From contig NC_080577.1 in NCBI RefSeq assembly GCF_029962835.1, positions 30,982,501-31,046,500 of the forward strand: a stretch of DNA of 64,000 bases. The letters are read 5' to 3'. Under the pieces are notes generated by a model. The model saw nothing but the letters and a program-made list of their open reading frames with translations. It did not search any database and was not told where the DNA came from. Below are positions 1-64,000 of the stretch, piece by piece. How positions within the stretch are numbered: position 1 is the first letter of the stretch; each line of letters begins with the position of its first letter. The position numbers and the translations under genes were made by a program. This stretch comes from Magnolia sinica. Taxonomy: Eukaryota; Streptophyta; Magnoliopsida; Magnoliales; Magnoliaceae.

Positions 1-3000
1 AATCACATTTACTAATGACAAGTTGCCACCAGAAGGCCGCAAACATGGGTGTTCGCTAAACATAGCTGTCCGTTATAGGGATCTAAGGTCCCTCTGGTCC
101 TTATTGATAACGGATCAAGCTTGAATATCTGCTCCATGAGGACTGCTGACCATCTTGGGATCGAACCATCCACCTTCAGACCCATTGACATGAGTGTTAG
201 AGTCTTTGACAACTCCCGAAGGCAAGTAGAGGTAGAAATAGACATGGAGATACAAATCGGACCAGATGTATCAACTATCACTTTCCAAGTCCTTGATATC
301 TCTACCTCATTTAACCTCCTATTGGGATGACCCTTGCTCCATGCCATTAGGGAAATCCCATCAACTCTCCACAAAAGGGTTAAATTTCCTTCCGGGAAAA
401 GAGTCATCTCTGTACTGGCTGAGCCTGAGATCATCCTACTAGCAGCGATCGCTACCCCAGAACCTGATATCCTGGTAATTGACATCCAGCAAGCGGAGGG
501 CGACATACCATACCATAGTTTCAAAATTGAAACTGTGAATTCCATCACCAATCCCTATCCACTCGCCCTAGAGTATGTCATCCCTCCTGCTGAACATCAA
601 ATCCTTAATACCGTACCGAATTTCATGGAAAAGGTACGATAGTCAGACAAGCTGTGGCAAATAAACAAAGATAGGGACTGGAATATCGACCCTCGCCAGA
701 GGAGCAAGCCGTAAGGCCCAAGAAGAGAAAGCCATTCAAATACACACCTATTTGGTTTGTCAAATTCGGGATGATTTGTGGAGGTAAGGTGTTTACCCTA
801 GAGGAGAAATTTTAGGGGCTAAATTTATCAGAAAATCATAGTCAGGAATCTATCTGGCTGGCAATACGATGGGATAAGATCATCAGAGCCCCAAAAAAGC
901 ATACAATACAAGGGGCAAAACCACCCAACCCATCAGATAAAACTAGGGCATGAGAGCGGGATCACCTGCAAAAGACTGTGACCAAGGGCCAGAAGTGCCC
1001 TATACAGAACCAACAAACAAGGACAAGGAATCACCCATCATCAGCCAGGGGGAGAACCTCCCACTGGCCACTCAGAGCAACAAGGGGCAAAAACAGCCCA
1101 TCCATTGGATCGAAAAAGGGAAGTGGCCTTCCCTTGATTGGACAAACGTCAGGATTCCATAGGAAAGAGGATCAGAGGAACCAGAAGAGCTTCAACTTCT
1201 GAGCGAAGAACATGGGTCAGATACGGATTCTGAACACAATCCAACAGACATCATGGTCATTGGATCAGATAACCCGTCGATGCTGTTGGATCATGCCAAC
1301 AAGATAAAAAAGGGACATGAACAAAACTGGTCAGCCATCCCCCTGACATTCGAATCGGCCGGTAAGCCATCCAAGGGTGCCGATCTAAAAAAAAATGCCA
1401 CCGTAAATAGCAATTGGCACCCCAAACCAGGTCAAGATCAATCATGGTTTGCCACACCATCCTGTTCGGGGTCCCTTGGAAGTAAAATTTAAAAAAATCA
1501 AAAAATCCCCCAAAATTTAAAAACATTAGATACTTCAGAAACACCAAAAAAATTAGATATCTGTCAAAATCCAAAAAAATCAGAAACTCTTCAAAAATAA
1601 AAAAAATAGTAGAAAACCTTTCAAAACCCACAAACAACATGTGCCAAATACACCAGTCACAACACTAGAGTTCAAAGTCAACTCATATGATTTTGATCTA
1701 GAGTTAGACTTCAAACTCATGGGTTTGGATGAAGTCTAAGATGAGGAAAATGTTGACCTAGCTCTTAAACTAAAGGATTTCCTCAAAAAGTTCGAAACAA
1801 AGGCCAACCTCATTGCAAATGATTTTAAAATTATGAACTTGGGATCATCGAAACTCCCTAAAGAAGTGCGTATTGGTAGATCCTTGCCTCAGGAATACAA
1901 GTAGAGGATGATAGAATTTTTGAAGCCTAGATTACCCAACTTTACGTTCTCCTAAGAAGACATGCCTGGACTTGATGAAGAGCTGGTAGTATATCAGTTG
2001 CCAACAAAACCCGAGATGAAGCCAGTAAAGTAAAAACTCCAAAGGATGAAACCAGAATGGGCCTTGAAAGTCCGTGATGAAGTCATCAAGCAATGTAACG
2101 CGGGATTCTTGGTAGTCTCCAACTACCCGAAATGGCTCGCAAATATCCTACTAGTTCTGAAGAAAGACGGCAAAGTCGGGATGTGCATCGACTTCCGGGA
2201 TTTGAACAAAGCCAGTCCCAAAGACGATTTTCCACTGCCTCACATCGACACACTGGTAGATAATACAACAGGACATAATTTTCTCATTCATGGACGGTTT
2301 CTCTGGATACAATCAAATCAAGATGGCCATTGAAGATCGCGAGAAGACATCCCTTATCCCGCCTTGGGGAACCTTCTGCTATTAAGTTATGCCATTTGGG
2401 TTAAAGAATATTGGGGCCACATATCAGCGAGCCATGACTGCTTTGTTCCATGACATGATAAATAAAGAAATGAAAATCTACATGGACGACATGATCGTCA
2501 AGTCTCGCACGATGGAAGGACACTTTGAAGATCTAAAAAAACTCTTCGATTGACTAGAAAAGTTCAAACTCCATCTCAATTCGCAGAAATACATCTTCGG
2601 TGTAATCGGGGGCAAGCTGCTAGGCTTCATCGTTAGCGAAGATGGCATCAGGGTCGATGAAACTATGACAAAAGCCATCATCAAAATGCCATCTCCAAGT
2701 ATTGAGAAAAAAATTTGGGGCTTCCTCGGGCAAATACAGTACATTAGCCGATTCATTGCTCAGCTCATGCCCATTTGTAAGCCCATATTTAAGCTCCTAA
2801 GGAAAAATTCCCCAAAAGAATGGACCAACGATTGTCAGGCTTCCTTCGATAAGATCAAGAGTCATTTGTTAAAACCTCCAGTGCTAGTGCCACCTACACC
2901 AGGTAGACCATTGTTGCTCTATATTTTCGTTGCAGCAGAAGCAACCAGATGCGTCCTCGGCCAACATGACATCTCAGGAAGGAAGGAACAAGCGATCTAT

Positions 3001-5100
3001 TATTTAAGCAGGAGATTCACCACTTACGAATCCAAGTATTCCAGCTTAGAGAAAACTTGCCTTGTTCTAGTCTGGGCGACACAATGGCTTCATCAATACA
3101 TGATCTCCTATCCTCCTTCTACTCACTCGCATGGATCCATTAAAATACCTATTCGAAAAGCCAGCACTAACAGACAGAATCGCGAAATGGCAACTGCTAC
3201 TCTCTGAATTCGACATCACCTATGTTACTCAGAAAGCAATCAAAGGGCAAGCACTGACCGACCACCTAGCAGTACACTCCCTGCCTGATTATCAACCATT
3301 GAAGACCTTCTTCCCTGACGAAGACATCCTCCTGATCGAGGGAAAAGAAGAAAGGAAGGCAGGAGAATGGACTCTCTTCTTCGATGGAGCCGCCAATTCA
3401 AAAGGAAGCAGAGTGGGAGCAATTCTCTATTCCCCTGATGACGTCTCGATTCCCATCTCTAGGCGCTTAGCATTTAATTACATAAACAATGCGGCCGAAT
3501 ATGAAGCATGTATCACCGGTCTAAAAGAAGCCATCATCCTTAATGTGAAAAGATTGCGGGTCTTCAGAGATTCGCAACTCATCATCAACCAGACAAACAG
3601 TAAATGGAGGACTAAGGATGAAAAGCTGATCCCTTATCACGTCTATCTGGAGAATCTAAGCGAGGAGTTTGATGAAGTTACATTCTCATACATGCCCCGA
3701 GCCAAAAATCAATTCGCAGATGCACTCACTACCCTTGCTTCAATGCTAGAGATTCCTAAAGGAATTTTTGAGTGGGGGCTTACCGTAGAGCTTCAAGAGG
3801 AGCCTGCCTTCTGTCTGCAGATTGATGAAGTAGAAGCCTCCCCTAGCAGCCATCCTTGGTACACGGACATTAAAGAATATCTCAAGCACCATAAATATCT
3901 TAAAGAAGCTACATCAATCGATCGTCGTACTATCTAATGGTTGGCAGCTCAATTTACAATTAGTGGAGGTATCCTCTACAAGCGATCCTCCAATCATGTC
4001 CTCCTTCATTGCATGGATGAGACAGAAGCAGTCGAAATCATGTTAGAAATTCATGAAAGGGTATGCGGCCCACACATGAATGGTCACATGATGATTAAAA
4101 ATATTCTATGGCTAGGCTATTATTGACTAACGATGGAGACAGTCTGCTACAAATGTGTCAGGAAGTGCTTCAAATGTAAGAACATGCAAGTCAAATCCAT
4201 GCGCCTACTTCTGAAGTATACAATCTGACAACACCATGGCCTTTCTCTGTATGGGGTCTTGACATCATCGGGAAGGTCAATCCAAAAGCTTCAAATGGGT
4301 ACGAATATATCCTAGTGGTAGTGGACTATTTCACGAAGTGGATAGAAGCAACATCCTATAGCACCATCGCAGCGTCTCATATGGTGAAATTTATGAAGAA
4401 CAACATCATTAGCTGATACGGAATCTCCCATGCCATCATTACAGACAATGGGTTGCCTTTCGTCAATAGAAGGATGGGTGAGTTCCTTAAAAAATTTAAA
4501 ATCCAACGCCATCGATCAAGTCCCTACCGCCCTAAGATGAATGGTGGAGTCAAAGCCGCCAACAAAATAATCATTCGAATACTGGAAAAAATGGTCAAAA
4601 CATATCGTGACTGGTCGAAAATGCTCCCATCCATACTTTGGGCTTATCGGACGTCTGTACGGTCTGTTACAAGCGCAACTCCTTTCGAACTCACATACGG
4701 AATGGGGGCAGTACTACTAGTCGAAGTCAAAATACTATCTTTCAGAGTATTACTGGAGAGCGAAGTTAAGGAAGGCGAGTAGCAACAAGCAAGATATGAT
4801 CAACTGGAAGATAAAAAGTGCATGCGCGCACTAAGTCACTCACATTGCTATCAAAGGAGGAACACATAGGACAACACGAGGGTCTGAAAGAGGAGCTTCA
4901 GGGTCGGCGACATGATTATGAATCACATCTTACCGTCGCACTTACCAGACCCCAGAGGCAAGTTTAAACCTTCCTGGGATGGGCCGCTGATAATTCGAGA
5001 AGTAATTCCAGGCAGTGCCCTTCGGCTCACCAACATGAGAGGAGAAGATCTTTCTGAGCCCATAACGCCGACAACGTAAAAATCTATCACGGATAACCAT
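1..5100 (+). pseudogene. Tat-type pol remnant: protease, RT, RNase H, second RNase H, integrase
   Basis: The aspartic protease region is at about 1-640; the stretch around 121-330 reads like retropepsin, ending in an SFNLLLG-type motif. A linker at about 640-2040 is lysine- and proline-rich. Reverse transcriptase follows at about 2046-2880, with CIDFRDLNKASPKDDFPLP near 2180-2240 and the YMDD catalytic motif near 2479-2490. The RT-linked RNase H is at about 2880-3230. A second RNase H lies at about 3360-3760, with FFDGAANSKGSRVG and an NNAAEYEA motif. Integrase runs from about 3941 to 5100: zinc-binding region, then a core with DIIGKVNPK near 4260 and TDNGLPFVNRRMG near 4441. The coding frame is broken in more than a dozen places, so this is a fossil. 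Domain order is as expected for Ty3/gypsy Tat. Confidence 0.88.
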
Positions 5101-5239
5101 ACCTGACTTCATCAATAATTACAATCATAAGGCTAGGGATCAAAAGACAAGAAATAAGCTATCCTGAGACATACCCATCATTCATTCCCCAAAAAAGGAA
5201 AAAAGAAAAAGAAAAAAAAGTAGTCCAAAAAAGGAATAT

Positions 5240-8200
5240 TATAACGCCCTGAAAATTGGGGTCGTGTATACGCTCGACTCCCAAGTTCCCGGGTATCACT
5301 TATAACCAATTTTATTGTTTTAAGTTTAATCCGATTTAATGAGCAGCATGGAATTACTTGGAGCATGAGTAACAATTACATCTAAACTACTAAAATTGAA
5401 GTGGCTAAATGTATAAAAGTCCAAAATAATATCCATGGGTCGCATAAGGCGTCGCCCAGTAAAAATATAAAAGAATAATACATCCAAAAGAATAGTGTGA
5501 TGAGTTCACCACTCAGCAATCCAAAATCCGTCTGCTAAACCTATGATGAATTGACCATCAGCTAGAAGCAGGACAGCTCATCCTCCTCGTCAATGCTCGC
5601 ACCACACGACTCCTCGGACTCAGCATCACCTGTAGCTACTGAAGAGTCTGGTTGGTGTTTTAAAACACTAACCCAGAGTGGGAGTTAGTGATCAACTCAG
5701 TCGGTGCTATTAGTCTTAAGTTACGACAAGCATTAATTATATTATGAAGTTAATGAAAGGCATACATTCACAGATCTGTAACTAGTCTTATTAATGCATA
5801 TGCATGAATTATGATATAATGCATGATCTCGCAATAACACTCCCTCGAGCGACTCCATCTAATGATCGCGTATGACCAGCACTCCCTTATTGCGACCTCA
5901 ACTACCAAGTCGCCAACCTAACTAATGCGATGAGAACGTGATAGTGTTAGTCGAGTTCTTAATTAATTCCATTCATCCAGCAGGTTGGGAAAACTGGTAC
6001 ACCCCACATATCAATGCCCTCAACTAGCTTTGAGGCCAAGGCCCCTCAACGTGGGAGGCCAGAACCCCACGATCCTTGATCCCATCAGGTTCCCCATCCT
6101 CGATTTCAAGCACATAAGGAGTGTTGAGAAGTGGGATTGCTCGCGGTCACTATGGGGAGGCTCGTCACCCCATCGTAGGCCAACAACTCAGACAGAGTGT
6201 CTCATTCCACCATGCCTAGCTCTCGAGTCAGTGGATCGGGTTCAAATTGTTATCAATGGGCTCCAATGGTTGAAGGGTGTTCCAGGTTCTATACAGGTGT
6301 GAGCAGACAGGGTTAATAAATATGGTTGGTCAGTACGTGGACTAGACCGTTTGAGTCCAGGCGAGTACGTAACGGACGACATCGGGTACAAGCAACCCAT
6401 GTAGTCCAACTACTGTTGCCCATTCGTATCCGCCCAAATCCGTCGGCCTAGCTTCAGGAAAGTCTTACCAACGGGACCACCTTCTCTCACCTCAGTTTCC
6501 TGACCAAATTAAGGATTTGAGGGTATTCAATAACACTTCAACCAATCAGAATTCATCATCCAACACAAGTGATGTCATGCACTCATACATCAAACTTATA
6601 AATTCAGATTTTTCTATAATTGCAAATACTAACAATAACATGAAATAAATGTGTATGTGTAGTTTATGGGGTTAACGAAACGACTAAGGATTGTATATAT
6701 ATATATATATCTCATAACATAAAAATACAGCAAGGGTTAATGTATCATACATGCTACAAAGAAATATTATTCAAGAATCAAGTATGAGATGAATCATGTA
6801 ATCACCAAGTTCATGCCCAATCATGTGAGGAACAACAATAATTCATAATCATTTCATGTCATTTGGGAGGATCTTTCATACAAGATCTTAGCTAGGTTTT
6901 CTCTTAAATTATTCAAATACATCACCTGAACATACATAATCATTAAATTCACACTAAAATTGGTGCTAGGCCACCTAAGAATAATAGTCCGCACCTTGTG
7001 ACGAACCGCTCGATTCACGGCGCTCGTAGGGTTATAGTATTAAGAAATCATCATTGAGATGCCTAAATAAGCATACAAGCTTGTAAGAATTGGAAAGGAT
7101 TAAACACAAGATACAAACCTACAAACATAACTCAATACCTACCGTCAATTATCGCCGAATCGACACCAATGAAGGACAATGTTGCTAGAGGAGATGAGAG
7201 GGTGAAGGTGCATAAACCCTCATGCTTCCAAGCTCTCCCTCTCTCTTTCTCCTCCTTTCTCCTCTTTCTCTACTCCCTTTCTCCCTTTCTTTCCCCTAGG
7301 CTAAATTCATATGGGGAGAGGGGTGCCCAAATGAAACCCTTATATAGGGCCAGATTTGGTTTAAATGGCCTTAAGGGCTAGATTTTTACTATATTAGCCC
7401 TATGGGAGGGTCTTTCTAACCTCTAGGGCCCACTATGGGGCGTACATATTGATATACAATGTAGGATAGTTAGCCCTAATGATGATCTACGTATGGATAT
7501 GATCGGCCCACCACTTGGATGCGCCGATTAACAGATATGATTAGAAGTCTGTTCAATGGTCACCAATGGTCGATCGGGGCTGCGGCTATATGGATATGAG
7601 CAGGGAAATATCCTTACTCTACGTGTGAAGTTTGGTTGTAAACTGACAGTCCGAAATCCTCGACTTTGCCTAAGAGTGGATGACCTAATTCACTTAAGTT
7701 TCAGCTTCTTCCTTTAGGGTATTTGCACTTCTCATGCACTCGTCCTTTGACTCAAGTTGAGCGGTTCTGGATAGTACCTAGGTCCGACTCCCGCGATGGA
7801 CGTCGAGCCCAGTAAGATGGACATTATTCTATAGTTTTAGAACTAGTGGCCCACTAACGAGCGGTCTAGAGCTTGTTCAAAAAATTGGGGCATTTTTAGA
7901 ATGGATTAGGTATTGAGATTTCTCATGGGCAATGATTGGGGTTTGGATTAACTATGTTCATAGCGTGGCCCATTCATAATTAATGAAAGTGGAGATTTGG
8001 TCATGATTACTCTAAACCGTCGGTTTTAGGGTAAAAGAGTAACGGGGTTGATTTAGTCTATTAGTTAAGATCCGGGCCTTATCTAACTCGGCTTTGGTTA
8101 TATCTTTAATTTAGTTATGATTATCTTGATTAGTTAGTGATAGGTCGGTTAGATTTGAGCCCTATGTGAGTAAATCATGGGGCTAAACTTGATGTTCAAG

Positions 8201-8388
8201 TGATCGGGCGGATTCGTTGGCTTCTTACAATTGATTAATCGGACTTGTGCGGTTCTTTACTGGTTCCACCCGTGCATAAACTAACATTGAGTGCAAATGG
8301 CCAGTAGGTAATAATATAAGTTAATTATATTAAAACAAAATTCAAGGATTTTTGGAGATCCAAAACAGTGAAAATCCAGGACGTTACA
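5240..8388 (-). repeat. 3' LTR (element orientation) of the LARD-type element
   Basis: 3149-bp LTR, about 220 bp longer than its partner. The minus strand carries a TATATA-type box at 7341-7346 next to a polypyrimidine-rich stretch (7220-7300), both also found in the partner. A short (TA)n run is near 6697-6709. The open frame at 5985-6302 is repeated in the partner LTR and is not a gene. Confidence 0.88.
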
Positions 8389-11023
8389 ATCTACCCCCCT
8401 TAAAAACAATTTCATCCCCGAAATTGCCTAAGGGTAATAAGTAAAGATTTTATTATTTCATTTACTTAAGTTTTATTGATTTCAAGTTTATATATGTGGT
8501 AGGGTGTGTACTATCTATGTTAGTCTGGCTCATTTTAGTCTACCCCCCTTAAAACTTTTTCACCCTGATGGTTTACTACAATTTATTTATTTATCTATTT
8601 ATTTTTAAAGATTTGGATTCGTGATGACGATTTTTCTCTATTTAAAGTAAAAATATTTATTTTTAATCTTCGACCAACACGGAGAGACGGTTGTAATGGG
8701 CTTGAACCCGATACGTTGATCATCTACCTAACCAGGGTAGAAGGCTCATCGTATCCCTTCTTCGTCCTTGAGGATCCTGGTGTTCTGCTTGGTCAAAGCA
8801 GTGAGTCCATTGGTAGTCGCTCAGGATTGAGAATTGGGTCAAGCCGCGAATGCTTCGCAGGTGTTTACTTCTGTAATTCTGTAGTCCGATCAATCTAAAT
8901 GTTTAGGGAATGACCATCATTGAAAAGTTTAAATCTCCTATTTATAAGGTTGCTCTTTGGGTCTTAGTTTAAGAGAGTCCTCATTTTAATTTATGCCCAA
9001 ATTGGGGTTAATAAATCTCTCAATATGCCTATGGTCAAAGATTATCCTAAAAAGTTTCTAAAGGCACAAAATTTTATATGAATCACTATTTCAATCTTAT
9101 GACTAGTGGGTTATGAGCAGACTATACTTTGGTTTCATAAATTTTAAGAATGAAGGAATAGTCGAAAGTTTTAAGGTATTCTAGAGGTTTGGAGTGCTAA
9201 TAACGCTAATAAGGACGCAGAAAGGCAAAGATGAAGGATATCATCTTCTCGATGTTGTTTGAACCTTGAGTCCATAAGAGAATAGGAAAACTCAATATAT
9301 TTTACTGTAGTCCGCCTCTAACATGAGCTTACAGAGTATTAAACTATGAAACTCAATCCTACTTAAGGGTCCTAACTTAATTACACCAAAACAACTTAAA
9401 CAAATACATATATGTAATCAAATTTAATCACGGAATGATTTGTAGCATGATTATAAATAATTCCTAAATAGACATCCAATGTTAAACTTTAATATGAAAA
9501 GACATGACTAGTCTATTGGCAACTCGAAGTTGCAGAAATTTTTTGTTTTCAACCTTTCTATTATTTGTAACATATTCGTCACCTTTTGTTACGATATTAT
9601 TTTTAATATTTTTTTTAGTAATCCATCATTAAGCTTACTTTTATTTTATAAAATTTCATTTTATTTTAAGTTCCACAAAAATTATAAAAATTCAGAAAGT
9701 GCTAGTTGTCCCAAACTAATGATTTTCTGTTTGTTTCTAAAATACCTTTACTGCTTGTAACGTTTTTCATACTTAAAGTAAATAAATTATTTTTTATATT
9801 TTTATAATGAGTTTTCAGTAAGTTTATCCTCATATTATAAAATTTCATCCCATTTTGAGTTGTATAAAAATTATTAAAATTCTAGAAGTGACAGTTGTTT
9901 GAAACTAATGATTTTTTTTTTTAGATGATTACAAAATGTCTCTATTTCTTATAAGGTTTCTTATACTTTTGGTAACTAAATTATTTTTAAAATTTTTATA
10001 ATGTTTTATAATTAAGCTTAAAGTCATAAATTTTTTTTGTTTATCTCATTTGGATTTTTAGATAAATTATTAAAATTCTAGGAGTAGCAACTGTCTGAAA
10101 TTAGAATTTTTTGGATAGTTGGAAAAACATCTTAAGTTTAATTATATTTAAAATTATATTTTATTTTTTTTCTTATTTTTATATAAATTTAGACTCATCA
10201 AGATTTAATATAACTTTTGAATCACTTAAATTGGAGTTGTAACGAAGGAAATATGAATTTTTGGAGTCGACCCAAAATTGCAGGAAATTTCGGTGGGGGG
10301 GCCACGCCGATCCGGCAGGGGCCACGCCGTCTGGTGGCGGGGGCCACGTAATCCCCTAGACTATCAGCGGGGGTTGCGGCAAGGGCCATGCAGTTCCCTG
10401 GACTGTCGGCAGGGGCTGCGGCGGGGGCCACGCCGTCCCCTGGATCGTCGGCGGGGGCTAGCCGGGGGCCACGCCGGCCAGGAGGGGCTGCTTGTTCTTC
10501 AGTTTCCCGGGCATGGGTAATGCCCCCTGGGACATTCTATATATGAATTTAGGGTAGGAGAAGCTGATCTATGCAATGAGCGTAGTCAATTAACGAGATT
10601 CCTCCTGGTTAGTGGTAAAAATCCAATTTATTTACATTTTCACTATTTACGGCAAATTTTCATTCATCCATAGTTCTTTATCCCCAAATGGGTTGGAAGT
10701 ATCGAGTTTGGCTTGATGTTAGCTCATTTGGTCTAGGGTAATGGTTTCGACCGTCTAGTTGCTCAGTTTGGGGCTCGTTCCAATCAATGGGCTGAGGTAC
10801 TGTAAGACCCTCAGATCCATTTCTTAGCGTCATTACACTCTCTCACTCCCCAATCCTAACTCTCTGGAAGTCTTACCTTTCGTTTAAGATTTGTCAATTC
10901 GATGCATGGGGTGGTTCCTAACAGTCCGGTTTTCCATTGTGTTTCTTCTCAAGTCAGCAGACGTGCTAGTGAGTTCATAGTCCACGACCTAATTAATTCC
11001 AAACCATTACTCTGATACCAACT
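8389..11023 (-). other. Interior of the LARD-type element, no coding domain seen
   Basis: The stretch holds a polypurine tract at its left end (8389-8401 on the minus strand), with a second near-identical tract near 8540-8552. An AT-rich block lies at about 9500-10260, and a GC-rich tandem repeat at about 10300-10490. The primer-binding site is at 11010-11020 on the minus strand. I found no gag, protease, RT or integrase motif on either strand. Confidence 0.75.
10300..10490. repeat. GC-rich tandem repeat, unit about 54 bp
   Basis: About three imperfect units share GGGGCCACG... CCCTGGACT-GTCGGC-GGGG-CTGCGG. The block is strikingly GC-rich inside an AT-rich interior. It lies in what would be the leader of the minus-strand element, downstream of the primer site. 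Confidence 0.75.
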
Positions 11024-13952
11024 TGTAACGCCTTGAAAATTAGGGGTCGTGCATATGCTCGACTCTTAAGTTTCCGAGTATCACTTATAACCAATTTTAC
11101 TATTTTAAGTTTAATCTGATTTAATGAGCAACATGGAATTAGTTGGAGCATGAGTCACAATTACATCTAAACTACAAAAATGGAAGTGGCTAAATGTATA
11201 CAAGTCTAAAATGATATCCATGGGTCGCATAAGGCGTTGCCCAGCAAAAATAGAAAAGAATAATACGTCCAAAAGAATAGTGTGCTGAGTCCACCACTCA
11301 GCAATCCAAAATCTGTCTGCTAAACCTATGGTGAACCGGCCATCAGCTGGAAGGAGGACAGCTCATCCTCCTCGTCAATGCTCATGGCGCATGGCTCCTT
11401 AGACTCAGCATCACCTGCAGTTACTGAAGAGTCTAGTTGGTGTTTTAAAACACCGTTCCAGAGTGGGAGTGAGTGATCAACTCAGTGGGTGCTATTAGTC
11501 TTAAGTTACGACAAGCATCAATTATATTATGAAGTTAATAAAAGGCATACATTCACAGATCGCTGACTAGTCTTGTTAATGCATATGCATGTATTATGAT
11601 ATGATGCATGACCTTGCAACAACACTCCCTCGAACGACTCTGTCTAACGATCACGTATAACCAACATTCCCTCATTGCGACCATAACTACTGAGTCACCA
11701 ACCAAACTAATGCGATGAGAACGTGATAGTGTTAGTCGAGTTCTTAATTAATTCTATTCATCCAGCAGGTTGGGAAAACTGGTACACCCCACATATCAAT
11801 GCCCTCAACTAGCTTCGAGGCCAAGGCCCCTCAACGTGGGAGGCCAGGAACCCATGATCCTTGATCCCATCGGGTTCCCCATCCCCGATTTCAAGCACAT
11901 GGGGATTGCTGAGAAGTGGGATCGCTCGCGGTCACTATGGGGAGGCTCGTCACCCCATCGTAGGCCAACAACTCAGACAGAGTGTCTCATTCCACCATGT
12001 CCGGCTCTCGAGTCAGTGGATCGGGTTCAAATTGTTATCAATGGGCTCCAATGGTTGAAGGGTGTTCCAGGTTCCATACAGGTGTGAGCAGACAGGGTTA
12101 ATAAATATGGTTGGTCAGTACGTGGACTAGACCATTTGAGTCCAGGCGAGTACGTAACGGACGACATCGAGTACAAGCAACCCATGTAGTCCAACTACTG
12201 TTGCCCATTCATATCCGCCCAAATCCGCCGGCCTCGCCTCAGGAAAGTCTTACCAACAGGACCACCTTCTCTCACCTCAGTTTCCTGACCAAATTAAGGA
12301 TTTGAGGGTATTCAATAACACTTCAACCAATCAGAATTCATCATCTAACACAAGTTATGTCATGCATTCATACATCAAACCTATAAATTCAAATTTTTCT
12401 ACCATTGCAACTACTAACAATAATATGAAAGAAATGTGTATGTATAGTGTATGTGGTTAACGAAACGACTAAGGATTGTATATGTATATATATATATATA
12501 TATATCTCATAGCATAAAAATACAACAAGGGTTAATGTATCATACATGCTACAAGGAAATATTATTCAAGAATCAAGTATGAGATGAATCATGTAATCAC
12601 CAAGTTCATGCCCGATCATGTGAGGAACAACAACAATTCATAATCATTTCATGTGAGGAACAACAACAACAAGACATAAACCTACAAACATAACTCAATA
12701 CCTACCTTTAATCATCGCCGAATTGACCCCAATGAAGGACAATGTTGCTATAGAGGAGATGAGAGGGTGAAGGTGTACAAACCCTCATGCTTCCAAGCTC
12801 TCCCTCTCTCTTTCTCTTCCTTTCTCCTCTTTCTCTTTTCCCTTTCTCCCTTTCTTTCTCCTAGGGTAAATTCGTATGGGGAGAGGGGTGCCTAAATGAA
12901 ACCCTTATATAGGGCCAGATTTAGTGTAAATGGTCTCAAGGGCTAAGTTTTTACTATACTAGACCTATGGGAGGGTCTTTCTAACCTCTAGGCCTCACTA
13001 TGGGGCATACATATTGATATACACCGTAAGATAGTTAGCTCTAATGATGATCTACGTATGAATATGATCAGCTCACCATTTGGATGTGCCGGTCGACAGA
13101 TTTGATTAGAAGTCTTTTCAACGGTCACAGATGGTCGATCGGGGCCGCGGCTATACGGATATGAGTAGGGAAATATCCTTACTCTACGTGTGAAGTTTGG
13201 TCGTAAACCGACAATCCAAAATCCTCAACTTTGCCTAAGAGTGGATGACCCAATTCACTTAAGTTTCAGCTTCTTCCTTTAGGGTATTTGCACTTCTCAT
13301 GCACTCGTCCTTTGACTCAAGTTGAGAGGTTCTGGACAATACCCTGGTCTGCCTCTCGCGATGGACGTCGAGCAAAATAAGATAGACATTATTCTATAGT
13401 TTTGGAACTAGTGGCCCCCTATTGAGCGTTCTAGAGCTTATTCAGAAAATCGGGGTATTTTTGGAATGAATTAGGTATTGAGATTTCTCATGGGCAATGA
13501 TTGGGGCTTGGATTAACTATGTTCATAGTGTGGCCCATTCATAACTAGTGAAAGTAGAGATTTAGTCATGATTACTCTAAATCGTCGATTTTAGGTTAAA
13601 AGAGTAACGGGGTTGATTTGGTTTTTTAGTTAAGTCCGGGCTTTATTTGACTAAGTTTCGGTTAGATCTTTAAGTTAGTTATGATAGTCTTGATTAATTA
13701 GAGATGGGTCAGTTAGATTTGGGCCCTATGTGAGTAAATCATGATGCTAAACTTAATATTCAAGTGATCGGGCGGATACGTTGGCTTCCTACAGTTGATT
13801 AATCGGACTTGTGCAGTTCTTTACTGGTTCCTCCCATGCATAAACTAACATTGAGTGCAAATGGCTAGTAGGTGATAAGATAAGTTAATTATATTAAAAC
13901 AAAATTCAAGGATTTTTGGAGATCCAAAATAGTGAAAATCCAGGATGTTACA
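11024..13952 (-). repeat. 5' LTR (element orientation) of the LARD-type element
   Basis: 2929-bp partner of the repeat at 5240-8388, with the same ends and a conserved TATATA-type box at 12906-12911 on the minus strand. It contains an extended (TA)n run near 12478-12508. It lies next to the primer-binding site at 11010-11020. Confidence 0.88.
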
Positions 13953-14183
13953 AATATAGTAAAAAAAAAAAGAGAAGAAAAGAAAACCCAAACTCAACAT
14001 GCGAGTCTTAAAAAACTGCCCCATTTTCCTTACTGGATAGTCGGACCCAGACAATAGCTTATGATTGTAATCAGAGACAAAGTCAGGAGGGTAGCCAATT
14101 GGCTAGCAATATAGGAAAACCAGTCCCCTTCTCCAGTCATATTTAAAAGAAAAAAATATAGCATGTCTAAGCAAAAAGGGCGA

Positions 14184-14402
14184 GGTGAAAACCTTGAAGG
14201 GCGTCTTGAGTAAAAACGCAGGCATGTAGCGGACTTGGTGAAAACCTGAAAAGGCGCCATGGGTAAAAAGAGCACAGCTACCAAGGGGCAGGCAAGAGCA
14301 AAAATCTGGGACGTGGTAAAAATTTGAAAGGATGCTACATGCAAAAATGATGGAAAGCTAGTCATAGTGAAAATTCGAAAGGGCGCTACGAGCAAAAATG
14401 AT
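14184..14402 (+). repeat. Four degenerate about 35-bp repeats in the Tat 3' region
   Basis: Units of the form GGTGAAAACCTGAAAGGGCG...GGTAAAAA begin near 14184, 14237, 14315 and 14366. They lie just downstream of pol in the Tat element. Comparable GTGAAAACC...GGGCGC...GCAAAA phrases are familiar from 3' regions of plant gypsy elements (recall, not checked). Confidence 0.7.
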
Positions 14403-14831
14403 AAAAAAGTGCAGGTACAAAGAGCCAAGGCAACAAGCAAAGTGAAGAAGCACAAGGAAAAGAAAAGGTTTGAATCAGAATTCTATCAGACTCTACCCAG
14501 ATCCAAGTGACACGATCCCAATATGAGCTACTCTCAAGGAACCAGGATCCCCAGTAAACAATTCAGAATACTGAATTCGACATGGGTTGAGTCTAATGTT
14601 CTGATTCCATCATCCAAAGCATAAATCCAAACACAAACACACACTGAGGCACAAAAAAAACTATTTCTTTCCCTTCCTAAAGCTTTTGTATATATATTTG
14701 TGAAATCCACTATATTTTACAAAGTTGCTCAAAACAAAAAATATACAACCTTTTTGAACAAAAGGCAACAAAAAGCAAAGTCAAAGACTACCTGGTAAGT
14801 CTCTCACTCCTCCCTCGTACATCTATAATCA

Positions 14832-17403
14832 CTACCTAAGTCTATCAACCTCCATGCGCAGGTAGAAGACCTCATCCCTCTCCAATCTATGGGACACTAT
14901 CATACTCTCATCATATCGCTGCCCTACCGCCAGATGACGAGCCATATCCTCGAACGCATGCTGAAGTACAGAAAGCTCGGACAGGAGATGACCATTTGTA
15001 GTCGCCAAAAAGGAAGGATCGACAAAAGGCCTCTCTTCGAATGCTTCAAAGGAGTCATCCACCCCCTGAAGAAGATGAAGCAAAATCCCCAATGATATCT
15101 CGATCATCCTCGTCATCCATTAAGTGTCAACCGAGAACCTGACAATAAAGTGACTGCTTCACTACCCAATGCTGATATAGCACTGTCGCCAAAGGAAGAG
15201 CCCAAGACTCGAACTCCAAAGCAGTTGTGTCTAGATAATCCTACCACGAAGATTGAATCCGCTGGTGAAGAGCCGACATGCACAAAGTATGGGTGCGTGA
15301 CCAAATCCCGAAAAGGAAAAAAGAGGGATATCCTGCAAGAACCCAAACCGTCGAAGGAAGCGGATCGGGTGATAAGAGCAATAGCCTCGAAAGCCCAATA
15401 GAAGCAAAGGGGTATGAGCAGCGCTATAGATCAAGGGCATCCGGTAGAGCCACGAAGCCTCCCAGCTGACCTCCCATCCACAGAGACGGGAGAACATCCG
15501 ACGATAAAGAGAATCGGTAGCCTCAGCACCGAGAGGGAGCCCATCTAGAAGCAAAGACAAGACATCGATACAATGGGAATCAGGCCAAGAGAGGTGATGC
15601 GTCATAAACAAGTGTTCCCACAATCACACCTAAAAAGAAAAGAGATCATGCATAAGGGATAAGAAAGTAAAAAAGAAAAACAAAAAAGAGAGGAAAGGGG
15701 AATACCTGAAGGAAAGAACTATACCCTCGGAGGATGCGAGTTTGCCTAAGCGAACACTCAAACAAACCCAGGAAAAGCTCCACCAGCACCACAGGAACGA
15801 TACTCTGGCGAGAGAGGACGCGGCGGAAGGCGTCAAAAAGGATTGTCAGAGATGACCACCATCACCCCGAAAAGAACAGCTCCGCTAGAACACAGAATAT
15901 CAGTGCATTCAAACACTGAAGCTGACAAGCAGATCCATCACCTCCTTGAGCAGACAAACATCGATCGTATAAAAGCTCAAGGGTGAACTCGCCGGTAACA
16001 CCATCAGCTGTAGGGAGAGCTCCCGAAAACCCAAACCGAGACTCCAAATCAAAAGACCATACCTGATGGGATGGAGGAAGATATGGCTCCTGGGAGAAAG
16101 GGAGGCTAGTCAAACGGGATAACTCCTCCAAAGAAGGACCGAACTCTAGGTCATTAAAGGAGAACAAGTTCAGCGTTGGAACCCAGTCATAGGATGCGGC
16201 ACTCAGCAATCGCCAGTCCAGGGGAACTTGGTGAAGATGCAGGACCTCTCCAAAGCTCAGAAGGTTCAGCTCACGACTCACGGAGGCGGTCAAACTCCCT
16301 ATCCAGACATGTAGTCTCTCCGAGTATGTTCCACGTGGCGACAAGCGACAGGTGCGAACAGGCACACCCTCGACGATCTAAAGGCCGGGGTCAATCGGCG
16401 AGTCATAAAAAATAGGCATCCCCTCGTCTAGAAAGTCGATCTCATGGTGATAAAAGAAACCTGATGCTCCCATGGCCTCATGCAAAGTGTCCTGAAAAGC
16501 AGCAACAGGTGGACCTGAGTCGTCTACGACCATCACATCAGGAGCCGTCAGGAAAGTACTCGCCCTGGGAGTCACAATACCAGGGCCACTTCAATACAAA
16601 GAATCATCAGGTCCATGCCCAAATTTCTACCATCCATCACAGTCGCCTCACCACCATCACCCAGATCAATAACTGCATCCAGACCACCACCACCACCCAT
16701 CAAAACCCCATAATCCGAACCGAAGATCATGCCTAAGCCATCGATGTGAGGCACACCATCCACCAAAACCTCATGATCCATCCCATCCAACCCATCCATC
16801 ATATCAATGTGGGGCACACCATCCACCATAACCCCGCGATCCATCCCATCCAAACCATCCACCATATCTAAAACACCAATGTGGGAGACATCACCCAACA
16901 AACCACCTCCATGATCCATCCCACCCATCATAATCAAACCATTATCCCTACCATCAAAGCCCATGCCATCGATCATAGCCAAATTCGGGCCATCCACCAC
17001 CATCATGGTCCCATCCACACCATCCAATGGCATGTCCACACCCAAACTCCCAAAAATCAACCCACTAAAATCCCCATCCTCACTATCCAATGGCTCACCA
17101 AATCTAGATTCATTCAAGCCATTAAATGTCCATCCTCATCCCAAATCTCCTCCCATTACTTTCCCAAAGCCCATCTCACCATTAATGGTGGTTGGAGCCA
17201 CACCATAAATGGCATTCACTTCTTCAAGAGGCCCCACCAAACCACCATTAATAGCCCATCAATAACAAGATTCTCTTCAATCATCACTTCCTCATAAAAG
17301 TGGTCAAGAGAAGGATCATTTACCTCAATGATTGGATCCAAGCTCCCACCATTGTTGGACCCACCAAAGCTCACTCCATTTCCAACCATTGAAAAAAGGG
17401 GAC
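14832..17403 (-). pseudogene. Tat antisense extra gene 1, plant-mobile-domain-like, with an Asp/Gly/Met-rich N-terminal part
   Basis: Minus-strand coding remnants run opposite to pol. The N-terminal part (about 17403-16570) is acidic and low in complexity, with repeated DGLDGMD and DGVPHIDG phrases. The middle part (16365-15862) contains WVPTLNLFSFNDLEFGPSLE, the type of phrase found in extra proteins of Tat elements and in plant-mobile-domain relatives. A C-terminal part (about 15623-15231) has GFRGYCSYHPIRFLRRFGFLQ, the usual 'RQFG-x-x-Q-x-IP' region. The final block (15116-14832) looks like a coiled coil. Function is unknown; such genes are thought to derive from a DNA transposon domain captured by the retroelement. 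Broken in several places. Confidence 0.65.
16720..16900. repeat. Imperfect tandem repeat, 62- and 71-bp spacing, coding for the Asp/Gly-rich tract
   Basis: Three units with GTGRGGCACACCATCCACCA-like starts lie near 16745, 16807 and 16878. They underlie the acidic repeats of antisense extra gene 1. Confidence 0.65.
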
Positions 17404-17771
17404 GAGGAAGAAGACAAGATAGGAAAGAGACAAAAGAGGAGATAAAAGGGAAGAAAAGGAAGCCAAAAGGGAGATTCGAGCTACAAAAATAGAGGGAGAA
17501 TAACAGGACAGTGACCTTGGACGAGCAAAGAAGAAGCTGCTGTTGCTGGAGGAAAAGACGGACACGGATGGTAATTCGATTACCACCCACTCTCGACAGT
17601 TGTGCCCGCCACTGCAACACCTGCAAATCTCAAAAGAGTGTCAGAAGTCAATGGGTGGTACTCAGATTACAGCCCGGACATGGAACGTGCTCTGGCCATG
17701 TATATGGCCCATCATGGAAGCCAGGGCAAGCCAAAACATCAAGATACTGTGCAATCAGATTAGCAAAAGGC
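17404..17771. other. Spacer between the two antisense extra genes
   Basis: No convincing domain was found. It contains a short hairpin GGTAATTCGATTACC at about 17570-17585, followed by CACTCTCGACAG. This phrase also recurs inside the 3' LTR of the same Tat element near 23938-24000, and more loosely near 22395-22480. Confidence 0.5.
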
Positions 17772-19220
17772 CTAAAAGCAATCTAAAAGGCGACACTGGA
17801 TAAATGAATTCTGATATATATGAAAGGTGTACACAGGAGATACATGGACAGAAAAGATAAAGAAGCCACTACTCATTAGGTACATATTCATCTGTGTCCT
17901 TCGAAGGAACTTCAGGCCCAAGAGATTCCCTACAGCAAAGCGTGCGCCACCGCCAGAAGCATAAACAATCCTCAAAATGGGACTAATGCCATACTGTTCG
18001 CACCAGGAACTATACTCTCTCATAGGATCCACGAACGCACTAGCATCATAGCCCTCTAAAGTGGCTTCCAACTCACGCTCAGGAACCGCCCTCCAGTTCA
18101 CTGGTTCAGCAGGCGGGCTGAACGGTACAAGGGGACCGCCAGTCAACTGCCAAAAGAGTCTCTCTCCCAAAATACAACTTCGTCACCCGAGGATCCACCA
18201 AGATGCGATGACGACGCGAGGCCTAGAAAGTTTCCTGGGCCTCAAGAGTAAGAGCGGCGGTTGATCGGAAGTAAGGCCTGGTGTGAAACTGATAGAACAA
18301 TCAAGGGTCAGGATAAGAGTGCGAGCAAAAAGAAAAAGGCATGAAAAAACATTCGCTCACATCATCAGGAACCAGTGCGTCCACGTTAGATCTCCAGGCA
18401 AGATCTGAAAACTGGCGGGTGCGGCTGCGGTTATCATTATACCACAACATCATACAAGAAAAAGGAGGGGTATGATTTATCAGAGTAGGCCCCAAATGTG
18501 GAAAATGGTTAAAAAAGTAAATCTACACATGGATCGATCATCAAAATGCATATTTATGAGGAAAAAAAGGCAAGGTAAAAGGGTTCGATATGCACCTCGA
18601 TAACTGGATAAAAGCCAATCATCGACCTGCTGCTACAACGATTGTCCTTGTTTAGCCCTTCATACAAATGGGCCAAAAGCGCAGCATTCCAGTTATACAG
18701 CGTGGGATTGCCATGAGCGACAGTAGACAGGAGCTCACTAATTCATTCCTATGACAAGATCATGGCTCCCAAAGTATACAAAATCAAGGCACGAGCTTTC
18801 ACAATAACTTCGGCTTTAGTCTGCAGAACCCACCGAGGGAAGTTCGACAATAACTAGAGCAGCTTGAACGGGGGTCCCCAAAAGTTAGAAGAATGGGAAG
18901 CCATCCCCAGAAGGTTCATCCAGTCATCCTCAGAAGGAACAAGGAGATCTTCCTCAAAGGGAATGGAACCCCCCTCGTATCGAAGACCAAGCTAGATGAA
19001 GATGTCGTAGGGGGTAATTCCCCATTCTCCAAAGGGAAGATGAAACATGTGGGTTTCAGCATGCCATCGCTCAGTCAGCACCGATAAGAGAGCCATATTT
19101 GTCTTACTCAGATGAACTCTGAATAAGCCATAGAGTGGAGTACACTCCAACACCTGAAAGAACAATGGCTGGTGATCCACGAACCAATCTAGCCAGTGGC
19201 TGCGGACCCCATGTCCCCTC

Positions 19221-21226
19221 TGTAAGTGCTATAGTTTATATCCCTGTTTGTTGTCAAATTTGTGGTGCCAAAATCACTATTATACTCTGTTATATATAAC
19301 TTGCATAAGTGAAGCTCTCTCAAGGATCAACATTCATAAACAAGCTAAGCTCACAACAAGCAAAGCTCACAAGTACAAAGATCAATCTTGAATGCAAGAT
19401 CTGCTCACAAAACAAGACTCAAGCTGAAAAGAAAATACAAGGCAAGACTCAAGCTGAACTCAAGACTCAAGCTAAAACTCAAGCCACTTTCAAGATTGAG
19501 TTACATCAAGGTTTGATCTACATCAAGACTTCAAGGCTCATACTTCAAGGTCTCTTGTTCCTAATGTTTCAATGTCCATACTTCATAGTTGAGGTTTGAT
19601 TGACCATAGGTTGACCTTAGAAGTAGGTCATTTCGGATACATAAACCGAATGTTTATTTTACATGTGATTGGTCTGTTCTTCGACTAGTCCTAGACCTTC
19701 TTCGACTAGTCCTAGACTTGCTTCGACCAGTCTAAGAAATTCCTCGACCAGTCGTGAGTTTGTTACAAACTCCGGATAAAATCTGTTAGCCTTCGACTAG
19801 TCCAGGAATCTGTTCGACCAGTCGTAGGAACAGTGTCGACTGATCTTCGACCAGTCGTACATTCTTCGACTCGAAGTCCAGCGAAGATATTCAGGACCTA
19901 CGACCAGTCGAAGGAAAGCTTCGACCAGTCGTAGAACGGTCAGAGCATATCCTGCCGAATTTTTTAAATATCTGTTGTTGCTTCGACTAGTCGAAGAGCA
20001 CTCTAGACCAGTCGAAGACCCGATCTTCTTACTTATAAATAGTGCACGAATCTCAGAAGAAATCATCGATTTAATAAAAGTATTCAAGCCAATCTTCGTC
20101 GAACTTCTGAGAGATAATTCTGTGCTCCATTTAAGCTAAGTGTGCTTATTTAATATTCTTCTTTCCTTAGCTTTATTTAATTGATTTTGTTTCTGCTATT
20201 CCAATCTGATTTGATAAGAGGAATTGTTATTCCCTTTCTTTGGAATCAAAATCAATTAAGGCAAGCCCTATTTGGTTTAATTTAAAATCTATTAGAATTA
20301 GAACCATTGTAATCAAGTACTGGACATTGAACTTGGACATTCAATCATCTACTTTGATTTGGTTCTACTGGGCTGCTACAACGAAGAAGATATTCAGGTA
20401 TTTTACATATTGTAAATTCCTTTCTATTATTTTGGTTTCTTTCAAGATTTGCCAGAAAAATCTTGTTATATTGGTTATCTGAGGAGAGCCAGGAAAACTC
20501 AGAAGTGGGGTTTTTTAATTGTGTAAGCCCACAGACAAAGACACAATTGTAAAGGTTTTGGGTGAACCTGGGAAAACCTATTTTTAGTGAACTCTAATAT
20601 CCCCTGTGTGAGGATATTAGGAGTGGAGTAGCATTTTGTGTGGCTGTTGTATAACAGTTGGTGAACACACAGGCGAACCACTATAATCCCTTGAGTTGTG
20701 GCTGATTGATTTATTCTTTTAATCTTTTAATTAATTTTTGTGGGATGTATGTATGGTGGTGAATGTTGTAATTATTTCAAGCTTTGTGAGAATGTTGTAA
20801 TAGCTTAGAATTTACTTTCTGCAATTCCTTTTTAAGCTTGATTTTCAATTTCATTTGAAAGTTGTTCCAGTAAGGTTGCCCTGCCATTTTTATGGTGTAT
20901 GGCTGTCCCTAAAACAATACATTTTTAATTACAAGTCATTTCAATTTAGTTTATATTTATTTTTGTATTCCTCTTCGATTTGAGACTTGATACAAAGACC
21001 TTTCTAGAAATAAGGCTGTCCTACCATAAACTCTGGTTTTTGGTGTAAGGTTGTCCTTAGAACAACGTTTGTATCAACCTCTCAAGATCTGAATTTTGAG
21101 GTCATTTTAATTTACTGCATTGTGATTTACTTTGGCTATCATTTTCATTTTATTTCCGTTGTTATAAGATTTATTTGGCATTGTCCTATTCACCCCCCCT
21201 CTAGGACATATAGCTTGGCCTTTTCA
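19221..21226 (+). mobile_element. Solo LTR of a copia (SIRE/Maximus-like) element
   Basis: The 2006-bp sequence begins TGTAAGTGC and ends GGCCTTTTCA, with perfect 5-bp target duplications CCCTC at 19216-19220 and 21227-21231. A TATA box (TATAAATAG) is near 20034-20042. The end contains TTCACCCCCCCTCTAGG (21190-21205), a phrase I associate with the LTR end of SIRE-type copia elements. No internal region remains. It sits inside antisense extra gene 2 of the Tat element. Confidence 0.85.
19680..20020. repeat. Cluster of CGACYAGTC motifs in the solo LTR
   Basis: About ten exact copies of CGACTAGTC or CGACCAGTC occur in 340 bp. They include a perfect 16-bp palindrome, CTTCGACTAGTCGAAG, at 19981-19996. 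They lie just upstream of the LTR TATA box. Confidence 0.85.
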
Positions 21227-21353
21227 CCCTCAAGGCAGCAGGAGCCCCTCCTAATCGAGCTACATTAAAGAGATGTTGACCCTCTCAAGATATGTAACAA
21301 GGATCAACCGATTGGCTAGAAGGCCCAACTTCACTTCGACCACGACGAGGCAT

Positions 21354-23672
21354 GCTGCAAGGTTGACATTCACAGGTAAGTATTCACCCTTACCTTCATA
21401 AATGGCTCAAATATTCCAAAAAGAGGAAGACACATCATGAATGGTCCCCTGAATGCTCACTGACATGATTTACTCAAAACCAATTCTAAGGCCCATTACA
21501 AGGCCCATTGTCCAAGCCCATTACAAGGCCCATGGTCCAAGCCCATTCTAAGGCCCATTGTCCAAGGCCATTCCAAGGCCCATTGTCCTAGGCCCATTAA
21601 CCAAGTCTATTCCAAAGCCCATTGTCCAAGGCCCATGGTCCAAACTCACTAAATCATTTCAAGGCCCACTTAAAGAATCCTTCAATTCAAAATCCACACT
21701 TGAGGCCAAAATCATGCCAAGGAAGAAAGTGGGGCCCACTCCAAAATAATGACCCACCATCAAAATCCACAAAATTTGAGCACCCAAGTGGGCCACAAAT
21801 CATCAATTTGGCCCATCAAATCAAGTTAATCCCTTTCTTCCCCTACAAAAGAAGCAAGCCATCCAAGGACTACGTTTTATTGGCTCACCATTTCATGATG
21901 TGTAAGGCTTGGACCTTCCTCCAAAAACAACAAAAATGAAAACACAAAAAAAAGCAAATACTCATGCACAAATAAAGAATGGGGCACTTTTCTTATCACA
22001 CCCCACTCCATCCAAAACAAAAATCATAAAAAAAAATACATGCCCAAAGGCCAAATGGGCTTGGAACTTGAGAAAAGAAGGTCCATGAATTAAATAATGT
22101 TTTCCCAGCAAGAGGTTGGGATTTTGATGACCATTCCAAAAGAATTACATGAAAAGGGAAGATCCATGGCCATAAAGAGGTAAATTCTAGAGAATCCATG
22201 CCAAGGTCCAGCAAAAGAAAGAATCCGTGAAAGGATTACGACCTGAAAAAAATTAAGGAAACAAGGAAGTGAGAAAGAAGAGAGAGCTTGCAAGAGACAG
22301 CAATGGTGTCTCTGGAAGGAAAAATGGGAAGAAGAAATAGGAAAGCAGAAGCTCATCTTCGGACCAGCACCTACCTCAAACCAATAGACAAACGGGCGTG
22401 GGGCGGTACTCCAATTACTGCCTGTGGTAGTTGGACTACTGCTCCCTGCCCAATGCACAGCTTTGCACGTCTGTCCCCTTTAAAGTGATGGGCAGGTCTG
22501 GGAAACGCTTTGGTCCGGCAGACAATGGAAAGAAAAGGAAGAAAGGAAGAGATTCTCATGAGATAAAGAGAAAAAAGAATATATCGCGAGAAACTACAAA
22601 ATCTCACGAGAAATTGAGGACTTTGAGAAAAACAAAGGAAATTGAAGAAAATACAAAATTTCAAAAATACAATAAAAACCAAATTTGATGATTAGTCTTA
22701 GTGGAGACAATGGAACTATTTAGACTTAATTCAAAAAAATAAAAATAAAAATACATATGTACATATGTAATAAAAACCGAATGGCGACGCCCTCCTGCGA
22801 GATCGGACAGATCTTTTCAAATCTCCAAAAATTTACAATAAAATCCTCAAGGAGTATAACTCCTCAAAGGATAGTTTTTAAATTTTTTTTTCAAAATTTA
22901 GAGCTTAGCATGCAAAATACTGAGAGATCTCCTATATTTCCTAGTAACATCCATCACAAATAATAAAATAAGATTCGACCTCTTCTGGTTTTCCCAGGAG
23001 ATAATTGAATCCGTATGCGATACGAGTACAATTGGCCTGATTCTCGATATCAGGACAGTCGTACAAGGAATGGAATGCAAATGATGACAGTCTTGATCCA
23101 TCTTTCGTTAAAGTAACCAATTTAAAAGAGTGGAGAAAATCCGTTGTAACCAATGTATCAAAATTAGAAGATTACATGGAAAAAGGTCACCCGCACATCC
23201 TAGTCTGGGATACTTGGAAAGTCTGATCGAGTCTAAGTTGACGTAGTGAGTTCCCCGTAAGGCTGCAGAATGCACAGGGCAGCTAACTGTTTTGACAATC
23301 AAATGGAACAAGCACTCCTAGGGTGATTATGTAGCAAAGGAATAACAAAGATCCAAATAGTACGGGAATCCCCGTAAAGTTGCAAAAGCGTTGGGGCCCT
23401 ACTTTTCAGACATATTCTTCGATGATATTATCAATCCGATGCGAAAAGGTTGTGATTCGTAGCCTGTAATGCCACGAAAAGCACAGGGACAATCACAATG
23501 TTTTCCTCAAACCCTCGTGATATGTGCAAGTTATCTCTTTTCCAAATGGTAAGTTGACTACGATACTAAGCCAGGCAATAGATCTAAACCACAATCTTTT
23601 CTGACTAGAAGGGTGGGGTGTCCACTCGCTTTGGCATTCGGTTGCACTCAACCTCTACCAAAGAGGGGCATC
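21354..23672. other. Tat 3' untranslated region between the extra genes and the 3' LTR
   Basis: No protein domain was recognised on either strand. It includes the AAGGCCCA minisatellite (21483-21665), an A-rich block (22540-22760) and, at its right end, the polypurine-like tract CAAAGAGGGGCATC next to the LTR. Confidence 0.55.
21483..21665. repeat. Minisatellite of AAGGCCCATTGTCC-type units, about 18-20 bp
   Basis: Around nine imperfect units of AAGGCCCATTGTCCAAGCCC or close variants follow each other directly. It lies in the untranslated 3' part of the Tat element. Confidence 0.85.
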
Positions 23673-24969
23673 TATAGACACCCCACCAGGCTAGCAACTT
23701 GATAAGACACGAATGATCCTCAGGAACTGAACCTGAACCCCACACCCTACCCCAAACCGTAGCTAAACCAAACCTCCCTATTACCCTTTCTGAACAATTT
23801 CCGAACCAATTCCAAGCCATAACCAAACCACTTCCATAACATCTTTAAACCCAAAAACCCAAAAAGCCCAAAAACCCATACTCAAAACCCAAAATAAAGC
23901 CCGCAAGCTGGAGTTCAGAGTCAACGGTGGCTAGGCAGTAATCGGATTACCACCGGCGGTTATCCGATTACCGCCCTCTCTCGACAAATGTGTATTCTGA
24001 GCAAACAGCTGTTGAACCCTCCCAAAGTCAACTCTCTAATACAGTTGGCTCCCAAAGTTTACCTTATTTACCATCCTACCAAGACCAGGAGCCTATAAAG
24101 GAATGCCATATGGCATTACCCCTCCCTTAACCAATCATAAGCCACCACATCATCATTTACCCTCCAAGATCTTAAGAATTACCAAAAGACCATCCTAAGA
24201 GGTTATAAATACCCTTTCCTTCTTCTCATTTATCATAAACAAACAACCAACTGAAACCTTAAAAAGAGGAAAAGAAAGAGAGAGTGAGTAAGTGAGTGAA
24301 AGGAGTGTTCGAGTTCCAAAGTTCCCATCCTCTTAAGCCTCCTTCAGCCAAACCTCCCATTCATAGTGCATTCAAATAGCCAAATGTCTTCAAGCATTAG
24401 CCAAAGATCACTCAAATCATCATTAACATTCATATTTCACATCATTAGTTCCCTTCTCAACCCCTCTGCTCATCTAGATCGCCATTGAATGTATGCTCTG
24501 TGACTTGCCAGAACCCTGGATCCTGTCACATCAGAAATTTATGGTAATCTAGTCCATATTCCATCACCATCATCATCTGCTTAAAACTCTTCTAGATATT
24601 CCTAGATGTATGCTCTGTAGCTTGCCGGGTTTTTGAACCCTGCCACATCAGAAATCCTAGTCCCCTCTAACCTTGTCATTTTATCCCTTAAGAATATTTT
24701 ACCACACGAAGTAGAGACCATACACTCGTATGGGCAGAGAGGGTGCTTAACACGAAGAATCTCAATTCACAGATCAAGAGTCATTATTAAAGTAAGAGAG
24801 TCTTCAGATTCTCTAGCTATACGTATTCTACAGGTTCTAGCCGATTGTGGGATTTTCAGTTAATTGGCTAGTGGTGACACCAAATCTATTACATCATCAA
24901 TCCAAATATGCCTGATCCCATCATAAAATCACAAAAATTTGCGTGGGCACCAATTTCCCAGTGTCCACA
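23673..24969 (+). repeat. 3' LTR of the Tat element
   Basis: It starts TATAGACACCCC (the family's usual start is TGTAGACACC) right after the purine tract AAAGAGGGGCATC. It ends GTGTCCACA, an inverted match to the start. The first five bases beyond it are CTATG, expected to recur left of the 5' LTR outside this window. It contains a hairpin at 23938-23971. Length is 1297 bp. The partner LTR is not in view, so age cannot be read from LTR divergence. Confidence 0.72.
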
Positions 24970-25008
24970 CTATGTTGTTGAGCTACACAGTTTTTGTCTC
25001 CTTCGGCC

Positions 25009-27255
25009 TATTGAGGGATAAATATTGCATATCAGACCCCAGTTATTACTTGGATTTACGATCATGATACGGTTTAACGGCCTGAAATAATCGTATTTGT
25101 GATATATGGTGTATTTACAAGCTTTGATCGAAATAGGGTGTTAAAAGATGAGATTTAACCCTCAGAATTTACCAAAGCATGGGATGGACTCCAGGGGACC
25201 AAGATCGATGCCAGAAATTCGAGAAAATTGAGAAACTGAAGCTCAAGTGACCCGAAAATCAGCCAGAACGCAAGATCATAGGGTTTCCACCATCCGCTCG
25301 GCTCAAAACTTCATACATGGCTTGAGGACCATAAATTAACCATACATGTCAAACTTTATCCGTTGGATCCATCTGGAAGTGGCCCAAAGGACAGATCAGC
25401 ACATAAATCAGTGAATTGGGGACCACCTGGTATCTGGATATACTTCAATTTTGGTCTCAACCCCTTAAATTATATGGCAAACAAGTTGGCCGGAGTGGAT
25501 CATTCATAACCATCACTGTGGACCCCACCTACGTTGTGTGTGCACCGTGCACATATGCACCAGATGTGCATGGCACGTCCAAGATGGTCAAACAGCCTTG
25601 GACCCGTATTCCATTTAAAAATGGTAACTACCGTTTTCTCTGGGTGAAATAGGGGCGTCGTTTGATCACTAGTGGGCCTCCATCATGGCACCTGAAAATG
25701 ATCCGAGCCGTCCATCATGTAGAGAGGCTCGAGCTGGTCAAAACCATGCTGACCGATGTCAGCCATGCACGTGCACGTGCCGGTCACAGTAATCACAAGC
25801 ATGCTGTCTTGCTTTATTCACAGCTGTTGGAGCGAGATTACTTCAGTGGGCCGCGTCAACGGATATTCAAAACAGACCATTCCAGACTGAAATTTCTAGA
25901 GGAATCCAGTGGATGACATGGATCTCATCTGGGACATCGTTCATGGACCCCACCAAGCTTCACACAACTCCTCTGCGTAACGGTTACGCAGGTCCAACGT
26001 CCGAAAATTAGCCGGATTTGTTTCGAGCTGTTATACGCCCGTAGAGAGGACCGTACATGTGATTTGGACCGTCTATCAGCCTTAAAAGGGCCCTATAAAC
26101 ATGGCTTATGTGTCGGAATCATGGAATGAAGAGAAGGTGGCTGTTGATCTTCCAAATGCAGAATAGACGGTGTAACAAAATAAACTATGGGCCACCATGG
26201 TTTTGACCCAAAACTGATCAGGTATTAATGGTTTTTTGATGTGAATTCAATGGACGGACTGGATTTCACCTCTGACATCAAGAATGGGCTCCACCAATAC
26301 ATCAGCATAAGTTGATTTACGCACTCTGTTGTGCGCACTACCTGTGAATGGAGTGCGGAAAACCTCCACCGACATTGCTGGCTCTTATAAAAGAAAGATG
26401 TGAGAGAGAGAAGGGGATCTCGACTGGGGGGCTTCAACGTGGATACAAGAGAGAGAGTAGAGTAGTTAGAATTTGTTTCATATTCTCTATTTTATTTTTG
26501 TTCGAGTTCTGGCCCAATCATGTTGGGCTAAACCTCTTAACTAGGGCTAAGAGGTGAAGCTTGTAGCATAATTGGGACATTTGCTTGGCTTTGATTCATG
26601 TTTTGTTGAACTCTTATGGATTCTAGTTATTTATGAAGGTATATTTTTAGTTTTTAATGGTTTGTTGTGACTCAAATTACAATGGATCTGCGATAGCTTT
26701 AAGTATATTTTTTTCAGTATTGAGATTGTGAAATTAGTAAGACTGGTTGTTCACCATCATCCTAGGGGCATGGTAGGGTGACGGAATCCTTCCTAACTTT
26801 CACAATTCTCTCATGATTGGCTGTGAGATTGGTAAATTGCTGTTGTTTGCCATAGTCTCCTGGGCATGGTTAGGTGACGGAATCACTTTCAAATCTTCAC
26901 CACTCTTATCTATTGATGATTAGATCCATGAGAAGTTCAGAGATCTGACAAATCTCTTCTTATCAACTGGATAGGATATGACTCTGATTCCAGTTGTATC
27001 CTTGAATCAATACAAGGTAGCTTCCCAATTGTTACAAGTGGATCCTTGGCACCCTAGTTCTCACTTTTATTTTCATAAGTTTTAGAGTAATACTTCACCA
27101 TTATTCCCTCATATTCACTTGATTTAGATTTCATCTTAGTCTAGTTCTAGTTCTAGTTAGTTTCAGATTATGTACAGGTTTCAGTCCCTGTGGATTCAAC
27201 CTCGGTCTCGCCGAGTTTATTACTACATCACAACCCTATACTTGGGGAGTGAACA
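25009..27255 (+). repeat. 5' LTR of the Athila-type element
   Basis: 2247 bp. A TATA box (CTTATAAAAG) lies near 26384-26393. The frames at 25416-25652 and 25662-25916 recur in the 3' LTR and are not genes. Confidence 0.9.
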
Positions 27256-27799
27256 AGTTTTTGGCGCCGTTGTCGGGGATTGATGGTTACATTTTTCTGA
27301 AATTTACTAGTTTTAGAATTAGGATAAGATTAGGATTTTCTATCTTTAGGCTTAGATTTTTCTGATTTCTAGAAACTAACCTGTTCTCCTGTTTTGTAGG
27401 ACCTTGACATACACATTATAAATTGGTAATATCTTTCTAATTTTATAGTCTTTCTGTTTTCTATTTTAGATTAGGTTTTATCTTTAGAAACTTTCTAGTT
27501 CTAGGATTTCTTCTAATTTGGAAACTAACTGTCATTCTATTTTAGGTTTAGAATTTTCGTAATTTATTTTTAGAAACTTTCTATTTTTCCTTTTAGAAAA
27601 TTTTTCTTTCTTAGAAACTAGTTTACTTTAGGATCTCCTGCTATTTCTAGACTTTCTATCTATAGAAATTAACTTGGTTTGTTTTGTTTTGCAGGTTCTT
27701 AATTTAGGACTTCTAATTTGGTAACTTCCTTCCAACTCTTTTCTCTTATTTTCTAGATTTGTATTTCTTCCTTTCTTTTAGATATAGGTTTAGAATTTG

Positions 27800-30220
27800 A
27801 ATTGAGGGTTGCAAGTGTTTCATGCCCAAGTGGGTTCATGACAACACTCTACGTCTCAAGGAGGATTGGTTGAGGGGTTATCTATCCCTCGCAGGATTAG
27901 ACACCACATGAGATCCTCTGAGTTAACTAAGGTTATGGTTGCAAATCAACCTCTTTTACCCCAACGTAGGGTGGAGGACATCCAGGATAAGAATGAGGTG
28001 CATCAAGCACACCCACCTCGTACTTTACGAGATTATTTACAACAGGCAGGGGTGAGTATGTCCTCATATATGATTTTTCCTGAAAATACGGGACACATGA
28101 ATATCAACTCAGGATTTAACTCCTTCCAAAGTTTCATGGGCTTAAATATGAAACTCCGTATCTACACTTGAAAGAGTTTAATAAAATCATAACCACTTGA
28201 TACTTTCCTAACGTGTCTGAGGACACGGTCAGGTTGAAACTCTTTCCCTTTTCTTTGAAAGAGAAAGCTAAGACGTGGTTACATTCACTACATCCCCGAT
28301 CTATTGGCACATGGAATGACATAACAAGGGAGTTCATAAAGAAATTTTTTTCATATCACAAAACGAACACCCTTAAAAAGTCAATTATGAACTTTGCCTA
28401 AAAGGAAGATGAAACATTCTTCCAATTTTGGGAGCGATTCAAGGACCTTGTCAGCTTATGCCCACAACACGGATTTGAATCGTGGCACATTACACACTTT
28501 TTCTATGATGGATTGACATCTTCCACGCGCCAATTGGTCGAGACAATGTGCAATGGAGAATTTATGAATAAAAATGTCGATGATGTGTGGGATTACTTGG
28601 ATAGACTTGCTGAAAACACACAAGCATGTGACACATACCCAAAATCAAATACCACTTCTAGGCCTACTCAATCAAAGGAAATGAGCAGAGTATACCTTCT
28701 AAAAGAGGATAATGATCTCAATTCTAAAGTGTCTAATCTCATAAAGAAATTTGAGGCCATAGAATCAAGGAAGAACAAGGGTAAGGAAGTTGTTTGTGGT
28801 ATTTGTGGTTGTAACAGTCACACAACTGAAAAGTGTCCAACCATATCTGCCTTTCAAGAGGTATTGACTGAGCAATCTAATGTCATAAATAACTATCAAA
28901 GACCTTTCAATGGACCTACCTCTAATACGTACAATCCTGGTGGGAAAAATCATCCAAATTTTAGTTGGAGGAATGGACAAACTGATACCCCTCAAGGTTT
29001 CTTTAATTAGACTTCACAACAACAACAAGAGAAACCTCAAGAGGATCCAATTTTAAAACATTTTAAAAAGCAAGATCATTTCAATCAGGGTATGCAACAA
29101 GTCTTGCAAGACCTTAACAAAATATTACAAGGACTTAAGGCTGAAAATACCATTGGGAATAAGGGGAGCCTCCCAGCTCAACCTCTTCCCAATCCAAAGT
29201 TGCAATATGAAGTTGGCAACCCAAGCTCTTTAAATCAAATGAAGCATGCTAAATCCATCACCACTCTTAAGAGTGGGAAGATTATTGATAAAACCCTTCC
29301 GGTTAGGCCTAAAAAGCCTCAAGAGTCAGAAGAGGACACCAATGATGGATCTAGTGATGCCCGACAAAAATTAGAACCAGAACTTCTAGAGAAGCCAGTT
29401 GCTCCATTTCCCCAACGGTTGGTTGCACCAAAACCTTTCTCTAACTCTCAGGATATTCTAGAGGTGTTGAAACAAGTGAAAGTTAACATTTCTCTACTTG
29501 ATGCCGTAAAACAAATACCTTTATATGCCAAATTCCTGAAAGACCTATGCACGATCAAACGACGACAGAGTATTTAAAAGAAGATCTTCTGGACTGAGAA
29601 AGTGAGTGCCATCCTGAAACAAGATGTGCCGCAGAAATTCAAAGATCCCGGTAGCCCAACCATATCATGTGTAATCGGGGACTATCGAATTGATCACGCA
29701 CTTCTTGACTTAGGAGAGGGCGTCAATTTGATTCCCTACTCGGTATACAAATAGTTAGGTTTGGGTGAATTAAAACCCACTCTAACCACACTACAACTTG
29801 CTAATCGCTCTGTTCGTGTACCAAGAGGGATAATTGAGGATGTGTTAGTCTAGGTCGATAGATTTTACTATCCTGTAGATTTTATCATCCTGGACACCAA
29901 ACCCATCAATAACATGAGTACTCAGATTCCAGTCATTCTTGGTCGCCCATTCCTTGCCACTTCAAACGTAATTATCAATTACAGGAATGGTGTCATGACT
30001 ATGTCTTTCAAAAATATGACATTGGAGTCAAACATCTTTTTCAATAACGGCAGAAACTCAGAGGCTGATGACGATTTCTACGATATTAACATGATTGATT
30101 CTTTCGTGGAAGATAGAACGCCTCTGACCCTATCCTCTGACCCTCTAGACACGTGCCTAGCACACTCTTATGACTTGGATGATGATATGAGGCGTGTGCC
30201 TTACTTGATACTGCGCTAGT
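27800..30220 (+). pseudogene. Athila gag and aspartic protease remnants
   Basis: Gag remnants run from about 27815 (MPKWVHDNTLRLKE). Typical Athila phrases follow: LKLFPFSLKEKAKTWLHSLH near 28230-28290, TRQLVETMCNGEFMNKNVDD near 28520-28590, and a zinc-knuckle-like CGICGCNSHTTEKC near 28795-28840. A linker with ITTLKSGKIIDKTLPVRPKK lies near 29255-29310. The retropepsin-like region is at about 29640-30000; it includes QIPVILGRPFLATSNVIINY near 29920-29985. It is followed by the pre-RT phrase KLHLKPLPSDLEYAYLG near 30305-30355. The frame is broken in several places. Gag would form the particle and the protease would process it. Confidence 0.85.
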
Positions 30221-32271
30221 ACTTGAAGTTAACCAGTGGAGGCCACAATTTGAAGAATTGCCCCAAACTGATGTCGTGCCTCTATCGTCTAACCTCAAGC
30301 CACCGAAGCTTCACCTAAAACCTTTACCCTCTGATTTAGAATATGCCTATTTAGGTTAAGAAGAGACATACCCAGTGGTGATTTCATCTCACCTTGAGAA
30401 AAATAAGAGAGTATGCTCATTTCTACTCTCGAAGGTGAAAAAGGAGTTATTGAACATATCATCACAGATCTCGATAGGATGAATGAACTCCTTTTAAATG
30501 AATGTTTTGACTCTTTGTATGATTATTTGGCACACTTTGTAGATTCAAACGATCCCATGATACAAGAAATAGTGGATGCCTCACAAGACAATACCTCGGT
30601 AGTTGTCACGGACCAAGAGAACCCTTATTCTGAAGTACCTCCTCCCCCAGATCCTAAATGGTTACCATGAATGGAGGAGGAGCTGAAAATTGAATTAAAG
30701 AGTGAAACTTCGACGTGTGTTGAGACTACACCACCTACTACAAATTTTTCTAAATTTCATCTACTTGTAATCTCTGATTCATCATGGTGTACTAATTTCA
30801 AATTTTTTTCTGCCACAGGTGAATTGTATATACTTTGGACACTTCAGACGATTAAAAGAAAACTTTATGCTGAGGTCCCTCAATTTCTCTGGACATTCAC
30901 GTTCCAGGACATCCAAGCCTACTGCAAAATGGGCTTTTGGATGATCTTGTTGAAAAAGCTTCTGAGAAATTTACCAAGATACTGGCCGACGGAAGAACCT
31001 AGATGCATGATTGAGTAAATTTTCCGTGCTTCCACAGTTGAGGATTAGAATTTACTGCTTTCATAGGACTAGGGTAGTTTTCTTTATGCTGTTATAGGAT
31101 AGACGATTTTATGCCATTAGGTTAGTTTACTTTATACATTATTTTAGAATAGTTTGCTTTTGTTGGTTTCTCTCTTGTGCTAACCCGCTTTGATATCTTT
31201 GGAAAGCCTCGTGATTCTTTGATCCAGGTACTATCTTTCCATCACTCCTCTTTTACTTTCATTGTCCCATGTGCATTGCATGCTTATTTCCTTTACATTG
31301 AGGACAATGTAGATTTTAGATTGGGGGTGGGAGATTAGGTAACCTAATCAGTCTTTTCTTGGTCTTAAGAAAAAATTATGAAAATTTTTCAAAATTTTTT
31401 AGACTTTCTTGTGAATTCGAAGTGATTTTGATGGCCATCTTTGATTTAGAATTATAAGATACGTAATGTTGGATTTATGACTCTTGGATTTAGTTATCTA
31501 TTAAATTTTACGATTAAGTTTGAAGTGTTAATATAAAATTAGAAGTTGTAAATATTGATTGAGTCATGATTTCACATGTCACATCTCGCTTTCACATTAA
31601 GGTTTTAATTTGATATTGAAGGGTTAACTTGGTAATCACTAAGCATGTAAGGAACCAGCCTGGAAAATTTGCCCGTCATGATGAATTGAAGAAAAAAAAT
31701 ACCTCGCTAAAAAAAAAAACAGATACCTTTGGAAAGGGTTAGGTGAATAATCTTCACCATAGGTTTGCTCCCTATAGGTATAGATTTAATTCCCCATGGA
31801 TGATATGTGAAAAGGGTTGGGTGTACGGTCTTCACCATAGGTTTGCTCCCTATAGGTGAGGATTTGATTCCCCTTCTTGGAATTACTTTTAATTGAAAAA
31901 TTAAAAGCTAAAAGAATGAAAAAATGATCTATAAGGTAAGTTTAGGTTATCATGAATTCTCTTATTAGTTACCAATGATATTCTGAAATAGAGAAGTGAA
32001 TATTAATGATGATAAGCAGAGATTAGACTATAAACTCATGGAACTCAATGTTTAGAATTTTCTAATTGATGGATTAATACTTTGAACTTGATTATGAAGT
32101 CTACCATGTGCTTGCGTCCAGGAGAAATTAATGATCAACATTCATGAATATTAGACTTCTAATCTCTGGTTGTTTTCAAAAATCACTCGAGTTTATAGAA
32201 ATTGTCTTGTAATTCTCAACTTATTTTTCGCATAATTTGCTCCAGACTAGCAAGATGCTGGTTGGGGGTTG
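30221..32271 (+). other. 3' interior of the Athila-type element without RT, RNase H or integrase
   Basis: Two short open frames (30413-30670, 30671-31018) show no recognised domain; the first is acidic. The tract ATTGGGGGTGGGAG near 31320-31335 looks like an extra polypurine tract. A 78-bp tandem duplication is at about 31731-31880. No polymerase or integrase motif was found on either strand. Confidence 0.65.
31731..31880. repeat. Tandem duplication, period 78 bp
   Basis: The two copies share CTTCACCATAGGTTTGCTCC followed by CTATAGGT and a GATTT-ATTCCCC tail. They start near 31731 and 31809. Confidence 0.85.
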
Positions 32272-34518
32272 TGTTGAGGGTTAAATATTGCATATCAGAC
32301 CCTAGTTATTACTTGGATTTACAATCATGATACAGTTTAACGGCCTGAAATAATCGTGTTTGTGATGTATGGTGTATTTACAAGCTTGGATCGAAATAGG
32401 GAGTTAAAAGATGAGATTTAACACTCAGAATTCACTAAAGCATGGGATGGACTCCAGGGGACCAAGATTGATGCCAGAAATCTGAGAAAATTGAGAAACC
32501 GAAGCTCAAGTGACTTGGAAATCAGCTAGAATGCAAGATCACAGGGTTTCCACCATCCGCTTGGCTCAAAACTTCATACATGGCCTGAGGACCATGAATT
32601 AACCGTACATGTCGAATTTTATCCGTTGGATCCCTCTGGAAGTGGCCCAAAGGACAGATCAGCCCATAAATCAGTGAATTGGGGACCACCTGGTATCTGG
32701 ATATACTTCAATTTTGGTCTCAACCCCTTAAATTATATGGCAAACAAGTTGGCTGGAGTGGATCATTCATAACCATCACTATGGACCCCACCTACGTTGT
32801 GTGTGCACCGTGCACATATGCACCAAATGTGCATGGCACATCCAAGACGGTTAAACCACCTTGGACCCATATTCCATTCAAAAACAGTAACTATCATTTT
32901 CTCTGGGTGAAACAGGGGCGCCGTTTGATCACTAGTGGGCCTCCATCATGGCCCCTGAAAACGATCCGAGCCGTCCATCATGTAGAGAGGCTCGAGCTGG
33001 TCAAAACCATGTTGACCGTTGTTAGCCATGCACGTGCACGTGCCGGTCACAACAATCACAGGCATGCTATCTTGCTTCATTCATAGCCGTTGGAGTGAGA
33101 TTACTTCAGTGGGCCGCGTTAACGGACATTCAAAACGGACCATTCTTGACTGAAATTCCAAGAGGAATCCGGTGGGCGACGTGGATCTCGTCTGGGAGAT
33201 CGTTCATGGACCCCACAAAGCTTCACGCAGCTCCTCTGCGTAAAGGTTACGCAGGTCCAACATCTGGAAATTAGCCGAATTTGTTTCGAGCTATTATACG
33301 CCCGTAGAGAGGACCGTACGTGTGATCTAGACCGTCTATCAACCTTAAAATGGCCCTATAAACATGGCCTAGGTGTCGAAATCACATAATGAAGCGAAGG
33401 CGGCTGTTGATCTTCCAAACACAGAATAGACAGTGTAACAACATAAACTGTGGGCCACCATGGTTTTGACCCAAAACCGATCAGTTATGAATGGTTTTTT
33501 GATGTGAATCCAATGGACGGACTGGATTTCACCTCTGACATCAAGAATGGGCTCCACCAATACATCAGCGTAAGTTGATTTACGCACTCTGTTGTGCGCA
33601 CTACCTGCGAATGGAGTGCGGAAACCCTCCACCGACATTGCTGGCTCTTATAAAAGAAAGATGTGAGAGAGAGAAGGGGATCTCGACTGGGGGGCTTCAA
33701 CGTGGATACAAGAGAGAGAGTAGAGTAGTTAGAATTTATTTCATATTCTCTGTTTTGTTTTTGTTCGAGTTCTGGCCCAATCATGTTGGGCTAAACCTCT
33801 TAACTAGGGCTAAGAGGTGAAGCTTGTAGCATAATTGGGACGTTTGTTTGGCTTTGATTCATGTTTTGTTGAACTCTTATGGATTCTAGTTATTTATGAA
33901 GGTATATTTTTAGTTTTTAATGGTTTGTTGTGACTCAAATTACAATGGATCTGCGATAGCTTTAAGTATGTTTTTTCCATTATTGAGATTGTGAAATTAG
34001 TAAGACTTGTTATTCACCATCGTCCTAGGGGCATGGTAGGGTGACGGAATCCTTCCTAACTTTTACAATTCTCTCATGATTGGCTGTGAGATTGGTAAAT
34101 TGCTGTTGTTTGCCATAGTCTCCTGGGCATGGTTAGGTGACGGAATCACTTTCAAATCTTCACCACTCTTATCTATTGATGATTAGATCCATGAAAAGTT
34201 TAGAGATCTGACAAATCTCTTCTTATCAACTGGATAGGATATGACTCTGATTCCAGTTGTATCCCTGAATCAAAACAAGGTAGCTTCCCAATTGTTACAA
34301 GTGGATCCTTGGCACCCTAGTTCTCACTTTTATTTTCACAAGTTTTAGAGCAATACTTCACCATTATTTCCTCATATTCACTTGATTTAGATTTCATCTT
34401 AGTTTAGTTCTAGTTCTAGTTAGTTTCAGATTACGTACAAGTTTCAATCCCTGTGGATTCAACCTCGGTCTCGCCGAGTTTATTACTACATCACAACCCT
34501 ATACTTGGGGAGTGAACA
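32272..34518 (+). repeat. 3' LTR of the Athila-type element
   Basis: 2247 bp, identical in length to the 5' LTR. Sampling suggests more differences in the first part than in the last 900 bp. The same TATA box occurs near 33646-33655. Confidence 0.9.
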
Positions 34519-34523
34519 CGGCC

Positions 34524-36612
34524 CCTCTACCACCGATCCTTGCAGCTCCTCCAAGTGAAAAGATTAAAGGGAAGGGCATGGTCACCTGTATAAAGGTCAT
34601 CCGGGAGTCAAGCAAGTCCTTAGAGTTTGAGAAAATCCTCGCTTTAAATGGGATGAAGAAGATGTTGCTAGTTAATGGTTGACAAGGTACTAACATTGAG
34701 ATGATAGAAATTCATGAGTATAAGACTGTGTGTTTTGACCATTTAGTGCTTCCAATCGTGTTTATTACACTTGCCAACATGATCTTTGCTTCCCTTATCT
34801 TTGTCAAAATAATCCTCTAAAAATTCCTTTATCTTTCAAGTACTTTGATACCTATGTTTGACGGCCTTTCTTTTACAATGAATGCTCAACATCTAGCAGA
34901 GGAGACAATGGAAGAAAAGATAGATCACCATCCCCTACTGAAGAGAAGCTGAGCCTCCTCTACTTTTATCATCCCTCGTAAGAAGTTGACAACACCAAAA
35001 AAGGCTAGCTTAACACCTTTACATAAAGGAACACCCGTCAATCTTTTACCTTTGTCACAAAAGGAAGCGGTCAAATGATCAATATGACTGATAGCCCCAA
35101 AACTATAGTCTACTAGAGAAAACTATAGTAGCTTATAAGGGTTGGGCACGAGGCATCTTTTGAAGAAAACATTTCTGTTGACGCTAGCTTGGGTGCTACT
35201 AGTTTGTCTATATTCCCTTCTCAATGTTTGTCCCATAACTTGTATCTGATCCTGACATGTTAAAGCATTCCCTTTATCCAAGAATGAGTACAACACATAC
35301 TGGGTCAACAAGCAATCCTTCGACTTTGAAGTAATTGAAGGCAACTAGGGTTGAATTGATAGAGATGTCAAGTGGAAGCCCCAATAGATGTCGATGTTTT
35401 CATCTCAATTGAGGCAATCTTAAAAGCCAAAGAAATAGTGATAAAAAGGTTTAAGATCATGGTGAGCTTAAATGCTTGAAGGATCGGCTACAAGAGCTGC
35501 TAAGGATGGACCTTCTAACTCTTATCTTACTTGGGTCACTTGATCAAATTTACAATACTAGTAGACTAAATTTGCAATTCTTTCGGAACCAACTAAGGTT
35601 TGATATCCAAGCTAGAGTCTTTGGATGATATAATGGCTGCAGCTATGGATTATGATGAGGCCCAATGGGAATATAATCAGGCGGAGAAGTTCTTTAATGA
35701 TAAGAAGATTATGGTTGAGGGGTCTATGATGTTGATGGATAATCATGATTAAAGTAAGGCACGGGCAAAGGAGTTAATTAAGGAAATTACCAAAAGTGAT
35801 AGCTAACTCTTGAGACTTGAAGTGTCAATCTGAGACTTCGAAAGGCTAAGTCATGAGCTCTAGGAGCGTCGTACCACAATAGAGAATGAATTGGGGGTCT
35901 ATGAGGGTGAATACGTGAAGGTGATGACCACAAGCACAAGAGAGTGCTCGAGTACTTAGAGCGGTCCAAGATTGAAGTTCTTGTGTAGAACTAAAGACTA
36001 AAAGGAGTGATGAAGAAGATGATCCAATCCAAAGACCGTTATAGTTCTCTACGGATACTTGATTTTTTAATCCTTTTAACTATCCTAAGCTGGCCTTTTC
36101 TTTCTTTCTTTCCTTTTTTAAAAGCTTTTACACCCAGGTGGTAAGTGGGGCTAAAGAAATGCTTACTCTAGTTGGTGAGTGGGCCAACATCTAAACTTTA
36201 AACCTTGACTCTGGTTGAGAAAACTTTGATTTATAACATGACAGATGCCTTGTGGAGCCAAAGAAACCTACTTGTTGTTGGCTGATGGGCCATGTTAAAA
36301 ACTCCTAACATCAGCTTTGGTTGTATACCTTTATATTTTGATGCAGTGAATGGGTTGCTTTTCTTTGTTATCTTGTCGTGTTATTCGTGATGGGGTTGCT
36401 ATGGCTATCGAGACAATTTGCTAACTCTTTTTCTTGTAAGAAAACACGGTCATCCCTGACCTTCTAATTCCACCTAAGTTATTCTGGTTTGTTTGTTTAG
36501 CTAACTTGTGGTCGATATTTTTTTACTTTAGCTACATTTATAGTAATTTAGTAGACTATTACTCGTTCACTTCCTCACTTTTCTGTTGTTCCTTTGACCA
36601 TTCCCTTTATAT
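34524..36612 (+). other. Decayed, weakly coding-like DNA, unidentified
   Basis: The plus strand retains protein-like stretches in changing frames. They include KSLEFEKILALNGMKKMLLV near 34615-34680, MAAAMDYDEAQWEYNQAEKF near 35630-35690, and a charged heptad-like tract near 35760-35960 that could be coiled coil. This resembles C-terminal parts of plant-mobile-domain or similar transposon proteins, but I cannot name it. Its left continuation would be the 34 bp at 24970-25003 beyond the Athila insertion. Nothing recognisable is seen from about 36100 to 36612. Confidence 0.3.
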
Positions 36613-37258
36613 TGTGCATGATGCCTTGGATTTGCCAATCTGTTGTGTAGAGAAGTCTTGCTTTGGCTGGACTAAAGTTATTTTTGGTTCCACAAAAAAT
36701 TATTGGATTTTTAGGTTGCATGCTGTGAAGATCTGCACCTTTTCATTTCGATCGAAAAGTGCAGCTAGGTTAGTCGGTCTGACTGAAGGTTACATCCGGT
36801 CCGACTGAACATGTTACACATATTTATGCAAATCAGGGTATTTACGTCCTGTCCTGTTCACGATTAGGGCTTGTTAATATGAGTGTTTTCCCTATAAGGG
36901 CAAGGGTTTGTGAGGTGAGATGGTTTGTAAACACTTGAAAGGGCTTGAAAATGGCTTTTCTCAAGGGTTAAGATCAAGTGCTTTTGTAAATAAAGAAGGT
37001 GTGTGTGTAAACTCTAAGGTTTTGATTATAGTTGATCTCTATTGTTTTGTGCTATGATTTTTTTCCACAAGGGTTTTTCATATAAAATATCTCATGTTCT
37101 ATGGTTGCTTACTTTATTGTTTGGTTATTTTATGGTATTTGATTGTTTTATCTTCGTTGAACGTGCTTTCACAAAGTGCACAGATTAACGGTAGTATTAG
37201 ATCAGAATTTTTAATACTAGGGTTGATTTGGGTTTATTGAGGGGTCTAAATCTCAACA
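36613..37258 (+). repeat. 5' LTR of the Tork-type copia element
   Basis: About 646 bp, starting near TGTGCATGATGCCTTGG and ending TCTCAACA. Its middle matches the 3' LTR once, where the 3' LTR has a duplicated segment. Confidence 0.75.
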
Positions 37259-40200
37259 AAGTGGTATTAGAGAGTCAGGTCTAAGGACGTCTTAGGAACT
37301 CAGGGAAGATGTCAGGGTCGAAATTCAATATACAAAAATTCGATGGGAAGAACAGTTTTAGTTTATGACAGGGAAGGTTAAGGATATTCTAGTATCACAA
37401 GGGTTAAGCAAGATGTTGTTGGAAACTAAACCAAAGAAGATTTCAGATGGTAACTGGAGTGAGCTCGGGGAGAAGGCTATGAGCACCATCCATCTATATC
37501 TATCGGATGAAGTTATGTAAACGATCTAGATGAAGAATCTTCCCGAGAGATGTAGAAGAAACTAGAAGAACTATACATGGCGAAGTCCCTCATGAATAAG
37601 TTGTTCATGAAGAAACAACTTTTTGATTTACGGATAAAGGAAAGATCCGATCTCCTGGAGCTATAAATACGTTTACAAATGTATGTAGCGAGTTGTTAAG
37701 GCTCGGAGTGATGATTGAGGAAGAAGACAACAAGCTACTTCTAGCATTGCTTCCCACATCATACGACCATCTCGTCACTACTCCGTTGTATGGGAAGAAT
37801 AAAGTGAAGATGGAAGAGATCACCGTGGCTCTCATTTTAAATAAGATGAGGAAGAAGTTGAGTGATGAGAACTCTCAAGTGAAAGGGTTAGTCATGAAAG
37901 GGCCCTTCAAGAAGAAAAAGTTTAGGTCGAAATCGAATGCGAAGGACGGATGCTTCTATTATGGTATAAAGTGACACTTCAAAAAAGGCTACTAGAAATA
38001 GAAGGATGAATTGGAAGGCAAGGGTAAATATATATAACACAGGTAAATCGACTATTATAGTGGAAGAGAGCTCAAAAGAAGACCTACTCTCAGATACATG
38101 GATACTCAAGTTAGGATGTTCAGATCACATGTGCCTAAATAGGACTTGATTCTAATCCTACAAGTCCTATGATGGTAGAAGTGTTCTAATGGGGAATGAC
38201 GCAGCATGCAAGGCCATCGGAATAGGTACCATCAAGGTAAGGATATTTGATGGAGTCATATAGACTCTAGGTGATGTCAGGCATGTCCCAAATCTAAAAA
38301 AAACTTAATATCCTTAGAGTTTTAGATACAAATGGTTGCATGCTCACTGTATCGGGCGGTATGATTAAGGTCATCAGAGGTGTAATGATATTAATGAAGG
38401 GACATAAAATGAGAAATCTGTACAAGTTGATAAGGAGCACGATTATAAGTGAGGCCGCTACCACCCCAGCCGCAAAATCTGGCATAGATGATACAAATCC
38501 GTGGCATATGCGGTAGGGAATATGAGTGAGAGGGGCATGATAGAACTCCATAAATGAAAACTATTAAAGATAGTTTAGGCATGAAAGGTGAATTTATGTG
38601 AACATTGCATATATAGAAAATAGTGTAGGGTAAGGTTCAAGACTATTACACACACTAGCATAGAGGGGTGCTATAGTATATTCATTCCAATGTCTGAGGA
38701 CCAGTGACAATACTATTTAAAGGAGGCACATGATACTTGATGAGCTTCATAGATGACTACTCGAGGAAGGTTTGAGTGTACTTTTTAAAGCACAAGTCTG
38801 AGGTGTTTGCCAAATTTAAGGAATGAAAGGAAGAAGTAGAAAAGCAAACCGAGAGACAAGTTAAGTGTCTGAAGTTAAATAATGGTATGGAGTACAGAGA
38901 TGCGGGATTCATGAAATTTTGAAAGGAACAAGGTATTATAAGGCACTTCTCAACTCTAAGGACCCTACAACAGAACGGGGTCACAGATAGGATGAATAGA
39001 ATTCTGTTAGAGAGGGAGAGCAGATGCGGTTGCATGTGGGGCTGCCTAAAAGCTTCTGGGTAGAAGCGGTGAACATGACATGCTATATTGTAAATCAGTC
39101 ACTATCTACAATGCTTAAGTCCAATGTTACAAACGAAGTTTGGACATGCAAAGATGTTGATTACTTAGGGATAAGTATCTTTGGATGTCCAATATACGTT
39201 TATGTGTAGAGTGGACAGAGGATGAGCCGGATCCCAAATTTAGGAAATGCATCTTTATTGGGTATTAGAAAGGTATTAAGGGCTGCAAGCCTTGATATGC
39301 TGACTCTCAGAAGGTGGTCATTAGCAGAGTTGTTATCTTTGATGATGCATCAATGTTGAAAGCTAACAAAGATGCTGTAGAGAAGTTGAAAAAGCATAGT
39401 AAGACCGAGAGATTGTTAGTGTAGATGGAGCTAGTTGAGCATGTTACTAAAGATGATATTCAACAGGAGCAAGAAATTGATGGTAATTATTAGCAGGATA
39501 CCCAGGAAAGTATAACTAATAGTAGGGAGAAAAGAACAATTAGATCCCCAGTTTGGTCTGAGTTTGAGGACATGGTCTCTTTTGCATTATTTACAAGGAG
39601 TAGAGATCCCTCCATCCTTAATGATATAAAATTTGAAAGGCATGGAGATAAATAGATGTAAGCCATGATAAAGGAGATGAAATCTCTACATAGAAATCAA
39701 ACATGAGAGTTGGTGGAACTTCCAAAAGGTTAGGGGGCTATAGGGTGCAAGTGGGTGTTTAGGATGAAACATTGTGAAGAGTACAAGCATGACTCTCAGT
39801 AAAGGGGTACTCGCAAAGGGCAGAAGTAGATTACAACAAAGTTTTCTCTTCGATCATGAAACATACTTCAATCAGGGTGCTATTGGCTATAGTAGAGAAA
39901 TCCAATTTGGAATTGGAGTAGTTCAATATGAAGATGACATTCCTTCATGAGAACTTGGAGGAAATCATTTACATAAGGCAGCCTGAAGGATTCAAGGAGC
40001 TTGATAAAGAAGGCAACATGTGTAGGTTAAAGAAGTTATTATATGGGCTGAAGCAGTCTTTGAGGTAGTGGTATAAGTGGTTTAATTTCTATATAGTTGA
40101 GATTGGGTAAGGTGTAAGTATGATTGTTGCGTATATTACAGGGTATTTGAGGACATGTCATATATTCAAACGATGCTTTACGTTGATGATATGTTGATTG

Positions 40201-41283
40201 TTGCAAATGAGAAGAAGTGATGCACTTGCTTAAGTCTCTGTTAAGTAAGGAGTTTGACTTGAATGATTTATGAGTTGTGAAGAAGATCTTAGACATGGAG
40301 ATACAAAGAGACATAGAGTATGGGAAGCTTTTATTTTATCAGACTGGTTATGTGTAAAAGGTACTAGAGAGGTTTCACATGAAATGTGTTAAGCCAATTA
40401 ACATACCTCTAGTAGGTCACTTCAAGTTGTCTGTCGAGTCATATCCAAGTACAAAGGAGGAGATTTCAAAAATGTCACGGGTGACGTATGTGAGTGTAGC
40501 AAGGAGTCTCGTGTATGCAATGGTTTGCATGAGACCAGATATCTTACACGTAGTTAGTGTGGCTAGAAGATATATGGTGAATCCAGGAAAGGAGCATATG
40601 AATGTTGTTAAGTGGATTCTCAAGTATCTTAGGGGCACATTCGACATTGGGATCATATTCGGAGGACATTGAGCTTCAGGTGGAGTTGTAGACTACATTG
40701 ATTCAGATATACAAGTGATATGGATAACAAGAGGTCCATTATAAGTTATGTTTTCACATTAACATGCAGACCGTTATGTTGGAAATCTAGACTATAGTAT
40801 GTGACAACATTGTCTACAACTGATCAAAATATATGGTTATGGTAGAGGCGTCAAAAGAAGCATTGTGGTTGAAACGTTTGATCAGAGAGCCCAGGGTGAA
40901 GCAAGATGTGATTCAGTTTCATTATGATAGTCAGAGTGATATCTATTTGACGATGAATTAGGTGTATCATGTGAGGATCAAGCACATCCACATGAGATTC
41001 CATAAGATACAAGAACTCGTTACTTCATGAGAAATTTTTTTTCAGAAGATTCACACGGATGAGAATGTTGTAAAGATGTTGACAAAGCCGGTGATCATAG
41101 AGAAGTTCAAGCACCGCTTGAGCTTTATCAATCTCATTAGCCATTAATGAGATTGGGCATCCTTGCACATGGGTGGGGATGGAGCTGCGTTCTAGGTGGA
41201 GAATGCAAAAGTTAGTCTACACTCAAGGTGGAGATTGCACAGGAGGTCTTCAGGGTGACTTATAAAATACAAGTCAAGGTGGA

Positions 41284-41983
41284 TGTTATGTAGGATGTCT
41301 TGGATTATGCCATTATACTATGTAAAGAAGTTGTGCTTCGGCTTGACCGAATTTATATTTAGTTCCATAAAAAATAGGTGGATTCTCAGGTTGCACGCTG
41401 TGAAGATTTGCACTTTTTTGGTTCGACTGAAGTTATATTCAGTTCTACAAAAAATTAGTGGATTCTTAGGTCGCACGCTGTGAAGATTTACACTTTTTTC
41501 GTTCGACCGAAAAGTGCAGTCGAGTTGGTTTGGTTTGACTAAAGGTTACATCTAGTCAGACTGAACATATTACATAGATTTATACAAATTGAGGTATTTA
41601 AGGGGCTTTTTAGTACAAGTATTTTCTCTCTAAGCTCAAGGGTTTGCGAGGTAAGAGAGATTCTAAACACTTATAAGGCTTAGGAATGGTTTTTCTCAAG
41701 GGGTTGCACTTCGCAAGGGAATATCGGGAATGTGAGTGTGTAAACTCTAAGGTTTTTATTATAGTTCATCTCTGTTGCTTTATGTCATGATTTTTCCCTA
41801 CAATGGTTAAAATATCTTGTTTTCTAGGGTTGGTTACTTTATTATTGGATTAGTTTGCTTTATTGATTGTTCTATCTTCATTGAATGTGCTTCTACAAAG
41901 TGTACAGACTGACAATGATATTAGATCCAAATTTATAATTCATAAGGTTAATTTGGGTTCGTTGAGGGATCTGAATCTCAACA
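41284..41983 (+). repeat. 3' LTR of the Tork-type copia element
   Basis: About 700 bp. An internal tandem duplication (about 41336-41509, period about 87 bp, GGTYGCACGCTGTGAAGATT twice) accounts for its extra length over the 5' LTR. Confidence 0.75.
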
Positions 41984-42234
41984 CTTTTTTATGTGAACAA
42001 CACTTTTTATGTGAACAACTCTAAGGGCCTGTTTGGATTTGTGTATAAGGGTGTATTGTATTGTATTCAGGTACTGTTCATGTATACGTTGGATGGTTTT
42101 CACAATACATCCAAATCAACATGCCATTAATCAATGTTTGGATAGGAGGTATTGTGCGGGCAAGTATACAATATCTTGTACAGATCAATGTTTGGATATG
42201 ACGTATTAGGCCTGTGTATTGTACAAATGTACAA

Positions 42235-42535
42235 CATACAATAGCTGTTATACAAATTGTTCATTTATTTTTTTAATTCTCGTCCATTTCATAGGTGGTG
42301 GTGCCCACCGTTAGTTGATATGCTTCATTTGATCTGTCCAACATGATCTGATCCGTCCAACATGATCGTCATTGAAAAATCCTATCCATCAATTCATACA
42401 ATAGCCGTTGTACAGTTTGTTTACTTTTTTCTTTTCCAATTCTCATCCAGTTCATAGGCGGTGGTGGCCACCGTCAGTTAATATGCTTCACCTGATCCGT
42501 CCATTGAAAAAACCTATCCATCCATTCAAAGAATT
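42235..42535. repeat. Subterminal direct duplication, period about 164 bp
   Basis: ATACAATAGCYGTTRTACA starts a unit near 42235 and again near 42399. Each continues with TTCATAGGYGGTGGTG and TTGATATGCTTC-like segments. It lies inside the left end of the Harbinger element. Confidence 0.8.
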
Positions 42536-43129
42536 CACGTTAACAATGGTATAGAGGGCATCTAACGTGGCCAAAATTAGCAACATCGACCATGACCTCT
42601 GATCAACCCTCAGAAAATGATATGACGCCCACCTAAGTTACAAGCGCAGGAACATGCTGGGAGAAACGTGTGTTCGAAAAAGGAAAAAACAGTTAACTGT
42701 AGGAAAAGGCTCGACCGATTGGCCAACCGTAGGCCCCACAATGAGGTTAGAGCTCATCTAGACCGTCCATTGGTTTTGAAAGAGCTGACTGACCATGATA
42801 TGGGCCACCTTTGTGTTGTACTATATCCCAGAGGGAGAAGGTGAGACAAAATAATATGATAAAGTTACCTAAAACTTTTTTTTTTAAAAAAATTTCCTCA
42901 TAGACATTTCCAAACGAATTAAGACACAAATCACACATCTGATCAGATATTATATACCAGATTGAGAGTTACTGGAAAGATTTGATATAGTATGTCCCCA
43001 CAAAAAAAAGAAAAAACACAAAGTATGGAACTTTAACTAACAACTTCCAGATAGTCCTTCAAAATGTATATTCCTGAAGATTCAAAAGGAAATCCGTTTC
43101 TCTGGACATTTAGAAAAACAACGACAAAA

Positions 43130-43669
43130 TAAACTCTCTTATGGCTGCAAATAATATGAACAGACCAAGCAGTAAACCAAGACACGGACGATGGGTGACT
43201 GGTTCATTTCCTACACCATCAGCGGCCACTCTTTCATGCCTGCCATCTTCAGAACCAATTTCGCCTATTACGGTTCGCTATATGGGTGCAGCTACACTTG
43301 TCCCACTGTCCATCGTCGTGGGACGAGTTGATGCACGTATAGGCAGACCACGAGATGTTTCTTCGGCCGCTCTATCAATAACGGTGGCCCAAATGATATA
43401 GTAATCAAAGCATAATCTTTGTCAATACGATACTAGTAGGATTATAAATCAGTGCTTTAAATATCAAATATTACAACATACAACTATTTTACAGTTGCAA
43501 CCTACCTTGTGTTGAGTCCATGCATTCACGGCGTCTTCATAACTCCTGAAGGACTTATTTTTGCACCCAATGAATCTGTGAACTTGTGCACTGCAATCTT
43601 CCTATGTCTCATATATTCCGGGTTTTCTTCCCAGGAACACCACGTAAAACTTCTTTTTCATTTTTCCTG
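43130..43669 (-). pseudogene. Third Harbinger gene: RNase H1 N-terminal (viroplasmin-like) domain protein
   Basis: On the minus strand an exon beginning at ATG 43661 encodes KKKFYVVFLGRKPGIY, then EDCSAQVHRFIGCKNKSFRS and YEDAVNAW, ending at 43506. This is the full pattern of the small domain found at the N-terminus of eukaryotic RNase H1 and in caulimovirus viroplasmin (Cauli_VI family), which binds RNA-DNA hybrids. A CAG acceptor lies just upstream of the ATG, and a good donor AAG|GTAGGT follows at 43505. A downstream exon may lie at about 43390-43130 (reads EETSRGLPIRASTRPTTMD), but I cannot prove it. The conserved Trp of 'YETW-ED' is a TAG stop. No catalytic RNase H domain is seen. It lies on the same strand as, and downstream of, the other two Harbinger genes. 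Confidence 0.68.
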
Positions 43670-44533
43670 CAATTGGCAAGCATAAAGTTTGAACCTAACA
43701 TAAGAGATTGATGTCTAGCAAATATATTGACAATTTGAATAAGAAGCAAATAATATGATAATGTCTGCATGTTAGATTAATGAGATCAAACTGCATATCA
43801 GTATTGAATCTACTTCAAATAGCTTTGATTATGACTGTATGTCAATATTACCTAATGAAAAATTGGAAACAAGAGTGTATCAGAAATCCTGGGAATCAGA
43901 AACAGTATTCTAACATGAAACTTCCAGATATTATCCAAACCAACTATTAGTAGTCGTAGACAACTGAACCAATTATACAAATTTGAAGATTATCAGTCCA
44001 AATGCCATCCTGTGAAGATTATCTGTTAGCTAGTCCCAATAGCAAAACTATATAATTAAAATATAGAAGCATATATAAATGATGAATGCCATCCTGTCAA
44101 GATGCTCCAAGCCAGAAGTGTAGAATACAAAATGTGAAACCTGCATCATTATATGCTATCATTGGAATGGTTCAATGACCTGCATGAAAACTGCAACATT
44201 CTCATATATACAGCACATTCAAAATATGCAAGTCAAGAAATTGTTGGAAGAAATGCTAATCCAATAGAAAATTAAACATCCATAGTATGTATGTTAAATC
44301 CTCCAACTGAGCCAAGTAGGGCCCGGGTAAAACAGTAATCACAACCATCTATCAAAAAAAGTTGTACAAAGCACCATTGTCAACAAACATATTTAATCCT
44401 TATCCCAAATTCACTCCTGGCCACTCCGTGGAAGGATAACTTTTTCTATCAATTCCTTTCTTCTCTCGTGTCCCATTTTCATAAAATATCCTGCACTGAC
44501 CAAATCGGATTGCAGCACCCTTGTAGCCCGAAT

Positions 44534-45644
44534 TTAATCCTCATTACTCAGACCTTCCATGTCCTCAAGTATCCCCAGCAACCACTGCACACGCATCATG
44601 CTTTTACCCTGCGCCATAGTTACGGTCAGGGTCTTTACAGCCTTTGCCATCTCCCCCATCTTGTCTCCTATTTGCTTGCTTGGCTTACCCTTCCTATGAC
44701 GGCCGATGTCACTCTCATCTGCGCGACTATGGCGAGATCCTGATGTTTTCTCCATTGGGCTTTTGTTATATTTCTTGGCCCTATTTATGGATCCATCGCC
44801 TGCGCGTGTGTGAGGAGTAGGCATCTGATTATCCTCATCATCGGATGAGAGTCGTACAATATCAAATGCCTCCTCATCAGAGCCGTCATCGGAATTCATT
44901 TCGGATCGGCTGTGCCGCTTCCCAGAAATAGGTGAAGAGTAAGCCGTGCTCGCAAATGATCCATGGGCACAGTCATTGCCAAATATGAAGGCCAAGTCGT
45001 CCCATCTATTGATGTGCTTTCCTCGCACACGTTTCGCATATGGGTGAGACTGTGCACACAAAGAGAAAATATTAGAAATCATATACTGAAAACCAGGAAA
45101 TTTTGGAATAACTGAAAAAATTATAATATCCTACCGCAATATACCCAGCTCACACATCATCAGTAGTGACAACCATCTTTTTGTCAGAGTCCCATCCAAA
45201 ACCTGATGCACTGAGCAGGTCCTTGATAGAAATATACAACCTCTTCAAGGTCCGCAACTGATTAGATATGTGACGATTTTCAAGTAATATGCCACATGTA
45301 TCATGGATTTCTTTGATGGTTGCCTTGTAGGCTTCGGGTTTGAACCCAATATCACTCTTAAGGCCGAGGTTGACTTGTTTAACCAGGGCATCCACCAACG
45401 AATTGTCCATATTATCGGACCATTGAACTCTACTTATTTTACTAGTAGAGGCTTGCCTACGCCTCGAGGTAGATATACCCCTAGGTGAGGGCCCTTTCCT
45501 TGAGGGCGTAGCGGTTTTTCGTGGAGTTTGAAGAGGTTGTGTTGGTGATCTTGGACTGAGGGGTAGATGACCACCCCTTCTTGTAGGTGACGAGTCCACA
45601 TTTTTATTCCTCGGATCATTTGTGGAACTCCTCAGAAAATTCAT
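44534..45644 (-). pseudogene. Harbinger second gene: Myb/SANT-like DNA-binding protein
   Basis: There are two exons on the minus strand, 45644-45135 and 45049-44534, joined across an 85-bp intron (donor GCG|GTAGG, acceptor GTGCACAG|TCT). Together they give 341 codons plus stop. Residues about 70-170 are a Myb/SANT-like domain of the type found in plant proteins with NLGLKSDIGFKPEAYKATI and DLLSASGFGWDSDKKMVV. The N-terminus is Ser/Pro/Arg-rich, and the C-terminus holds an acidic stretch with a predicted helical end. In PIF/Harbinger elements this partner helps the transposase enter the nucleus and bind DNA. One in-frame stop (TGG to TGA) replaces the Trp of the conserved 'DDVW' at codon 165; otherwise the frame is open. 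Confidence 0.85.
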
Positions 45645-45833
45645 TTCACCTACAAGTAAAACATATTAATAGCAATATGACGGGAGCATACAATTAATCC
45701 ACGAAAGTATTGATTCATAATGGAACATGAAAAGATTATATAAGCTATCCTATTACAAAATCCACAGTAAAAGTAAATATGTATTGAAATATTCCTGCTA
45801 TAAACATAGCAGATGAGTACATAGCTAATGAAA

Positions 45834-47254
45834 CTAAATATGTTGTCTGGTGTGTGGAAGACTGTCACTCCACATTCTTTCAGCTATCTCGTCTCTCTTC
45901 CTCGCCCATTCTTCCTGACAACGGTCCGTCACCCGAGATAAAGCTCGTCCTACCTCCATTATAGATATATCTATAGGGGATGGTGCAATATCCTCTATAC
46001 TGTCTCCACTGTCCTTAGTCAGTCCGTCATCACCACTAACACGGATGAAATTATGATGGACACAACAAGATATAACAATTTTTACTTGTGTTTTAAACTT
46101 GAACTGAGGAGGATTACGTAGAATAGGAAAGCGGCCCTTTAAAAGCCCAAAAGACCCCTCTATGACATTTCACAACTAGGCGTGGCGATAATTGAAAAGT
46201 TCTTTTTTATTGGAGGGCTTGCTTCCAGTACGGAACTCATTCAAATGATATCGCACACCTCGATAGGGGGCCATAAACCCATGCGAATGTGCATATCCAT
46301 CATCAATGATATAATATTTTTCTACACATTGCATGTCAAGATTTCAATTATGCTTCATACATAAACTCCTAAAATGTAAATAAACACCCCCTATATGTGA
46401 TTACCGTGAGGAATAAAAAAATAGTTAGGGCGACGGGTTAATGCATTTTGTAAGACATGTGCATCGGATGCAGAGCCATCCCAACCAGCAAGCACATACA
46501 CAAATTTCATATCAAAGGTACATGCAGTAAGAACATTTTGAGACAGATATCCTTTCCTATTTCTAAAAGTTGAGCCCATTTCTCTTGGCAAATAGGCTGG
46601 TATATGGGTGCCATCTAGGGCCCCGATGCAGTCCTACAATCAAACGTGCCACATGATCAGTTCAATCTTTTTACAAATTAAAATTTTTACCAATGACATC
46701 TAATACTTGTATAATATTACCTGAAAGTATGCACTCCATAAAGGATTGTTGGATATTTCTTTGGGTGTGTGTAATCCAGGAAACTTCATATATTCTAGGT
46801 ATAGACCGATAATTACATCCAACACCCTAGTAAAGTGTCAAGTTATGGTCTCACCAGATCTTGTAAATCGATGACCAATCACATGATTATGTACATTATG
46901 TCTAACTGTATGTAAGAACATTACAACCTGCTCTTCCATACTACACCTCCTGGTATCGGATAGGAGTTTCCGATCTCTCAATAATGAACACAATTCGAAG
47001 AAATTGTCCTTGCCCATTCTCAGCTGTGCGAGACAATCAACATCGCTTTTCCTTATTATGCCATTGACAAATCTATCCTTCTCAATGTGACAATCATTAT
47101 ACTTTGTCTTAATACAGTAACGACGATAATATTCTGCAGCGCCCATTATACATGCAGAGGCTGCAATGGCTGTTAATGCAGTAGCTACTTCACTCTCAGT
47201 CCATTCACTAGCAAATGACCTTTCATCACTATTTTCGGCACTATCGGAAGTCAT
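45834..47254 (-). pseudogene. Harbinger transposase (HARBI1-like nuclease)
   Basis: Three minus-strand exons are proposed: 47254-46721, 46633-46405 and 46321-45834. The introns at 46634-46720 and 46322-46404 have GT-AG ends. The sum is 416 codons plus stop, the usual length for the family. The N-terminal part has a helix-turn-helix-like GKDNFFELCSLLRD. The DDE nuclease is visible as CIGALDGTHIPAYLPREMGS (first Asp), WDGSASDAHVLQNAL (second Asp) and NVIEGSFGLLKGRFPIL (Glu). Three in-frame stops are seen: TGA at 46838-46840 where an Arg is expected, and TAG then TGA close together in 'FNYRHA-Q-L-R-NV'. All three look like C to T changes. The gene would excise and reinsert the element. The start ATG at 47254 is chosen because MTSDSAENSDERSF resembles acidic Harbinger N-termini. 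Confidence 0.85.
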
Positions 47255-47474
47255 AAGACTATTGGAGATGAAATTTATCTGAATGTGAATTACAATGAAT
47301 CCGTAAAATTTATATTCAATGTATGGAAATGATGTGTGACAGACGCTACAGATAAAATTGAACTGTTTGTCATGCATCTGTTTTTATGCAAACCATCTCA
47401 ACATTAATATACAGTTTCTGTTTCAATTAATATACAGTTACACATCTAATCATGAAGCTTCATTTTCAGGTATA

Positions 47475-49587
47475 TGTTCACACCCCAAGTATAGGGTTGT
47501 GATGTAGTAATAAACTCGATAAGATCGAGGTCGAATCCACAGGGACTGAAACCTGTACATAATATGAAAATAACCAGAACTAGAACTAGAATAAGATGAA
47601 ATCTAAATTGAATGAAGGAATAATGGTGAAAATATTAATCTAAAATTTGTGAAATTCAAAGGTAGGAAACTAGGGATTCAGAGGATCCACTTATAGAGAT
47701 CAGTGAGATCAATGCTTGATTCATGAACTCAACTGGACTTCGAGTCCCATCTTCATCCAGTTGGAAGATATATCTTTAAAACGCAATCTAAACTTCCTTT
47801 GATCTAGTTTTCAAAATACGAGAATGATGTAAATTAGAATTGATTCCATCACAAAACTATGCTCATGGGACAAAGCAAATAATAGAATTTAACTAATTCA
47901 CAGCCAATCTGAGAGATGTATGAATGTTAGGAAGGATTCCATCATCCAACCATGTCCAAGGGGCGATGGTGAACAACAAGACTTCCTAACTAATCATAAT
48001 AATGAAAAGGAAATGCTCAAAGCCATCGTAGATCTATTGTAATTTAAGTCACAACAAACCATTAAAAACTAAAGGCATTCCTCATAATCAAACTAGAATC
48101 AAATTCTGTTCATAAACATGAATCAAAAGGCATAAAAATCCCCCATCACACTACAAGCTTCACCTCTTAGCCCTAGCTAAGAGGCTTAGCTAGACATGCT
48201 TAGGCTAAGATCTCTAAACAATTTCATAAGCAAAGGAAGAAAGAAAATAAAAGAAGAAGAAGGAAAATTGAAACCATCTTCACTGTCCTCTCTTTCATGT
48301 CCTCCCTCTTGTCCAGATTGCCCTTCTCTCTCTCTTTCTTCACCTTTTATAAGCATAAGGAGGAGAGTCGGTGGGGGCTTGCAGCGTGCATTTTCTTTAA
48401 GCAACCATCAGCGTGCGAACTAGGCTTCTTGGCTGCGCAATCAGTTTTGAGTCGTACCGAGCAATCAGACGCAAGATCCATCTCATTCAATGTCCTCAGC
48501 CCTGATCGGACAACCCTGAGATCATTTTGGACAGCCATGATCATTGGTCCGATCCTGGCCACGTTCTCCAAACGGCCCGTTGAATATGTTTATCGCACGC
48601 TCTGCGCATGCTGCAAACTACACCTGCGCGGCTTCTTGATGGGGCCCACTTCAGCTGATGTTTGAGAGATCCACGTCGTCCACTGGATTCAGATAAAAAA
48701 ACTCATCGAGAATGGACCATTCTTGATTGATTTCGGTGAGGCCCACAGACTCTTTCACTCTGCTGTTCGACCTACGTTTGGACGATTAGAAATCATCTTT
48801 CGATGCCTTCTGGGAATCTGTCACTTAGGTCGTGATCATAAGGCCTTTTAAGGTCTGATGGATGGTCCTGATCATCTGGAAGATTGATCATGGTGGCCCA
48901 TGAAAAATCATCCGCAAGCTCTGTTTGAGCGTTCGTAGGCAAGAAGAGGAGGGAATGTAATTTCCTTTTGAAATTTTCGGTCAAAAGTCTGTTGAACGAC
49001 TTTGATAGTTCAGTGCACTGCAAGTGCACAGCTAGTGTGCACTCCCACTCACTCAAAGTGGGTCCCAAATTGATGCGTGTGAGAAATCTGCTCCCTTCAT
49101 CCGTTTTGTCAGCTCATTTAAGCGGTTGAGACCAAGATGGAGGCATATCCAGAGATCGTGTGGGTCCCAAAACGATGATTTATGGGCTGATTAGTCCGTC
49201 GGGCCACTTTCATAAGGATCTGGGGGCTGAAATTTGACGTGTATAGTTAATTTATGGCCCTCAGGCCATATCTGAAGTTTTGAACCGAACAGATGGTGAG
49301 AACCCTGTGATCTTGCATTTTGGATGAATTTTAGGCCTCTTTAGCGTGAAATATTAGATTTTCCTTGAATCCCGGGCATGTAAACTCTTCGATCTCGGTC
49401 CCCTGGAATTCGTCCCTCACCTTGGTCCTTCTTGAGCATTAAATCTATGCCTTTAGCATTCTTTTTAGTCCACGTTCGTAAATCCACCTTACAACATAAA
49501 CACGATTAAAATAAGGCATTAAACGGTATCATGCTCATAAAATCAGGTAATAAATGGGGTCTAATATGTAATATTTGACTCTCAATA
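47475..49587 (-). mobile_element. Athila-type solo LTR, inserted in the Harbinger element
   Basis: The sequence TGTTCACACCCCAAGTATAG at 47475 is the reverse complement of the Athila LTR end found at 27255 and 34518. The other end (ACTCTCAATA) matches the reverse of the LTR start. Perfect 5-bp target duplications GTATA flank it (47470-47474, 49588-49592). Length is 2113 bp, slightly shorter than the 2247-bp LTRs of the complete element and clearly diverged from them, so it is a different, probably older, family member. It separates the transposase from the right terminal inverted repeat. Confidence 0.85.
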
Positions 49588-49592
49588 GTATA

Positions 49593-51679
49593 CTTGCAAC
49601 ATTTGCTGTTTGCATAGCCTGATGCATTTGTATTTGTTCATTGATAATTAAGCTATCATATGACCATCCCAATACAGATTTGACAGCAAACATGAATATA
49701 TGTTTACAGTAAAATAAGTAAAGGAAAATATCTGTTTATAGTTATTTACTGTACACATGAATATTCATGTATGGTAATTTAAGCATACACAAATATTTGC
49801 TTACAGTTAGTTATGCAAATAAGAAGTCAGAATTGTTCAGGGTCTTCAACAGGTATCACCCTGATTACAACATATACAAGCATGGATACATCACCATCAC
49901 AGTTCGTACAGACATCATATCAATATCTATTTACAGCTTGTAAGTCACTCAAAGACAAAACTTGCAGGGGGATGGGGGTGAGAAGTCACTTCCCTGTAAC
50001 TCACTTACAGGCATCCAAATAGGCCCATGTAAGTGACTTTCACCTGTAATTGACTTACCTGTAAGTGACAATCACCTGTAAGTGACTTACAGGTATCCAA
50101 ACAGGCCTTAATGATTCTGATATACATATTAATATTATGATTGAGGTAGCTGTCAATGAACATCATACATTCTGATTAAAATAGTACTTCAAAATCAGTA
50201 ATGACATATCTGTTATCTGACAAAGAGATTGTAGAGAGTTGAAAATTTTACACTGAGGGCTGCAAGACTTCTAATGTCTGCATGGGCACATGATTAGTTG
50301 TAGTGGTTAGGGTTCAATTCAGAGATAAAAAGATTTGATTAAGGAGATGACAGTTTAAAACTGAGCTCTCATAGCACGCATGCCTTGATTTAGAAATGTA
50401 GAAAATGGTAAATGAAAAAAAAATAAAAATTCTCAGAGGACCATTGATTCAAATCAGAGTCCCTACCACAACCATGTATCTGTTACCACACATCGATGGA
50501 AAGGCATGTAGTTATTTCAACAGGTAATAAGTTTATAGGTGAGAGAAAGACATGAAGCTGCCACTGAATCTCTCAGGATAGCCGCATATAACTATGCAAC
50601 CGAACTTCTAAATATGCATATAACAATGTTATCAGTGAACATCTTCCACTGATAATCCTGACAGTTAGCAATGAATATGTTGCTGAAAATGGAAAACATG
50701 TTATGAAGATAGATTCATCTTCAAATGGCCATCATAACTCCATAATATGCAGTAAAAAATAGTGCAGATGTCCAGAAAAGCAATTTTGGAAGAGTTATAC
50801 CTCAGACAGATTAACCGGAAGTAACAGAGCCTTAGGAGAATAGAAAAATTTTCAAATATAGAAGGTTTTAAAGAGATGACACGATTCAGGGTTTTTATAA
50901 ACAGAAGCATTCGAAATATCAAGATATCTGCAACCCACTGACAACATCATACCCTACCTGCAACTTGGAAGATATGCACCCATCCTTTCCAAAATCCTAA
51001 CTAGGATTCTCTCCTGCTGAGATTTTCCTTATTTTCTCCCCATCGACGGTATAGGCGTAGCTGGACATGGAATACCGGTTTGACAGATAGGGGTGTATAC
51101 GCCAGACCGTATACACACCATCCTCCTCCAGAAATTTTGCACTTGAAAAGGACGATACAGAAGGTTAGCCTGGATATGGTTATGGTTACAGGCTAAATGT
51201 ATCGCAGTACCATCCGAAGGAATGAGATTCATACCTGTAGGGTCGCCCTTCCGCCGGACGATATGGGGTGCTCCGGTATGATTTGCAACCCACAACGAAG
51301 AAGAAGGTTATCCTACCTACTGTAAGTTGAAATCAGCCTTCAGAGGAGAAGGAATTATAAGGAATGGCGACATGCAGAAGGTTAGTGATGCTTAAAGAGG
51401 CCGTTGGTGTAGAGTTCTCTTCTTCTCTCTTGCGAGATAACTCTATTTAGTCATCGCAAACATCTCTCGAGGAACGAATACAATACAATGATTCGGGAGT
51501 AATGATGGCAACAATGCCGTCTAACAACATTATTCCATCGTTTCATTTTTTAAAAAAATAGTATGTATTCGCGTGCATGGGATACCACGCATGTATACTC
51601 CAAACCAAACGTTGCAAACGTCACATCAAACCTTATAATACGATTCAATCCCGCCTTATATGCAAATCCAAATAAGCCC
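49593..51679. other. Right non-coding arm of the Harbinger element
   Basis: No protein domain was found on either strand. It contains a 16-bp minisatellite (49995-50107) and ends at the right terminal inverted repeat. As the genes are on the minus strand, this is the 5' upstream arm where the transposase promoter would lie. Confidence 0.6.
49995..50107. repeat. 16-bp minisatellite with MITE-like ends
   Basis: Four units of TGTAAGTGACTTTCAC type run from about 50028. Two copies of ACTTACAGGYATCCAAAYAGGCC, at about 50004-50025 and 50085-50107, bracket them. These read GGCCTRTTTGGAT on the other strand, as at Harbinger-type ends. Confidence 0.7.
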
Positions 51680-51682
51680 TAA

Positions 51683-52860
51683 GTGAGTGAGTGCTCGATG
51701 GCTTATGCTTGTCGACTTTGATATCTTTCCTACTTTAGATATCTTAAGGTCAAAAATCCTTTCCATCATAAAGATTTTTCTTTTCCACAATATACCTTTA
51801 ATCGCTCCGTTAGAGAGATTTCGAGCCTCAAACTTTTATGCTGCCCTAACCTTAATTCATGCTACTGTTATAACATGACCTACCATGGTTTAAATTGTCT
51901 TACAATTGACCAAGATTTATTTTGATGGATCTTATCTTTCTCCCCTTCAACTCTAAGGGTTGCTTGGCATCTCTGCCAATTGCGTTTGTCCTGGTCATCT
52001 CTTGACCCGGTTGAGGAAACTTTCGATGGAAGACCATTGCCCAATGATCCCATTGTACATCTGTAGGTCCGATCGACCATTCTTAGCGCAACTAGGGTGG
52101 ACCATTTGGGAAGTTTTTTTTTTTTTTTTTTTTTTTGAGTTACTGAGGAAGCTTCCGATCATAATTCCTTTTGACTTCTTACTCGAGGTAAAGAATACTC
52201 TCTTCTTACAAATTCAACAGATGGCGACGACCTATGACACAACCCTATCTTCTTATTGATTTTCTGAGGTGGTTTGGGTGACCATTATGGCTACGACACT
52301 CCGATTCTCGGCCATGTTGGCCTGAATGGCCTTGTACGTGGCTAAGGCTGTTGTGGTTGTACGCCGTGTGGCTTCTATTGAGCAGACCATTGATCATCCG
52401 TACGAACCATACAAGAGCAATGCTCACACATTACATGCTAATAAGGCACATCTCTCGTCGGCTATTTTCATAAGCACTTCATTGTGGTTGTCTCTCTTGA
52501 GAAACTTCAGAATTTGCACTCTGTGCTTCAAGGGCTGATTCTTCAAGTGTTGCTTCCTGGATGTTAATCCTTTTTCTGTCGTTCCAGGCGGGTTCATTGT
52601 CTCAAGATTGGCAAGAAGAACGTTCACTTCAATTGTCTTGGGGAACGGATCTCTGTTGATTCCCATGAACTCCTCTTTAGGAAATTTGAGCAAGCTTTTG
52701 TCAATGTTTTCTTCGATTATGTTCTTGAAAACTGCTCTAGAGTGGGTCGTAGACACTGTCATGGAAAAGATTGATCAAAGAAGGTATGATTGGAGGCGAA
52801 AATGATCCATACTGTCGGAACCTTAAAACAATCATATCTCGAAAACTGGGATGAGTTTTT
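51683..52860. other. Unassigned DNA between the Harbinger element and the SINE
   Basis: It includes a run of 23 T at 52114-52136. On the minus strand, the open frame 52762-52424 reads EEFMGINRDPFPKTIEVNVL, faintly like linker or gag regions of gypsy elements (low confidence). Otherwise I see no domain. Confidence 0.3.
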
Positions 52861-52890
52861 CGACATTATATATATATATATATATATATA

Positions 52891-53033
52891 TTTGGGTTAG
52901 CTTGTTAGTACACACCCATGTCAGTACACACACTCCATGTTAGCCATCCCCACTAGGGATGGATACCAAGACCTCAAGTGTTGAAACGAGGTATCCTCAC
53001 TCAGTCTGCCAGTTGAGCTATGGATCTGGGTGT
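52891..53033 (-). mobile_element. tRNA-derived SINE with (TA)n tail
   Basis: On the minus strand the sequence has an A-box-like TAGCTCAACTGG (53020-53009) and a B-box-like segment GGTCTTGGTATCC (52973-52961) at tRNA-like spacing. It continues with AACATGGAGTGTGTGTACTG and GGGTGTGTACTAACAAGC. A (TA)n microsatellite tail lies at 52866-52890. Possible flanking duplications GACATTATATA (52862-52872) and GACATATCATA (53034-53044) are imperfect. The style resembles the widespread plant Au SINE family (from memory, not checked). Confidence 0.7.
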
Positions 53034-53046
53034 GACATATCATATA

Positions 53047-54006
53047 TGATTTTGGGCTAGGAGAAGCTACTTTAGCCAACCAACCTGCTACATTGGGTTT
53101 CACACGCCAGATTTGTGAGATTCCATCAGATCGACAGTCAAAAGTCCCTTATATTTTTGTTTTTACTATAAGTAGTAAGTTTTAGTTGGTGCTGTGACCA
53201 CCATGAAAATGGCTTAGAAAAGTTAGGAGAACAACGTAATTAGGTTAAATTGGACACTTAATATTTTTGGTTGAAAACCATGACGTCTAGTAGGAATGGT
53301 GACCATCCATAAATAGTATGTTTACCATTTATAGTTAGTAAGGTTTTTAGGGAGTTTGAGTCTAAAACTCCGTCCCAGGTTTGAGCTCATTATTTAAAGG
53401 ATTGTAATTTCATTTTTTTTAAAAATTATCATCAATCAATTTATTAAAAATTATTTCTATTTTTATCTGTGGATTCAAGGAATCTCTCCGAGGAGTCTAG
53501 AGAGCTCCATGAATTCATAGTTATTCCTTGAGGAAGATAGTGATCGACCTCATCACGTTCCTCCCTGCGTCAAAAACCATATAATTGTTGGTTGAATGAA
53601 TCTTTGTGCCATGCCACTTGCAGAACTCACCCTTCTTTATCTCATTGGACAATGAAATTTTTTATACTCCGGAAACTTAACAAATTTCTCTGTCAGGAGA
53701 TGGTTAAATATTTCATCGGCCTTGGCAACATCAAAAGAATATTGTTTTCCAAATTCATAGTATTCATTCATCTTTGAAGGGCTTTAAACATCATTTCTAG
53801 TTAAGGCTGGACAGACGAATGGCTTTTTCGCCACAACCTCCACAGCAGCCAATTCATAATTCGGGTGCTGATAGTAGATCCCAAATGGCCAATCACATAT
53901 TTGGATTTTAAAGGATGATAAAAGAAATATATAAAGAAAAAAAAAAGATTTACGCAAATCTAAAACCAAACAAACCAATCCACATATTATTGTAAGATAT
54001 AGATGA
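53047..54006. other. Region 3' of the P450 gene
   Basis: AT-rich DNA with short runs of T or A. I see no domain, RNA gene or clear repeat in it. It should include the 3' UTR of the minus-strand P450 gene. Confidence 0.4.
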
Positions 54007-57000
54007 CTAGATATCAGAGGAAGAAATCCTCTGTTCCTTTGTTTTCCCATTCATTGAGTTGATGTATTTGATAGGCACAAGGAGGAGAGGAGATTTCTTA
54101 TGAACGGTTATGCCAGGTAATTCACTCATGTCGATGTCCTTCTTGTTCATGCCAGAAGGCAGTTCCCAATTAAAAGAATAGAGAAGATTTGCTAGGGTAA
54201 TCTCCACGGTCACAGCTCCAAAATGCATCCCTGGGCAGATTCTCCGTCCTGCCCCGAACGGTATGAATTGGAAGTTCTGTCCTTTATAATCAATGGTGCT
54301 ATCTGTGAATCTCTCTGGCAAGAACTCTCTTGGATTTTTCCATGATTCAAGTTCCTGCCCAATAGCTAATGCATTGACAAATACCAATGTTTTCGGGGGG
54401 ATGTCATATCCATCAAGCTTGCATTGCCGAGTAGTTTCCCGTGGAACGAGAGTAGGTGCTGCAGGGTGCATTCTGAAAGTCTCCTTCACCACTAACTTGA
54501 AATAGTCAAGTTGGTATAAGTCATCTTCTTCTACCATACCTTTGTTTCCTATAATCCTTCTAATCTCGTCCTGTACTTTCTTCATCACTTTTGGTTTCTT
54601 CATGAGCTCCGTCATGGCCCACACCACCGTTGCAGCACTTGTGTCTGTTCCAGCGATAAAAATATCCTGCAACAAAAATACATGCCAACATTAGAGAAAC
54701 GTGTATTTTTATCATAGTCTAACGTCTACCCTAGAAGTTACCTACTATGAACATGTACCGTTCGTGATTTTGTAACATCCAGTAAATTCTATTTCTAACC
54801 ATTGATTTTAATAAACCCATGTAATAGACTATTACATAGCACCAGTGGGAGTTTGTGCTCTCATTGCCATTACCAAGCCCAAAAAAGGAGAGTGGTTGCA
54901 TCAGGTAGGTAGCCGACTTAAAACTTTAGCCATATATATTTCATCATGAATCTTGATCATATGACCTTCCAAAGATATTGTCTTTGGTAGGGTGACATAG
55001 TGCAACAGGATTTATGTAGATGTTGACACATGTAGGTGTGTGGATGGGTTGTGCACATAAGTCTGGCCTCATGACTTTCTTTTAATTAGCTCCTCTTGAA
55101 CGAGTCTCCCGCAATAATTAAGAAAGATCCAATCATGTGGGAGAACGGTTGAATTGAGGCCAGCTTCTCTGGCTAGCAATTGGCATTTGTTGAAACGTCC
55201 AAACCAAATAGACGGTTCAGATGCTACCGTTTCATGGCATTTGAAACAGCCACACGTTATGGCAATTTCGACATTTTCCACGTGTGGTGGCTGGTGGGTT
55301 TCCAAACGTTTGAACTGATAGAATTAATGTAGTTAATGAGGGCATTTGTGTCTTTTCACATTGGTGGGAAAAATCTATAAGAAGTGCTTGTAGTCCGTTT
55401 GGAATCAACTCAGTGAGCTTGTAAGCAATATAAAATTCTTTCTCTTCTCACGTGTCCAGTGAGTCTAAATTATAGGCTTTGTAAAGCCAAGAATAATTCT
55501 GGCTAGTACAGCCAACAAATTGGTATCAGAGCAAGACGATCCTGTGGGACCAGGTATCATTTGAAGGTTCAGATCGTGTGATCAAGGTGTTGCCACTGCT
55601 ACGCCAAGAAAAAGGGTTGTTGAACCGTAGTGTGAAAAATTGATGGTGTCCATCCAGCCGCAGATTCCAAAGTTATCTAAGGATAACCATGAAAACTGGT
55701 GCATCCAGATGAAGGCTTTGTTCGGATCCCAAGTCCTATGGGATATCGTCAGTGATGGGTATGTAGAACCCACAACGGAAGAAGAAGCTCTCTATACCGC
55801 TGATCAAAGGGCGGTCCTCAAAGATCAAAGAAAGAAGGACAAGAAGGCTCTATTTCTTGTCTATCAAGGGTTGGATGAGTCCACCTTTGAACAGATCGCT
55901 GAAGCGACAACATGCAAGCAAGCATGGGAGATTCTTAGCACAATCTTCAAAGGAGTTGATCGTGTGAAGAAGGTTCGTCTCCAAACTTTTAGAGCCGAAT
56001 TCGAGACCTCACATATGAAGGAAGGTGAGACCATTTCTGACTTTTTTTCAAGGTTACTTGTTATTGTTAACAACTTGAAAAGAAATGGTGAAAAGATCGA
56101 AGATGTACGGGTTGTTGAAAAAGTACTTCGATCTCTCACAACCAAATTTGAGCATGTGGTGGTTGCCATAGAAGAATCAAAAGACTTAGAAAATCTATCC
56201 ATCGAAGAATTGATGGGCTCGTTGCAAGTACATGAGCAACGAATGCAAAAGAACGCTGGTTCAGTGCTTGAACATGCCTTAGAGTCTAAGTTGACTCTAA
56301 AGAATGATCCTACACAACGAGGGGGCTGTGGCACTAGCAATCGTGCAAGAGGCAGAGGACGTGGATATTATCCAAGCCAATCACAAAATCAACAAAAGAC
56401 TATCAATTTCCGTGGAAGAGGAAATGGTAGAGGTCGTTCCATGCGTGGTCGTGGAAATACAAAAAATATTCAATGTTACAATTGCAACAAGTTCGGCCAT
56501 TATGCTTCAAACTGTTGGAGCAAACCAGTGGATCAAGATGAGCATTCTAATTATGCAGAAACATCAAATCATGAAAAAGAAGACTCCACACTTTTTCTTG
56601 CACAAGAAGAAGCATGTGATCAACATGACGTGTGGTATCTCGACTCTGGTGCGAGTAACCACATGTGCGAAAAAAAGGAATTGTTCGTGGAACTGGCGGA
56701 AAATGATCGTGGCAATGTGAGTCTAGGAGACTCATCAAAAGTTCCTGTGAAAGGTAAAGGAAAAGTTAAAATCTATCAGAAGAATGGTGTGACGAATTTT
56801 ATCTCCAATGTGTATTACGTACCAAACATGAAAAGTAATATCCTCAGTATCGGCCAACTCTTTGAGAAGGGGTATGTCATACACATGGAAAACAATTCTC
56901 TCTCTATAAGAGATGCACACGGGAGACTTGTGGCTCAAGTCCATATGGCAAAGAATCGCATGTTTCCGCTCCATATTAACACAAAGGCTGAGAAGTGTCT

Positions 57001-60000
57001 CTATGGACTCGTGAAGAATGATTCATGGAGATGGCATCTTCGCTTTGGGCATCTCCATTTCAGTGGCCTTAAACTCTTATCCTCATCAAATATGGTGCAT
57101 GGCTTGCCGGCTATTGAAGTTCCAGAACATGTGTGTGAGGCGTGCACACTCGGCAAGCAACAAAGGAACTCCTTTCTGAGTGGAGAATCCCGAAGAGCAA
57201 GAGAACCATTGCAGTTGGTTCACACTGACATCTGTGGACCATTGGAGTCAATCTCTCTTGGAGGTAATAAATACGTTATTACCTTCATTGACGATTTTAG
57301 TAGAAAATTGTAGGTGTATGTAATCAAAGAAAAGTCTGCTGCTTTTACTATTTTTAAAAATTTTAAGGCCCTTGTTAAAAAAGAAAGTGGTCTTAAAATC
57401 AAAACCCTTAGATCTGACAGAGGTGGAGAGTACTCCTCAAATGCCTTTCGAGAGTATTGCAGGGATTAAGGAATCAAGCAACAGCACACTGCAGCCTACA
57501 CGCCACAACAGAATGACATTGCGGAACGAAAGAACCGCACCATCCTCGACATGACAAGAACCATGCTCAAAGAGAAAGGCATGCCAAAAAGCTTCTGGGC
57601 AGAGGCAGTTGCATGTACTGCCTACTTACTCAATTGGTGTCCAACCAAGAGCGTAAGAAACATGACACCACAGGAGGCATGGAGTGGCTACAAACCGAGC
57701 TTGGCGCACCTAAGGATCTTTGGGTGTGTCGCCTATGCTCAAGTTCCAGAAGCGAGAAGGAAAAAGCTTGATGATCGTGGCGAGAAGTGCATCTTCATCG
57801 GCTACAGTGAAGTATCGAAGGCGTACAAGCTCTATAACCCACTAACTAACAAAGTGGTGGTGAGTAGAGATGTAGTATTCTGCGAGGAAGAAGCCTGGAA
57901 ATGGAACGAGGAAGATTCAGCCAAAGAAAATCAAGTCACGGTTGAAGAACATGAAGAAGAAAAGCATGAGAACTAGGAGCAGACACCTGTAACACCCTCT
58001 TCCGCCGAAACGTCTGCACGCAGAAGTCCAGCGATGCGTTCCATCTCCTCTGGAAGTATTTCATCAAATCAAAATTCAGCCAGCACGTCATCATCTAGTT
58101 CTCCTTCACCCCTGACTCCTATCAAAATGAGGAGCCTAAACGATATCTACGCCGAAACTGATGAAGTAAATTTGTTTTGCTTGTATGCGGACCACAAGCC
58201 TCTTACATTTGAGGAGGCCGTAGAAGAAGAATGTTGGAGGACGGCTATGGAAGATGAGATCCAGGCCATTGAGAAGAACCATACATGGGATCTTACTTTA
58301 CTTCCTCAAGGCCAAAGAACTATTGGAGTCAAATGTGTGTACAAGATCAAGCGAAATGCTGATGGTGAAATAGATCGCTACAAGGCAAGGCTCGTGGCAA
58401 AGGGTTACAAACAGAAATATGGGGTAGATTATGAAGAAGTCTTCGCTCCTGTTGCTCGCCTTGATACTGTAAGGATGATTATCTCCCTTACAGCCCATCA
58501 TAGTTGGATGATCTACCAACTAGATGTGAAATCTGCATTCCTGAATGGAATTCTGGAAGAAGAGGTCTATGTTGACCAGCCTGAAGGTTTTGTTATTCAA
58601 GGGGAGGAACACAAAGTGTATCGACTGAAGAAAGCCCTTTATGGGTTGAAGCAGGCTCCTCGTGCCTGGAATGCACGCATCGACAACTATCTTCAAGAGA
58701 ACGACTTCACCCAATGTCCATGAGCATGCAGTCTACATCAAGAAAAATGCTCATGGCAACATCCTCATAGCATGCCTATATGTTGATGATCTACTGTTCA
58801 CAGGAAACAGTCAGGCGATGTTTGAAGAATTCAAGCATGCTATGTTCAATGAATTCGAGATGACTGATGGTGGATTGATGTCCTTCTTCTTGGGCATCGA
58901 AGTAAAACAACAAGTCGGCGGCATTTATATATCACAGAAAAAATATGCCAAGGAGTTGCTTAAAAAGTTCAAGATGGCAGACTGTAATGCAGTGAACACG
59001 CCTGTAGCAACGGGCCTGAAGCTAACAAAAGAAGGAGAAGGAAGAAGCGTGGACTCGACTCTATTCAAGAGTTTGATTGGAAGCCTAAGGTATCTCACAG
59101 TCACAAGGCCGGATATCGTCTACAGTGTTGGACTTCTAAGCAGGTACATGAAAGCGCCAAAAGAATCATATTGGCTAGCCGCAAAAAGAATCCTCAGGTA
59201 CGTGAAAGGAACAACGGAATTTGGTCTTTTCTATCCATACGAAGATGAAGCAATACTGTATGGATACTCAGACAGTGATTGGGGAGGTGACCAAGATGAA
59301 AGGAAAAGCACCACGGGATATGTATTCTATCTTGGATTGACTGCTTTCACATGGAACTCCAAAAAGCAAAGTATTGTTTCTTTGTCCACATGTGAAGCAG
59401 AGTACGTGGCAGCATCGTCCACAGTCTGTGAAGCAATATGGTTGAAGAACATGCTAAAGGAGCTGAAGCATTCGCAAGGGGAATCCACCATTATATATGT
59501 GGATAACAAGTCGATAATTGAACTTGCCAAAAATCCGGTGCAGCATGGAAGGAGCAAGCACATTGATACTAGGTATCATTTTCTCAGAGATCAAGTGAAG
59601 CAAAAAGTAGTAAAATTGGAGTACTGTCACACCACTGAACAGGTCGTGGACATATTCACCAAGGCATTACCGACTGATACTTTCAGACGACTAAGATCGA
59701 TGCTTGGAATGAAGCCTAGTTTGGTTTGAAGGGGAGTGTTGAAACGTCCAAACCAAATGGACGGTTCAGATGCTACCGTTTCATGGCATTTGAAACAGCC
59801 ACACGTTATGGCAATTTCGACATTTTCCACGTGTTGTGGCTGGTGGGTTTCCAAACGTTTGAACTGATAGAATTAATGTAGTTAATGAGGGCATTTGTGT
59901 CTTTTCACATTGGTGGGAAAAATCTATATAAGAAGTGCTTGTAGTCCGTTTGGAATCAACTCAGTGAGCTTGTAAGCAATATAAAATTCTTTCTCTTCTC

Positions 60001-61531
60001 ACGTGTCCAGTGAGTCTAAATTATAGGCTTTGTAAAGCCAAGAATAATTCTGGCTAGTACAGCCAACAGCATTAACCTCAACGGCTGAGAGTTCTAAGTG
60101 GCTATAAATAAGAGCAATCAGCTAGCTAGGTGTGAAAGTATCAAATAGCATGATACAAACAATCAACTGCTAAATGAGTAGTGTTTAAGTAGACCTAGAA
60201 CTGCTAGCCTGAATGAGAACCATGTACTGCTGGTGATCTAGCACCGAACGGCAATCAAGCCTCTTTGACCCGTTGATCTTCATTAGATAACCCCAGTTAA
60301 TTGTAATATAAGGCTAAAGTGATATTTCGTAGACATGTAAATATGAGTTGGTCTCAGCTTAGTTAACAGTAAATATGTACTAGAGACCTAGATCCTTAGT
60401 ACATACCGAGTTCATTTTAATAGTATGTATTACCCATCAAGATCTCTAATACATAATTAGTATTAACCAAAATGAGATGATCTCATTTTTAGGCGTCCAC
60501 TAAATAGGGTGTTAGATAATTAGTTGGTATAAGGCTTAGATGATGATGATAATTCTAGGATTTTATTGTATGTCTGCCAAAAACAATAGAAAAGAAGATA
60601 TAAAGAATCTGTGAAACTTCGATTGGTTAAGGGAAGGAAAGGAGAAGGAAGAGTGGATGACCATAAGCAGCGCCTTGATGTGATTCCTGGTGAGATGGAG
60701 ATCCTTTTGTACTCGTATCAAGACATCCACAAGGTCCTCTTGCTCTTGTTTTACTCTTCTGGGGTCGAGGTGCTCTTCGATTAGTTTCTCATAGAACGCA
60801 TCCATGTCCTGGAAACTCTTCTCCAACCGGGCCCACTGTCCGGTGAGCACGTCAATCCACCCCAACCATGGAATGTAGTCGGCATAGAAGAAAGATGTCA
60901 ACAAGGCCTGTGCCTCCTCAAAACAACCATGGAAGTTGGTCTTCTCTCCTTCACGGTAACTCTTACCAAAAGCAGCCCTGCTGATGATGGTGCTCGTGAG
61001 AGCAAACATGAGCTCAGTTAGATTTACGGGTGTCGAAGATGAAGCAGAACGGGAAATAGATGAGATCATCCCAGCAACCTCATCCTCCCTAATGAACCTG
61101 AACGAAAGGACTCTCTTGACGCTAAGGAGTTCATTGTTGAAGATTTTCCGCATGTCCCTGTAATACTCCCCATAGGGCGTGGAAACAATGTCTAAGAAAT
61201 TGTAAGAGAGTTTCTTGTAGGAAACAAAGAGAGGCCTATTGCAGAAGTCGAGATCTTGAGTTTTCAACACGTCGCTGGCGAGTTTGGCAGAGGAAATAAC
61301 TAGGGAGGGTAGGCTACCTAGCTTTAGATACATGAGTGGGCCGTATTTTTCAGAGAGTTGCCAAAAAGAGCGATGAAACAAGTTGTTGAGCTGGTGGAGG
61401 TTGCCAATGATGGGAAGCTGAGGAGGGCCTGGAGGATGCTTTGTGGATTTTCTTTGTGGAAAGACAACTGAGAGAGAAAGAAGAGAAAGAATTATTAGAA
61501 GAGTAGGAAGCCATGACGTGAAGAGAGACAT
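54007..61531 (-). CDS. Cytochrome P450, CYP71 clan, two exons, 509 residues
   Basis: Exon 1 is 61531-60662 (290 codons) and exon 2 is 54666-54007 (219 codons plus stop). They are in phase, and the 509-residue total is normal for an A-type CYP71. The N-terminal membrane anchor is at residues 4-25, followed by the hinge PPGPP (33-37). The I-helix oxygen-binding motif AGTDTS is at 295-300, right after the conserved CYP71 intron site. The K-helix ETFR is at 352-355, PERF at 407-410, and the heme loop [11 protein letters not shown] at 426-436 with heme-ligand Cys434. It should be an ER-bound monooxygenase working with NADPH-P450 reductase; the substrate cannot be read from sequence. No stop or shift is seen in either exon. 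The donor ATG|GTCATC is weak, and the 5995-bp intron carries a copia element in reverse orientation. The subfamily is not assigned. Confidence 0.9.
55188..55517 (+). repeat. 5' LTR of the young copia element
   Basis: 330 bp, nearly identical to the 3' LTR. A TATA-like sequence CTATAAGAAG is near 55375. Confidence 0.95.
55640..59729 (+). pseudogene. gag-pol of the young copia element
   Basis: Gag begins at 55640 ([19 protein letters not shown]) with the plant copia gag domain and a zinc knuckle [14 protein letters not shown] near 56473-56515. The protease motif DSGASNHM is near 56642-56666. Integrase covers about 57030-57960: zinc-binding part with [13 protein letters not shown] and CEACTLGKQ, then HTDICGPL and DDFSRK. 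RT is at about 58200-58950 with [20 protein letters not shown] and YVDDLLF. RNase H is at about 59250-59700 with [19 protein letters not shown] and STCEAEYVA. The lineage within copia is not settled from sequence alone. The frame has about four breaks. Confidence 0.92.
59737..60068 (+). repeat. 3' LTR of the young copia element
   Basis: 332 bp, preceded by the polypurine tract. The frame at 59627-59854 on the minus strand, also present in the 5' LTR, is not a gene. Confidence 0.95.
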
Positions 61532-61574
61532 TTTTAGAAGCAGGCTTGTTTGAGTTTCAGCTTTGTTAGGCCGC

Positions 61575-61582
61575 TTTAAATA
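61575..61582 (-). promoter_or_regulatory. TATA-like box of the P450 gene
   Basis: TATTTAAA on the minus strand lies 44 bases before the start codon. A start of transcription about 30 bases downstream would give a short leader of about 15 bases. Confidence 0.45.
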
Positions 61583-62428
61583 GCCTCTCCCCTTAAAAAA
61601 AAAAAATATTACTTCTTGATTGTGATTTCAGCTTTGTTGGCCCACATGCAAGATGTCCCGCGGGTTGAGGGAGGGAGAGGATTAGGTTCGGCTTCAGTTT
61701 CACTCAAGAAGGTGCGACCTTGATGCATGTGTTCTGTATCCTCGCGCTGTGCATACGTTTGTGCATGCGTTTTGCCAGATTATTTTAAAGACATGAGTAA
61801 AAAACATACGTTTGTGCATACGTTTTGCCAGATTATTTTAAAGACATGAGTAAAAAAAGAAAAGAAACAGACTCAAATCTCAGGTGGACAATTCCATAAG
61901 AAAGTAGTGATTGCCTTCCTAAAACTTCTTGTGGGCTGCAAGAATTTTAGACCAGGCTGTTTTTTTAAATTTAATTTTTAATTTTTAATTTTATTGTTAT
62001 TATTATTATTATTTTTTGTGACCTTATCAACAGGTTCAATGGCAAATAAATAGTATGGAAACATTGCGGTGGGCCTTAGGAATAAGTTGAAAAAAAAAAA
62101 ATAATAACTTGAAAAGTTCACGACCACTTTTTCCTACAGTAATATTGTCCACCCGAGATTTGGATACGGTTCATTACAAAAATAAAAAATAAAAAATAAA
62201 AAAATCTCCTGACCTAAATGACATGGCAAAACAGTTGGACAGCATAAATTTTAAATACATACATCAAGATGAGCTACAATTGCTGCACCGTTTTGGGTGA
62301 GGCCTGGGCCACATCTAATCCGCTCGTTAAGGACATGGCAAACATTCCGGACATGTATTTCCTACTGATGCTGCCGGTAGTAAAGTGGCTACTAAAAAGT
62401 GCTTCATGGTTCAGACAAAAAATGAGGT
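61583..62428. other. Upstream region of the P450 gene
   Basis: No gene was seen. It contains the 53-bp tandem duplication at 61752-61857, a stretch of TTATTATTATT near 61996-62015 and several A-rich runs. Confidence 0.4.
61752..61857. repeat. 53-bp tandem duplication
   Basis: CATACGTTTGTGCAT(G/A)CG to AAAGACATGAGTAAAAAA occurs twice, starting at 61752 and 61805, with almost no differences. It lies about 220-330 bp upstream of the P450 start codon. Confidence 0.92.
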
Positions 62429-63098
62429 AGATCCAAATCTCAAGTGGACCACAGGGTCCACACCACAAGAAAGCAGTGGTGATTGAATGCCCACCATTAA
62501 AAACTTCCTAGGGCTCACTATGATATTTATTTTACATCAAACCTGTTGATTGGGTCACTCAGACCTGGATGAAGCCCAGACACAAATCAGCTTCATCCAA
62601 AACTTTTGTAGCCCTAGGAAGTCTTTAAGGGCCTGTTTGGCCGGATGGATCCCATGGGATTAGGAAGGATGGGAGATGGATTTTAAGGTAATGATGGTGG
62701 TGTCAGTGGATTGGTTTAAGATCCATGGAATTGCTATATCCCGGGACAAGTTCACCGAGTCTATTTGGCACGCTCGGCATATCCCGGGATTTTACCTTCC
62801 AATCCCTTCGAATCTGTCCAGCCAAACACGCCCTAGACACGATTGAACGAGATTAGGAGGGATGAGATCAATTTTAAGGTAATGATGGTGATGTTAGTGG
62901 ATTGGTTTAAGATCCATGGGTTTGCTATATCCCGGGACAAGTTCATCGAGTCTGTTTGGCTTGTTTGGCATATCCTGGGATTTTTCCATCCCATCCCTCC
63001 TAATCCTTCTTAATCCGCTCGGCAAAACAGGCCCTAATGGTAAGCGTTCAATCATCACTGTTTTGGGTGGTGTGGTCCACATAAGATTTTGGATTTGC
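62429..63098. mobile_element. Foldback MITE, interrupted by a second MITE
   Basis: The arm 62429-62515 (GATCCAAATCTCAAGTGGAC, then AGTGGTGATTGAATGCCCAC) is an imperfect inverted match to 63035-63098. The centre contains AACCTGTTGATTGGGTCACT. A related copy follows at 63312-63568. No coding capacity. Confidence 0.7.
62629..63034. mobile_element. Harbinger/Tourist-type MITE, tandem dimer
   Basis: It is bounded by GGGCCTGTTTGGC at the left and GGGCCTGTTTTGC read inward from the right. TAA flanks both sides (62626-62628, 63035-63037). The interior is two similar units of about 200 bp (about 62629-62834 and 62835-63034), each with GGTTTAAGATCCATGG and GCTATATCCCGGGACAAGTT. Only the outer ends are complete. 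Confidence 0.82.
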
Positions 63099-63311
63099 TT
63101 ATTTTGGCCTCATACTGTAAAATTATCTGGAAAAAAAAAAAAGAATGGACAGCATGAATAAAACAAGTACATCACCGGGTGTTGAAACTCCCAAGAGTCT
63201 ACCACTAGAGCAAGAGCAGAGATCCGTAGGTGTAATCACTAATCATTTATTGTATATTCACTCTGTCCATCCGTTTACAGCCATTTTAGGATACTAACCC
63301 GAAAATTAAGC

Positions 63312-63568
63312 ACATCCAAATTACAGGTGAAGCCCACCACAAGAAACAGTGATGATTGAATGCTCACCATTCAAAACATTCCAAGTCCCACCGTAAGCAT
63401 ATTCATAATGTTTATTTGTCATCCAACCCCTTGATAAGGTTAACAATGAAGGAAAAATATGAAGATTTTAGCTTGATCTAAAACTTTTGTGGCCTTCAAA
63501 AAGCTTTTAGTAATCATTCATCACTCTTTCCAGTAGTGTGGTCCATTAGAGATTTTGATCTACTTAAG
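63312..63568. mobile_element. Second foldback MITE of the same family
   Basis: Left arm 63312-63392 (CACAAGAAACAGTGATGATT) and right arm 63492-63568 (TCATTCATCACTCTTTCC...GTGTGGTCCA) pair imperfectly around a centre with CATCCAACCCCTTGATAAGG. Very similar to the element at 62429-63098. Confidence 0.72.
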
Positions 63569-63907
63569 TTTTGGAAGAACTTCCTTAAAATGAAGTACAG
63601 CCATTTTCTATTGCTGTTGACCACCTATCCGGCACGTTGGAGCAGATCCACACGCTGTACGTGTACGGTGATCGAAACTGGCCCTCTGAGTTCTCAGCCA
63701 TTAGTTGTGGGAGCGGATTAGCTGTTACCCGGGTAACAGCTTTGTGGGTGTTACCCTTACCGTGTGGGGCCCACCTTGATGAATTTTCATATGAAGTTAT
63801 TCCAAAACTTAAAAAGATCAAAATCTCTGATGGACCACAAGCCGAGCTTTCGGTAACAGAGGTACACCCATTTTCTATTGCTGTTGACCACCCTATCTGG
63901 CACGTTT
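63535..63907. repeat. Inverted and direct repeat cluster at the right edge
   Basis: AGTGTGGTCCATTAGAGATT onward (63535-63588) is inverted at about 63793-63840. CATTTTCTATTGCTGTTGAC...GGCACGTT occurs directly at about 63602-63637 and 63870-63905. A perfect 22-bp palindrome with half site AGCTGTTACCC is at 63720-63741. This suggests a small inverted-repeat element interrupted by another with a GGGTAACAGC end. Nothing is seen from 63910 to 64000. Confidence 0.65.
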
Positions 63908-64000
63908 TCTCAGGTGAATCACGATAATTGCGGTACACCCAAATACCGAGTTTTCGAGTTCAGTAAAGAAGTGCTGCGGTGAACTGTAGCTGAGCTTGGC

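Follow-up and report, generated by a model that had tools for sequence, protein, structure and literature searches.

The window analysed here, a stretch of 64,000 nucleotides from the genome of Magnolia sinica, contains a PIF/Harbinger element on the minus strand at positions 42025-51679, measuring 9,655 bp from terminal inverted repeat to terminal inverted repeat. At 42025-42041 the sequence GGGCCTGTTTGGATTTG represents the exact 17-base end of the Harbinger element, the opposite 17-base end at 51663-51679 (the complement of GGGCCTGTTTGGATTTG) shows two mismatches, and a TAA target duplication flanks both outer sides. The minus-strand gene order is transposase, Myb/SANT gene (ORF1) and a third gene, here called ORF3. 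The transposase gene is present in pieces at 45834-47383 (minus strand, DDE_Tnp_4). The best-scoring piece (46391-46633) matches PF13359, the DDE transposase of Harbinger type, with E 1.1e-9 in Pfam, and the piece at 45834-46169 matches PF13359 below the cut-off (E 0.0042). For the transposase stretch 46150-47260 at least 39 other genomic matches were found, with 84-91% DNA identity among the matches listed. The Myb/SANT-like domain exon of ORF1 (45150-45665, minus strand) was identified with PF12776 (Pfam, E 5.2e-18). Its second exon region (44534-45130, minus strand) is an open frame in the window, and similar long frames for the pieces of this region were found in 7 to 11 of 13 other copies.

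The exon structure of ORF3 was derived by comparing the window with 20 relatives (L009-L028). Exon 1 (43506-43661, minus strand) encodes an RNase H1 N-terminal (hybrid-binding) domain. Using X at the in-frame stop, Pfam scored PF01693 at 54.3 bits against a cut-off of 21 (E 1.5e-14), in agreement with the first-pass annotation, which had proposed such a domain on the minus strand. A chance resemblance to PF01693 was ruled out by the 54 bits in combination with the conserved frame. The exon ends with AAG|GTAGGT, and the good splice donor that had been read from the letters of the window is indeed kept as GT in all 21 aligned copies. Exon 2 (43110-43388, minus strand) encodes a linker plus a C-terminal hydrophobic segment; summed over 21 copies, its frame 0 is interrupted by 11 stops, its two other frames by 95 and 141. 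The acceptor of exon 2 is AG in 19 of 21 copies, the exceptions being L018 (AC) and the window (GG). The window copy of ORF3 is thus broken: a TAG stands at the conserved Trp codon of exon 1, and exon 2 has both lost its acceptor and gained one in-frame TAG. Counting the window and frameshifted copies, 9 of the 21 copies carry a stop in exon 1, and 4 carry one in exon 2. These defects had been missed in the first-pass annotation, as had exon 2 with its membrane-anchor-like tail and a conserved CAG before the start codon.

This CAG is part of a splice-acceptor-like TTGCAG (43667-43672, minus strand), which lies 5 nt before the ORF3 start codon and points to a probable leader intron. In 33 of 38 copies a CAG lies no more than 8 nt ahead of the ORF3 start, compared to 266 of 1859 background windows (14%). 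The distance between CAG and ATG amounts to 0 nt in 12 copies, 4 nt in five, 5 nt in 14, and 6 nt and 8 nt in one copy each. The distance therefore keeps no phase, as an untranslated leader exon would allow, and the ORF3 mRNA likely has a leader intron with its acceptor just before the ATG, as judged from genomic sequence. The same CAG also indicates that something upstream is probably spliced on, and the ORF3 exons could accordingly belong to the transcript of Myb or of the transposase as alternative 3' exons; the product might then be, for example, a Myb-domain protein with a hybrid-binding, membrane-anchored tail. The location of all genes on one strand and the 12 copies in which CAG abuts the ATG, suiting an in-frame join, fit this scenario. 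The lack of a kept phase (0, 4, 5, 6 or 8 nt) does not, the Myb frames stop before ORF3, and nearly all ORF3 copies listed possess an ATG of their own. We consider alternative 3' exons an unlikely explanation and treat ORF3 as a gene with its own start codon in the following.

ORF3 proteins without frameshift comprise 123-144 amino acids and are built from a head domain, a linker that is unalignable between families, and a hydrophobic C-terminal segment. Proteins were assembled from 19 copies, selected because their frames could be read, and 17 of them have the hydrophobic C-end despite the unalignable linkers. In these 17 the top 17-residue Kyte-Doolittle window reaches 1.98-3.34 and ends 0-13 residues from the C-end, and the maximum elsewhere in the same proteins is 0.96. 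The hydrophobicity of the tail was equalled by at most 46 of 1000 shuffles, and by 0 or 1 in the seven proteins that were read as a single exon. The two exceptions without a hydrophobic C-end (L015 and L025) carry small frameshifting indels. A single hydrophobic segment near the C-terminus and none elsewhere, as seen in 17 of the 19 proteins, is the tail-anchored pattern. With membrane location predicted from hydrophobicity alone, ORF3 would be a small tail-anchored membrane protein whose head resides in the cytosol or nucleoplasm.

The head resembles the N-terminal domain of RNase H1 in sequence and, in a structural model, in the order of strands and helices. Among solved structures the closest relatives of the L019 head are yeast 1QHK (E 1.6e-10) and human 3BSU (E 7e-7), over 41 aligned residues. 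A single-sequence model of exon 1 from the window, of modest confidence (mean pLDDT 72), shows the order strand-strand-helix-strand-helix, which is the order reported for the RNase H1 N-terminal domain in the available part of PMC7657459. The six best fold matches in Foldseek were RNase H1 domains, 3BSU and 1QHK, all of them weak (best E 0.09). ORF3 differs from RNase H1 in three respects: no RNase H catalytic domain was found in it, it has the C-terminal hydrophobic tail, and its position 60 is not Lys. In Pfam, five full ORF3 proteins gave PF01693 only (E 2e-15 to 7e-20) and no RNase H catalytic domain. Because this domain is missing, ORF3 is not an RNase H1. Of 150 listed PF00075 (RNase_H) hits the first 50 were compared with the listed PF01693 hits, and none lies within 10 kb of one.

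We take Trp43, Phe58, Lys59 and Lys60 (human numbering) to be the nucleic acid contact residues in the human structure. These contacts are kept in part. At the Trp43 position, Trp is found in 32 of 37 copies, and four of the other five carry stops; a basic residue (Lys or Arg) occupies position 59 in 31 of 37. The Phe58 position is occupied by His in 30 of 37 copies, and no copy has Lys at position 60, where 35 of 37 have Ser, Ala or Gly. The changes at positions 58 and 60 would suit a head that no longer binds nucleic acid and serves as a protein-protein module on the membrane. Such a loss seems rather improbable to us, given that the equivalents of Trp43 and Tyr29 as well as the basic residue at 59 are largely kept, and that the closest solved relative by sequence is yeast 1QHK, which is dsRNA-preferring according to the available part of PMC7657459.

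All counts given here were obtained from one plant genome, the Magnolia sinica assembly. The 20 relatives are the best-ranking ones among 39 other places that were listed for their similarity to the Myb DNA. All 20 carry the PF01693 domain downstream of Myb, partial or across a frameshift in six of them (L010, L011, L020, L022, L026, L027). Of the 19 remaining Myb matches, which were judged by coordinates, 11 are followed by a listed domain hit at no more than 4 kb. Both terminal repeats are present in 13 copies (the window and 12 relatives). ORF3 lies inside the repeats in all 13, and the 3-bp TWA duplications (TAA or TTA) match in 12 of the 13. The first-pass annotation had placed the domain gene inside the terminal inverted repeats and assigned it to the transposon, naming its absence from related copies, or a separate nested insertion, as grounds for giving up that assignment. 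The two ends and the TAA duplications of the window element support the placement, and the relatives support the assignment: ORF3 occupies the same place in 20 of 20 and so is not a nested insertion of this copy. No fourth conserved sense-strand gene was found across the 14 copies compared.

The genome-wide picture is similar. A first look yielded 1316 candidates for Myb, 1159 for PF01693 and 1542 for the transposase, with 150 hits listed for each; all 150 listed PF01693 hits scored above the Pfam cut-off. Among the matches listed, the genomic neighbours of PF01693 are transposase and Myb. The listed hits form 31 Myb/PF01693 pairs and 18 transposase/PF01693 pairs within 8 kb. Without exception these are same-strand with PF01693 downstream, and their spacing is 1.0-3.4 kb, bar one of each kind at 6.7-6.8 kb. 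The PF01693 candidates are many more than would be expected of host RNase H1 genes alone, and ORF3 may explain the abundance of RNase H1 N-terminal domain places in this genome. As a less biased test, 14 transposase-Myb pairs were drawn at random from 30 that had no listed PF01693 neighbour. The domain was found in 10 of them and only the hydrophobic tail in two (L039 and L050, judged by eye); in the last two, L046 and L048, neither domain nor tail was present within the 2 kb read.

When 10 hand-picked PF01693 places were taken as the starting point, six proved to have Myb-gene sequence upstream, namely L029, L030, L031, L036 and L038, and L037 by the second exon only. No Myb was found upstream of L032 (1.5 kb searched) or of L033, L034 and L035 (3.4 kb searched). 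The ORF3 exons of L032-L035 are without internal stops, and L032 is without an ATG; these four loci are possibly ORF3-only derivatives or copies split by insertions. L054, which lies upstream of L034, contains what is presumably a hAT-like fragment. A right end like that of the window family (2-3 mismatches) occurs 1.3-1.5 kb past the domain start in 5 of 24 loci scanned (L034-L038), and in the other 19 no such right end was seen in the stretch scanned. No ORF3 was found in the stretches read of L046, L057 and L058, which belong to a separate Harbinger lineage. The Myb gene of this lineage is a different one, and a long open transposase frame is listed nearby. ORF3 hence appears to mark a lineage and not the whole PIF/Harbinger superfamily.

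The ORF3 domain is under purifying selection, like Myb. Pooled dN/dS values (Nei-Gojobori) in the window family are 0.26 for the domain and 0.25 for Myb, and between the two subfamilies of the window family they are 0.198 and 0.188, respectively. For the domain, comparisons inside subfamily A gave 0.29 and those inside subfamily B 0.47; three other groups had values of 0.18, 0.31 and 0.32, and an additional comparison was saturated. The off-frame readings of exon 1 gave 1.29 and 0.96. These values, if anything, would understate the constraint, because the copies are non-independent and decay after insertion. Exon 2 shows no synonymous excess: dN/dS is 0.95 in frame 0 and 0.62 and 0.68 off-frame, so that frame 0 is favoured by the stop counts and not by dN/dS. 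Within the last 84 bases of exon 2, codon position 2 is the most conserved (0.10 vs 0.27 and 0.18), which fits kept hydrophobicity of the tail; for the rest of exon 2, the case for coding comes from the open frame only.

The domain has also diverged in step with Myb. For 23 copies, pairwise Myb and domain distances correlate with r 0.925 (0 of 2000 permutations); for seven representatives, whose pairwise Myb identities are 34-76%, r is 0.71 (3 of 5000 permutations). ORF3 is present in families with Myb domains 36-49% identical to those of the window family. From the selection and from the correlation of distances it follows that ORF3 very probably predates the split of the compared Harbinger families.

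Transposons can capture gene fragments, and the first-pass annotation had offered as an alternative that a host exon was captured by this copy. Under such a scenario an RNase H1 exon of the host would sit in the window copy alone and play no role for the transposon. The nearest parallel found is the capture of a viroplasmin gene by a Helitron, a different transposon, in a fungus, as described in the available part of PMC4289320. A capture restricted to the window copy is refuted by the presence of ORF3 in families with 36-49% Myb identity and in all 20 fetched relatives. The purifying selection on the domain, the missing RNase H catalytic domain in five ORF3 proteins, and the distance of the first 50 listed PF00075 hits from PF01693 also argue against it, leaving this alternative with hardly any probability. 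An ancient single capture would, however, be the likely ultimate origin of the ORF3 domain.

We conclude, with a probability of roughly 70%, that ORF3 is a genuine third gene of a plant PIF/Harbinger lineage, located between the Myb/SANT gene and the nearer terminal repeat. The parts available of three published accounts portray this superfamily with two genes: in one, two genes are stated for every known PIF element of plants and animals (PMC9710019); in another, virtually all coding elements characterised have two (PMC2836001); and a Medicago survey names transposase and orf1 only (PMC2213677). The lineage of the window shares with the two-gene elements (Ping, Pong, PIF, MtMaster, Harbinger3_DR) the terminal inverted repeats, the 3-bp TWA duplications, the DDE transposase and the Myb/SANT ORF1. 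In contrast to them it adds a third gene with a hybrid-binding-type domain and a membrane-anchor-like tail. The three-gene variant is filed under PIF/Harbinger, as the two-gene count describes the known members and does not define the superfamily. No literature linking Harbinger elements with a PF01693-type domain was found in a search that covered few subscription journals.

ORF3 also shares the PF01693 domain family with the transactivator/viroplasmin (TAV, P6) of caulimoviruses, but unlike TAV it sits in a DNA transposon with its own repeats. Among seven window proteins scanned, Pfam reported PF01693 and Harbinger-type domains, all other rows being sub-threshold, and no caulimoviral gene was found. 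A link to caulimovirus sequences, as had been suggested at first, is therefore not seen beyond the domain family common to RNase H1 and caulimoviral proteins.

The anatomy of ORF3, a hybrid- or dsRNA-binding-type head combined with a membrane-anchor-like tail, points to RNA handling or an escape from small-RNA silencing. ORF3 would be accessory and not catalytic, because no RNase H catalytic domain was found and because two-gene Harbinger elements transpose without it (PMC2836001, in the part available). The tail anchor would fix the head, and with it the binding of hybrid or dsRNA, to a membrane on the side of the cytosol or nucleoplasm. There, at the ER or nuclear envelope, ORF3 would hold RNA:DNA hybrids or double-stranded RNA derived from the element, and such a sequestration would shield the element from the small-RNA silencing machinery. 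We put this forward as a tentative suggestion. A precedent for its last step comes from the VANC proteins of VANDAL transposons, another kind of protein and another kind of transposon than ORF3 and Harbinger. In the available parts of PMC10398659 and PMC5735166, VANC of Arabidopsis VANDAL elements is described as a transposon-encoded anti-silencing protein in a plant; an analogy of role with ORF3 would be a guess.

Reports on the RNase H1 domain, as given in the available part of PMC7657459, are that the human head binds hybrid tightly and dsRNA weakly, that the fly head alone binds hybrid and dsRNA not detectably, and that the yeast head prefers dsRNA. The tighter binding of hybrid in human and fly would also suit a trafficking or chromatin factor that keeps the element, or the complex of its DNA with transposase, attached to the nuclear envelope, or that serves as a mark for R-loops at the donor or target site; the position of ORF3 downstream of transposase and Myb wherever listed hits adjoin points in the same direction. 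The transposition of two-gene elements without ORF3 (PMC2836001, in the part available) argues against a role in transposition and, together with the VANC precedent, leads us to favour anti-silencing, so that trafficking or chromatin work seems a doubtful assignment. Taken as one claim, it is likewise doubtful, if conceivable, that a deep plant PIF/Harbinger lineage encodes a conserved tail-anchored, hybrid- or dsRNA-binding silencing suppressor at the ER or nuclear envelope.

If a third gene is indeed kept under selection across diverged families, an overlooked step would exist in the PIF/Harbinger life cycle, and this would matter also for the small Tourist-type elements that are moved by PIF/Harbinger. 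If ORF3 acts as a silencing suppressor, it would represent a kind of transposon counter-defence for which the literature searched holds no description.

The window element itself is a mosaic of two subfamilies, and the switch falls at about 43.9 kb, in the stretch that separates Myb from ORF3. The segment 43878-47450 matches L009 at 88%, and L021, L022 and L026 match the same genes at 82-84%. On the ORF3 side it is nearer to L021, L022 and L026 (72-80%) than to L009 (70.7%). Further inside the element, about 2.2 kb at 47451-49618 are without counterpart in the seven relatives compared. The motif caccccaagtatagggttgtgatgtagtaataaactcg lies close to the start of this stretch, which is probably a later nested insertion. 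A shorter stretch at 49980-50110, possibly an old MITE-like insertion, is bordered on opposite strands by ends resembling GGGCCTGTTTGGATACCTGTAAG, and several relatives show similar ends. Outside the element, decayed reading frames adjoin it at about 37600-41200 on the plus strand; they look like a Ty1/copia-type retrotransposon. Farther away, at 28369-28475 on the minus strand, the window contains the plant C/D snoRNA snoR71 (RF00097, E 3.1e-6).
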